Assembly: GCA_947629565.1 (NCBI GenBank)
Contig: CANREG010000021.1
Span: 1-45,109, forward strand
From: an uncultured Lachnospiraceae bacterium
GTDB taxonomy: Bacteria > Bacillota > Clostridia > Lachnospirales > Lachnospiraceae
Direction of reading: 5' to 3'
DNA: 45,109 nt
The notes beneath the pieces were generated by a model. That model was given only the letters and a program-made list of their open reading frames with translations. It had not been told where the DNA came from and did not search any database. The position numbers were made by a program, and so were the translations under genes. Below are positions 1 through 45,109 of this stretch, piece after piece (the stretch's first letter is position 1; each line of letters opens with the position of its first letter).

Positions 1-40
1 AAACTTTCCATAATTTGAGGTAGCATTTATTGAGAATAAT

Positions 41-49
41 TGTTATAAT
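41..49 (+). promoter_or_regulatory. Putative extended -10 promoter upstream of the DivIVA-like gene
   Basis: The sequence shows TGTTATAAT, an extended -10 element (TG-N-TATAAT), about 60 bases before the start codon at 109. No good -35 box lies at 16-18 bp spacing: a TTGAGG at 15-20 is too far and a TTGAGA at 30-35 is too close. Extended -10 promoters often lack a strong -35. This is a sequence-pattern inference only. Confidence 0.45.
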
Positions 50-108
50 ATTAAGTAATAATGTCCTTATGTTGCAAATTGATGGAAATGGATGAAGGAG
101 ATGTTATC

Positions 109-1029
109 ATGGCAAGAGAGGAACAATTCAAAACAGTATCCTTTGGTGGATATGATAAGACTGCGGTGGACCAGTATCTTGAGGAGATGAGAAAAGGCCA
201 TCAGCAGGATATTGCGGATTTGAAAAATACGATTAGCAAGTTAAGCGAGACGGTTAAGAGCTTACAGTTGGTAAAGGACAGCATGACCTCGGAGAATAAT
301 CAGGCCATTGAGAATATGCAGAAATACAATGAATCCCTGCAGAAGGAATTAGAAAAGGCCAACCGCAAATTAGCGGAGCAGGAGGAGAATAATAAGGGGT
401 ATGCCGATAAATTAGAGATTATTTCAAAGACATTGGTGGAGACCAACGAGCGCTGCGACATTATGTTAAAGGACGCAGAGGAAAAGAGTAAGAAGATGCT
501 GTCCGAGGCGGAGGAGCAGAGCAAGAAGATGTTAATCAGCGCAAAGGAAGACAGCGATAAGCTGATTAACAATGCCAAGAGCCAGAGTAATTTCATGGTG
601 ACAGAGGCGGAGAAGAAGAGCCGCAATCTGTTGGAGGATTCCGAGACACAGAGCAGCAATATGCTTCGCCGGGCGGAGGAGGAGAGAGACGCCCTCCGCA
701 TCCGGGCGGAAGAGGAATACAAGCAGGCTGTAGCGCAGCGGAACGCAGAGTGCCAGAAGCTTCTTGAGGACGCAGTCAATGAAAAGGAGCAGATGCTTTC
801 CGAGGCCAGGGAGCGGGTAACCTCCATACGGGGTTCCATGAAGCGGGAGTGCGAAAATGTTAGCAATTACATGGCAAGCCTGATGGAGTCGGTGGAAGGC
901 GTGGTGAGAGCCTGCAACGAGACCAAGAGTATTACGGATAAAGCCTTTAAGGGAATCGAGGCGCCAAAAGAAAGACCGGCGCTTCCGGATGAGGATACGG
1001 AGGAGATTCCCCAGATTAAGTTTCAGTAG
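109..1029 (+). CDS. DivIVA-domain coiled-coil protein with 11-residue repeats
   Basis: The start at 109 is chosen because GAAGGAG lies just upstream; an in-frame ATG at 61 has no such site. The product is 306 aa. Residues about 5-40 resemble the DivIVA N-terminal domain (FGGYDK..VDQYLEEM), which in this family binds curved membrane at poles and septa. The rest is almost all coiled coil, charged and free of membrane segments. From residue 122 (nt 472) eleven consecutive 11-residue units can be cut without gaps, for example DAEEKSKKMLS, EAEEQSKKMLI, SAKEDSDKLIN. Hendecad periodicity points to a long, gently right-handed rod. It heads a co-directional run leading into the PAS protein, MreB and rod genes, so a polar or septal scaffold linked to morphogenesis or flagella is an inference. 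A long antisense reading frame here is an artefact of its composition. Confidence 0.8.
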   Translation: MAREEQFKTVSFGGYDKTAVDQYLEEMRKGHQQDIADLKNTISKLSETVKSLQLVKDSMTSENNQAIENMQKYNESLQKELEKANRKLAEQEENNKGYADKLEIISKTLVETNERCDIMLKDAEEKSKKMLSEAEEQSKKMLISAKEDSDKLINNAKSQSNFMVTEAEKKSRNLLEDSETQSSNMLRRAEEERDALRIRAEEEYKQAVAQRNAECQKLLEDAVNEKEQMLSEARERVTSIRGSMKRECENVSNYMASLMESVEGVVRACNETKSITDKAFKGIEAPKERPALPDEDTEEIPQIKFQ

Positions 1030-1073
1030 ACAGGAATCCTCCGTCGGAGGAGATCAGGGTAAAGGAGCCGCCT

Positions 1074-3587
1074 ATGGATACACAGAAAATGGACAGCTAC
1101 AAAGAATTTGCAAAACATATTGAATATCCCATGGTCATATTTGATGCAGACAGCGGAGAAGTGCTTCACATTAATTATGAAGCCGGGGTATTAATCGGAA
1201 CGCAGGTAAAAGAGATTCATATTGAGCCGGGAAAGGCGTTAAATCAGAATGAATTCTGGGAGACATTGCATGGGCGCAAAAGTCTAATCTGGCACAGAAT
1301 CCGGATGATAGCAGATGACAGGGAATATCTGGTAAGCGGCTTAATTCATGAGGCGGTCATAGAGGACCGGACCATTTATACCCTGTTGTTTGAACGGCGG
1401 GCGGATTTGAATATCGGCAGCGTTACGCTGGAACGCATAATCAACCACGCGGGGATTGTGGCGCTTCATATGACCAGAGGGGAGTCGGGCTTCCAGCTGG
1501 AATATGTGTCGCAGAATATTAACCAGTATGGCTATACCAGAGCCCAGTTTTATGAGAGGCTTTTGGATATTACGGAGATGGTGTGCCCGGAGGATTTAGA
1601 GAGCATTAATGCGTCAATGAAACGGGCGATTGACCTGCATATGGAGGAAGATACGCTGGAATGCCGGCTGTTTACCGAGGAACGGGAACTGATACCGGTG
1701 CGTCTGCTGGTGCATTATATATATGACGACAATAACCGGCTGACGGATTTTGAGATTTTGATTATCGATTTGCGGGAAGAGCTAAGAAGAAGCAATGAGA
1801 ATAATTACCTTAGAACCGCCATTGACAAGATGAAGAGCGTGGTGCTGGTAAAATCCTACAACGCAGGCAAGCGTACCCTAAAATATGCCTCTCCCAATGC
1901 GGGAATGGTGGGTATGAATATAGAGGCTCTCCGCAAGGGATACAAGCTGACGGAGGATTACATTCATCCGGATGACCGGGATGTGGTCATAGACGGGATC
2001 TATCAGGCGGTGGCTAACGGTATTACCGATTATGTCCAGACCTACCGCATGATTCGGGACGACGGCAAGCAGATTTGGGTGGAGAATGTATTTACGGTCA
2101 ACCGGGTTTCCGACGGAGAGGCGGAGATTTCCTTCCTGCTGACAGACATAACGGAGCAGAAGGACTTGGAAAAGGAACTGGCGGCTACCCTTGAGGCCTT
2201 AGAGGGACCGAAAGAGGAGAAAGAGCAGCAGTCTTCCTTAGAGCTGGTTACAATTAACGAAAATGATACGGAAATGCTGGCCCAGTTCCAGCTTATGGCG
2301 GAGACCTTAAGCCGGAATGCGGATTACTACAGCGTTGTGTTGGATACGGCGGGGAAACTGTTGACCCAACCCGCAGGACCAGCCGGGGATTTAGGGCAGT
2401 TCTATGACCTGTTTGAGCGGCCCTCCTTTAAAGAGCAGTTTCAGGAGTTATCAGAGCGGGCACGGGAACAAAAGATTCCCCAAAGCGCAACCGTTCAGGA
2501 TGGTTCCTTAGAGGTGCATCTGGTGCTGGCGCCGCTTACATTAGAGACCAATGTAACGGCCTACTGGACGTTAACCAGCTTTGCAAAAAATGGCCGGGAG
2601 CTTTTAGGCTCGGTTGCAGAGCAGCAGTGGAGACTGGCGAACTGTATCGCCCAGTGCTTCTATGCGGAAGAATTGGTGCAAAGAGAGCGTCACCGCCGGA
2701 AATTAGCGGAGATGCGGATTCACAAAAAGCAGCAGGAGCGCCATGTCATGGAGGATTTAGGAGCTTCCATGCTGAAGGAAGGAGACGCAGCCTTAGGCGA
2801 GATGTGCCAAAAAGCCGGTATCTATCTGGGCGTTACGAATATCGGCGTGTATTTGAAGAATAAAGAGACAGATACCGTGGAAAACTATTATGCATGGAAT
2901 CAGAACGGGGATATGGTAGAATTTTTCCATAAAATGATATTTACCGAATCGGAGTATGAGGTAATATGCAGCCGGTTTGAACAGCAGCCGGTTCAGGTTA
3001 TTGACCGGCAGAACGATCCCCTGTTTAAGAGTCCCGGCAGGATTTCCCAGGCGGAAGCCATTATGCTGATAAAACTTCCTTTTGTACAGGATTTAGAGGG
3101 CTATATGGTTTTCGGCCATACGGAACGGGGACAGGAGTTTGATAAACGGGATGTGCGGCTGGCCAACTATCTGTGTACTTTAGTGGCCGCAGTAATCCAG
3201 AAGGGCCGGAACCAGTTAAATGTGAATATGCTGAATGAGGGATTTCTGTCTGCCTACGACCATATAAGAGATGCAGTCTTTGTCAAGAATAACCGGACCG
3301 GAGATATCGTCTTTGCCAACAAATCCATGGACAAGCTGTTTGGCTATAGTCTGGTGGGAATGCAGGCCGGAGATGTGATTAAAGACCAGATGGAGCAGTA
3401 CCGGAATATGCAGAGCGTGCGCAAACGGCTCATTGCAGATAAAAAAGTGACGAAATGGCAGAGTTACCTGAAGGAATTAGACCAGATTATGAATATTGTT
3501 GAGGTTCATCTGGATACAATAAATGGTACAGATTACAGCCTGGTTATCCTGAAAAAGAACAAGAATAAAGATAAGAAAAAAGGATAA
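1074..3587 (+). CDS. Multi-PAS/GAF sensory protein without recognisable output domain
   Basis: 837 aa, start supported by AAAGGAG seven bases before the ATG. The N-terminus (about 7-90) is PAS-like. Residues about 123-237 form a second PAS. Residues about 250-370 form a third that ends in a clear PAC signature (HPDDRD, then DITEQKDLEKEL). About 560-710 looks GAF-like, and about 718-830 is a last PAS (FVKNNRTGDIVFANKSMDKLFGY). I find no histidine kinase, GGDEF, EAL, HD-GYP, methyl-accepting or HTH motif, and no membrane segment, so this seems to be a cytoplasmic signal-binding scaffold. It lies 45 bp after the DivIVA-like gene and 62 bp before the mreB-like start, probably one transcript. Output through a partner, perhaps one of those two neighbours, is inferred. 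The ligand is unknown. Confidence 0.75.
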   Translation: MDTQKMDSYKEFAKHIEYPMVIFDADSGEVLHINYEAGVLIGTQVKEIHIEPGKALNQNEFWETLHGRKSLIWHRIRMIADDREYLVSGLIHEAVIEDRTIYTLLFERRADLNIGSVTLERIINHAGIVALHMTRGESGFQLEYVSQNINQYGYTRAQFYERLLDITEMVCPEDLESINASMKRAIDLHMEEDTLECRLFTEERELIPVRLLVHYIYDDNNRLTDFEILIIDLREELRRSNENNYLRTAIDKMKSVVLVKSYNAGKRTLKYASPNAGMVGMNIEALRKGYKLTEDYIHPDDRDVVIDGIYQAVANGITDYVQTYRMIRDDGKQIWVENVFTVNRVSDGEAEISFLLTDITEQKDLEKELAATLEALEGPKEEKEQQSSLELVTINENDTEMLAQFQLMAETLSRNADYYSVVLDTAGKLLTQPAGPAGDLGQFYDLFERPSFKEQFQELSERAREQKIPQSATVQDGSLEVHLVLAPLTLETNVTAYWTLTSFAKNGRELLGSVAEQQWRLANCIAQCFYAEELVQRERHRRKLAEMRIHKKQQERHVMEDLGASMLKEGDAALGEMCQKAGIYLGVTNIGVYLKNKETDTVENYYAWNQNGDMVEFFHKMIFTESEYEVICSRFEQQPVQVIDRQNDPLFKSPGRISQAEAIMLIKLPFVQDLEGYMVFGHTERGQEFDKRDVRLANYLCTLVAAVIQKGRNQLNVNMLNEGFLSAYDHIRDAVFVKNNRTGDIVFANKSMDKLFGYSLVGMQAGDVIKDQMEQYRNMQSVRKRLIADKKVTKWQSYLKELDQIMNIVEVHLDTINGTDYSLVILKKNKNKDKKKG

Positions 3588-3649
3588 ACCGGCAATTGAT
3601 ATTAAGAAATACTCTATTTTTGACGATAGATATAGGAAAGGAGTTTGTC

Positions 3650-4648
3650 ATGGCAAGTTCAGACATAGGAATTGATTTGGGTACAGCCAGTATTCTGGTG
3701 TATGTAAGGGGCAAGGGAGTTGTGCTGAAGGAACCCTCCGTTGTCGCCTTTGACCGGGATACCAACCGGATAAAGGCAATCGGCGAGGAGGCAAGGCTGA
3801 TGCTTGGAAGGACGCCGGGCAACATTGTTGCGGTCCGTCCCCTTCGTCAGGGCGTGATTTCCGATTACCGGATTACAGAAAAAATGCTCAAATATTTTAT
3901 CCAGAAGGCAGTGGGAAAGAGCTTTTTCGGAAGAAGACCGCGGATTTCCGTATGTGTGCCGAGCGGAGTGACCGAGGTGGAGAAAAAGGCGGTCGAGGAT
4001 GCAACCTATCAGGCGGGCGCAAGAGATGTGTCCATTATTGAGGAGCCGGTGGCTGCGGCTATTGGCGCAGGAATCGACATTGCTCGTCCCTGCGGCAATA
4101 TGATTGTGGACATCGGAGGCGGTACTGCGGATATTGCAGTCATTTCCTTAGGCGGAACGGTTGTCAGCACTTCCATTAAGACGGCGGGGGATGATTTTGA
4201 CGAGGCCATCGTCCGCTATATGCGTAAGAAGCACAATCTGCTGATTGGCGAGCGAACCGCAGAGGAGATTAAGATAAAGATTGGCACCTGCTACCGCCGT
4301 CCGGAGAATTTGACTTTGGATATCAGAGGACGGAATCTGGTAACGGGCCTTCCAAGAACAGTAACAGTGACTTCCGAGGAGACGGTAGAAGCCTTAGAGG
4401 AGGTTACCGAGCAGATTATCGAGGCGGTCCATTCCGTTTTGGAAAAGACGCCGCCGGAGCTTGCCGCCGACATTGCAGACCGGGGAATTGTCCTTACCGG
4501 TGGAGGAGCTATGCTCCATGGTCTGGAGGAATTAATTGAGGAAGAGACCGGAATCACTACCATGACCGCAGAGGATCCGATGACCTGTGTGGCGATTGGT
4601 ACCGGTAAATATATAGAATTTTTAAGTGGAGCTATGGAACAGGAATAA
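3650..4648 (+). CDS. mbl: MreB/Mbl-family actin-like protein
   Basis: 332 aa, the usual MreB/Mbl length. The start at 3650 follows AGGAAAGGAG and gives a normal N-terminus (MASSDIGIDLGTASILVY); the longer frame from 3596 has no good site. Phosphate-1 (DLGTAS), phosphate-2 (DIGGGTADIAV) and adenosine (GIVLTGGGAMLHGLEE) motifs are present, so nucleotide binding should be intact. MreB-family filaments organise peptidoglycan synthesis at the inner membrane face. Position immediately upstream of two FlgF/FlgG-type rod genes is the same as mbl-flhO-flhP in B. subtilis, which is why I prefer Mbl to MreB. No mreC/mreD follow, also as for mbl. The symbol is inferred from synteny; the family assignment is firm. 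Confidence 0.85.
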   Translation: MASSDIGIDLGTASILVYVRGKGVVLKEPSVVAFDRDTNRIKAIGEEARLMLGRTPGNIVAVRPLRQGVISDYRITEKMLKYFIQKAVGKSFFGRRPRISVCVPSGVTEVEKKAVEDATYQAGARDVSIIEEPVAAAIGAGIDIARPCGNMIVDIGGGTADIAVISLGGTVVSTSIKTAGDDFDEAIVRYMRKKHNLLIGERTAEEIKIKIGTCYRRPENLTLDIRGRNLVTGLPRTVTVTSEETVEALEEVTEQIIEAVHSVLEKTPPELAADIADRGIVLTGGGAMLHGLEELIEEETGITTMTAEDPMTCVAIGTGKYIEFLSGAMEQE

Positions 4649-4668
4649 GAAAGAAAGGGAGTTGAAGT

Positions 4669-5454
4669 ATGGTAAGAGGTCTTTACACAGCGTGGACCGG
4701 TATGGTGAACGAGCAGAAGCGTCTGGATGTCATTGCGAACAATATGGCCAATTCCGACACCATTGGATACAAGAAGCAGGGCGTAACCTCACAGTCCTTT
4801 GATGATGAGCTTACCCTCCGTATCCACAATAACAATGCCCGTTCCGCTTTAAATTACCGCATCGGTGATATGAATCTGGGCGTGAAGATAGGGGAGACCT
4901 ATCACGATATGTCCCAGGGAAGTTTGCGGGAGACCGGGAACACCTACGATCTGGCATTAAGCGGAGACGGATTCTTTACCATTCAGACAACGAACAAGCA
5001 GGGAGTGACCAGCACCAAGTATACGAGGGACGGTTCCTTTACTGTTACCACGGACGGTTATCTTGTGACCAGGGACGGAGATTTTGTACTGGATAACAAT
5101 GGTGAGAGGATTCAGATTCCGGGGGCGCAGACGGCCCGGAATGTGGCGTTTGACGAACAGGGAAATGTGTTAGTGGACGGACAGCAGGTAGCTACATTAG
5201 GCATTGCCGGATTTGAAAACCCGCAGGCGCTGCTTTTATATGGCGAGAATATGTATGATGCGACAGAGGCAGCGGGATTGCAGGCGGGAACGGCAACGGT
5301 GCATCAGGGTTATTTGGAGATGTCCAACACCAATGTGATTAAGGAAATGGTGGATATGATCACCATTACAAGAGCCTATGAGGCAGGACAGAAAATGATA
5401 CAGACTGTTGACAATACCTTGGATAAGGCGGTCAATGAGATTGGAAGGGTATAA
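4669..5454 (+). CDS. flgF: Flagellar basal-body rod protein, FlgF/FlhO type
   Basis: 261 aa, with AAAGGGAG upstream of the ATG. The N-terminus (MVRGLYTAWTGMVNEQKRL, then VIANNMANSDTIGYKKQ) is the conserved flagellar rod/hook motif that forms a coiled coil in the mature axial structure. The C-terminus (TNVIKEMVDMITITRAYEAGQKMIQTVDNTLDKAVNEIGRV) is the matching helix of the family. The protein is exported by the flagellar type III apparatus without a cleaved signal and builds the distal rod. It is 20 bp after the mbl-like gene and 17 bp before the flgG-like gene. Assignment of this copy to FlgF and the next to FlgG follows gene order (flhO, flhP in Bacillus) and lengths; the two are hard to tell apart by eye. 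Confidence 0.85.
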   Translation: MVRGLYTAWTGMVNEQKRLDVIANNMANSDTIGYKKQGVTSQSFDDELTLRIHNNNARSALNYRIGDMNLGVKIGETYHDMSQGSLRETGNTYDLALSGDGFFTIQTTNKQGVTSTKYTRDGSFTVTTDGYLVTRDGDFVLDNNGERIQIPGAQTARNVAFDEQGNVLVDGQQVATLGIAGFENPQALLLYGENMYDATEAAGLQAGTATVHQGYLEMSNTNVIKEMVDMITITRAYEAGQKMIQTVDNTLDKAVNEIGRV

Positions 5455-5471
5455 TAAAGGAGGGTTAAATT

Positions 5472-6317
5472 ATGATGCGTTCATTGTGGTCTGCTGCATC
5501 AGGAATGATAGCACAGCAGACAAATTTAGATAATGTGGCTAACAATCTGGCCAATGTGAATACCGCCGGATACAAGAAGGATACGGTAGAATTTAAGTCG
5601 TTGTTATATCAGACATTACAGTCCACATCTACAAATAATGCAGGAGAAAATAAGCCGGTACCCGCACAGGTGGGATTAGGCACAAGAGTGGCCTCCATTA
5701 CAACGGTGTTTACCCAGGGCAATTTGCAGGATACGGATAATACTACATATATGGCAATCGAGGGAACCGGATTTTTCAAGGTTCGGGATACGGATGGCAA
5801 TATCTGTTATACCAGAGACGGCAGCTTCGGATTCCAGCCGGTAGAGGGCGGAATGATGCTCTGCAGCTCCCAGGGGTATCCTGTGCTTGACCAGAATAAC
5901 AACACGATTGTAGTGCCGGAGCCTATCCGTGCAGAGGATGTGGTAGTGGATAAACAGGGAAATATTTTTACCAAGACGGGACAGAACGGACAGATGGAGC
6001 CTCTGGTGGGAACCCAGGACGGGCAGGAATATAATCAGATAATCGGGCTGGTACAGTTTAACAATCCGGCAGGACTTAGCAGCGTGGGCGGCAATCTGTA
6101 TCAGGCAACCGTTGCTTCCGGCGATGCGTTAGAGGAGTCCACGACGGAAGGGATTACCAGAAGTCTGGTGCATCAGGGTTATATCGAGATGTCCAATGTG
6201 CAGGTGGCAGATGAGATGGTAAATATGATTGTTGCCCAGCGGGCCTATGAGATGAACTCCAAGGCCATTCAGGCTTCAGACGAGATGCTGCAGCAGGCAA
6301 ATAATCTGAGAGGATAA
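5472..6317 (+). CDS. flgG: Flagellar distal-rod protein FlgG/FlhP type
   Basis: 281 aa. GGAGGG sits at proper distance from two adjacent ATG codons (5472 and 5475); either could start the protein. The N-terminus (MMRSLWSAASGMIAQQTNLDN, ANNLANVNTAGYKKD) and the C-terminus (MSNVQVADEMVNMIVAQRAYEMNSKAIQASDEML) are typical of FlgG. It polymerises as the distal rod between hook and proximal rod. It is longer than its upstream paralogue by 20 aa, spread over the central variable domain. Close spacing with flgF and the flgJ-like gene indicates one operon. No Cys-rich or odd composition is seen. Confidence 0.88.
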   Translation: MMRSLWSAASGMIAQQTNLDNVANNLANVNTAGYKKDTVEFKSLLYQTLQSTSTNNAGENKPVPAQVGLGTRVASITTVFTQGNLQDTDNTTYMAIEGTGFFKVRDTDGNICYTRDGSFGFQPVEGGMMLCSSQGYPVLDQNNNTIVVPEPIRAEDVVVDKQGNIFTKTGQNGQMEPLVGTQDGQEYNQIIGLVQFNNPAGLSSVGGNLYQATVASGDALEESTTEGITRSLVHQGYIEMSNVQVADEMVNMIVAQRAYEMNSKAIQASDEMLQQANNLRG

Positions 6318-6381
6318 TATTCATGTTGACAGATAGAATACGATATGTTAAACATTTACTATGTAAATGTGGGAGGTAAGT

Positions 6382-6741
6382 ATGGCAATTACGGGAGTGG
6401 ATCCAAGCAGCTATTACAGCGATTATTATGCAAATGTCAGCAATGCTTCAGCAGACGCGTTAGAGAACACCTTGGGAAAGGTGGGCGAACAGGCTACAGA
6501 GGCGGAGCTGATGAATGCCTGCAAGGAATTTGAGGCATATTTTATCGAACAGATTTATAAGGGCATGGAGAAGACGATTATGAAGGCGGAGGACGAGGAT
6601 TCAGGCAGCGCCAGCCAGTATATGGAATATTTCGGGGATATGCGTACCCAGGAATATGCGAAGATGGCAGCCAATCAGGGGGAGGGAATCGGCCTTGCAA
6701 AGCAGCTCTATGAACAGATGAAGCGTAACTATGGACTTTAG
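6382..6741 (+). CDS. flgJ: FlgJ N-terminal-domain (rod-binding) protein
   Basis: 119 aa. I choose the ATG at 6382 because GGGAGG lies seven bases upstream; an earlier in-frame ATG at 6367 overlaps that site. Residues about 44-119 match the rod-binding domain of FlgJ (ACKEFEAYFIEQIYKGMEKTI, then YMEYFGDMRTQEYAK, then GIGLAKQLYEQM). The C-terminal muramidase domain of proteobacterial FlgJ is absent, as is usual in Firmicutes, so this copy should act only as a rod-assembly or cap-like factor and another enzyme must open the cell wall. It ends the early rod-gene run. A 64-bp gap separates it from flgG, and the BlaI gene follows after 23 bp. Confidence 0.8.
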   Translation: MAITGVDPSSYYSDYYANVSNASADALENTLGKVGEQATEAELMNACKEFEAYFIEQIYKGMEKTIMKAEDEDSGSASQYMEYFGDMRTQEYAKMAANQGEGIGLAKQLYEQMKRNYGL

Positions 6742-6764
6742 ATTAAGAAAGAGGCAGATTATTT

Positions 6765-7142
6765 ATGATGATTATTGAAAAGCTAACAGAGAGCGAAGAA
6801 CTGGTAATGAAGGCAATCTGGGATTGCAAAAAGGAACCGGTATTGTCAGATGTGGTTGACCGGGTGAACGGATTTTACGGCAAGGACTGGCGGCCCCAGA
6901 CGGTGTCTACTTTCCTGGCGAAGCTGGTGCGGAAGAATTATCTTAAGATGCAGCGGGACGGCAAGATTTATACATATAAGGTGCTGATTCCGGAAAGCGC
7001 TTACCGGCAGAAGTTATACAAGCATCATATCAGTTTTTGGAACCACAATGACATTGGAGAATTTGTGACAGAGATGTTTGATAACGGCGATTTAACACAA
7101 GATGAGATAAAGGACTTACAAGATAAGATTAATGATTTATAG
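6765..7142 (+). CDS. BlaI/MecI/CopY-family transcriptional repressor
   Basis: 125 aa winged-helix protein. The N-terminal motif LTESEELVMKAIWDCKKEPVL and the recognition segment DWRPQTVSTFLAKLVRKNYL match the BlaI/MecI family, which represses its own operon until a BlaR1-type protease leads to its cleavage or inactivation. The helix after the wing (residues about 75-125) is the dimerisation part. Two ATG codons are adjacent at the start; the upstream site is only moderate (AAAGAGG). Its 3' end overlaps the following protease gene by 11 bp, which implies translational coupling. No inverted-repeat operator of the bla/mec type is obvious in the 23-bp gap after flgJ, so it may be transcribed from within or upstream of the rod operon. 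Confidence 0.85.
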   Translation: MMIIEKLTESEELVMKAIWDCKKEPVLSDVVDRVNGFYGKDWRPQTVSTFLAKLVRKNYLKMQRDGKIYTYKVLIPESAYRQKLYKHHISFWNHNDIGEFVTEMFDNGDLTQDEIKDLQDKINDL

Positions 7143-8526
7143 AACAATTCATAATATTATATTTTGCAAAATTTTATATGTATTATTAGGTATACTGGCA
7201 GCATCGGTGGCGGGTACACTTAGTTATCTGATTTGGCTGTTTCTGGAAAAAGGAACAGCCAAGTTTCATATAAGGATAGCTATGCAATTTCTTAAAATGG
7301 TGTTGATGTGTTATCTGGCGCCGATCGTACCGTTTGTGGTATTTTGTTGCATGGAAGCAGGCGGAGATAGGCATGATTTTTTGTTACATACTTCTACAGG
7401 AATGATTTTAATATTAGTATTTGTACCAATCTGTGTGTTCACTTTGGCTGGCATACTTTTGGCAAAGTATTGGAATTATCGTAAAAAGAGATATTTATGT
7501 ATGGATAATGAACCGATTACGGATGAAAAACTGCTTGCTCTGTTGGAAAAATGGCGTAAAAAGTTAAGAATACATAAAAAGGTTTTCTTAAGTACTAACA
7601 AGTATATGATGTCTCCGGGAGTTTTATATTACAAAGGATATCATATTATTATGCCTTCTCATATGACCAATAGTGCGGATTTGCAAATGGCATTATTACA
7701 TGAATTGGTACATTTGAAGCATCGGGATTTGTTTATCAAGCAGATAGGCGCTATAGTTAATGTGCTTCATGGATTTAATCCCATGATAAAAAGATTAAGG
7801 GAGAAAATTGAATACTGGTGTGAGGTAGCCTGTGATTTTGCCGTGTGCGAGTACGGAAGAGAAGAATTTTCCAGACAAGAATATTACAATTGCCTGCTTC
7901 GGTTAAAATTACAAAGTCAAGATGAATTACCCATAGAGGATATGTGTGGATTGGCAGAGAATCAAAATATGGTTTCTTTCCGAATCGGCAAGGTTCATAA
8001 TGTGTCGGAAAAGGAAATGTATACGCCGTTATATGGCCGCGTCGTAACATTCGCGGTATTGGCGATAGTTGTTGGTGGCTCCATAGATGCGTCTTGGCAC
8101 ATTAATCAGAATTGGATTCATGGAATGGCGCATTACACAAGGGTAGAAGCAGACGTATATTTGTCTCAAAGAGATATAGACAACCTGTTTAAAAACTTCC
8201 ATGTAGTTTATTCAGAAGAGCAGATTTTGGACAGAGAGGATAGCTATGATTTTGTAATTTATCCTTATGAGGTTATGTTTTTTGATATACCTAAGGAAGA
8301 TTTAGATGAAGTGTGGGTATATGCAAAATGCAGAAGTAGTCAATATTCTTTTGGTTGCATTGATAACAAGGGACAGTTGTGGGAAATGGATATAGATAGG
8401 AGTGCGTCTGACTGGCTTAAGGTAGAAAACGGAGAGATTCGGCAAATCTTTATACAGTATTGGGGAGAGACTCCTATAAAAGTAGAACTTCTTGTGGGTA
8501 GTGATTACGATAAAGAGGCAATGTAA
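7132..8526 (+). CDS. M56 (BlaR1/MecR1-type) membrane metalloprotease with unrecognised C-terminal sensor
   Basis: 464 aa. Hydrophobic segments lie near residues 13-38, 57-80, 87-112 and 304-320. The zinc-protease motif HELVH is at residues 190-194 (HELVHLKHRD), inside the cytoplasmic loop expected for BlaR1. BlaR1/MecR1 end in a class-D beta-lactamase-like sensor; here about 145 residues follow the last membrane segment and I see no SxxK/SxN/KTG set. That outer part (containing DVYLSQRDIDNLFKNF and IDNKGQLWEMDI) is unlike any sensor I know. So the protein probably senses something other than beta-lactams and relays it to the coupled BlaI. Base composition is AT-richer than the rod genes before it, hinting at separate ancestry. 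Confidence 0.8.
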   Translation: MIYRTIHNIIFCKILYVLLGILAASVAGTLSYLIWLFLEKGTAKFHIRIAMQFLKMVLMCYLAPIVPFVVFCCMEAGGDRHDFLLHTSTGMILILVFVPICVFTLAGILLAKYWNYRKKRYLCMDNEPITDEKLLALLEKWRKKLRIHKKVFLSTNKYMMSPGVLYYKGYHIIMPSHMTNSADLQMALLHELVHLKHRDLFIKQIGAIVNVLHGFNPMIKRLREKIEYWCEVACDFAVCEYGREEFSRQEYYNCLLRLKLQSQDELPIEDMCGLAENQNMVSFRIGKVHNVSEKEMYTPLYGRVVTFAVLAIVVGGSIDASWHINQNWIHGMAHYTRVEADVYLSQRDIDNLFKNFHVVYSEEQILDREDSYDFVIYPYEVMFFDIPKEDLDEVWVYAKCRSSQYSFGCIDNKGQLWEMDIDRSASDWLKVENGEIRQIFIQYWGETPIKVELLVGSDYDKEAM

Positions 8527-8555
8527 AGGATAAGTGAACAAGAATATAGAAATGG

Positions 8556-8584
8556 TTGAAAAGAGAATGGAAATATGATAATTA
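8556..8584 (+). promoter_or_regulatory. Weak sigma-A-like promoter before the secreted-protein gene
   Basis: TTGAAA at 8556-8561 is followed after 17 bp by TAATTA at 8579-8584, in the 94-bp gap between the M56 protease and the small secreted protein. It would let the secreted protein be made apart from, or in excess of, the regulator pair. The -10 is a poor match and the region is AT-rich, so chance is possible. Confidence 0.3.
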
Positions 8585-8620
8585 TAGACTACAAATATAA
8601 TAATTAGGAGGAAGTTGCAA

Positions 8621-9061
8621 ATGAAAAGAAACGTGTTATTTTTTGGATTGTGTATCTTGTTATGTGGAGTTTTAGCCCCTAATGTGAAAGCATCCGCTGA
8701 GGAAATGGTGGAGCATACGGCACACATTACTGATCCGGAGTTTGCCGGAGTCTTGCAGGAGATGGTGAGCAATACTTTTATGACAATGTCTACCAGATAT
8801 ACTATAAATTGGTCAATCAGGGCAAAGGCCATGGTGGGTTCCAGTTATTTTTGGCAAGATCCGGGAGATGAGATTGCCATTGGCATTAAATTATCCGGTT
8901 ACGGTTATGGCGGTATTATGGATTTAGACGGAAATATCCGGTATGTAGACGGTACATCTCTTGCCTATGCGTTTAAGATTTACGAGGCCGACTGCTACTG
9001 TGTTATTGTAGATAACAAGACAGATAGCAAGATTACTGCAAAAGGCTATTTTGCAAGATAA
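8621..9061 (+). CDS. Small secreted protein of unknown function, partner of the BlaI/M56 module
   Basis: 146 aa. The ATG at 8621 is chosen over an in-frame TTG two codons earlier because TAGGAGG is well placed for it. A signal peptide is clear: basic KR, a hydrophobic stretch from residue 5 to 19, and a probable signal peptidase site after ASA at residue 26; no lipobox Cys. The mature part is about 120 aa with beta-strand-rich, glycine- and tyrosine-rich sequence (SGYGYGGIMDLDGNIRYVDG) and two Cys in DCYC. I recognise no family. It is last in a three-gene set with BlaI and the M56 protease and is followed by a strong terminator. It could be the effector induced by the module or an extracytoplasmic ligand for the protease's C-terminal region; both are inference. 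Confidence 0.7.
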   Translation: MKRNVLFFGLCILLCGVLAPNVKASAEEMVEHTAHITDPEFAGVLQEMVSNTFMTMSTRYTINWSIRAKAMVGSSYFWQDPGDEIAIGIKLSGYGYGGIMDLDGNIRYVDGTSLAYAFKIYEADCYCVIVDNKTDSKITAKGYFAR

Positions 9062-9115
9062 TCGGGCACGCAGACATATAGAGAACACAAGTCAATCATT
9101 CAAGAACAAGAAAGA

Positions 9116-9151
9116 GGTTTCGGAATCCAAAAGGTTCCGGAACCTTTTTTG
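9116..9151 (+). terminator. Rho-independent terminator after the BlaI/M56/secreted-protein module
   Basis: A 12-bp stem (9116-9127 with 9133-9144, two G-U pairs) closes a 5-base loop and is followed directly by six T. This is a textbook intrinsic terminator on the plus strand and marks the end of the transcript from the rod genes and BlaI module. Confidence 0.9.
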
Positions 9152-9229
9152 TTGCACATATAGCGTAAACTATTTTGTTCTTATAAAATCATATTTCACA
9201 GAAATTTAACTGTTTTTTTAACCAGATTA

Positions 9230-9238
9230 TGATATACT
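9230..9238 (+). promoter_or_regulatory. Putative extended -10 promoter of the Rpn-family gene
   Basis: TGATATACT gives TG-N-TATACT, an extended -10, about 60 bases before the ATG at 9298 and within the 146-bp gap after the terminator. No convincing -35 is seen at 16-18 bp. A CCGATAT directly downstream resembles a sigma-28 -10 but lacks the partner TAAA. Confidence 0.35.
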
Positions 9239-9297
9239 TACCGATATAGGAGAGTAGACTTATTTTGTTCGCACTGGGAAGCAGAAAGGAGCTTCCT

Positions 9298-10191
9298 ATG
9301 ATAAAAAGATTATTACGTACACTTAATCAGCTGCCCCATGGCACCCTGCCTTACAGCATGACCAATGATTATCTGTTTCGGGCTGTGTTTCAGGAAAACC
9401 AAAATGCATTAAAGGGGCTGCTTTATGCACTGTTGTCTCTGCCGGCGGGAAGTATTACCTCGGTGGTTGTTTTGAACCCAATCGTATTGGGCGAGGCGCT
9501 TGATGACAAGACCTGTATACTGGATTTGAAGGTTTGTCTCAACAATGAGATCATTATTAACATTGAGATGCAGGTCAATGATTTGGGCAATTGGCCGGAG
9601 CGGTCCCTGACCTATCTGTGCCGTTCTTTTGACTGCCTGCGGAAGGGGCAGGATTATATGGAAGCGCCCACGACCATACACATCGGCATACTGGATTTTG
9701 CCCTGCCCCATCTGACGCCGGAGTTTTATTCGGAATTTAAGATGATGAATACGCGAAATCATGAAATTTACAGTAGTAAATTTGTACTTTGCGTGTTAAA
9801 CTTAAAGATGACAGCGGATATTTCCTTGAGAGAGGAGTATGGTGAGCTTTATGACTGGGCAGTATTATTTAAGACCACAGAATGGAGTGAGTTAAAGATG
9901 TTAGCAGAGAAGAACGCCTATATTGCAGATGCCGTGGTTACTTTACATGAGATGACGGCGGAGGAGAAGATTCGGGAGCAGTGCGAGGCAAGGGAGAGAT
10001 ATAACTGGGATATGGCTGCCGCTGCCGAGAAAGGCAAACGTGAGGGACGGCAAGAAGGACGCCAGGAGGAACGTGCGCAAATATCGGAATTACTTATACG
10101 CCTTGCGAAAGACAAGCGTTTGGAGGAGCTTACCCGGATACAGGAGGATAGTCAGCTTTTGGCAACCCTTTTAGCAGAGTATCATTTATAA
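9298..10191 (+). CDS. Rpn-family PD-(D/E)XK nuclease/putative transposase protein
   Basis: 297 aa. The ATG at 9298 follows AAAGGA at good distance; the frame is open from a TTG at 9265 but that has no such site. The N-terminal part (MTNDYLFRAVFQEN) and the core D...(E)xQ motif (ILDLK then INIEMQV) are those of the PD-(D/E)XK family around RpnA, called recombination-promoting nuclease/putative transposase. The C-terminus is typical too: a charged GKREGRQEGRQEERAQ segment followed by a helix ending the protein. Rpn proteins cleave DNA in vitro and promote RecA-independent recombination in E. coli; many are now suspected to act in phage defence. No terminal inverted repeats or target duplications flank it, so I see no evidence that it moves itself. 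It is a single gene with its own terminator-to-promoter gap. Confidence 0.8.
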   Translation: MIKRLLRTLNQLPHGTLPYSMTNDYLFRAVFQENQNALKGLLYALLSLPAGSITSVVVLNPIVLGEALDDKTCILDLKVCLNNEIIINIEMQVNDLGNWPERSLTYLCRSFDCLRKGQDYMEAPTTIHIGILDFALPHLTPEFYSEFKMMNTRNHEIYSSKFVLCVLNLKMTADISLREEYGELYDWAVLFKTTEWSELKMLAEKNAYIADAVVTLHEMTAEEKIREQCEARERYNWDMAAAAEKGKREGRQEGRQEERAQISELLIRLAKDKRLEELTRIQEDSQLLATLLAEYHL

Positions 10192-10214
10192 AACAAGGAA
10201 CAGGGAGAATACAT

Positions 10215-11240
10215 ATGGAGCTTGTAACATTAGGACAGACAGGAATCACAGTGAATAAGAATGGATTTGGCGCCCTTCCCATGCAGAGGGTTTCCAAAGA
10301 AGCTGCGGTGAAGCTGGTGAGAAAAGCCTATGCTGCAGGAATTACCTTTTTCGATACCGCCCGGTGGTATACGGACAGCGAGGTTAAGCTGGGAGAAGCC
10401 TTTGAGGGCATGAGGGACAAGGTGTATATTGCCACGAAGACAGGGGCAACGGATGCCGAAGGATTCTGGAGAGATTTAGAGACTTCTCTTGGCAACCTTC
10501 GGACGGATTATATTGATATCTACCAGTTTCACAATCCGGCCTTTTGCCCTAAGCCGGGAGACGGAACCGGTCTGTATGAGGCTATGGAGAAGGCGAAGGC
10601 ACAGGGAAAGATTCGGCATATCGGAATTACCAATCACCGGTTGTCGGTTGCAGGGGAAGCCGTTGCATCCGGACTTTATGAGACCTTGCAATTCCCATTT
10701 TGTTATCTTACCGGAGAGCAGGAGCTTTCCCTGGTTACGCAGTGTAAGGAAGCGGGCATGGGCTTTATTGCTATGAAAGCCTTATCTGGCGGACTCATTA
10801 CCAATTCAGCGGCAGCGTATGCTTTTGAAGCCCAGTATGACAACGTACTTCCTATTTGGGGAATCCAGAGAGAGAAGGAGCTGGATGAATTCATTTCCTA
10901 TATTGACAATCCGCCGTCTATGACGGAGGAGATTCGGCAGTTGATAGCCCGTGACAGGGAAGAACTGGCGGGAGAATTCTGCCGGGGCTGCGGGTATTGC
11001 ATGCCCTGTCCGGCGGGAATCGAGATTTTTACCTGCGCCCGGATGTCGCTTTTGCTGAGGCGTTCGCCGTCGGCAACGCAGCTGTCGGAGGCAGGGCAGG
11101 CGATGATGCGCAAGATTGAAGGCTGTCTCCACTGCAATCAGTGTAAGAAGAAGTGTCCCTATGGTCTGGACACGCCTGCGCTTCTGGAAAAGAATTATGA
11201 GGATTATAAGCGGGTATTAGCAGGAGAGATTTCTGTGTAA
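10215..11240 (+). CDS. Aldo/keto reductase with C-terminal 4Fe-4S ferredoxin domain
   Basis: 341 aa. Residues 1-245 form an aldo/keto reductase barrel with the usual tetrad visible: D47, Y52, K75 and H106 (FFDTARWYTD, ATKTG, YQFHNP). From about residue 256 there are two Cys clusters, CRGCGYCMPCPAGIEI and CLHCNQCKKKCPYGLD, which should bind two 4Fe-4S clusters. This arrangement is common in anaerobes and is annotated as oxidoreductase of the aldo/keto reductase family; the natural substrate is not known. The Fe-S part suggests electron exchange with ferredoxin in place of, or beside, NAD(P)H. The start has AGGGAG upstream. It lies 23 bp after the Rpn gene and converges with mntP. Confidence 0.85.
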   Translation: MELVTLGQTGITVNKNGFGALPMQRVSKEAAVKLVRKAYAAGITFFDTARWYTDSEVKLGEAFEGMRDKVYIATKTGATDAEGFWRDLETSLGNLRTDYIDIYQFHNPAFCPKPGDGTGLYEAMEKAKAQGKIRHIGITNHRLSVAGEAVASGLYETLQFPFCYLTGEQELSLVTQCKEAGMGFIAMKALSGGLITNSAAAYAFEAQYDNVLPIWGIQREKELDEFISYIDNPPSMTEEIRQLIARDREELAGEFCRGCGYCMPCPAGIEIFTCARMSLLLRRSPSATQLSEAGQAMMRKIEGCLHCNQCKKKCPYGLDTPALLEKNYEDYKRVLAGEISV

Positions 11241-11305
11241 GATATGCATATGGCTGTTCGTTTTGGTTAATACAGGACTCTGCCGTTTGCGGTTGGCTAT
11301 GTAAG

Positions 11306-11863
11306 CTACAGGATGCCAAGGCCGTCTAACAATAATTTTATGCCGATGAGAAGAAGAATGATTCCTCCGCAAAGCTCGGCCTTAGAGTGGTATTTAGCGC
11401 CAAACAGGCTGCCCACCTTAACACCGGCTGCGGAGAGAAGAAAGGTGATAATGCCAATGAAGCCGACGGCAGGAAGAATCTGCACTTTTAGGAAAGCTAA
11501 GGTAACGCCTACTGCCAGAGCGTCAATGCTGGTGGCAATGGCAAGGAGCAGCATAGAGGGCGCAGACATGGAAGCGTCTAAGGTCTCCTGCTCTGACCGG
11601 GATTCCCGAATCATATTGCCGCCGATAATGGACAGCAGGATGAAGGCAATCCAGTGAGCATAGCTGGTGATGATATTTGTAAAAAAACTGCCGAGAAAAT
11701 ATCCCAACAGGGGCATTAGCGCCTGAAAGCCGCCGAACCACAGACCGGCAAGGCACATATGTTTTATGTTGATGCGGCCAAGGGAAAGCCCTTTGCAGAT
11801 GGATACGGCAAAGGCATCCATAGAAAGGCCGACAGCCAGAATAAAAAGCTCTGCAATTCCCAT
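11306..11863 (-). CDS. mntP: MntP-type manganese efflux pump
   Basis: 185 aa, six hydrophobic segments in two threefold repeats. The signature aspartates are in [15 protein letters not shown] (first repeat) and [15 protein letters not shown] (second repeat), as in MntP (formerly YebN). It exports Mn2+ across the cytoplasmic membrane to prevent toxicity. The minus-strand start has TAGGAGG at good distance, and a strong promoter lies 40-67 bp upstream. In many bacteria mntP is controlled by a yybP-ykoY manganese riboswitch, but the leader here is only about 35 nt, too short for one, so control must be at the promoter or absent. Confidence 0.93.
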
Positions 11864-11902
11864 GAGTTCCTCCTAGATACAGGTTCTTTTAGCGATAGAG
11901 TG

Positions 11903-11930
11903 ATTGTAGCATGCCAGGAATATTTGTCAA
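11903..11930 (-). promoter_or_regulatory. Sigma-A promoter of mntP
   Basis: Read on the minus strand: TTGACA (11930-11925), 16-bp spacer, TACAAT (11908-11903) preceded by TG in the extended position. Consensus -35 and near-consensus extended -10 predict strong basal transcription, starting about 35 nt before the mntP ATG. Confidence 0.8.
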
Positions 11931-11964
11931 GAAGAATAAAATGATAGAAAAGAGGGCGGAATAA

Positions 11965-12714
11965 TTGACGAGATGGATAAAGACAAAGATGATGAACCGG
12001 TACCTGTTAAAATTGTTTATTCGGGTATTCATTTTTGTAACGGTATTGGGTATTTATATTACCCATAAGGAGATGCTTTACCATATGATGACATGGTCCG
12101 TGTTTATGGGGATTACGCCGGTTCATGTAGTATGGGTGATTTTTATGGTAATGATGTTGAGGCATATATTTCCGATTGGCAGGTTCTCTATGGCTCTTGG
12201 CAAGGCGGAGCCGGAACAGTATCAGGAGATTTCAGGATATTCCAAGCTGGAGTTATATGAATTTGTGCAGGACCAGAATATAAAAGCGTGGAAGGTTATG
12301 TTGGTCTGGCTGTTCCTAAACGGCATAATTGGTTTTTTGTATTTGATGCAGGTGTTAGATGAAGCAGATTTATTTATGATTACGGTTTTCTTCTTTCTGT
12401 GCGATTACATATGTATTTTATTTTTCTGCCCCTTTCAGTCATTGATTATGAAAAATAAGTGCTGCGTCAATTGCCGGATATATGACTGGGGGCATTTTAT
12501 GATGTTTACTCCCATGTTGTTTATCCGTAACTTCTTTAGCTGGAGCCTGTTTTTTACTTCCTGCGTGGTGCTGATTCATTGGGAGGTAATTTACGCCAAA
12601 TATCCCGAACGGTTTTACAGCGGCTCTAACAAGACGCTGCAGTGCGCAAACTGTAAGGATAAGACCTGCCAGATTAAAAAACGGATTAGCGGCAAAGAAA
12701 AAGGCAGCCCTTAA
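11965..12714 (+). CDS. Conserved membrane protein with Cys motifs, function unknown
   Basis: 249 aa. The frame opens at a TTG (11965) with GAGGGCGGA six bases upstream; an alternative is the ATG pair at 11989. About five membrane segments are visible (near residues 14-33, 42-62, 111-135, 138-158 and 185-205). Cysteines occur as KCCVNCR (near 170) in a loop and as CANCKDKTCQIKK at the C-terminus, so a metal or Fe-S site at the membrane surface is possible. I recall the pattern from unnamed Firmicutes membrane proteins but know no function. It diverges from mntP with a 101-bp gap and its stop overlaps the stop of the convergent XRE gene by 4 bp. Confidence 0.6.
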   Translation: MTRWIKTKMMNRYLLKLFIRVFIFVTVLGIYITHKEMLYHMMTWSVFMGITPVHVVWVIFMVMMLRHIFPIGRFSMALGKAEPEQYQEISGYSKLELYEFVQDQNIKAWKVMLVWLFLNGIIGFLYLMQVLDEADLFMITVFFFLCDYICILFFCPFQSLIMKNKCCVNCRIYDWGHFMMFTPMLFIRNFFSWSLFFTSCVVLIHWEVIYAKYPERFYSGSNKTLQCANCKDKTCQIKKRISGKEKGSP

Positions 12715-12992
12715 TGGGATGCCTGTTGTGTTCTTGGCAGCGGCGCAAAAAAGAAATAGGGTTCAATGTCCAATTCCCTGCTGATGTTAAATAAGACTTC
12801 CATTGACAGTGATTCAAAATGTTTGGAACTCTCAATGCGGCATAGATAAGGCCTTGAGATTTCTATACGTCTAGCCAGCTCGGTTTGTGTAAGGTGAGCC
12901 CGTTTTCTATAGAAAGCAATGTGCCGACCTAACTCCGCATATAATTCGTGATTATTAAAAGTGAGGTAATTGGATTTAAAACTATCTTTCAT
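12711..12992 (-). CDS. Small XRE-family HTH regulator
   Basis: 93 aa. Residues about 20-75 hold a helix-turn-helix of Cro/C1 (XRE) type (LTQTELARRIEISRPYLCRIES). There is no extra ligand domain; the tail EPYFFFAPLPRTQQ is short. The start has AAGGAGA at good distance. It is divergent from recD2 (145-bp gap) and could control it, itself, or both; two short inverted repeats in the gap are candidate operators. Its stop overlaps that of the convergent membrane-protein gene. Confidence 0.8.
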   Translation of the reverse strand: MKDSFKSNYLTFNNHELYAELGRHIAFYRKRAHLTQTELARRIEISRPYLCRIESSKHFESLSMEVLFNISRELDIEPYFFFAPLPRTQQASH

Positions 12993-13089
12993 AGGCAGTC
13001 TCCTTATGTATCGTTTCTTTTGTGCGTTTGACTAGCTTCGCTCAATGAAAATCATAGTTTAGGCCGCCGAATGATGTTGAAATTTGTCG

Positions 13090-13123
13090 ATAAATGTAAT
13101 TTATTTGTTAGTAAATGTCTAAC
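13090..13123. promoter_or_regulatory. Two short inverted repeats in the XRE/recD2 divergent gap
   Basis: ATAAAT-GTA-ATTTAT (13090-13104) and GTTAG-N7-CTAAC (13107-13123) lie side by side 15-48 bp before recD2. Operators of small XRE regulators look like this, but the first repeat is AT-rich and may be chance. The rest of the 145-bp gap shows no strong promoter. Confidence 0.3.
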
Positions 13124-13137
13124 GAGGGAGAAATCGG

Positions 13138-15393
13138 ATGAATAATATGGAAATTCAGGGAAGCGTGTCGAAAATTATATATAAAAATGAGGGTAATCAG
13201 TATGTGGTATTTGCTGTAGAGACTGAGGATTCCGGAGACGAGACCTGCACAGGGTATCTTACCGGGATTGAAGAGGGTATGTATATTCTTGCAAAGGGAG
13301 AGTATGTGGAGCATGCCAGTTATGGCGTCCAGTTCAAGGTGTCGGAATATGAGGTGAAAATGCCGGATAACCTTGTGAGCATGGAGAGGTATTTAGGTTC
13401 CGGCGTTATTAAAGGCGTAGGCGAGGTTATGGCGAAGCGTATCGTGAAGACCTTTGGTTTAGATACGTTTCGCATTATTGAGGAGGAACCGGAGCGCCTG
13501 GCGGAGATTAAGGGAATATCGGAGCGGAAGGCCAGAGAGATAGGGGTGCAGTTCATTGAAAAACAGGCCATGCGGGAGGCGCTGATGTTCTTGTCGGATT
13601 TCGGGATTACGCCCAATCTGGCGGTCAAGATTTTTAATGAATACGGGCAGAAATTATACAGTGTAGTGAAGGAGAATCCCTATAAGCTGGCAGAGGATAT
13701 TAACGGGGTAGGCTTTAAGATTGCAGACGGAATTGCGGCAAGGGCCGGAATTGCCCCACATTCGGAATTCCGCATCCGGGCGGCGCTCATTTATACACTG
13801 AATTATGCTACGGGGGCCGGACATGTATATCTTCCAAAACCAATGCTTGTCAACTGGACCGAACAGCTTTTAGGAACCTCGTCAATCGACCCGGAAGTTA
13901 TTGAAACCCAGCTTATAAACCTGATGGTAGAGGGCAAGGTTGTGTTTCGGGAGATGGACAATGAGACCATTGTGTACGCCGCCGGCCATTACCAGCGGGA
14001 AAAAGATACGGCCAGGATGCTGTTAGAGACCAAATCCACGGTAAACATTGCAGATGACAAACTGGAAAAGATAATTCAGGAGATTGAGAAAAGCGAAAGA
14101 ATTACGCTGGATGAACTGCAGCGCGAGGCTATCCGCCAGGCTGCTAGGCAAGGGGTGCTTGTCATTACCGGAGGGCCCGGTACCGGCAAGACCACGACGA
14201 TTAATGCGATTATCAAATATTTTGAATTAGAGGGGTTAGAGCTTTTGCTGGCGGCTCCGACGGGCCGGGCTGCAAAGCGCATGACGGAAGCAACCGGGTA
14301 TAAAGCCCAGACAATTCACCGGATGTTGGAGCTTTCCGGCGGCGTTTCTGAGGATGGCGACAACGTAGGAGTTCGATTTGAGCGCAACGCTTCTAATCCT
14401 TTAGAGGCGGATGTGATTATTATCGATGAGATGTCCATGGTGGATTTATCCCTGATGCATGCCTTGATGCTGGCCGTTTTGCCGGGAAGCCACCTTATCC
14501 TGGTGGGGGATGAGAACCAGCTTCCCTCCGTGGGGGCGGGGAATGTGCTGAAAGATATTATTCGTTCCGGCTGTATTCCCGTGGTGGCGCTTCATAAGAT
14601 TTTCCGGCAGGAGGAGGGCAGCGCCATTGTGGAGAACGCCCATAAGATCAATAAGGGAGAGCCCATTTTGATGGATAACAGGAGCAAGGACTTTTTCTAT
14701 CTTGGCAGGGATTCGGTAAAGAAGATTATGGAGGAAGTGGATTCCCTGCTTTTAAGAAGGCTGCCGGGGTATGTGGGATGCAAGGGAACCGATATTCAGG
14801 TGCTTACCCCTATGCGTAATGGAGATTTGGGCGTGGCAGGACTGAATGCGGAATTGCAGCGGGTGTTAAATCCGGGCAATCCCCGCAAAAAAGAAAAAGA
14901 GCTTAGCAACGGCACCCTGTTCCGGGAGGGGGACAAGGTTATGCAAATCCGCAATAATTATAAGCTGGAGTGGGCTGTCTACAGCGAGAAGGGCCGGTAT
15001 AAGACAGAAGAAGGCGTCGGGGTATTTAACGGAGATATGGGCGTTATCCGGGAGATTGACGACTACAACGAAGAAGTGGTGGTGCTGTTTGATGATGACA
15101 GGGAGGTCCGTTATCCCTATAACCTGTTAGATGAACTGGAGCTTTCCTATGCCATTACCATTCACAAATCCCAGGGCAGCGAATATCCGGCAGTGGTGCT
15201 TCCGCTGTTTTCCGGGCCGAGAATCCTGCTGAACCGGAATTTACTTTATACCGCCGTTACCCGCGCCAAGAAATGTGTAGTCATTGTGGGAAACGGAAGG
15301 CTGGTGGCGGACATGATTCAGAATAATGACGAGCAGAAGCGGTATTCCTCTCTGGATGTTCGGCTGACGGAGCTGTATAACGGGGGATTTTGA
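13138..15393 (+). CDS. recD2: RecD2-type ATP-dependent DNA helicase
   Basis: 751 aa, the length of RecD2/RecD-like helicases that act without RecBC. The N-terminal part (about 1-300) carries the OB-like and tandem HhH segments typical of RecD2 (GSGVIKGVGEVMAKRIV, NGVGFKIADGIA). Walker A is at residues 345-353 (GGPGTGKTT), Walker B at IIIDEMSM, followed by GDENQLPSVG and the motif VI region AITIHKSQGSEYP. The enzyme unwinds DNA 5' to 3' and is linked to repair and fork maintenance in Bacillus. GAGGGAG precedes the ATG. Its last codons overlap comFC by 4 bp. In B. subtilis the gene before comFC in this place is comFA, also a helicase but of a different family. Confidence 0.92.
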   Translation: MNNMEIQGSVSKIIYKNEGNQYVVFAVETEDSGDETCTGYLTGIEEGMYILAKGEYVEHASYGVQFKVSEYEVKMPDNLVSMERYLGSGVIKGVGEVMAKRIVKTFGLDTFRIIEEEPERLAEIKGISERKAREIGVQFIEKQAMREALMFLSDFGITPNLAVKIFNEYGQKLYSVVKENPYKLAEDINGVGFKIADGIAARAGIAPHSEFRIRAALIYTLNYATGAGHVYLPKPMLVNWTEQLLGTSSIDPEVIETQLINLMVEGKVVFREMDNETIVYAAGHYQREKDTARMLLETKSTVNIADDKLEKIIQEIEKSERITLDELQREAIRQAARQGVLVITGGPGTGKTTTINAIIKYFELEGLELLLAAPTGRAAKRMTEATGYKAQTIHRMLELSGGVSEDGDNVGVRFERNASNPLEADVIIIDEMSMVDLSLMHALMLAVLPGSHLILVGDENQLPSVGAGNVLKDIIRSGCIPVVALHKIFRQEEGSAIVENAHKINKGEPILMDNRSKDFFYLGRDSVKKIMEEVDSLLLRRLPGYVGCKGTDIQVLTPMRNGDLGVAGLNAELQRVLNPGNPRKKEKELSNGTLFREGDKVMQIRNNYKLEWAVYSEKGRYKTEEGVGVFNGDMGVIREIDDYNEEVVVLFDDDREVRYPYNLLDELELSYAITIHKSQGSEYPAVVLPLFSGPRILLNRNLLYTAVTRAKKCVVIVGNGRLVADMIQNNDEQKRYSSLDVRLTELYNGGF

Positions 15394-16148
15394 CGGCTAA
15401 TTTGTGCTTTGGTAAGAAAGGAGAGATTGGAATAGATAAGAAATTCCTATTAGAATTATTGTATCCCACCAAATGCCCCTTTTGCGGGGAAGTCCGTTCC
15501 TACGGGGAACCCATGGCCTGTCCGGACTGCCTTAGGGAGTTAAAGGTGGTGGCGCCGCCTTATTGTCTTACCTGTGGCAAGACTATCGACCAGGAAGAGG
15601 AGGAATATTGTCAGGACTGCGCCACCATTCCCAAGAGCTTTCAGCGGGGATATCCGGTGTACGAGTATGCCGGGGAACTTCCCGGGGCGCTTTATGATTT
15701 TAAATATCACAACCAGCGGGGTTATGCGGCATTTTTTGCCGAGTGCATAGACCGGCACCGGGGAAGTCAGCTGCGGGCGTTACAGCCAGACGGTATTGTG
15801 CCGGTTCCGGTACACCGAAAGAAAAAGAAAAGCCGTGGATATAATCAGGCGGAGCTTTTGGGAAGGGAGCTTTCCGAACGTTTATCCGTCCCGCTTTATC
15901 CCGATTATCTGGTAAGGGAGGTCAATACGCTGCCCCAGAAGGAATTAAATGACATTTTACGCATGAAAAATCTAAAAAATGCTTTTAAAATCGGAGAAAA
16001 TACGGTACAATTAAGAAAGATATTGCTTGTGGATGACATATACACATCCGGGGCAACCATAGAAGCCTGCACGAAGGTTCTGCTGTCAGCGGGGGCCAAG
16101 GCAGTCTATTACACCAGTATCGCCATAGGCCGGGGATATTCCGGGTAA
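15390..16148 (+). CDS. comFC: ComFC-family phosphoribosyltransferase-like competence protein
   Basis: 252 aa. The frame begins at TTG 15390, overlapping the recD2 stop by 4 bp (TTGA); a second TTG at 15402 is possible. Two zinc-finger-like Cys pairs of pairs are seen: C29/C32/C44/C47 and C59/C62/C74/C77. The phosphoribosyltransferase PRPP loop is clear near residue 210 (KILLVDDIYTSGATIEA), as is VPVHRKKKKSRGYNQAE. ComFC is needed for DNA uptake in naturally competent bacteria; in Clostridia it is widespread though competence is rarely shown. Coupling to a helicase supports a role in handling single-stranded DNA. It is followed after 83 bp by yvyF. Confidence 0.88.
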   Translation: MTANLCFGKKGEIGIDKKFLLELLYPTKCPFCGEVRSYGEPMACPDCLRELKVVAPPYCLTCGKTIDQEEEEYCQDCATIPKSFQRGYPVYEYAGELPGALYDFKYHNQRGYAAFFAECIDRHRGSQLRALQPDGIVPVPVHRKKKKSRGYNQAELLGRELSERLSVPLYPDYLVREVNTLPQKELNDILRMKNLKNAFKIGENTVQLRKILLVDDIYTSGATIEACTKVLLSAGAKAVYYTSIAIGRGYSG

Positions 16149-16231
16149 GATTCTGGCGTAGAGAACAGGCGGAGCTTTTGGCGGGGAAACAGAATACGAT
16201 TATTATAAGGATAAGGCAGGAGGAGTTTATA

Positions 16232-16633
16232 ATGGAAGCGAGAACATGCAAGCATTGTAAGAAATTGTTCAACTATCTTGGGGGACCGGTAATCTGCGCA
16301 GCCTGTAGGGATAAGTTAGAAGAGAAATTCCATCAGGTAAAGGAGTATATTCGGGATAATCCCCATGAAGGAATCAACGAGGTGGCAGAGGCCAATGATG
16401 TGTCCGCCAATCAGATCCGCCGCTGGATTCGGGAAGAGCGGCTTGCTTTTTCAGAGGAATCCGGTATGGGCTTAGAGTGCGAAGGCTGCGGCAGAATGAT
16501 TAAGACCGGCAGGTATTGCCAGAGCTGTAAGGACAAGATGGTGGGACAGGTAGAGAACCTTTACCATACAGAGAGCTCTGTGGTGGAGAAAAAGCACAGA
16601 GAAGCGGCAAGAATGCGTTTCTTAGACAAATAA
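16232..16633 (+). CDS. yvyF: YvyF/TIGR03826-like flagellar operon protein
   Basis: 133 aa. The ATG at 16232 follows AGGAGG; the frame is open upstream but without a site. Zinc-ribbon Cys pairs are at C6/C9 and C22/C25 and again in CEGCGRM...CQSCKDKM near the C-terminus. Between them lies a helix-turn-helix-like stretch (NEVAEANDVSANQIRRWIREE). The size, Cys pattern and position between comFC and flgM match YvyF of B. subtilis, whose role is poorly known. A regulatory role in flagellar expression is suggested only by the HTH-like segment and by synteny. Confidence 0.8.
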   Translation: MEARTCKHCKKLFNYLGGPVICAACRDKLEEKFHQVKEYIRDNPHEGINEVAEANDVSANQIRRWIREERLAFSEESGMGLECEGCGRMIKTGRYCQSCKDKMVGQVENLYHTESSVVEKKHREAARMRFLDK

Positions 16634-16651
16634 TTTCAACTTATTTCATTT

Positions 16652-16660
16652 TGGTATAAT
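16652..16660 (+). promoter_or_regulatory. Putative extended -10 (sigma-A) promoter upstream of flgM
   Basis: TGGTATAAT is a perfect extended -10 (TG-N-TATAAT). It sits just upstream of, and overlaps the -35 of, the sigma-28 promoter for flgM. A housekeeping promoter for flgM would provide anti-sigma factor before sigma-28 is active. No good -35 is visible. Confidence 0.5.
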
Positions 16661-16683
16661 GTTTTTCAAAATGCCGCCGATAT
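16657..16683 (+). promoter_or_regulatory. Sigma-28 promoter of flgM
   Basis: TAAT (16657-16660), 15 bp, GCCGATAT (16676-16683). The -10 is perfect for sigma-D/sigma-28; the -35 differs from TAAA at one base. It lies about 85 bp before flgM in a 134-bp gap, so the anti-sigma gene would be fed back by its own target. Confidence 0.85.
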
Positions 16684-16767
16684 AATTATTGAATCCATTA
16701 ATCAAGGATTTAATAATCTGGCTGCCAATGGGTCATTGGAGACGGATAGAAGGAGGAAGGTGGAACA

Positions 16768-17055
16768 ATGCGAATTGGTTCATTTAATCAGATTGCCCAG
16801 GTGTATGGAAGCAAATCCGTGAAGAAGGGCTATAATTCTTCATCAGTGAATGCAGCATCTACCCTGGATCAGGTATCTTTTTCCACAACCGGAAAAGATA
16901 TGCAGATTGCAAAGAACGCATTAGCCTCTGTTCCGGATGTCAGGGAAGACAGGGTAAAGGCATTGAGAGAAAGCATTGCAAATGGTACCTATCAGGTAAG
17001 TGCAGAGAGCTTTGCAGATAAGCTCATGGCTGCATTCGAAGAGAAATCCATTTAA
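16768..17055 (+). CDS. flgM: Anti-sigma-28 factor FlgM
   Basis: 95 aa, normal FlgM length. AAGGAGGAAGG precedes the ATG. The C-terminal half carries the family pattern (DQVSFSTTGKDMQIAKNAL, then DVREDRVKALRESIANGTYQVSAESFADKLM). FlgM binds sigma-28 and keeps late flagellar genes silent until the hook-basal body is complete, when FlgM is exported. Its own sigma-28 promoter lies upstream, as in B. subtilis, and flgN follows. A long hairpin begins exactly at its stop codon. Confidence 0.93.
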   Translation: MRIGSFNQIAQVYGSKSVKKGYNSSSVNAASTLDQVSFSTTGKDMQIAKNALASVPDVREDRVKALRESIANGTYQVSAESFADKLMAAFEEKSI

Positions 17056-17084
17056 CGTCTGAAAGCATACGCTTTCGGACGTTA
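17053..17084 (+). other. Strong hairpin between flgM and flgN without T-tract
   Basis: A 14-bp stem (17053-17066 with 17071-17084, one G-U pair) closes an ATAC tetraloop, starting at the flgM stop codon. No run of T follows, so it is unlikely to be a plain terminator. It may block RNase decay, be a processing site, or reduce read-through to flgN and flgK. Confidence 0.7.
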
Positions 17085-17111
17085 AGTCGGGATATTTAAG
17101 AGGAGAATCCA

Positions 17112-17627
17112 ATGGCAAGCTTAATTGAGACATTAATTACGACTCTTAAAGAGGAGCAGGAATTATATGAAGCTCTGACGAAGGAGTCTATGGCGAAGAC
17201 GCCGACAATCGTGGCAAATGATTTGCAGCGGCTTTCGGAGGCCAATGCGAAGGAACAGCAGATAGTAGATCGAATAACAGCGGTGTCCCATAAAAGGAAC
17301 CAGACACTAAGTGAGATAGCGACTGTATCAGGCAAGGATGCGAACACGATTACTGTTTCTGAGGTCATTAAGATGATGGAGAAGCAGCCGGAGTTTCAGC
17401 ATCCTTTAATTGACCTTAAAGATAAATTGATTAGACAGGTAGAGAATCTGCGGCAGATCAATATTCACAATCAGGAACTGCTCAAGCAGTCCTTAGAGAT
17501 GACGGAATATTCCATTAATTTGCTGCAGTCTATAAATCTGGCGCCGGAGACGGCGAATTACAGCGGGGCGGAATATAGCGGTTCTACTTTGGGCAGCAGC
17601 AGACCGTCTTTTGACGCAAAGCAATAG
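17112..17627 (+). CDS. flgN: FlgN-family flagellar export chaperone
   Basis: 171 aa, helical throughout, AAGAGGAG before the ATG. The sequence (ASLIETLITTLKEEQELYEALTKES near the start, then heptad-like helices to about 150) is of the FlgN type that escorts hook-filament junction proteins FlgK and FlgL to the export gate. Assignment rests on length, helix pattern and position between flgM and flgK, since FlgN sequences diverge widely. The last 25 residues are Ser/Gly-rich and probably disordered. Confidence 0.82.
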   Translation: MASLIETLITTLKEEQELYEALTKESMAKTPTIVANDLQRLSEANAKEQQIVDRITAVSHKRNQTLSEIATVSGKDANTITVSEVIKMMEKQPEFQHPLIDLKDKLIRQVENLRQINIHNQELLKQSLEMTEYSINLLQSINLAPETANYSGAEYSGSTLGSSRPSFDAKQ

Positions 17628-17685
17628 CAGGACGTAGGGAATATGACAGGGATAGAGATATCAGACAGGTAAAGGAGGAAAACAG

Positions 17686-19551
17686 ATGGCAGGAACAATG
17701 GGTAATTTTTGGGTTGGCGTCAGCGGAATGCAGTCCGGCCAATATGCCATGAATACAACGGCGCATAATCTTACCAATGCCGGAACGGCAGGGTACTCCA
17801 GGCAGCAGGTACTCCTTTCCGACGTAGCTTACAATAAGATTGGCACTTCTACATATTCACCCAAACAGACGGGTTTAGGGACGAAGATTGCAGACGTTCG
17901 ACTGATAAGAGACCGGTTTGTGGATGTTCAGTATCGGAAGGAACTCGGAAGAGAGCAGTATTACCAGACCAAATATGATGTTGTTGCCGAAGTTCAGAAT
18001 TATTTTGGCGAGCTGGAGAGCAGTACGTTCCGGGGCAGCATGATGAATCTCTGGGAGGCGGCGCAGGAGCTGCAGAAGGTGCCGGAGAGCATCGTTACCA
18101 GAAGCTCTTATATTGCCCAAGGGGTAACCTTTATCCAGCAGGCCAATGAAATTTACCAGCAGCTTATTACGTTTCAGAAGAATGTGGATACACAGATAAC
18201 CGATCAGGTTGACAGGATCAATGAGCTGGCGCAGCAGATATATGAGTTGAATCAGCAGATATTGACGGTCGAGGCGGCGGGAATAGAGAGCGCCAACGAC
18301 TATCGGGATCAGAGAGATTCCGCTTTGGATGAATTGTCAGGGCTGATCTCCATTACTTATCATGAGAACGCCAACGGTCAGGTAGACGTCACCGCTGAAG
18401 GGCGGACATTGGTCAGCATGGACCGGGTATACAAGATGGGAACCAGAGAGGCCAGCGATACCTGCGAATACCTGATACCGATATGGGAAGATGACGGAGA
18501 TAATGTATTTAATATGCATTATGATCCCCAGAAGGATCCGAGGGTAAACCCCAATGCCAGAAAAGTCAGGGTGCCTTGCCCGGAATTGGAGACAGACACC
18601 GGCTCCCTTAAGGGATTGATCATGTCAAGAGGAGATTCCATTCCGACTTATGCGGATATTCCTATAGCGCCCGAGGCGCCGGAGAGACCGGCTCGCGCAG
18701 ATTACGCAACGGATGATGAATATAATGCGGCGCTGACGCAGTATACCCAGGATTATGAGCAGTACCGCAAGGATTACGAGGTATATGTTAAGGAAAAGGA
18801 CTTCTATAACACATATTTAGAGCCATATACCGTTAGCAATATTATTGCCCAGTTTGATCAGTTGGTGCATGGAATCGTGACAAGGCTTAATGATATTCTC
18901 TGCCCCAACAAAGAGATTACCGTTATGGATGCAGACGGTAATCCAAAGACCATCAAAGTATTAGATGAGGATAAAGCCGGTCTGGGAATGGGCGAGGGCA
19001 ACGACATACAGGGAACAGAGCTGTTTGTCCGCCGAAGCGTTGAACGGTATACGGAGCAGACCGTTACCTTAGAGGACGGAACGACGATGACCGTTCAGGT
19101 ATACAATGAGGAGAATGCGAATGATTATCTGTCCATGTATACTTTGGGCAACATAGAAGTAAATGACAAATTGATTAAGAATCCAAGCTTGCTGCCGCTG
19201 ACCAACAAGGAACAGGAATCAGTTCAGGATGTTGCAGACCGGTTGATCAAGGCATGGGAAGAGGATTTTGCTACCCTTGGACCCAACAGTCTGGTCGTCA
19301 ATGACTTCTTTGGATATTACAAGGAATTTATCGCAGATTTCGCCAATAAGGGAAAGACCTATTCCGGCATTGCGGAATCCCAGGCGCAGGCAGTGCAGGA
19401 GGTGGATAACCAGCGGCAATCGGTTGTGGGCGTATCCACAGATGAGGAGTTGAGCAACCTGATTAAATTCCAGCAGGGTTATAATGCTTCATCCAGGTAC
19501 TTTTCCGTTGTATCGGAAATGGTAGAGCACTTGATAGAAAGGTTAGGATAG
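17686..19551 (+). CDS. flgK: Hook-filament junction protein FlgK, first copy
   Basis: 621 aa, with AAAGGAGG upstream. The N-terminus (GNFWVGVSGMQSGQYAMNTT, AHNLTNAGTAGYSRQQV) and the C-terminus (VSTDEELSNLIKFQQGYNASSRYFSVVSEMVEHLIERLG) are diagnostic of FlgK/HAP1. It forms the first junction ring between hook and filament. Residues about 326-380 are an unusual acidic, Pro- and Tyr-rich insert (PIAPEAPERPARADYATD and following YxxxYxxY repeats) in the outward domain. A second flgK follows after 16 bp; their cores are alike but the middle parts are not, so this is an old duplication. Confidence 0.92.
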   Translation: MAGTMGNFWVGVSGMQSGQYAMNTTAHNLTNAGTAGYSRQQVLLSDVAYNKIGTSTYSPKQTGLGTKIADVRLIRDRFVDVQYRKELGREQYYQTKYDVVAEVQNYFGELESSTFRGSMMNLWEAAQELQKVPESIVTRSSYIAQGVTFIQQANEIYQQLITFQKNVDTQITDQVDRINELAQQIYELNQQILTVEAAGIESANDYRDQRDSALDELSGLISITYHENANGQVDVTAEGRTLVSMDRVYKMGTREASDTCEYLIPIWEDDGDNVFNMHYDPQKDPRVNPNARKVRVPCPELETDTGSLKGLIMSRGDSIPTYADIPIAPEAPERPARADYATDDEYNAALTQYTQDYEQYRKDYEVYVKEKDFYNTYLEPYTVSNIIAQFDQLVHGIVTRLNDILCPNKEITVMDADGNPKTIKVLDEDKAGLGMGEGNDIQGTELFVRRSVERYTEQTVTLEDGTTMTVQVYNEENANDYLSMYTLGNIEVNDKLIKNPSLLPLTNKEQESVQDVADRLIKAWEEDFATLGPNSLVVNDFFGYYKEFIADFANKGKTYSGIAESQAQAVQEVDNQRQSVVGVSTDEELSNLIKFQQGYNASSRYFSVVSEMVEHLIERLG

Positions 19552-19567
19552 GAAAGGAAGTGGGCGC

Positions 19568-21460
19568 ATGCCATCTACATTTTTAGGATTGAATACAGGA
19601 TTGTCAGGACTTAATTACTATCAGGCAACCCTGAACACAACAGGTCATAATATAGCCAATGCGGATACCGCAGGATATTCCAGACAGGGCGTATTGTCCC
19701 GGGCAGCGGATGCGTTGCGGTTGAATACCGCTTATGGCATGATGGGTACCGGTGTGCAGATGACTGGTATCAAGCAGTTCCGGAATGTGTACTACGACAC
19801 CAAGTACCGTTCCACAACCTCCAAGCTGAATGAATATTCCAGTATGCATGAGCAGCTTTCACAGTTAGAGGGTTATCTGAATGAGATGCAGTCAGAGACC
19901 GGTTATACGCAGCTTTTAGACCGGTTGAACTCAGCGCTTCAGGATTTGAGCCGGAGTCCTGCCGATGCGGCATACCGGGCGCAGTTTATTCAGGCGTCTA
20001 AGAATTTTTCGGATTTAATTAATGAGACGGCGGTCAATTATCAAAAGACACAGGAGGATATCAATAATGAGATTGCTATCCATGTGGATACCATTAATTC
20101 CATAGCTTCTCAGATTTATGCGCTGAATCAGCAGATTATCAATCTTGAGACAAGACATGGCAACGCCAATGACTTACGGGATCAGAGAGAACTTTTAGTT
20201 GATCAGCTTTCAGAGTTAGTCAATGTGGAAGTTATTGAGACGCCGATTATGTATGGAACCGGTGACGACGCCATAGAGTCCGGCGCTTCCCGCTATGAGG
20301 TCCGGATTTGCGGAGCGCTGCTTGTGGATGAAATGGAGTGCCGACAGCTTAAGGTGTCTGCCCGGGAAGAGAAGATTAATTTAAATGATATAGACGGACT
20401 ATATGAGGTATACTGGCAGGGAAAGAATAATACGTTAGGCGACAGGCTGAATTTTAACAACAGCAATATAACCGGAACCATTAAAGGTCTGTTTGAGGTG
20501 AGGGACGGCAATAATGAGAATGCTTTTGCCGGTACGATTGAAAGCATGGAGACCGGCACGGCAGAAGGCTCGCGGGCTACGATACGGCTGCCGCAGGGCA
20601 TTGATGTCGATAAGCTGAATCTTCCTATGGAAGGCACCATTACCCTGAATTGTAAGGAATATTATTATGAGGGATTTGAGGCTGTCTATGACGCAGATGG
20701 AAAACTGAACGGGTTCACCTTTAAGAACCTTACGGTAACAGGAGAGAACGGCAGCCGGGTTCCGGCAGAGTTCAATGCGGCGCTGGATATTGGCAAGCAG
20801 GCCATTATGGGCCAGAACATCAACTGCAAGGGAATCCCTTATTACATGGCGCAGCTCAATGAGTTTGTGAGAACCTTGTCCAAGTATATGAATGACCTTT
20901 ATACTACAGGAGCAGACGCTAACGGAGATCCGGGCATGGATTTCTATACGGCCTTAAATACCGCAACCGGCGAGGATTTTGTCCTGACCAATAATGCGAA
21001 TACCAGCACAGACAAACTGGTATCTGTCGAGTCCAATTATTATCGTCTTACGGCGCTGAACTGGACGATTAATTCCGATATTATGCTTGATCAGTCCAAG
21101 CTGGTAGTCTCCTATAAGCAGGATATTGACCGGGGAGATAAGGACGCCAAAGGGGTTTTAGAGAAGATTATATACGGTATGAATGACCAGAATATGTATG
21201 CGCAGGGTACGGTTGCTCAATTTTTACAGGCAGTTACCACTTCTTTAGCTGTGGATGTATCCAAGTTTGACGCCTTTACCACCAATATGAATGATGTGGC
21301 AACGGTAATTGATAACCAGCGGCTTTCCATATCATCCGTGGATACTAATGAAGAGGCGGCCAATCTGATTGTATTTCAGAATGGCTATAATCTGTCCAGC
21401 AAGATTATTTCCGTGATGAATGAAGTGTATGATAAGCTTATTAACCAGACGGGGGTATAA
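19568..21460 (+). CDS. flgK: Hook-filament junction protein FlgK, second copy
   Basis: 630 aa. AGGAAAGGAAG precedes the ATG. The ends are again FlgK-like (STFLGLNTGLSGLNYYQATL, GHNIANADTAGYSRQGV; VDTNEEAANLIVFQNGYNLSSKIISVMNEVYDKLI). The N-terminus of this copy is closer to the canonical FlgK pattern than the first. The two may stack as successive rings or be used for different filaments. It shares the operon with the first copy and is followed by a gap that holds a sigma-28-like promoter for flgL. Confidence 0.92.
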   Translation: MPSTFLGLNTGLSGLNYYQATLNTTGHNIANADTAGYSRQGVLSRAADALRLNTAYGMMGTGVQMTGIKQFRNVYYDTKYRSTTSKLNEYSSMHEQLSQLEGYLNEMQSETGYTQLLDRLNSALQDLSRSPADAAYRAQFIQASKNFSDLINETAVNYQKTQEDINNEIAIHVDTINSIASQIYALNQQIINLETRHGNANDLRDQRELLVDQLSELVNVEVIETPIMYGTGDDAIESGASRYEVRICGALLVDEMECRQLKVSAREEKINLNDIDGLYEVYWQGKNNTLGDRLNFNNSNITGTIKGLFEVRDGNNENAFAGTIESMETGTAEGSRATIRLPQGIDVDKLNLPMEGTITLNCKEYYYEGFEAVYDADGKLNGFTFKNLTVTGENGSRVPAEFNAALDIGKQAIMGQNINCKGIPYYMAQLNEFVRTLSKYMNDLYTTGADANGDPGMDFYTALNTATGEDFVLTNNANTSTDKLVSVESNYYRLTALNWTINSDIMLDQSKLVVSYKQDIDRGDKDAKGVLEKIIYGMNDQNMYAQGTVAQFLQAVTTSLAVDVSKFDAFTTNMNDVATVIDNQRLSISSVDTNEEAANLIVFQNGYNLSSKIISVMNEVYDKLINQTGV

Positions 21461-21468
21461 GCCGATAT
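21442..21468 (+). promoter_or_regulatory. Sigma-28-like promoter upstream of flgL
   Basis: TAAC (21442-21445), 15 bp, GCCGATAT (21461-21468). The -10 is perfect and the -35 has one mismatch. The -35 lies in the last codons of the second flgK and the flgL start is about 80 bp downstream. This would raise flgL, fliW and csrA late in assembly. Confidence 0.7.
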
Positions 21469-21549
21469 AACATATAGATGAGTTACTTTGTCCATGGAAG
21501 CGACAGGGAATAAGTGAGGTTAAAGGATTAACCGGACAGGAGAGAGATT

Positions 21550-23058
21550 ATGAGGGTGACCAATCAAATGGTAACGAGCAGTTCGTTACGAAATATGCAG
21601 AAGGCTATGCAGCGGGTCAGCGGTTTGAATCAGCAGGCCACCACAGGTAAGAAGATATCTGCACCGTCAGAGGATCCGGTAATTGCAATCCGGGCGCTGA
21701 AGTTAAGAACCACATGTGATCAGCTGACGCAGTATAAGAATAAGAATATTCAAGATGCCATAAGCTGGTTAGGAACAACCCAGACTTCCATTCAGAATAT
21801 ATATGACCGTCTGGATGACGTCTATAAATATTGCGTAGAAGGCGCCACTGATACCTTCCAGAATAAGGACAGATCTACAATTGTCAATGAACTGTTATCT
21901 CTTAAGGATCATATTTATTCTGAGGGAGGAACAACATATGCGGACAGATATCTGTTTTCCGGATATAAGACCGAGACCAATCTGCTCTTTCAGGATGAGG
22001 CGGCAAAGCAGGGATTGTCTTATCATATTAAGCAGAACATTGACCCTAAGAGCGTCGAAGTGAAGAGAGTGGTGTTAAATGAGATTGATCCCACACAACT
22101 GGATGATATTTTGAACGGAACGACTGCTTACGCAGCGCCGGAGTCAGCCAGCGTATACAGGCTGCGGTTAGCTTATGACGATTTGGATACCGCTGATGGC
22201 AATATTTCCATCAGTTATACGGATGCTACCGGTAATGAGGTAACAATCACGCCTGTCATCAAGCAGGTTGCCGATACCGATACGTATTATACAGTAGGTC
22301 CGGATGAGGTGAATTATATTCCGGAAACCGGCGAGATTATATTCGGGGAGAATATATATAACAGCGTTAAGGAATCCCAGGGAATTTCTGTAGAATATGA
22401 CAAATCCAATTTTCAGGTTGGGGACCTGCGGCCGGAGATGTATTTTGACTGTACCCAGTATAAGGAAATGCCGGACGGCACTACCAAAGAGACAGAATTT
22501 ACTCTAGATGAGGGTGGACAGCCAATCAATTATGAGGTAAACTTTAAGCAGTATGTAACAGTGAATGCAGAAGGCCGGGAAGTGATTACCCATGATATGG
22601 GCAACCGGATTGTAGATCTGGCTCATTCCGTACAGGATGTCCTGGATATTGAAAAGACAATTTCCAAGCTCAACAGTATGTTGCAGGATCCGCAGTACAT
22701 GAATAATCCGGCGGCGGTAGACCAGATTAACAAGATGTTAGAGGGCGCCGATATCGAACTGGCACAGAAGAGAGAGAATATGCAGAAGCTGTTCGGCAAT
22801 AACATATCCCATTTCCAGAACTTTAAGGAGGATGTGGGCGCGGTTCAGGCAAGAGTGGGAACGACCTATTCCAAGATGGAATTGATCAAGGTCCGTGTCA
22901 CAGAACAACTGGCGGAATTTGATGATCTGAAGTCTTCCAATGAAGATGTGGAGACGGAGGAGGTTGCCATTGAGATGTATCAGGCGGAGTTAGTTTATGA
23001 GACTTCTCTGGCGACGACAGCCAGTGTCATCCAGAAGACGCTGTTAGATTACCTGTAA
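21550..23058 (+). CDS. flgL: Hook-filament junction protein FlgL, long form
   Basis: 502 aa; FlgL is usually about 300 aa. The N-terminus (MRVTNQMVTSSSLRNMQKAM, TGKKISAPSEDPVIAIRALKL) and the C-terminus (DVETEEVAIEMYQAELVYETSLATTASVIQKTLLDYL) are those of FlgL/HAP3, a flagellin-like junction protein. The extra 200 residues (about 165-380) form a beta-rich outward domain with no family I recognise. CAGGAGAG precedes the ATG. It heads a run flgL-fliW-csrA. Confidence 0.9.
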   Translation: MRVTNQMVTSSSLRNMQKAMQRVSGLNQQATTGKKISAPSEDPVIAIRALKLRTTCDQLTQYKNKNIQDAISWLGTTQTSIQNIYDRLDDVYKYCVEGATDTFQNKDRSTIVNELLSLKDHIYSEGGTTYADRYLFSGYKTETNLLFQDEAAKQGLSYHIKQNIDPKSVEVKRVVLNEIDPTQLDDILNGTTAYAAPESASVYRLRLAYDDLDTADGNISISYTDATGNEVTITPVIKQVADTDTYYTVGPDEVNYIPETGEIIFGENIYNSVKESQGISVEYDKSNFQVGDLRPEMYFDCTQYKEMPDGTTKETEFTLDEGGQPINYEVNFKQYVTVNAEGREVITHDMGNRIVDLAHSVQDVLDIEKTISKLNSMLQDPQYMNNPAAVDQINKMLEGADIELAQKRENMQKLFGNNISHFQNFKEDVGAVQARVGTTYSKMELIKVRVTEQLAEFDDLKSSNEDVETEEVAIEMYQAELVYETSLATTASVIQKTLLDYL

Positions 23059-23113
23059 GATGAACAGCCTTTGCGCTATGCCTGTATGGGATAAAGAAGA
23101 AAGGAGAAGCTGG

Positions 23114-23578
23114 ATGTTAGCAAAGACAAAGTTTTTTGGGGAAGTAGAGTTGGATGATGATAAGGTGTTGGAGTTTCCCAACGGCATTATCGGTTTTGAG
23201 AATTTTAATAAGTTTGCCATTATGTATGATGAGGATAATGCGGAGGGAACAAGAATCAGCTGGCTGCAGTCTTTAGAAGAGCCTGCCTTGGCGCTTCCGG
23301 TTATCGATCCCCTTGCCATAACGGCGGATTATACGCCGATGATTGAGGATGAATTACTGGCTCCTTTGGGCAATACGGCAGATGAGGATTTGTTGTTTTT
23401 ATTAGCGATGACCGTTCCTTCTGATATGACGAAGGTTACAGCCAATATGAAGGCGCCGATTATAATTAATGCCGTGACCAAGAGGGGCGTGCAGCTGATT
23501 GTGGAGAACGAGGACTATCCGGTGAGATTCAATGTATATGAATCCGTTCAGAAGATGAAAGAAAGGGCGGGTGAGTAA
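23114..23578 (+). CDS. fliW: FliW flagellar assembly factor and CsrA antagonist
   Basis: 154 aa. The ATG at 23114 follows AAAGGAGAAG; the longer frame lacks a site. The family pattern is clear: [28 protein letters not shown] near the N-terminus and [20 protein letters not shown] near the C-terminus. In B. subtilis FliW binds either flagellin or CsrA; when flagellin is secreted, free FliW takes CsrA off the flagellin mRNA. The csrA gene starts 1 bp after the fliW stop, and a CsrA target lies in the flagellin leader of this window, so the whole loop is present. Confidence 0.95.
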
Positions 23579-23579
23579 T

Positions 23580-23801
23580 ATGTTGGCATTATCCAGAAAA
23601 GCAAATGAATCGATTATTATCGGTAATGATATTGAGGTTACGATCCTTGAGATTAAAGGAGAGCAGGTAAAGATTGGCATTAATGCTCCCAAGTCGGTGC
23701 CGGTATACCGGGAAGAGGTCTACGCCCAGATTAAGGAAGCTAACAAGGAAGCGGCTTCGGATACCGTTCAGGAAAGCCTGAAGAATCTCTTCAAGAAATA
23801 A
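23580..23801 (+). CDS. csrA: CsrA/RsmA translational regulator
   Basis: 74 aa. The start at 23580 gives the conserved [20 protein letters not shown]; an in-frame GTG three codons earlier would overlap fliW and is less likely. The motif set ([31 protein letters not shown]) is complete, so it should form the usual dimer that binds two GGA motifs. Its best local target is the flagellin leader at 27636-27670. A 10-bp stem hairpin follows and separates it from the flaG promoter. Confidence 0.95.
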
Positions 23802-23826
23802 TAGATTCAAGCATATATTTATATAG

Positions 23827-23865
23827 ACAGCAGGGAGGCAGTTTATTTATCGTCCCTGCTGTTTA
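23827..23865 (+). terminator. Probable terminator hairpin after csrA
   Basis: A perfect 10-bp stem (23827-23836 with 23853-23862) with a 16-base loop lies 25 bp after the csrA stop. Only a short TTTATGT tract follows, so termination may be partial. Transcription of flaG restarts from its own promoter downstream. Confidence 0.55.
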
Positions 23866-23965
23866 TGTCTGTATCCACATATAGGAGCGGACGGAAAAAA
23901 GCCACAAGATATAGCAACAGCAAAAAAAGTCCATAGAAATATTTGAAAATTTATGCAAAAGGGTG

Positions 23966-23993
23966 TAAAATATTAGTGCTTAATAGCCGATAC
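23966..23993 (+). promoter_or_regulatory. Sigma-28 promoter of flaG-fliD-fliS
   Basis: TAAA (23966-23969), 16 bp, GCCGATAC (23986-23993); one mismatch in the -10 and spacer one longer than consensus. The flaG start is about 58 bp downstream. Between csrA and flaG (250 bp) this and the hairpin above are the only signals I see. Confidence 0.75.
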
Positions 23994-24051
23994 AGCTATT
24001 GAAGAATATTTTTTACTATTGTTTAAATTTCACATGGAGGTGAATGTAATT

Positions 24052-24489
24052 ATGGCAATTGAAGGAATCAAGAACAATGTAATGAGCCAGCAGGTAAGCA
24101 GGGTAGAGAAACCTGCGGCGCCGGTAGAAGCAGTGGAGACGGTAGCTGCCAAAGTTGCAGCCCAGGGGTATACGCCGGTAACTGCGGCGCAGAACAGCAA
24201 CGGAAGGCGAGACGAACGGGAGGATGACAAAGAACAGGAGAATGGCAAGGATTTGAAGGAGGTATCTCCAGAGAAGGTAAAGAGCGCCATTGCAGACATT
24301 AACAAGAAGATTCGTCCGACCCATACACAGTGTGAATTCAAGTATCATGAGAAGACCAATCGGATTTCCATTACCGTGCGGGATTCTGATACAAATGAGG
24401 TGATTAAAGAGATTCCGCCGGAGAAGACTTTGGATATGATTGCAAAGACTCTGGAACTGGCAGGAATATTAGTAGATGAGAAGAGATAG
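24052..24489 (+). CDS. flaG: FlaG-family flagellar protein
   Basis: 145 aa. The ATG at 24052 is chosen because GGAGGTG lies nine bases upstream; earlier in-frame starts precede or overlap that site. The C-terminal 65 residues match FlaG (TQCEFKYHEKTNRISITVRD, IKEIPPEKTLDMIAKTLELAG). The N-terminal half is Ala-, Val- and charge-rich and probably disordered. FlaG limits filament length in some species; its mechanism is unclear. It is 11 bp before fliD, the usual order. Confidence 0.9.
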   Translation: MAIEGIKNNVMSQQVSRVEKPAAPVEAVETVAAKVAAQGYTPVTAAQNSNGRRDEREDDKEQENGKDLKEVSPEKVKSAIADINKKIRPTHTQCEFKYHEKTNRISITVRDSDTNEVIKEIPPEKTLDMIAKTLELAGILVDEKR

Positions 24490-24500
24490 GAGGGATATTC

Positions 24501-26456
24501 ATGGCAGGAGTAAGAGTAACCGGTCTGGTATCCGGATTGGATACGGAAAGCCTGGTAAAGCAGCTGTCTGACGCATATCAGATTAAAGTTGACGATGCCA
24601 AGAAGAAGCAGACCAAGGCGGAATGGAAGAAGGAAGCCTGGGCAGCGCTTAATACAAAGCTTTTGAATTTCTATAAAGGGGCTTTATCCACCTTTAAGAG
24701 CGTGGGTACTTATAATAGTAAGTCTATTGTGGGCAGCCTTTCCGGCGTGAAGATTACGGCAGGCAGCAAGGCGGTCAATGGTAATCACAAGGTGCAGGTA
24801 AAGAGTACCGCCGGTGCGCAGATGTGGACGGGGCATAAGCTTAATGATAAGACCTATACAGCAACCTCTTATGCGGGAGCAACAGATACCAGTCAGAAGC
24901 TTTCTGAGCTGTATGACCAGAACGGCTATTCCATTCAGAATGCGCTGAATGGTTCCAGCTTCAAGGTAACCGTTGGACCGGGCAGCCCGGACGAGAAAGA
25001 TGTAGAAGTTAAGATTAATGTGGATGAGAACACAACGGTTGATGATTTGCTGAAGGACATCAATAATCAGTTAAAGGATACCGGACTTACAGCAGGCTTT
25101 GAGAACGGCGCACTGACTTTCACCAATAATACGGCGACAGGATTGACGAACGATACCGGAGAGAAGACATATACCGGCGGAACAGAGATTATTGTAACAG
25201 CCGGCAGTGAAACCAGCGCTAAGGCGTTAGGCCTTTCGTGGAACCAGGACGGCAAGGGCTCTATCATTGATCCGTTAAGCGAAAAAGTGACGAATAACAG
25301 CATGAAGGCGTCTACTTTTGCTTACGAGAAGAAGGAGACGGCAGACGCCAGCGTGACCGGTTCTTCCAAGTTAGTGGATTTAGGAATCAAGGAAGGCACT
25401 TCCATTAAGGTGAATGGCACAGAGATTGTTGTAGACCGCACTACGACGCTGAACAGTCTGGCAGCATCTATGGAGAAGGCGGGAATTAACGCCAGCTATG
25501 ATGCACAGCAGGGGCGGTTCTATCTAAGCGCTAAGAGTACCGGTACAGCGAATGGATTTACCGTAGATACCGATGCAGATACATTGAAGGCGTTGGGTCT
25601 GGATCTGGCAGATGGGGAATCCGGCAAGATTGCCGCTTCCGATGCAACCATTGTATATAACGGCGTGGAGTATACCCAGTCTAACAACAGCTTTAACATT
25701 AACGGTCTTACCTTTGAGGTAAGCGCTGTCGGAGAAGAGCAGAGCTTTTCCGTTGAGGCGGATGTACAGGGGATCTATGATAAGGTTAAGAATTTTGTCA
25801 AAGAATACAACAGCCTGATTGAGGAGATGAATACGCTCTATAATGCAGACAGCTCCAGGGGTTATGAGCCTTTGACTTCCGAGGAGAAGGACGCCATGAC
25901 CGAGGAGGATATAAAGAACTGGGAAGATAAGATTAAGGGATCCCTGCTTCGGCGGGACAGCACCATCAGTTCTTTATTATCCACCATGCGGACGATGCTG
26001 AGTAAGTCGGTAGAAGTAACTAACGCAGACGGTACCAAATCCAGATTTGCACTGTCTTCTTTCGGAATAGTGACAGGCAACTGGTCAGAGAGAGGCCAGC
26101 TTCACATTAACGGCAACGAGGAGGATCCGGAGTATAGCGGGTATGACGATTTGTTGATGGCGGCAATCAGCGCGAATCCGGATGCAGTGGCGCAGACTTT
26201 CTCCTCCATTGGTAACGAGATTTACACTTATATGCAGAAGGCGATGAAGTCCAGCGATACCAGCAGCGCCATGACGTTCTATGATGATAAGACCATGGAT
26301 GGAGATATCAAGGATTATAAGGATGAAGTGAAGGCCATGCAGCAGAAACTGGCTGATGAGGAAGAGAAGTATTACAAGCAGTTCTCTGCAATGGAGACGG
26401 CTATGGCGAAGCTTCAGTCCCAGCAGACCTATCTTGCGCAGCTTTTCGGAGGCTGA
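24501..26456 (+). CDS. fliD: Filament cap protein FliD
   Basis: 651 aa, at the long end for FliD. AGGAGGG lies before the ATG. The N-terminus (VTGLVSGLDTESLVKQLSD, and WKKEAWAALNTKLLNFYKG) and the C-terminal coiled coil (MQQKLADEEEKYYKQFSAM, METAMAKLQSQQTYLAQLF) are diagnostic. FliD caps the growing tip and inserts flagellin subunits. The middle holds beta-rich repeated segments with Thr/Ser-rich stretches (for example around residues 200-235), which could carry glycans. It is followed by a 136-bp gap with a long hairpin, then fliS. Confidence 0.95.
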   Translation: MAGVRVTGLVSGLDTESLVKQLSDAYQIKVDDAKKKQTKAEWKKEAWAALNTKLLNFYKGALSTFKSVGTYNSKSIVGSLSGVKITAGSKAVNGNHKVQVKSTAGAQMWTGHKLNDKTYTATSYAGATDTSQKLSELYDQNGYSIQNALNGSSFKVTVGPGSPDEKDVEVKINVDENTTVDDLLKDINNQLKDTGLTAGFENGALTFTNNTATGLTNDTGEKTYTGGTEIIVTAGSETSAKALGLSWNQDGKGSIIDPLSEKVTNNSMKASTFAYEKKETADASVTGSSKLVDLGIKEGTSIKVNGTEIVVDRTTTLNSLAASMEKAGINASYDAQQGRFYLSAKSTGTANGFTVDTDADTLKALGLDLADGESGKIAASDATIVYNGVEYTQSNNSFNINGLTFEVSAVGEEQSFSVEADVQGIYDKVKNFVKEYNSLIEEMNTLYNADSSRGYEPLTSEEKDAMTEEDIKNWEDKIKGSLLRRDSTISSLLSTMRTMLSKSVEVTNADGTKSRFALSSFGIVTGNWSERGQLHINGNEEDPEYSGYDDLLMAAISANPDAVAQTFSSIGNEIYTYMQKAMKSSDTSSAMTFYDDKTMDGDIKDYKDEVKAMQQKLADEEEKYYKQFSAMETAMAKLQSQQTYLAQLFGG

Positions 26457-26506
26457 TGAACAGGGATTTGAAAACGAATATCCGATGATATATGTATGAT
26501 GTGACA

Positions 26507-26543
26507 GGGGATGCTGCCGGATGATTGATCCGGCGGCATCCCC
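26507..26543 (+). other. Long GC-rich hairpin between fliD and fliS
   Basis: A 16-bp stem (26507-26522 with 26528-26543, one G-U pair) closes a GATTG loop. No T-tract follows on either strand, so simple termination is unlikely. It resembles the flgM-flgN hairpin in design and may set mRNA stability or a cleavage point that adjusts the ratio of cap to chaperone. I see no promoter in the rest of the 136-bp gap. Confidence 0.7.
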
Positions 26544-26592
26544 AAAATAGCAGGCAGATATGCAAGACTGCCTGGGATGAAGGAGAGGGAAT

Positions 26593-26985
26593 ATGGCACA
26601 GAATAATCCATATGCAGCATATACAAGCAGCAAGGTAACGACGGCGTCTCCGGCGGAGCTGACACTGATGCTTTATGAGGGAGCGATTAAGTTCTGTAAT
26701 CTGGCGAAGAAGGATATGGAACAGGGAGAATACGGCAATGCGTTAAGCAAAGTCCAGAAAGCCAGGAATATTATAGTAGAGCTTCAGTCCACGCTGAATT
26801 TCAAGTATCCGGTGGCGAAGGACTTTGATCTGATTTATACATACATCTTTAATCTGATGGTGGAGGTCAACACGAAGCAGAGCATGGAGGCTTTGGATGA
26901 GATTTTACTGCAGCTTCGGGAGCTTCGGGATGTTTGGAAACAGGTTATGAAGCTGGCTAAGCAGCCGGCAAAACAGTCGGTATAG
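26593..26985 (+). CDS. fliS: Flagellin export chaperone FliS
   Basis: 130 aa, normal length. GAAGGAGAG lies before the ATG. The pattern NPYAAYTSSKVTTASPAELTLMLYEGAIKFC is the FliS signature. FliS binds the C-terminal helix of flagellin and keeps it from polymerising in the cytoplasm; in Bacillus it also helps FliW release flagellin. It lies 17 bp before the FliT-like gene. Confidence 0.95.
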   Translation: MAQNNPYAAYTSSKVTTASPAELTLMLYEGAIKFCNLAKKDMEQGEYGNALSKVQKARNIIVELQSTLNFKYPVAKDFDLIYTYIFNLMVEVNTKQSMEALDEILLQLRELRDVWKQVMKLAKQPAKQSV

Positions 26986-27001
26986 GATATAGGAGCGGAA
27001 T

Positions 27002-27484
27002 ATGGGTGAACAGCAGAATTATGTACAGGTATTGATCGAGACCTTGCAAAGGCAGGCGGAGACGCTGGCGGATATATTAAAGATTACTAAGGAACAGGGA
27101 AAGATTGCGGATGCGCCGGATTTTGATGAGGTGATGTTGGAGGATTCCCTGAACCGGAAGGAGATTCTGATTGCCAGGCTCAATGAATTGGATGACGGAT
27201 TTACTTCCGTGTATGGCAGAGTCCGCAAAGAAGTAAAGGAGCATCCGGAAACTTACAGGGAAGAGCTTAAGCAGATGCAGAGCCTCATTAAGCAGTGTAC
27301 GGATCTGGGCGTGGAGATTAAGGTGGCAGAGGAGCGGAACCGGGAGAAGCTAGTCCGGTGTTTTTCTGATAAGCATAAGCAGTACAGCACGCAGAAGACC
27401 GCAGCTACTGTGGCTTCCCATTATCACCAGACCATGAATTACGCCAAAGTGGCGGATTCGCTTTTCGTAGATAAAAAAAATTAA
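27002..27484 (+). CDS. FliT/FlgN-like flagellar chaperone
   Basis: 160 aa, helical, no Cys-rich or membrane segment. AGGAGCGG precedes the ATG. The heptad-like helices (QVLIETLQRQAETLADILKI, EDSLNRKEILIARLNELDDG) resemble FlgN/FliT chaperones, and the position after fliS matches fliT, but FliT sequences are too divergent for a firm call and this protein is longer than typical FliT (about 110-120 aa). It might serve FliD or FlgK. It ends 31 bp before the flagellin promoter. Confidence 0.6.
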   Translation: MGEQQNYVQVLIETLQRQAETLADILKITKEQGKIADAPDFDEVMLEDSLNRKEILIARLNELDDGFTSVYGRVRKEVKEHPETYREELKQMQSLIKQCTDLGVEIKVAEERNREKLVRCFSDKHKQYSTQKTAATVASHYHQTMNYAKVADSLFVDKKN

Positions 27485-27514
27485 AAAAAGATTGAAATTT
27501 TTTGTAAAATGGTA

Positions 27515-27541
27515 TAAAGTATTCCTAAGAAGCTCCGATAT
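27515..27541 (+). promoter_or_regulatory. Sigma-28 promoter of the flagellin gene
   Basis: TAAA (27515-27518), 15 bp, TCCGATAT (27534-27541). Both boxes match the sigma-D/sigma-28 consensus apart from the first base of the -10. The predicted start near 27548 gives a leader of about 130 nt. Confidence 0.93.
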
Positions 27542-27553
27542 AATAAATGTAAG

Positions 27554-27629
27554 GGTCATAGACCTAAAGAATTCAGATAATAACTCGTAAGAGCTATTAT
27601 AGATAATTTATTAACGGTAGCAGAGCTAC
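27554..27629 (+). promoter_or_regulatory. Structured 5' part of the flagellin leader (three hairpins)
   Basis: Three hairpins follow in line: GGTC-ATA-GACC (27554-27564), a 10-bp stem with one A-C mismatch and GTAA loop (27577-27600), and GTAGC-AGA-GCTAC (27617-27629). The last one shares its GTAGC/GCTAC arms with the CsrA hairpin next to it, so the two could exchange pairing. A role in mRNA stability or in gating the CsrA site is inferred. Confidence 0.6.
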
Positions 27630-27635
27630 TAGTAC

Positions 27636-27670
27636 ATGTAGCAAGGATGCTACATTATATTCAAGGAGGA
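27636..27670 (+). promoter_or_regulatory. CsrA binding region overlapping the flagellin Shine-Dalgarno
   Basis: A perfect 8-bp stem (ATGTAGCA 27636-27643 with TGCTACAT 27648-27655) presents AGGA as its tetraloop, the classical CsrA target; the local sequence GUAGCAAGGAUG differs from the published CsrA selection consensus RUACARGGAUGU mainly by one extra base. A second CAAGGA overlaps the Shine-Dalgarno (27662-27669). The two GGA motifs are 20 nt apart, close to the spacing a CsrA dimer bridges best. Binding would block translation of flagellin. Confidence 0.85.
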
Positions 27671-27677
27671 ATTTATT

Positions 27678-28490
27678 ATGGTAGTACAACACAACATGCA
27701 AGCAGCAAATGCAGACAGAATGCTGGGCGGAAACGTTAAGGCAGTAGCTAAGTCTTCAGAGAAGTTATCTTCTGGTTACAAAGTTAACAGAGCAGCAGAT
27801 GATGCAGCCGGACTTTCTATTTCTGAGAAGATGCGTAATCAGATCAGAGGTATCAACCAGGCAGTTAGCAATGCTGAGGATGGTCAGTACTTAATCCAGA
27901 CAGCTGAAGGTAACATGAACGAGATTCATTCTATCTTACAGCGTATGGGTGAGTTGGCAACCAAGGCTGCCAATGATGTTAATGAGTCTGTTGACCGTCA
28001 ATCTATTCAGGATGAGATTGATCAGTTAGCTTCTGAGATTGACAGCATTGCTAAGAAAGCACAGTTCAACGGAACTTATCTGTTGAATGGTACATGTACT
28101 GATAAGTATTTGCAGGTTGGCGCTAACTCAGGCGAGAACATGAAGATTTCCATTGCTTCTATGAGCGCTTCTAAGATCGGTGTTGCTAGTCTTAATATGT
28201 CTAGTCATGCCAGCGCAAGTAACGCTATGAAGGCAGTTACTTCAGCAGTGAAAATGGTATCTGCAGCTCGTTCTAAGCTGGGTGCTGTCCAGAACCGTCT
28301 GGACTACACGATTAACAACCTGGAGAACTATTCTGAGAACTTAACCTCTGCTGAGTCTAATATCCGTGATACAGATATGGCTAAAGAGATGGTTAACTAC
28401 TCTAAGAATAATATCTTACAGCAGGCTGCACAGTCTATGCTTGCACAAGCTAACCAGTCTAACCAGGGCGTATTATCATTACTTCAGTAA
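27678..28490 (+). CDS. hag: Flagellin, short D0/D1-type
   Basis: 270 aa. CAAGGAGG precedes the ATG. N- and C-terminal D0/D1 helices are complete (SSGYKVNRAADDAAGLSISE; NIRDTDMAKEMVNYSKNNIL, QSMLAQANQSNQGVLSLLQ). The outer D2/D3 domains are missing and only about 50 residues lie between the arms, rich in Ser (MSASK, MSSHASASN), likely O-glycosylation sites. At residues 87-93 the TLR5-contact region reads LQRMGEL where Salmonella has LQRVREL. Codon use is biased differently from its neighbours (many T-ending codons), as expected for a very highly expressed gene. Monocistronic: own sigma-28 promoter and terminator. Confidence 0.97.
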   Translation: MVVQHNMQAANADRMLGGNVKAVAKSSEKLSSGYKVNRAADDAAGLSISEKMRNQIRGINQAVSNAEDGQYLIQTAEGNMNEIHSILQRMGELATKAANDVNESVDRQSIQDEIDQLASEIDSIAKKAQFNGTYLLNGTCTDKYLQVGANSGENMKISIASMSASKIGVASLNMSSHASASNAMKAVTSAVKMVSAARSKLGAVQNRLDYTINNLENYSENLTSAESNIRDTDMAKEMVNYSKNNILQQAAQSMLAQANQSNQGVLSLLQ

Positions 28491-28512
28491 TCTTTATCAG
28501 ATTATTGCGAAT

Positions 28513-28541
28513 AGGGCTGACTCCTTTGGGTCAGCCCTTTT
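28513..28541 (+). terminator. Rho-independent terminator of the flagellin gene
   Basis: An 11-bp stem (28513-28523 with 28528-28538, one G-U pair) with a CTTT loop is followed by TTTT and a T-rich stretch, 22 bp after the flagellin stop. Confidence 0.9.
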
Positions 28542-28587
28542 CGTCTTAATAGAGAATCATATGACAATGGTATTTTAGGAGGTAGGG

Positions 28588-28845
28588 ATGAATCAGGAAT
28601 TAATCGGACAGGTAAAGGGCATGCTGTCACAGATTATCGATCTGTTGTATCAGGAGAATATCACACCGGCTTACACCGGTTTGGCGGCAGTGTTGCCACA
28701 ATTAGAGCAGGTGATTGCGCAGTTGGAGCCGGAGACACAGCAGGAACTGGCAGAGAAGCTGCAGGAAGCCTTAGAGGCGATGGAGAACGGAGATAATACG
28801 CTGTTAGCGGATATCCTGCAGTATGAGATATTAGAGCAGCTTTAA
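28588..28845 (+). CDS. Small acidic helical protein between flagellin and glycosylation genes
   Basis: 85 aa, TAGGAGG before the ATG. It is Glu/Gln/Leu-rich, with no Cys, signal or membrane segment, and looks like a bundle of three or four helices (QVKGMLSQIIDLLYQENITP, GLAAVLPQLEQVIAQLEPET, QQELAEKLQEALEAMENGDN). I recognise no named family. It is 21 bp before the first glycosyltransferase gene and probably shares its transcript. A chaperone or adaptor that presents flagellin to the glycosylation enzymes is a guess from context only. Confidence 0.65.
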   Translation: MNQELIGQVKGMLSQIIDLLYQENITPAYTGLAAVLPQLEQVIAQLEPETQQELAEKLQEALEAMENGDNTLLADILQYEILEQL

Positions 28846-28866
28846 CCAGTATATAGGAGCAGGTTC

Positions 28867-29910
28867 ATGGGAAAGATTAGCGTGATTATACCTTGTTACA
28901 ATGTGGAAGCATATATTGACCGTTGCTTTATGTCGCTGCTTAATCAGACAATCGGTTTTGAACAGATGGAGCTGATCTTCATTAATGACGCTTCCACAGA
29001 CCATACGATGGACAAGCTTTTAGCATATGAAAAGCAGCATACGGAGAATGTGATTGTCATTAATTTTGAGGAGAACCGGAGGCAGGGCGCGGCAAGAAAT
29101 GTGGGGCTTCAATATGCGTCGTCACCCTATGTAGGATTTGTAGATGCAGACGACTGGGTGGAGCCGGATATGTTTGAGCGGATGGTAACAGCCATTGAGA
29201 CATATGACTGTGATTTTGTGGAGTGCCGTTGGGATTTTGCCAAAGATGCGGAGAGCCGGAGAACAACGGATCAATCCGGTGAAGACGGATATATGGATTT
29301 GTCTGATTCTGCAGTTCGGGAAACCTTTATTGGCACGAAGATTGCTTTGGTTATGGCATGGGATAAGATTTATAAAAAATCTTTCCTGGTAAATAATAAT
29401 ATTACTTTTCCGGAAGGGTTACGGCATGAAGACTTTTACTTCAGCTATCTTGTGTTTTTGTGTGCTAAATCCTGCTATTGCTTAGAAGATGTATTATATC
29501 ATTATTATATCAATCCGCATAGTACGGTCAGGCAAAAAGGGCAGCAGTATCATTTTGACCAGATGAAGGTAATGCTGATGTTCTTACAGGAGTGTATGGA
29601 CAGAAGGCTGTGGGATTTCTATAAAGTGATGGTAGAATGGATGTTTTTAGAGCAGTACTATGTATATATGCTGTGGAAGATTTTTGAACAGTTTCCGGAG
29701 CGGGCCTATGGGGTGTATCTGGAAATGAAACGGACGATACAGACGATGGCGCCGGATTACCGAACCAATCCGTATCGGAAATGGGAGTGTAACCGGTTTG
29801 ATGATGTAATGTTAAAGCTGTTGGATTATAATCTTGATGCAGAGCAGTTTGACCGGATGCGCATACAGTTTACGGAGTCTGTTCATCCTATAGACGCCCA
29901 GGAATTCTAA
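28867..29910 (+). CDS. GT2-family glycosyltransferase
   Basis: 347 aa. Residues 1-200 form a GT-A fold of family 2: ISVIIPCYNVEAYIDRC at the N-terminus, the first acidic site FINDASTD (D41) and the metal-binding DADD at 93-96, with GAARNVGL between. The C-terminal part (RHEDFYFSYLVFLCAK, YYINPHSTVR) is common in wall- and capsule-type GT2 enzymes. No membrane segment, so a cytoplasmic enzyme using a nucleotide sugar. AGGAGC precedes the ATG. Its stop shares one base with the next start (TAATG), so it is coupled to the Maf-type gene. Place in flagellin glycosylation is from context. Confidence 0.85.
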   Translation: MGKISVIIPCYNVEAYIDRCFMSLLNQTIGFEQMELIFINDASTDHTMDKLLAYEKQHTENVIVINFEENRRQGAARNVGLQYASSPYVGFVDADDWVEPDMFERMVTAIETYDCDFVECRWDFAKDAESRRTTDQSGEDGYMDLSDSAVRETFIGTKIALVMAWDKIYKKSFLVNNNITFPEGLRHEDFYFSYLVFLCAKSCYCLEDVLYHYYINPHSTVRQKGQQYHFDQMKVMLMFLQECMDRRLWDFYKVMVEWMFLEQYYVYMLWKIFEQFPERAYGVYLEMKRTIQTMAPDYRTNPYRKWECNRFDDVMLKLLDYNLDAEQFDRMRIQFTESVHPIDAQEF

Positions 29911-31784
29911 TGTGTTTAATGATATTGGAGAGTATGATGGAACAGGAAAAATATTTTGAAAAAAATATGATGGCTTTGAAAGAACGCGACGAAATGCTTT
30001 ATAAGGCAATTTGTGAGTATACGCCGGCGGAAGAAGGATGTTGTCCTCAAAAAGTATTGGCAAAAGATGGGACGGAAATCACGAAAATCACCAAGGATGG
30101 GAAGGAATGGTTCTTAAACAGCCAATATCGGCCTGTGCAGGAGGCCGTAACTTTTGTGGAGCAATATAACAAAGTTAGCGATTATTCTTTTATGGTTTTT
30201 CTGGGCTTGGGAAACGGCATAATAGCGAGACAGCTTCGTCAGAGTATGGGGGAGCATGTAAGGCTATGTTTTTATGAGCCCTCTGTTGAGATTTTCATGC
30301 ATGTAATTCAAAATTATGACATATCGGATTTGCTTGCTGCCGGAAATGTCTATATCATAGTCAATCGATTAAATAAAGAAAAGATGCAAATCGTTTTGGG
30401 AGCAAATATACAATTTGATACGTATCAAAACGCCATATATGACGCATTGCCCAAATATCGCCAATTATTTTTAGAAGACAACCAGTGGTTAGAAGATCTA
30501 TATCGGCAGGATGTAGTAAATATTATGGCATATATTCAAACGCAACAGGAATTTGGAAAATATTTTGTTATTAATGCGATTCAGAATATGAAATATTTAT
30601 TAAACTGCAATTACAGAGATGACTTCAAAGATATATTTCCAAAGGATATGCCTGCGGTTGTTGTGGCAGCAGGTCCATCTCTGGAAAAGAATATCGAAGC
30701 GCTTAAGAAAATGAAAGGAAAGGCGTTAATTATCGCCGTAGATACGGCGTTGCGGTACCTAACGGAGCAGGGCTTGAGGCCGGATTTGGCTATTACGGTA
30801 GATGCAAAAAAGCCAATTCATCTTTTTGATTCAGAGGATATCAGAAAGCTGATTTTGGTATCAGACTGTGCCGGTAATCATCAGGCGCTGGAATTGTTGT
30901 CCGGACAAAAATTGATTTTTAGTGGGGGGAATTATGTATACTACAAAAAAGTCTTTGCATTAAAAGGACGGGAATTTGGTTTCCTGAAAAATGGCGGATC
31001 TGTGGCAACCGTAGCATTTTCACTGTTGAGGGAATGGGGATTTCGGAGGATTGTATTAGTCGGACAGGATCTGGCTCTGGCTCCTGATAAAGTGCATGCG
31101 GGAAAAGATGATGTGGATTTATACAAATTGAATGGCAATAAAATTGCAATCGAAGGATATTATGGGGATACGGTATATACCACATGGGACTATAATGAAT
31201 ATCGGAGATGGTTTGAGAGAATGATTGAAGAAGAGAATTGCCCGGAGGTAATTAATGCTACAGAAGGAGGAGCAAAGATTAAAGGCGCAATACAGATGCC
31301 GCTTCAAAAAGTATTAGATACTTATTGTACGAGAGAGTTTGATTTTGAGAAAGCGATTGAGGAAGTACCGCCAACTTTTACAGAAGAGGATCGATCAAAG
31401 TTACTGGCTATGTGGGAGGAAAGTGTGAAAAATATTGAAAAACTTAAGAGAAATTTCAAGGAGGGAATCCACCTGATTGAAGAGGAAATCCGATTAATTT
31501 CCAGAGGGAGTTACACAAAAGGCAATATAAGAAATATACATAAAAAATTAAATAAGATTTTTGAGGAATGTGATTCTTATATGGAGATCCAGTTTATAGA
31601 TTCCATGGTGGCTGAAAAAGAAGAGAGAATCTTAGATGACATATATGAAATGGAAGAATCTAATGACGAGGAACACTGCCGATTGCTGGAGAAATTGAAA
31701 AAGTACTTATTATCTATGCAAGATGTAACAGATGAGGTAAAAGAATTAATTGTTTCTGTAATTAATCAGGTACAGGTGGGGTAA
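29910..31784 (+). CDS. DUF115/Maf-type motility accessory protein, first copy
   Basis: 624 aa from the ATG at 29910, which has AGGA at 6 nt; 29934 or 29937 after GGAGAG are alternatives. The DUF115 core lies near residues 245-420 with the markers VVAAGPSLEKN, AVDTALRYL, LAITVDAKKP, NGGSVATVAFSLL and VGQDLAL. DUF115 (also described as 6-hydroxymethylpterin pyrophosphokinase MptE-like) is shared with the Maf proteins of Campylobacter, Helicobacter, Aeromonas and Clostridium, which put nonulosonic acids or related sugars on flagellin in the cytoplasm. The C-terminal 120 residues are helical. A paralogue lies at 36020. No nonulosonate synthesis genes are in this window, so the sugar donor is open. 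Confidence 0.85.
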   Translation: MCLMILESMMEQEKYFEKNMMALKERDEMLYKAICEYTPAEEGCCPQKVLAKDGTEITKITKDGKEWFLNSQYRPVQEAVTFVEQYNKVSDYSFMVFLGLGNGIIARQLRQSMGEHVRLCFYEPSVEIFMHVIQNYDISDLLAAGNVYIIVNRLNKEKMQIVLGANIQFDTYQNAIYDALPKYRQLFLEDNQWLEDLYRQDVVNIMAYIQTQQEFGKYFVINAIQNMKYLLNCNYRDDFKDIFPKDMPAVVVAAGPSLEKNIEALKKMKGKALIIAVDTALRYLTEQGLRPDLAITVDAKKPIHLFDSEDIRKLILVSDCAGNHQALELLSGQKLIFSGGNYVYYKKVFALKGREFGFLKNGGSVATVAFSLLREWGFRRIVLVGQDLALAPDKVHAGKDDVDLYKLNGNKIAIEGYYGDTVYTTWDYNEYRRWFERMIEEENCPEVINATEGGAKIKGAIQMPLQKVLDTYCTREFDFEKAIEEVPPTFTEEDRSKLLAMWEESVKNIEKLKRNFKEGIHLIEEEIRLISRGSYTKGNIRNIHKKLNKIFEECDSYMEIQFIDSMVAEKEERILDDIYEMEESNDEEHCRLLEKLKKYLLSMQDVTDEVKELIVSVINQVQVG

Positions 31785-31832
31785 CTTAGAAAAATTGGTA
31801 TAATTTGTGGAGGAAAAGGGAGTTTATAAGAT

Positions 31833-32987
31833 ATGCACACATTTAAGATATTGGTTATAAAAACAGAATCACAATATCATGCATTTGATATATTTGAGGA
31901 AGAACTAACTCATTATTGGAAACATATGGGGATGAAGGTTGATTATTTGCAGGGTATTGCGTCTATTGAAAAGGGCGATTGTGATTTTGTTTTTACTATG
32001 AATGGTGCGATATTGTCAAGTGGAGAAAATTACTCTGATATGCCAATCTATTCATACTATGTTGACCATCCATTGTGGCATGATTTAAGAATAAAAGAAT
32101 CTGACGTACAACACTGTATTGTAGTGGACAACGATTTTAAAGGATATATGGACAGGCACTATCAGTTATCACATGAGGCGGCTGTGGTAATGCAGGCAGG
32201 AGTAGAGGGCTCTAATAGCAGAAGACCTTTTATGGAACGCAAATATCCGGTTGTTTTTTGTGGGTCGTATAGAGATTATGTTGTTACATGGGATAGGATT
32301 AATGGAGAGAGAAAAAGTTTCTCTATATTCATGAAATATATGATTGAGAAAGCCTTAGCATGTCCATCTTTAACGATGGAACAAATGTATAATATAACCT
32401 TGGAGCATTTTAAATTTCCATTAGAAGGGGAGGAATATACAGAATTTTTATCTGCTTGCTAGGATGTAGAAGGATATCTTCGCGGATACTATAGAGCAAT
32501 GGTGGTTAAAGAGATTGTGGATGCAGGAATTCCTGTTGAGGTATACGGAGAAGGCTGGGAGCAGTTAAATTGTGAAAGAAAAGATTTATTACATTGTCAT
32601 CCATCGGTGGATTACCGCGAGATGTTGGATGTATTTGCAGACGCACAGATTGTTATTAATGTTATGCCTTGGGCGAAAGCGGGATTTCATGACAGAACTG
32701 CCTGCGGTATGTTAAACGGAGCGTTGGTGTTCAGTGACGAGACAAGCTATATGCGGGAAGAGCGCTTGGATGGCAATAAGTTGATTTTGTATACCTTAGA
32801 TGCAATACGGGAAGTTCCCGGGAAGATAGCATATTATTTGAAGCATTTGGATGAGGCAGAACGAATAGCCCAAAACGGATATCAGTGGGCAAAGGAAAAT
32901 CATACCTGGGAAAACAGAGCGCAGCAATTTATGGAAATATTTGAGCAATACCAAAGTAATGTAGATGAGAAAGCAGGGGGAGCATAA
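31833..32987 (+). pseudogene. CgeB-like glycosyltransferase interrupted by an in-frame TAG
   Basis: Two open parts, 31833-32459 and 32463-32987, are in the same frame and separated only by TAG at 32460-32462. The joined product would be about 384 residues. The first part resembles the N-terminal region of CgeB/DUF3880-type glycosyltransferases (YVDHPLWHDLRI). The second is a clear Glyco_trans_1_2-like end (GIPVEVYGEGWEQL, DAQIVINVMPWAKAGFHDR, NGYQWAKENHTWENR). The sequence after TAG keeps the family pattern at once (DVEGYLRGYYRAMVVKEI), so the lesion is a simple recent nonsense change. TAG is used as a normal stop elsewhere here (for example after flaG), so programmed recoding is unlikely. 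GAGGAAAAGGGAG precedes the ATG. A sequencing error cannot be excluded. Confidence 0.75.
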
Positions 32988-33031
32988 ATTATCTATGCTG
33001 TTTTGGATATAGTTTGTTTGTGGGGGGTACT

Positions 33032-34216
33032 ATGGATATTTTATTGTGCAAATTGGGTGTGTTATCAGAAATACAATGTCAAAAGGTCTTTGAAAAAATG
33101 GGTTATACAATCAGTGTGCTTGTTTATGATACAGAGGATTATGATGGAGATTTGAAATTTCTAGAAATTGTTGCAGAGGCGATGAAAGAAAAGCAATATG
33201 ATTTTGTGTTTTCTATTTATTTTTTACCAATTGTTTCTAAAGTTTGTAAAATATACCGTACAATTTATATTACATGGATATATGATTCTCCTGAGATTCA
33301 TTTATATGCAAAGGCTGTGCATAATGCAATAAATCGCATATTTTTGTTTGACAGAATACAATATGAACGGTTTCATAAAATGAGTCCGGAAACAATATTT
33401 TATATGCCATTGGCTACAGAGCCTATGACAGAAAAACAGATAGCCGAAGTAACATTACAGGACAGGCAGTTGTATGATCACGATATTTCCTTTGTAGGCA
33501 GTCTCTATAATGAAGATGACTGTAAGTATCATGTGTTATCCCGGTTGCCGGAATATTGGCGGGGATATATACAGGGAATTATAGAAGCCCAAATGAATGT
33601 GTATGGCTATAATTTTATTGCCGACAGCCTTACAGATAAAGCGGTATCGTCAATTAAAGAAGCAATCGGCTATGTATTAGTAGATGATTACCGTGTTGAA
33701 GACCGGGAAATTATTGCGGATATGTATATAGGGTTGATGTGTTCCGCTATGGAAAGACATAGAGTTTTGGAATTATTATCAAGGAATTACGATATAACGG
33801 TGTACAGCAAAAGTGATACATCGCAACTGCCCCGGATAATGAATAAGGGGATGGCAGATCCGCTTACAACGACTCCCAAGATATACCATTGCAGTAAAAT
33901 TAACTTGAATATTACGCTAAAGACTATTCAGTCAGGAATACCGTTGAGGGTATTTGATGTATTGGGCTGTAAAGGTTTTCTAATTACAAACTATCAGCCT
34001 GAGATTGCAGATTATTTTGAACCGGGAGTAGATTTAGTAATATATGATAGTATGGAAGATTTGCAGCGGAAGGTCGCCTATTATTTGGAACATGATGAGG
34101 AAAGAAAGCAAATTGCGGAGAATGGATATCGCAAGGTCTGCGAAAGCTTTACATATGATATTGCCTTGAAACAAATTTTGGATATGGCGGGATGTCCGGT
34201 TCCGGTTTCCGATTAA
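33032..34216 (+). CDS. CgeB-like (DUF3880 / family 1-type) glycosyltransferase
   Basis: 394 aa. The ATG at 33032 follows a run of six G that can serve as ribosome binding site; the frame is open upstream from a TTG at 33014. N-terminal half: Rossmann-like with TWIYDSPEIHLYAK and RIFLFDRIQYERF. C-terminal half: FVGSLYNE, then KINLNITLKTIQSGIPLRVFD and the end NGYRKVCESFTYDIALKQIL, as in CgeB and family 1-like enzymes. It is intact and belongs to the same broad family as the interrupted gene before it, so it may back it up. AT-richer than the flagellar genes. Confidence 0.8.
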   Translation: MDILLCKLGVLSEIQCQKVFEKMGYTISVLVYDTEDYDGDLKFLEIVAEAMKEKQYDFVFSIYFLPIVSKVCKIYRTIYITWIYDSPEIHLYAKAVHNAINRIFLFDRIQYERFHKMSPETIFYMPLATEPMTEKQIAEVTLQDRQLYDHDISFVGSLYNEDDCKYHVLSRLPEYWRGYIQGIIEAQMNVYGYNFIADSLTDKAVSSIKEAIGYVLVDDYRVEDREIIADMYIGLMCSAMERHRVLELLSRNYDITVYSKSDTSQLPRIMNKGMADPLTTTPKIYHCSKINLNITLKTIQSGIPLRVFDVLGCKGFLITNYQPEIADYFEPGVDLVIYDSMEDLQRKVAYYLEHDEERKQIAENGYRKVCESFTYDIALKQILDMAGCPVPVSD

Positions 34217-34271
34217 GCATGAAGTAAATTGCAAGATGTGTATTAGAAAAACAGAACAGAGGAGGACTGTA

Positions 34272-36020
34272 ATGGATAATGCCAAAGAGATATTGCAGTT
34301 AATACAGGAAGAAAAATGGGAGGAAGCCGCCTTAACTGTTACCAGAAAGATGGAAGCCGGGCGCTATGACGATACCATGGCAGTTCTGGCAGCTACAATC
34401 AATGAACATTTTGGAGATACGGAAACATTTCTTTTAAATGTAGAAACCGGACTTAAATATAATTATGAAAACTATGAGTTATATTTAATGCTTGGCAATT
34501 ATTATGCTATAGATAATTGTAACCAGGCATTTTTGTGTTATGAAAATGCGGAATATTATTGTAGAAAAAGCGGGAATCTGGAAGATTTAAATTATATCTG
34601 TCAGATAAAACAAAATTTATTAGACACAGGAAATGTTACAGTTGTTCCTTATTCCTTTGTAATACTATCCTATAATACTTTGGAGATGACAAAGGATTGT
34701 ATTGAAAGTATACGACAGACCTGTAATCCGGACTCTTATGAACTCATTGTTATTGATAATGCTTCTGAAGATGGAAGCGTTGACTGGCTCCGCAGACAGG
34801 ATGATATTCTGCTTATTGAAAATACAGAAAATGCAGGTTTTCCTGCGGGCTGTAATCAGGGCATTGCCGCTGCCAAACCGAATCATGACATTATGCTGCT
34901 TAACAGTGATACCATTATGATGCCTAATGCCATGTTTACCCTGCGTATGGGCTTATATGATTCCGAAAAAAATGGAGCAGCAGGGGCGGTATCGAATAAT
35001 GCGGATAATCAGCAGACAATCGACAGTGTGTTTAACGGGATAGAAGAATACAGACAGTTTGCTGCTAAGAATAACATTCACTGCCGGGCGGCATATGAAA
35101 AGAAGGTTTGGTTAATTGGATTTGCACTGCTGTTAAAACGCACAGCCTTAGAACGGGCAGGTCTCTTGGATGAACGGTTTACGCCGGGTAATTTCGAAGA
35201 CAATGATCTGGGCGTCCGGCTTATGCAAAAGGGGTTTTGCAATGTGCTGTGTTGGGACAGCTTTATCTATCACTGGGGCGGTAAAAGCTTTGATAAATTA
35301 AAGAGCCGGAAGCACTCCGATTTAATGCAGATTAATATGAGAAAATACGAAGAAAAATGGGGAATCAGTCCGGCCTATTATATGAATGCCAGAGAGGATT
35401 TGATGCAGTTTATTAAGCATGATAAGGAAAGCCGTATATCTATATTGGAGATTGGCTGCGGCGCCGGCGTTACTTTGGGAAGAATTGCGTACCAATATCC
35501 CAATGCGGATGTGCATGGAATAGAATCACTTAAAGAGGCGGCGGATTTGGGAGCGGTGAATTTTGACATTATTTATGGGAACATTGAGACAATGGATATT
35601 CCCTATGCAAAGGGCAGCTTTGACTATATTATTATGGGGAATGTCTTGGAAAATGCCGTAACACCGGAGTTTGTCCTTGATAAAATAAAACCTTATCTGA
35701 AACAGAATGGATATGTGATTTGCAGTATGCCGAATCTGATGAACGCTAAAGTAATCTATAATTTGTTGAAGGGCATTTCGCCGTACACAGAGAAAACGGT
35801 TACGGTTATACCGCCGTTAAGATACTTTACTTATCAGGAGATTCAGGCTTTGTTTGAGAAGACGGGATATCATATAGAGCTGATTCTGGGGCTGTCATTG
35901 GGCGGATATACAACGGATGATTATAAGGAGATATTCGATTATCTATTGTCTTTGGATGGAGTGGCGGAAAAGAATCAATTTGATATTTATCAATATAATA
36001 TAAGGCTTACTTTAAGTTAA
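34272..36020 (+). CDS. Fusion: TPR-like N-terminus, GT2 glycosyltransferase, SAM methyltransferase
   Basis: 582 aa. The ATG at 34272 follows AGGAGGA; an earlier in-frame ATG at 34236 lacks a site. Residues 1-115 are helical and TPR-like. About 123-380 are a GT2 domain (FVILSYNTLEMTKDCIESI, VIDNASEDGS, LLNSDTIMMPNA, GNFEDNDLGVRL). About 385-560 are a class I methyltransferase (ISILEIGCGAGVTLGRI, YAKGSFDYIIMGNVLENA). One protein could add a sugar and methylate it or its neighbour; methylated sugars are known on flagellins. The stop shares one base with the next start (TAATG), coupling it to the second Maf-type gene. Confidence 0.85.
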   Translation: MDNAKEILQLIQEEKWEEAALTVTRKMEAGRYDDTMAVLAATINEHFGDTETFLLNVETGLKYNYENYELYLMLGNYYAIDNCNQAFLCYENAEYYCRKSGNLEDLNYICQIKQNLLDTGNVTVVPYSFVILSYNTLEMTKDCIESIRQTCNPDSYELIVIDNASEDGSVDWLRRQDDILLIENTENAGFPAGCNQGIAAAKPNHDIMLLNSDTIMMPNAMFTLRMGLYDSEKNGAAGAVSNNADNQQTIDSVFNGIEEYRQFAAKNNIHCRAAYEKKVWLIGFALLLKRTALERAGLLDERFTPGNFEDNDLGVRLMQKGFCNVLCWDSFIYHWGGKSFDKLKSRKHSDLMQINMRKYEEKWGISPAYYMNAREDLMQFIKHDKESRISILEIGCGAGVTLGRIAYQYPNADVHGIESLKEAADLGAVNFDIIYGNIETMDIPYAKGSFDYIIMGNVLENAVTPEFVLDKIKPYLKQNGYVICSMPNLMNAKVIYNLLKGISPYTEKTVTVIPPLRYFTYQEIQALFEKTGYHIELILGLSLGGYTTDDYKEIFDYLLSLDGVAEKNQFDIYQYNIRLTLS

Positions 36021-37783
36021 TGGGGGATTTAATGGGTATATCGGTTAATACAATAAGCGCTAAAGACGGAACAGAGATTTTGGAAATCCAATCAAATGGC
36101 AAAGTGTATAGAATGAACAGTGCATATCGGCCCCATGCAGAAGCAGAGAAATTTGCCGTGCAATACCAAGGGTTGGAAGAAGGCAGTGTTCTTCTTGTGT
36201 TTGGATATGGAAATGGGATTTTCCCGAGGGCGTTAATGAAGGCGTGCAGCGGGCATATGAAGATTATTTTTTATGAACCGTCAACGGAGATATTACACTG
36301 CATAAAAAATATTGACGAGGAACTGCAGCAAATATTTAGTGAAAAAGGATATCTCGTTGCGCCGGAAAAACGGAAAGATGATAAGCGGGTTTATTTGACC
36401 GGTCAATTTCCAAAATTATTGGAACAGTTAGTTACCTATTCCAACTACAATAAAATTGTCTATACAGCATTGCCTAAATATCGGGATATCTTTCCTGAAG
36501 AATATAAGCATTTTCAAGAGTTAATCGCTTATCGTATAAATAAATTCAAATCCAATATAGCAACTGCCAAACGTATGGGACATGATGCTGTGGTGAATAA
36601 TATCCGAAATTTAAGGCGTATACCGGAAAGCTATTGCGGGGATAGTTTTGCCGGTATATTTCCTGAGGATATGCCGGCAGTTATTGTGTCAGCCGGACCC
36701 TCCCTTGAAAAAAATGTTCAGGACTTAAAACGGGCGAAAGGGAAAGCGCTGATTGTTTGTACGGATTCTGCCATTAAATATCTTTTGCGGCAGAATATAA
36801 TGCCGGATTTGCTGGTTACCGTAGATCCCTTAAAGCCTTTGTATCTCTTTGATGATGAACAGATAGATGGGATTCCCATTGTGGGGAGTCCGGATATGAA
36901 TTATAGAATTTTAGAAAAACTGCCACATTCTAAGGCGATATTTGCCAGTTCGGAAAATACTTATGTTCAGCAGCTTTACAGGGAAGCCGGACATAATGTT
37001 GAGCGTCTCGAAAGCGGCGGTTCTGTGGCTACTCTGGCATTTTCTCTGTGCAGGTATTGGGGATTTTCCCATATTATATTGGTTGGGCAGGATTTGGCTT
37101 TAGCTGACCGGCAAAGATATGCGGGACGAGGAGTATTGCCATATGATGAAGGGTGTGTTTTGTTAGAAGTGGAGGATATATACGGGGAGACGGCATATGC
37201 ACCAAAGGATTATTATTCGTATCTGAAATGGTTTGAGCAGGCCATAGCGGCGCACCCGGAGGTAAGGGTGATTGACGCCACAGAGGGCGGAGCGAAAATA
37301 GCCGGAACGGAAATAATGACTTTACAAGAAGCACTGTCAGAGTATGAAGAATCCGGTTTTGATTTCGGAGAATATATGAAGACGGTAAAACCAGCATTTT
37401 CTGATACAGAAAAAGAAGAGGTGAACCGGCAGATTCGGGAGAGCAGGAACCGACTTTCTCTGCTGTTGAAGAAATTGCAGGAAGGAATTGCGCTCTCCGA
37501 AAGGGGGTTGGCATTGTGTCGGCAGGGCGGAAACGGGCAGCAGTTATTTCAGCCGGTTGATGCGCAGATTCAGGAGATATGCGAGTATTACAATGGATTG
37601 GAGGAAAGCTTTTTCGTACAGCGTGAGATTGACGCAACCTGTCTGGAGGAATTTGCAGGGCTGTTTGAGGGAGAGAAGGCGGAGACAAAAGGGGAGCAGT
37701 ATGCGAATTTATTAAAGTATTTTAAGATTTTAAGGAATGTAGTGAGAGAAGTATACAATATGTGGGATGAACAGGATAAATAA
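36020..37783 (+). CDS. DUF115/Maf-type motility accessory protein, second copy
   Basis: 587 aa. It carries the same core as the copy at 29910: VIVSAGPSLEKN near residue 222, CTDSAIKYLL, LLVTVDPLKP, SGGSVATLAFSLC and VGQDLALADRQ. N-terminal segments are shared too (DGTEILEIQSNGKVYRMNSA here, DGTEITKITKDGKEW there). Two copies in one island suggest two acceptor sites or two sugars. The start is coupled to the fusion gene before it. It ends 104 bp before the ACP gene, and the gap holds a sigma-28-like promoter that starts within its last codons. Confidence 0.85.
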   Translation: MGDLMGISVNTISAKDGTEILEIQSNGKVYRMNSAYRPHAEAEKFAVQYQGLEEGSVLLVFGYGNGIFPRALMKACSGHMKIIFYEPSTEILHCIKNIDEELQQIFSEKGYLVAPEKRKDDKRVYLTGQFPKLLEQLVTYSNYNKIVYTALPKYRDIFPEEYKHFQELIAYRINKFKSNIATAKRMGHDAVVNNIRNLRRIPESYCGDSFAGIFPEDMPAVIVSAGPSLEKNVQDLKRAKGKALIVCTDSAIKYLLRQNIMPDLLVTVDPLKPLYLFDDEQIDGIPIVGSPDMNYRILEKLPHSKAIFASSENTYVQQLYREAGHNVERLESGGSVATLAFSLCRYWGFSHIILVGQDLALADRQRYAGRGVLPYDEGCVLLEVEDIYGETAYAPKDYYSYLKWFEQAIAAHPEVRVIDATEGGAKIAGTEIMTLQEALSEYEESGFDFGEYMKTVKPAFSDTEKEEVNRQIRESRNRLSLLLKKLQEGIALSERGLALCRQGGNGQQLFQPVDAQIQEICEYYNGLEESFFVQREIDATCLEEFAGLFEGEKAETKGEQYANLLKYFKILRNVVREVYNMWDEQDK

Positions 37784-37804
37784 CTTATGCAAGTATGCCG
37801 ATAT
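37777..37804 (+). promoter_or_regulatory. Sigma-28-like promoter ahead of the ACP/aldolase operon
   Basis: TAAA (37777-37780), 16 bp, GCCGATAT (37797-37804). Both boxes are perfect; the spacer is 16, as for the flaG promoter in this window. The ACP start is about 80 bp downstream. Confidence 0.8.
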
Positions 37805-37886
37805 ATGTAAAGAGCAGGTTGGATTTTATAGGGAAATATGATAGAATAAAAAGAAAAATTTGTTATTTAAATAAGGAGGAACCATA

Positions 37887-38123
37887 ATGACAAACAAGGA
37901 AAAATACATTGGAGCATTTGTGGAAGCATTAGAGATTGAAGAATCACAGGTGGAAGGATTGAAATATCAGGAGATTCCGGCCTGGGATTCTGTGGGACAT
38001 ATGTCTTTGGTGGCTTGTATTGAGGATGCCTTTGACATTATGATGGACACAGATGATATTATTGATTTCAGTTCCTATGAAAAGGGAATAGAGATTCTCA
38101 AAAAGTATGATATTGAAATATAA
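37887..38123 (+). CDS. Acyl carrier protein-like protein
   Basis: 78 aa, acidic. AAGGAGG precedes the ATG. The attachment site is AWDSVGHMSLV with Ser35 as probable 4'-phosphopantetheine site; DSV replaces the DSL of fatty-acid ACP, as often in specialised carriers. It is not in a fatty-acid operon. With the GNAT, aldolase and ThDP genes after it, it may carry an acyl group to be placed on an amino sugar, as ACPs do in the Pseudomonas syringae flagellin viosamine system. That comparison is by analogy. Confidence 0.85.
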   Translation: MTNKEKYIGAFVEALEIEESQVEGLKYQEIPAWDSVGHMSLVACIEDAFDIMMDTDDIIDFSSYEKGIEILKKYDIEI

Positions 38124-38154
38124 TTTATTACTGTAGAAGAAAGGAACCTGACTG

Positions 38155-38874
38155 ATGAAGGTGGTTGAAGCTGTTTGGGAAAAAAGGAATTTAGGGGTAG
38201 ATTCTGTGGAAATGGAGGTAGAACTGAATGATTCCTGCGACGAAGTGGCCAGAGTATTATCAGAAGTAAAAGGGCAGTATCTGGCGCTAAAGGTGCCGTC
38301 TACCCGGACAGATATTACATGGCTTGTCTCTCAGTTCGGATATATTTTTGTGGAGGATATGATGTTTTTAGAACATGACCTTCATCCGATTCAAAGAACG
38401 CCGCTGCAGCAGCGGTTGTATGATGCGGTAAAGGTAGAACCCATGCAGGAAGAGGATTTTCGTGTTTTATATGATGAGATTAAGCGGGGTTCTTTTACTT
38501 TTGACCGGATTAGCAACGATCCGTTTTTTACACAGGAGCAGGCAATTACCAGATTTTTGAATTGGCTCAATGACGAAAGGGAGAGAGGCGCTGAATTTCT
38601 GAAAGGGGTTATGAAGGGGGAAATGACAGGTTTTTTTACCATACGGGATTTAGGAGATGGCGTATATACATCGGCTTTGGGCGGAACTTTTATGAAATGG
38701 CGTAAAGGCGGGCTTGGAACTAACGTTCAAACGCCGGAAGAAGTGAAAAAACGGGGTGGTAAGAAATTGATTCTGGGCGTATCGACAACAAATATGATAC
38801 AGATTAGAGCCCTGATTCAAAATGGTTTTTTCCCGGTAAAGGTAAACCATGTATATGTGAAACATTGTGAGTAG
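38155..38874 (+). CDS. GNAT-like N-acyltransferase
   Basis: 239 aa. AAAGGA lies before the ATG. The C-terminal half (about 95-239) has the GNAT shape: FRVLYDEIKRGSFTFDRI, FLKGVMKGEMTGFFTIRD, then a GLGT loop in place of the usual acetyl-CoA loop, and the end LGVSTTNMIQIRALIQNGF, FFPVKVNHVYVKH. The N-terminal 90 residues are a second, weaker unit as in WecD-type sugar acetyltransferases. Being 31 bp after the ACP gene, it may take its acyl group from that carrier and put it on an amino sugar. Confidence 0.7.
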   Translation: MKVVEAVWEKRNLGVDSVEMEVELNDSCDEVARVLSEVKGQYLALKVPSTRTDITWLVSQFGYIFVEDMMFLEHDLHPIQRTPLQQRLYDAVKVEPMQEEDFRVLYDEIKRGSFTFDRISNDPFFTQEQAITRFLNWLNDERERGAEFLKGVMKGEMTGFFTIRDLGDGVYTSALGGTFMKWRKGGLGTNVQTPEEVKKRGGKKLILGVSTTNMIQIRALIQNGFFPVKVNHVYVKHCE

Positions 38875-38892
38875 AATTTATGGAGGGATAGC

Positions 38893-39714
38893 ATGATTGG
38901 CGGGATGAATATTTTTGATTGTACACTGAGAGAAGTGGGATATCAAACAGGTTGGTATTTTGATGTAGAATTTGCCAGAAATGTATATAATTTTGCACAG
39001 ACAAATGGAATTGATTATATTGAATTGGGATTTTTTCATAATGAGCAGGCAGATCCGGGCAGGGGAGATTTTCGATATTGCAGTACCCGGAACAGTGAGA
39101 TTATGGATGTGTTTCGACCGGTAAAGAATCATACAAAGATATCGGCAATGCGTGATATTCAAAGGCCGCTGTCAGATTTATTGCCGAGAGAAGAGTCTAT
39201 TATTGATACAATCCGGATATTGACCAGATCAAATGAGACAAAGTTAGATGTGCTGGAAGGATATGTGGATGAAGCCATGGCATTGGGGTATGAAGTGTTC
39301 GTGAACTTTACCAGTTCAGGCTATAATACGATGGATATGAATAAAGAGTTTGCAGAGTTTGCTGCTCGTAAAAAGGTACATGCTGTTGAGTTTGCGGATA
39401 CAGAAAGCGTAATGACGGAGGAATATGTGCGGAACACAATTCGAATCTGTCACGAAGCGGGAGTAAAATGCGGATGTCACCTTCATGATAAACGGGGTAC
39501 GGCAGATTACCTGGCGGAGATTGCAATAGAAGAAAAAGCGGATTATATGGATGTAACGCATATAGGGCTTGGCGGGAAATGGAGAGATGGCAACCTGACT
39601 ATGGAATATCTGTTGCGCAGATTTAATAAAAACCCAGGGTATGAGGCAACTATAATCAAAAATGAGTTGATAGAACAGATTATAAAGTATCATGAATTTA
39701 CAGCGGCAGTATGA
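38893..39714 (+). CDS. HMGL-like (DRE-TIM) aldolase/lyase
   Basis: 273 aa, GGAGGG before the ATG. The family signature is at residues 9-16 (DCTLREVG, variant of DxTLRDG) and the metal ligands are H196 and H198 in CHLHDKRG. This is the fold of 4-hydroxy-2-oxovalerate aldolase, HMG-CoA lyase and isopropylmalate synthase; the short length and single domain fit an aldolase-like member. Such genes are found beside acetolactate-synthase-like genes in surface-sugar clusters, with unknown reaction. It ends 42 bp before the probable start of the ThDP gene. Confidence 0.8.
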   Translation: MIGGMNIFDCTLREVGYQTGWYFDVEFARNVYNFAQTNGIDYIELGFFHNEQADPGRGDFRYCSTRNSEIMDVFRPVKNHTKISAMRDIQRPLSDLLPREESIIDTIRILTRSNETKLDVLEGYVDEAMALGYEVFVNFTSSGYNTMDMNKEFAEFAARKKVHAVEFADTESVMTEEYVRNTIRICHEAGVKCGCHLHDKRGTADYLAEIAIEEKADYMDVTHIGLGGKWRDGNLTMEYLLRRFNKNPGYEATIIKNELIEQIIKYHEFTAAV

Positions 39715-39755
39715 TATATACGTCAGAGTCAGAATCAATAGAAGGGTGGATAATT

Positions 39756-41555
39756 ATGCTGAGAGTAGCAGATTATATAATGTCAAAAATTGAACAGGAA
39801 AAAGTGGGACACGTTTTTTATGTTCCGGGGGGACAATGCGTTTACTTAACTGATGCGCTGAGAAGGAATGATAATTTAAAAGGCATAGCTGTCCATCATG
39901 AGCAATCTGCGGCCATGGCTGCTCTTTCTTATTCGTTATACAGTGAAAATCTGGGCGCCTGCCTTGTGACTACCGGTTGCGCAGGAACGAATACAATGAC
40001 GGGTCTGCTGCATGCCTGGCAGGACAGTATACCTTGTGTTTTTGTATCCGGACAGCAAAATGTGGATCAGACGATAGTTTCTTCAGGGCTGCCTTTGAGA
40101 CAGGTTGGCGTGCAAGAGGCCAATATAGTAGAATTAGTAACGCCAATTACCAAATACGCACACATGCTAGACCGGGCAGAAGATGTTTGCTATCATGTTG
40201 AGAAAGCCATATACATGGCAAAAGAAGGGCGGCAGGGACCGGTTTGGCTGGATGTTCCTCTAAATATACAAAATGCAATGATAGACGAAGAGCAATTAAA
40301 GCATTTTGTGCCTGAGCCCGCAACATTACCGGAAGCGTCATCAGAAGATCTGGCTTATGTGAAATCCTGTCTGCAGGAAGCAAAGAGACCTGTCATTTTG
40401 GCAGGTCAGGGGATTAGAAGTGCAAAGGCCGGGGCGTTGCTGAATGAGTTGGCGTTGAAATATCGAATTCCGGTTGTTTTTACCAGACTTTCTATTGACT
40501 TGATGGATTGGAGAAATGAAATGAATTTTGGCGTAGTGGGAGCGGCAGGCGCTAATCGGGAAGCCAATTTTATTGTTCAAAATTCAGATTTGGTTTTAAG
40601 TATAGGCAGTCGTTTATCCATTGATACGACAGGTCCGCAGAGAGGAGACTTTGCCAGAGAGGCGAAGATTTTAGTTGTGGATATAGATGCGGTAGAACAT
40701 GCCAAGCAGGGGGTAAAGATTGACCGATTTATCCTTTCTGATGCAGGAATGTTTATGAAACAGCTGTTGGAGACGGAATCAGAACAGACACAGGAGAACT
40801 GGATTGAAAAGTGTAAGCATTGGAAAACCCTTTTTAAACAGGATTATCAAGGGAAAGAAGATAACTTAATAAATTTAAAATATTTTATCAGAAAGCTATC
40901 CGGCAAGTTTCCGGAAAATACAGTTGTTGTATCGGATGCAGGAACCACTGGCTGCGCCACGCCTGCAAATTGTTACTTCAAGGCGTCTGATCGCAGCATA
41001 CATTCTTTTGCTCAGGGGGAGATGGGCTTTGCTCTTCCCGGGGCTGTAGGCGTTGCGTGTTTGTGTGAGGGAATGAGCGTAGTGATTACAGGGGACGGTT
41101 CCTTTATGATGAATCTGCAGGAAATACAGACGGTGGTAAGAAATCAGTTTAATATGAAGATTGTGATTATTAATAATAATGGATATTCCGGCGTCCGTCA
41201 TGGGCAGAAAGCGCATTTCCGGGGGAAAACTATTGGAACGGACCCATCTAACGGTATAGATTTTCCCGATTATGGGAAAATTGCCGAAGCTTTTGGACTC
41301 CCGTATATTAAAATCGATAATGTGGCAGATATAGATAAGGGAATAGACGAAGTGTTGAATGTGGAAGGTCCTTGTATGTGTGAAGTGTTCTGCGATCCAG
41401 ACCAGTTTGATTTGCATAATGCTTTAGTGATGTATGGAAAGAGAAAATTCGGATTCCGTCCGATAGAGGATCAGTCGCCATTTCTTGACCGGGATGTTTT
41501 CTTCGAGGAGATGATTGTGGAACCCATGGAAACCAGTTATGGGAAACCAATGTAA
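39756..41555 (+). CDS. Acetolactate-synthase-like ThDP-dependent enzyme
   Basis: 599 aa. The ATG at 39756 is preferred: AGAAGGGTGG lies upstream and the N-terminus then fits the family (LRVADYIMSKIEQEKVGHVFYVPGGQ). The catalytic Glu is E49 in HHEQSAAMAA, and the ThDP/Mg motif is GDGS at 446-449 ending in IINNNG. All three domains of the acetolactate synthase family are present. No regulatory small subunit gene is near, and the context is a glycan island, so amino-acid synthesis is unlikely. In sugar pathways such enzymes add two-carbon units to keto sugars (YerE in yersiniose synthesis) or make an acyl precursor. Alternative: decarboxylase. Confidence 0.82.
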   Translation: MLRVADYIMSKIEQEKVGHVFYVPGGQCVYLTDALRRNDNLKGIAVHHEQSAAMAALSYSLYSENLGACLVTTGCAGTNTMTGLLHAWQDSIPCVFVSGQQNVDQTIVSSGLPLRQVGVQEANIVELVTPITKYAHMLDRAEDVCYHVEKAIYMAKEGRQGPVWLDVPLNIQNAMIDEEQLKHFVPEPATLPEASSEDLAYVKSCLQEAKRPVILAGQGIRSAKAGALLNELALKYRIPVVFTRLSIDLMDWRNEMNFGVVGAAGANREANFIVQNSDLVLSIGSRLSIDTTGPQRGDFAREAKILVVDIDAVEHAKQGVKIDRFILSDAGMFMKQLLETESEQTQENWIEKCKHWKTLFKQDYQGKEDNLINLKYFIRKLSGKFPENTVVVSDAGTTGCATPANCYFKASDRSIHSFAQGEMGFALPGAVGVACLCEGMSVVITGDGSFMMNLQEIQTVVRNQFNMKIVIINNNGYSGVRHGQKAHFRGKTIGTDPSNGIDFPDYGKIAEAFGLPYIKIDNVADIDKGIDEVLNVEGPCMCEVFCDPDQFDLHNALVMYGKRKFGFRPIEDQSPFLDRDVFFEEMIVEPMETSYGKPM

Positions 41556-41600
41556 GGAAGTGAATTTTAAAATTATGATATTTATGGAGGTTGAAAAGGT

Positions 41601-42910
41601 ATGAAAATAGGTGTTCTATCTTATGTGGGGGGGTATTGGGATTAGATGGAAAAGACTGGCAAAATCTTGGGGATTATTACCAAAGTTATGCAATGCGGCT
41701 TATTTTAGAGGAACTTGATTTAGGTCAACAGATAGAAGAAATATCAAAATATGAGCTGTCAACATATGATGGAGAGTATATTTTTTTATTAATGAATTGT
41801 TATGATTCTTTAACGAATCAATTGCGACTTGTAAAAAGTTCTTATCCTATTTCAGAAAAAATTATACCTTGTTATGTTAGCTATCATTTGCAGTCAGAAT
41901 TGTCATCAGATGTTGCAGCATATTTAAAAAAGTATGAGCCAATAGGATGTCGAGATGAATTTACGATGAATAATATGCGCAGGAAAGGGATTAAGGCATA
42001 TTTGACTGGTTGTGTCACAGCTCTGCTTCCTCGGACAGCGCTGGTTCCAAGTATAAAAGAAGGCGGTAAAATCATATTTGTAGACACACCAGATTCATTG
42101 GAACCATTTATTCCAAAAGAATGGAAGGGAAACATAGAATATTATTCTGCAAAATATAGTATTGTTAGGACAGATGGAAGTGCCAGCTTATCTCCAAGCG
42201 AATGTAAAACTGTATCCACATATGCGATGAAACAATTAGAATATTATCGAACGCAAGCTGCAATTATTGTAACATCTCGGCTTCATGTGGCTTCGCCCTG
42301 CATGGCTATGGGGATTCCTGTTATTTTGACATGTGATAATATTGATTGCCGATATACATGGATTGATAAATTATTACCAGTATATTCACGAGAAAATTTT
42401 AAAGATATTGATTGGCATCCGGCACCTGTAGAATACGAAAAGGAAAAGCAGTTTTTAAAAGAAAAATTGGGAATTATAATAAAAAAAGCATGGGAACAGG
42501 CAAAGGACATATATGCGGTAAGTGAATTTTGGGAAAATCGAGAAAAGGTGCCAATACATATGACATTGTATCGTTATATTGCCAATGTTCCAATGCAGCA
42601 TAATCAAGAAATAAAATATATTATTTGGGGAGTCCCATCGCCTGCTGCTGAGATAAAACAGGCGATAGATATGTATTTTCCTAATTGGAAGATGTCACAC
42701 GTAATTGATTTAAATTGCGAGGGGTATTTTGAAGGGCGAACAATTGAAAAACCTGAAATTGTAGATTATATTAAGGATGATGATATTTATATTATTGTGC
42801 CGGAATCAGCATATGAACCGGTTGGGAAATTGTTAAGAGAAAAAAATAAAAGATATATTTTAATAAACACTAAACAGTGTCAGTGGTCAGATAATATATC
42901 AGAGATTTAG
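41601..42910 (+). pseudogene. Polysaccharide pyruvyltransferase-like gene, frameshifted at a G7 tract
   Basis: The ATG at 41601 has GGAGG 10 bases upstream and gives MKIGVLSYVGG, the typical start of WcaK/CsaB-like pyruvyltransferase-family proteins, but meets TAG at 41643 just after seven G (41627-41633). One more G would join it to the long frame that runs to 42910. That long frame has family marks: NLGDYYQSYAM, PIGCRDEFT, YLTGCVTALL and TSRLHVASPCMAMGIPVI. The only start in the long frame, a TTG at 41591, touches the GGAGG and is not credible. The last 100 residues are an extra Rossmann-like unit (YIIWGVPSPAAEIK). It is either off by phase variation, decayed, or a homopolymer error. Confidence 0.7.
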
Positions 42911-42938
42911 TAGTTGTATGATTGAATAGGGGAATATT

Positions 42939-43009
42939 ATGAGAGTCTTATCAGGCAAGACAGCAATATAACAGGGAACACCCGGGAATGGGAGTTCTGT
43001 CCATATCAA
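42939..43009 (+). pseudogene. Remnant of a short-chain dehydrogenase-like gene start
   Basis: An ATG at 42939 with AGGGG upstream opens MRVLSGKTAI and then stops (TAA at 42969). After the stop the bases read TGNTRE in one frame and GTPGNGSS in another, close to the TGG(T)xG(I)G nucleotide loop expected after GKTAI in short-chain dehydrogenases. So this seems to be the first 20-25 codons of such a gene with a small indel, cut off where the convergent gene at 43010 ends. Too short to be sure. Confidence 0.4.
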
Positions 43010-44350
43010 CTATTCAAATTCAATTAAATTAATTCTGTCATTAAAGTTTCCAATAATGCCAGAAATAGCTTCTGATATTTCTTTTGATACATAACTCATA
43101 TTTTTCCCCGATTCTATCGCTTTTGCAAAGGCAACTATCTCATATCTGATTCCTTCCCCATCCAGCTGGTAGAAGAATCGTTTATTATCCTCTGGGTTTT
43201 CATACCGTACTTCAAAATAGTCTGTCTTCCACCATGGAGCTGGCACATAGATATAGCCTTTAGTTCCGGCTATAACCAGTTCCCCTTCTGCTTTAGCGCC
43301 CTTGGCAACTTTAACAGAAGCAATTCCCGACGGATAAACAAAATCTATCTTGGTAAAGGCATCGATATTTTTACTTTTATCCTGAAATTTTGTGTAAAAT
43401 TTTCTGTCTTTATAATTAGTTCCGAATATCTGGAAAACAGGGAGCATCGCAACCGGAGCCCAACCACACATACTGTTCCACTTATTCGAAAGATCTGTCC
43501 CTTCAAGGGAAATGCCATCACGAAGACTTGTACAGACTACATCCACCGATACAACTTTTCCTATTTTTCCGCCTTTAGCCATAAAGATAAGCCGCTCATA
43601 AGCAGTCGCATAAGCAGTCTTGATAGCATCCATAAGTATCAAATCTTTTTTTGCTGCCAATGCATAAAGTTCTCTGCATTGCTCTTTTGTGTAGGCTATG
43701 GGAGATTCGCAGAGAACATGCTTACCAGCCTCCAAAGCCATTTTCGTATGTTCATAATGTTTCTCTGGCTTAGAAATAACATAGACCGCATCAACCCTGT
43801 CCAACAATTCCTTGTAATTGTCTGTATAAAACAGGTTTTGGACTTCCGGCTCATCTCCCATGCGAGAAGCATAAACACCGGACACTTTAACGCCATTCAC
43901 ATATTTTGCTTCGTTGATAAACTTTGTCTGGAAAACGGCAGATCCGACAAGCCCAATCCGCAGTTTTATTTTCTCTGCCCGCATATCTGAACTGGATATG
44001 CCCTGCGTACGCGGAAGGTAGACGACTTTGCAATACTCATTTAGATAATCAAACTGTCCTTCCCAGTCAGATCCCACCGTAAAAATATCAATGCCCAGTC
44101 TGCGGATGTCATCAATTTTTTGTCCTTCGTATTCTTCGACAATAATCTCATCAGCGAGACCAGTCTCTTTTACCGCTGCAATGCGCTCGATCAGTGACAG
44201 ATGGTTATTAATTTTTCCCCTTGTCTTGTCATAATCGTCCGATGTAATACCGACGATCAGGTAGTCACCAAGAGCCTTTGCTCTTTCTAAAAGCCGGATA
44301 TGTCCATAATGAAGCATATCATATGTGCCATATGTGATTACTTTAACCAT
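43010..44350 (-). CDS. Fusion of TagD-like cytidylyltransferase and Gfo/Idh/MocA oxidoreductase
   Basis: 446 aa. Residues 1-125 are a glycerol-3-phosphate-cytidylyltransferase-like domain: TYGTYDMLHYGH with HxGH at 14-17 and RTQGISSS at 114-121. From about 130 a Gfo/Idh/MocA Rossmann domain starts (LRIGLVGSAVF) and runs to the end. The catalytic Lys of the usual EKP motif is replaced by Ser (CESP, E215-S216-P217). The first domain should make a CDP- (or other NDP-) activated polyol or similar compound and the second may oxidise or only bind it. A run of nine G forms its ribosome binding site, just after the stop of the aminotransferase gene; the two are one operon on the minus strand. Confidence 0.82.
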   Translation of the reverse strand: MVKVITYGTYDMLHYGHIRLLERAKALGDYLIVGITSDDYDKTRGKINNHLSLIERIAAVKETGLADEIIVEEYEGQKIDDIRRLGIDIFTVGSDWEGQFDYLNEYCKVVYLPRTQGISSSDMRAEKIKLRIGLVGSAVFQTKFINEAKYVNGVKVSGVYASRMGDEPEVQNLFYTDNYKELLDRVDAVYVISKPEKHYEHTKMALEAGKHVLCESPIAYTKEQCRELYALAAKKDLILMDAIKTAYATAYERLIFMAKGGKIGKVVSVDVVCTSLRDGISLEGTDLSNKWNSMCGWAPVAMLPVFQIFGTNYKDRKFYTKFQDKSKNIDAFTKIDFVYPSGIASVKVAKGAKAEGELVIAGTKGYIYVPAPWWKTDYFEVRYENPEDNKRFFYQLDGEGIRYEIVAFAKAIESGKNMSYVSKEISEAISGIIGNFNDRINLIEFE

Positions 44351-44356
44351 TTGTTT

Positions 44357-44365
44357 CCCCCCCCC
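44357..44365 (-). repeat. G9 homopolymer at the ribosome binding site of the cytidylyltransferase fusion gene
   Basis: Nine C on the plus strand (G on the minus strand). Its first G is the last base of the aminotransferase TAG stop, and it ends 6 nt before the ATG of the fusion gene. Length change would alter the strength and spacing of the binding site but not either reading frame. Confidence 0.8.
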
Positions 44366-45109
44366 TATTTGTCCAATTCCAATAACGACGAAATTAAAAT
44401 TTCCATATATTTTCTTTCACCAATTGTTACTCGTAAACAATCGCCGAATTCGCCAACGCTCGAGTATGTTTTAATCAAAATATGTTTTTCACTCTTCATA
44501 CGATCAACTATATTTTGAGCATCGGTTTTAGGCTTTATAAAGAGAAAATTCCCGGCTTCTCCTTTGTGTGGATAACCAAGTCTGTCCAATTCATTGATAA
44601 GATAATTCCGACCTTCTTTGAATTTAAAAATAAGATCATCGAGTATTCCAGGAGTTTCCAGAATTTTCTCGGCAAAAAGCATTGCGAAAGCATTTGTGTT
44701 ATGTGGAGTGCAAAGCTTCTGAACCATTTTCACGCCCTCTGGCCAGCCGACAACATATCCAAGACGACAGCCTGCCATAGAAAAGAGCTTGGAAAATGTC
44801 CGGGTAATGAAGATGTTCTCCTGTAAGAGAGCATACCTCATGAATGTTTTCGGATAGAAATAGTGATATGCTTCATCAATTAAAACGGTTATCTGCTTTT
44901 GCTTTGCTGCTGATAGAATTCTTTCAAATTCTTCGGTTGTATAAACATTTCCCATCGGGTTGTTTGGATTCAGAAGTATCAAAAGCTGCGTGTCTTCGCT
45001 CAGGGCGTTAATGATATTATCAACGTCCATCGTCAAGTCATCGTTATAAGGGACCTTGACAAAATTTCTTCCGTACATTTCGGAGTAGACCTGAAACATG
45101 AAATACGAT
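44365..45109 (-). CDS. HisC-like PLP-dependent aminotransferase, 5' end outside window
   Basis: 248 codons are inside the window; the frame stays open to the edge (SYFMFQVYSEMYG), so the Met at 45099 is internal. Marks of class I/II aminotransferases of the histidinol-phosphate type are present: NPNNPMG, DEAYHYF, and the PLP-lysine segment RTFSKLFSMAGCRLGY. The C-terminus is complete. The missing part is about 100 residues. Next to a cytidylyltransferase fusion it more likely makes an amino group on a surface-glycan precursor than histidine. Its stop codon overlaps the G9 tract. Confidence 0.85.
   Translation of the reverse strand, partial: SYFMFQVYSEMYGRNFVKVPYNDDLTMDVDNIINALSEDTQLLILLNPNNPMGNVYTTEEFERILSAAKQKQITVLIDEAYHYFYPKTFMRYALLQENIFITRTFSKLFSMAGCRLGYVVGWPEGVKMVQKLCTPHNTNAFAMLFAEKILETPGILDDLIFKFKEGRNYLINELDRLGYPHKGEAGNFLFIKPKTDAQNIVDRMKSEKHILIKTYSSVGEFGDCLRVTIGERKYMEILISSLLELDK

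What the first reader, a model, noticed from the sequence alone, without database searches (positions are those of the whole stretch)
37777..41555. Sigma-28-like promoter drives an ACP-GNAT-aldolase-ThDP operon inside the glycosylation island
A perfect TAAA and GCCGATAT pair precedes four genes whose families (carrier protein, N-acyltransferase, HMGL-like aldolase, acetolactate-synthase-like enzyme) would fit synthesis and transfer of an unusual acyl or branched group onto an amino sugar. Control by the flagellin sigma factor ties this chemistry to the filament. I know of no described pathway with exactly this set, so it is the best candidate here for a new system: an ACP-carried modification of a flagellin glycan.
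Basis: partly seen in the sequence, partly recalled or inferred. Interest (0 to 1): 0.72.

Follow-up and report, generated by a model that had tools for sequence, protein, structure and literature searches.

The report
Detached piece of flagellin-glycan acyl pathway
Four neighbouring genes in a gut bacterium's flagellum-decorating region look like one part of a larger, scattered pathway that builds and attaches an unusual carbon group to sugars, probably those of the flagellum, and they are probably switched on mainly by an ordinary promoter rather than by the flagellum-specific one first proposed.

Summary
A perfect TAAA-N16-GCCGATAT site lies at 37777-37804 (0.02 expected), before an ACP, a WecD-like acyltransferase, an HMGL-type aldolase and a ThDP lyase, downstream of flagellin and two Maf proteins.

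The interpretation changes. None of 20 other ACP relatives examined has that site; a TTGnnn-N16/17-TAGAAT promoter before the ACP is shared by the window and the three closest ACPs found. The four genes are no self-contained set. In Lachnospiraceae UBA3273 the four families share a cluster with AMP ligase, LuxE, LuxC, SDRs and split transketolase; in this genome those partners lie on two other contigs, one also with PseI and PseF.

The ThDP enzyme is nearer JanthE (YerE-like, C-branching) than acetolactate synthase; 13 of 18 aldolase loci carry RfbH. ACP/LuxE/LuxC cassettes in flagellin islands are already described; the aldolase plus YerE-like lyase in one was not found in print. New variant of a known kind; chemistry inferred. 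Against: UBA3273's cluster shares no contig with flagellin, and a near ThDP relative lies beside RfbF/G/H.

The parts
37777..37804 (+). sigma-28-like site TAAA-N16-GCCGATAT
   Evidence: not found in the 200 nt upstream of 20 other homologous ACPs
37819..37847 (+). sigma-A-type promoter TTGGAT-N17-TAGAAT with TG before the second hexamer; 8 of 12 consensus positions
   Evidence: same form before the three closest ACPs found, G476, G154 and G344; 5-10 of 1000 shuffles per sequence; below the 9-of-12 limit of the scan
37887..38123 (+). acyl carrier protein (78 aa), presumed phosphopantetheine site Ser35 (WDSVGHM)
   Evidence: single match of this type in the own genome
38155..38874 (+). GNAT-type, WecD-like N-acyltransferase (239 aa), assignment weak
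   Evidence: predicted model too poor to use
38893..39714 (+). HMGL-type TIM-barrel aldolase (273 aa) with invariant D9, R13, H196, H198
39756..41555 (+). ThDP-dependent carboligase, JanthE/YerE-like (599 aa)
41591..42910 (+). polysaccharide pyruvyl transferase-like frame, 35 nt downstream; the likely ATG at 41601 is in another frame, changing at a run of seven G (41627-41633)
36020..37783 (+). Maf-type (MptE-like) protein upstream; no terminator-like site before the ACP
29910..31784 (+). second Maf-type (MptE-like) protein
27678..28490 (+). flagellin

Best explanation
The operon supplies the carrier and the carbon-carbon bond-forming enzymes of a larger pathway whose other enzymes lie on other contigs, and whose product decorates a flagellin glycan. 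Shown: the gene families, their place in a flagellin/Maf island, the partner cassette elsewhere in the same genome, and the same parts in one cluster in a relative. Inferred: (1) an AMP ligase (contig C56) charges the ACP; (2) LuxE and LuxC turn an acyl group into an aldehyde, which transketolase and short-chain dehydrogenases extend and reduce; (3) the aldolase makes a hydroxylated or extended 2-oxo acid; (4) the YerE-like lyase decarboxylates that acid and adds the resulting acyl anion to a ketone or aldehyde of the pathway, giving a branched alcohol; (5) the WecD-like enzyme moves the finished acyl group to the amine of a 4-amino sugar or a pseudaminic-type acid, which Maf proteins attach to flagellin. 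Transcription probably comes mainly from the sigma-A-type promoter and read-through from the maf gene, with the sigma-28-like site as a possible local addition.
For: L056 (UBA3273) has ACP 83%, aldolase 73%, ThDP 63% and acyltransferase 41% identical, with AMP ligase, 2 LuxE, 2 LuxC, 2 SDR, split transketolase, an EamA pair, FkbM and DegT. Own genome: C56 has SDR, TktN, TktC, LuxE, LuxC, SDR, a LuxE-LuxC fusion, AMP ligase, PseF and PseI (both over cut-offs) and FkbM; C2 has an EamA pair, FkbM, a second acyltransferase and DegT. One match to this ACP in the genome. 21 ACP loci: AMP ligase 17, LuxE 16, FabG-type SDR 15, LuxC 14, TktN 10, flagellin 5, PseI 5, the window and L056 included. ThDP tree: window, L056 and L144 (G472) form a clade (100/99), all three from ACP-linked settings; L144 has flagellin, ThDP, NeuB, ACP, AMP ligase and LuxE in one stretch. 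ThDP is nearer JanthE (368 bits, residues 2-588) than acetolactate synthase (243 bits, 4-546). No RfbG or RfbH over cut-off in the own genome.
Against: No substrate, product or transcript has been observed. The contigs are not shown to be linked, and the genome is 85% complete. The UBA3273 cluster lies on a contig (C65) without a flagellin match; its four flagellin matches are on other contigs. G302 has the ACP cassette (L098) and no flagellin match at all. The C2 acyltransferase, not the window's, is the closer match to L056's (60% against 41%). L144 lacks the aldolase, is a long branch in the tree, and its genome has RfbH over cut-off on the same contig, about 17 kb from the ThDP gene. The nearest non-ACP ThDP relative (G312, 45%) lies beside RfbF, RfbG and RfbH in a flagellin island. 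18 of 21 ACP loci show no such ThDP lyase. A second ACP/ligase set near pseB (C25) could serve the flagellin glycan instead.
Confidence: 0.52

Rival explanations
1. Aldolase and ThDP enzyme make a C4-branched CDP-3,6-dideoxyhexose of the yersiniose/erwiniose/caryophyllose kind. The CDP-4-keto sugar comes from RfbF/G/H genes in the missing part of the assembly, and the ACP and acyltransferase are merely neighbours.
For: 13 of 18 loci with this aldolase carry RfbH; flagellin lies in or near 5 of 18. The nearest non-ACP ThDP relative (G312, 45%) is next to RfbF/G/H and flagellin, and G472 has RfbH on the contig of its ACP-linked ThDP. ErwE takes 4-hydroxy-2-oxo acids (PMC12247030, passages).
Against: No RfbG or RfbH over cut-off in the own genome, and no RfbH over cut-off in the L056 genome. 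Window ThDP is 31-36% identical to ten RfbH-linked partners of this aldolase and falls in a clade with ACP-linked enzymes.
Confidence: 0.19
2. The pathway serves a capsule or cell-wall polysaccharide, and the flagellin island is only its landing site.
For: In 13 of 18 aldolase loci and 16 of 21 ACP loci no flagellin was seen in or near the stretch read; UBA3273 has its flagellin matches on other contigs and G302 has none.
Against: Flagellin or Maf genes beside the ACP, aldolase or ThDP gene recur (L144, L170, L177, L182, L058, L059, L062, L071); PseI and PseF lie in the own C56 cassette.
Confidence: 0.15
3. One reading: a self-contained sigma-28-driven ACP-GNAT-aldolase-ThDP operon is a complete new flagellin-glycan modification system.
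For: Perfect site, 0.02 expected; the N16 spacing also occurs at flaG; flagellin island context.
Against: No loading enzyme among the four; in L056 the four families come with many more genes; none of 20 other ACP upstream regions has the site, while the TAGAAT promoter is shared with the three closest.
Confidence: 0.09
4. Ordinary branched-chain amino acid or 2-oxo acid metabolism (acetolactate synthase plus isopropylmalate-synthase-like enzyme).
For: Automatic family hits name acetolactate synthase and homocitrate/isopropylmalate synthase.
Against: The hits shown fall far below curated cut-offs; ThDP is nearest JanthE; the aldolase has only the barrel (273 aa); the context is glycosylation.
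Confidence: 0.03

Closest known systems
Aeromonas group II polar flagellin glycosylation islands (PMC7874193, passages read)
   Same: ACP, 3-oxoacyl-ACP reductase, AMP-dependent synthetase, LuxE and LuxC with pse genes and a Maf protein
   Different: The terms aldolase, thiamine and ilvB do not occur in its main text; here the cassette is split over contigs
Enterobacteriaceae flagellin modification islands (PMC4875605, passages read)
   Same: Acp, LuxE, LuxC, CaiC ligase, FabG in flagellin islands
   Different: The terms aldolase, thiamine and acetolactate do not occur in its main text
YerE-like ThDP lyases: YerE, ErwE, MMAR_2332, JanthE (PMC12247030, PMC12188165, passages read)
   Same: Sequence nearest JanthE over nearly the full length, C-terminal tail included; paired with an aldolase able in principle to supply hydroxy-2-oxo acids
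   Different: No CDP-4-keto sugar pathway found in this genome; GDG motif where JanthE has CDG; ACP-linked context. YerE itself was not compared
WecD, dTDP-4-amino-4,6-dideoxygalactose acyltransferase
   Same: Weak similarity over most of the length (NCBIfam PRK10975 19.4 bits; PDB 2fs5 17.8 bits with the family profile)
   Different: Far below the curated cut-off of 219; acyl donor here proposed to be ACP-bound
Bacteroides putative aldolase 3dxi and 4-hydroxy-2-oxovalerate aldolase DmpG (1nvm)
   Same: TIM barrel and aligned His-x-His; its role in metal binding is recalled
   Different: 16-24% identity; no C-terminal domain; substrate unknown

Membership tests
sigma-28 (SigD/FliA) promoter | TAAA, 14-16 nt, GCCGATAT (consensus partly recalled) | tested here: met
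   37777-37804, spacer 16
sigma-28 (SigD/FliA) promoter | conserved upstream of the homologous gene | tested here: not met
   1 of 21 ACP upstream regions, the window alone; contexts differ, so local use is not excluded
sigma-28 (SigD/FliA) promoter | transcript start that depends on sigma-28 | not testable with these tools
   needs RNA
YerE-like C-branching lyase | closer to a YerE-like enzyme than to acetolactate synthases | tested here: met
   JanthE 368 bits over 2-588; acetolactate synthase 243 bits over 4-546; YerE itself not compared
YerE-like C-branching lyase | catalytic Glu and ThDP motif | tested here: met
   H48 E49 Q50 and G446 D447 G448 invariant in 12 of 12; roles recalled
YerE-like C-branching lyase | gene context of CDP-3,6-dideoxy-4-ketohexose synthesis (RfbF/G/H) | tested here: not met
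   no RfbG or RfbH over cut-off in an 85% complete genome; RfbF not searched
YerE-like C-branching lyase | carboligation to a ketone | not testable with these tools
   needs enzyme assay
HMGL-like (PF00682) aldolase | Pfam score over gathering threshold | tested here: met
   37.1 bits, cut-off 29
HMGL-like (PF00682) aldolase | TIM barrel with conserved Asp, Arg, HxH | tested here: met
   D9, R13, H196, H198 in 17 of 17; model pLDDT 92.4, best PDB matches of this superfamily
acyl carrier protein | DSx motif with phosphopantetheine Ser | tested here: met
   WDSVGHM in 3 of 3 aligned
acyl carrier protein | Pfam PP-binding over cut-off | tested here: not met
   14.5 bits, cut-off 20.8
GNAT N-acyltransferase | recognised as GNAT by sequence or fold | tested here: inconclusive
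   0 Pfam families for the window protein; 2 of 8 family members hit PF00583, best E 0.004; 12 of 19 weak PDB hits of the family profile are named acetyltransferases, 2 are an unrelated protein; model too poor
ACP-AMP ligase-LuxE-LuxC-FabG flagellin-island cassette | the genes together in one island with pse genes | tested here: inconclusive
   all in the genome, with PseI and PseF, but over two contigs

The most novel reading that the evidence does not exclude
A YerE-like lyase has changed its acceptor: instead of branching a CDP-4-keto sugar it adds the aldolase-made acyl unit to an aldehyde or ketone produced by the ACP/LuxE/LuxC pathway. A flagellin-glycan acyl group would then be built by aldol and thiamine chemistry (aldolase, transketolase, lyase) rather than by fatty-acid-type Claisen condensation. 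The aldolase is shared with little change between the two pathway types while the ThDP partner differs.
Probability: 0.2. Interest if true: 0.72.

Novelty: new variant of a known kind. Interest (0 to 1): 0.5.

Why it matters
Flagellin glycans of gut Lachnospiraceae are scarcely known, yet flagellin is an immune signal of these bacteria (general knowledge). A carrier-protein pathway with an aldolase and a C-branching thiamine enzyme would predict a sugar or acyl group not yet seen on flagellin. It would also extend YerE-like lyases, of use for making tertiary alcohols, from surface sugars such as those of LPS to flagella and perhaps to new acceptors. The scattered layout warns against reading such pathways from a single operon.

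Tried and rejected
Rejected: acetolactate synthase or leucine pathway reading (hits shown far below cut-offs; JanthE nearer). Rejected as sole account: sigma-28 control. Kept only as a rival: hidden RfbF/G/H. The aldolase-like hits of 24-31% identity in relatives (mostly 320-350 aa, some longer), and the one on own contig C4 (L055), were set aside as more distant. L095, L096, L097 and L099 added little. Paper searches; only four papers were opened, for passages. One search listed one unrelated paper, none, none with the trihydroxyhexanoyl term. A resemblance to a polyhydroxyacyl nonulosonic acid on Treponema denticola flagellin is recalled from memory and comes from no call.

Left out of counts: the ACP count covers the top 20 of 33 places plus the UBA3273 locus, with stretches of at most about 20 kb (the window whole), some cut by contig ends; presence was judged by bit-score limits of my own. 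Beyond the stretches, flagellin was sought only in the genomes of L056, L059 and L071, the own genome and G302.

Full report
Observation. The sigma-28-like site is at 37777-37804: TAAA, 16 nt, GCCGATAT. Shuffles of the window give 0.02 such matches on average. In the whole genome the form ending in GCCGATA has 20 matches against 7 for the reversed pattern. 14 of the 20 lie inside mechanical reading frames and 6 between genes. Of the 5 intergenic sites other than the window ACP's, two precede flaG (spacer 16) and flgD (spacer 15), and three precede proteins without a Pfam hit. The flagellin gene has TAAA-N15-TCCGATAT. So the site is real and of a form found at flagellar genes here, although its TAAA box overlaps the stop of the upstream maf-type gene.

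The second promoter. A sequence TTGGAT-N17-TAGAAT with TG before the second hexamer lies at 37819-37847, between the sigma-28-like site and the ACP. It scores 8 of 12 and so was not listed by the consensus scan, whose limit is 9. The three most similar ACPs found (G154 86%, G476 83%, G344 79% identical) have TTGnnn-N16/17-TAGAAT at 64-82 nt before the start; the window has it at 68 nt. Each upstream stretch gives such a match in 5 to 10 of 1000 shuffles. These relatives are not independent samples, and most of the less similar ACPs lack it, some being inside operons. None of the 20 other ACP upstream regions has the sigma-28-like form. No terminator-like site was found between the maf gene and the ACP, so read-through is also possible. 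The simplest reading is that this ACP type often carries its own housekeeping promoter and that the sigma-28-like site is local.

The genes. The ACP is divergent (PF00550 at 14.5 bits, below 20.8) but has WDSVGHM in the three aligned homologues. The acyltransferase has no Pfam hit; its family profile weakly matches acetyltransferases, including WecD over residues 43-236. The aldolase is a clear PF00682 member. A confident model (pLDDT 92.4) is nearest to a Bacteroides putative aldolase, homocitrate synthase, DmpG-type aldolases and isopropylmalate synthase. Asp, Arg and His-x-His positions are invariant in 17 of 17, but these data do not decide between a pyruvate aldolase and an acetyl-CoA condensing enzyme. 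The ThDP protein is nearest JanthE (8rph) among solved structures, aligned over residues 2-588 at 368 bits, against 243 bits and residues 4-546 for acetolactate synthase. JanthE is described as YerE-like and accepts 4-hydroxy-2-oxovalerate with benzaldehyde (PMC12188165, passages). The reviewed enzyme ErwE prefers 4-hydroxy-2-oxo acids (PMC12247030, passages). That an aldolase of this class supplies such acids is an inference.

Two settings of one aldolase. I compared 18 distinct loci that encode an aldolase of at least 53% identity (window, G113, and 16). A ThDP enzyme lies in 16 of 18 and is the next gene in 13; RfbH-like proteins lie in 13 of 18. In L064 the RfbF, RfbG and RfbH matches exceed curated cut-offs. 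This is the CDP-3,6-dideoxyhexose context of YerE-like enzymes. Flagellin lies in or near 5 of 18 (window, L058, L059, L062, and L071 at about 12 kb). The window and L056 are the two loci of the 18 with the ACP. The aldolase tree keeps the window near both kinds (L056 at 0.51, RfbH-linked rows from 0.67). The ThDP tree places window, L056 and L144 in a clade (100/99), with G312 and G278 next, far from the RfbH-linked partners of this aldolase. G312's enzyme (45% identical) is itself beside RfbF, RfbG and RfbH in a flagellin island, and G472, the source of L144, has RfbH over cut-off on the same contig. So the aldolase has been kept while the ThDP partner differs, and the ACP-linked clade seems to have arisen near sugar-branching enzymes. 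L144 is a long branch and its place is less sure.

The missing partners. L056 (Lachnospiraceae UBA3273) holds ACP, AMP ligase, LuxE, LuxC, SDR, two transketolase halves, a second LuxE, LuxC and SDR, aldolase, ThDP, an EamA pair, acyltransferase, FkbM and DegT. In the window's own genome, contig C56 has SDR, TktN, TktC, LuxE, LuxC, SDR, a LuxE-LuxC fusion, AMP ligase, PseF, a metallo-beta-lactamase-fold protein, PseI and FkbM; no ACP was recognised there. Contig C2 has an EamA pair, FkbM, a second acyltransferase and DegT. PseB lies on C25, where a Maf-type protein, a DegT aminotransferase and another ACP/ligase set also lie. The window ACP is the only match of its type. RfbG and RfbH searches of the own genome gave nothing over cut-off, whereas the four other genomes tested with the aldolase (G008, G010, G022, G113) have RfbG over cut-off. 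G008 and G010 have only partial LuxE matches and G022 none; G113 has one long match, without the rest of the cassette in the stretch read.

The ACP family. 32 of 397 genomes of the family carry it. In 21 loci examined, AMP ligase is present in 17, LuxE in 16, FabG-type SDR in 15, LuxC in 14, TktN in 10, flagellin in 5, PseI in 5, ThDP lyase in 3 and the aldolase in 2 (the window and L056 are among the 21). L144 (G472) has flagellin, DegT, glycosyltransferase, GFO/IDH, hexapeptide protein, FabA-like, ThDP, NeuB, ACP, SDR pieces, FabA-like, nitroreductase, AMP ligase, thioesterase and LuxE on one strand. This ties an ACP-linked ThDP enzyme to a flagellin island independently of the window. Against it, the UBA3273 cluster shares no contig with that genome's flagellin matches, and G302 has the ACP cassette but no flagellin match, so the cassette is not confined to flagella.

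What is known. ACP, AMP synthetase, LuxE, LuxC and reductase genes with pse genes are reported for group II islands of 98 Aeromonas strains (PMC7874193), where a liposugar component was suggested, and such genes for 71 to 80 enterobacterial strains by gene (PMC4875605; passages). The terms aldolase and thiamine occur in neither main text, nor ilvB in the first or acetolactate in the second.

Verdict. A real and informative site and operon, with a revised meaning: one dispersed part of an ACP-dependent pathway, most likely for a flagellin glycan, with its own sigma-A-type promoter. Kinship with YerE-like enzymes is supported by sequence but the usual sugar genes were not found, so it probably works like YerE, perhaps on another acceptor. 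The product is unknown.

Noticed in passing
window 41601-41645: The pyruvyl-transferase-like gene has a likely ATG with a ribosome site at 41601 whose frame soon stops, just after a run of seven G (41627-41633); the long open frame is another one. This may be a phase-variable switch or an assembly error. Runs of 7 or more G or C are not enriched in the window (2 against a mean of 3.1 in mononucleotide shuffles).
   Followed up: partly
window 44357-44365: A run of nine C (G on the coding strand) at the very end of a HisC-like aminotransferase gene on the minus strand, next to a cytidylyltransferase-oxidoreductase fusion gene.
   Followed up: no
L117 (own contig C25), 748-4402 and 7084-11988: A second carrier system: FabG-type SDR, ACP synthase III, an 81-aa protein with a DSFD motif, AMP ligase, near a DegT aminotransferase, PseB and a Maf-type protein.
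   Followed up: partly
L093 (own contig C56), 6601-8892: LuxE and LuxC fused in one 763-aa protein.
   Followed up: no
L146, L147, L149, L150, L151: Other genomes of the family pair a longer, about 530-aa HMGL-like protein with a YerE-like ThDP enzyme; RfbG and RfbF matches lie in L147, L149 and L150, and RfbH in L147 and L149: perhaps a widespread source of long-branched dideoxy sugars.
   Followed up: no
L066 10001-11522, L067 5928-7442: The same aldolase family sits directly before a PseF-like cytidylyltransferase with no ThDP enzyme in the stored stretch, which hints at another use of its product.
   Followed up: no
L057, L069, L070: The aldolase, ThDP and RfbH set occurs in records labelled Chitinispirillia, Neomarinimicrobiota and Akkermansia, suggesting transfer between phyla or mixed bins.
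   Followed up: no
window 32499-34216: A short 162-aa glycosyltransferase-like frame is followed at once by a DUF3880 glycosyltransferase whose TTG start sits by a run of six G.
   Followed up: no
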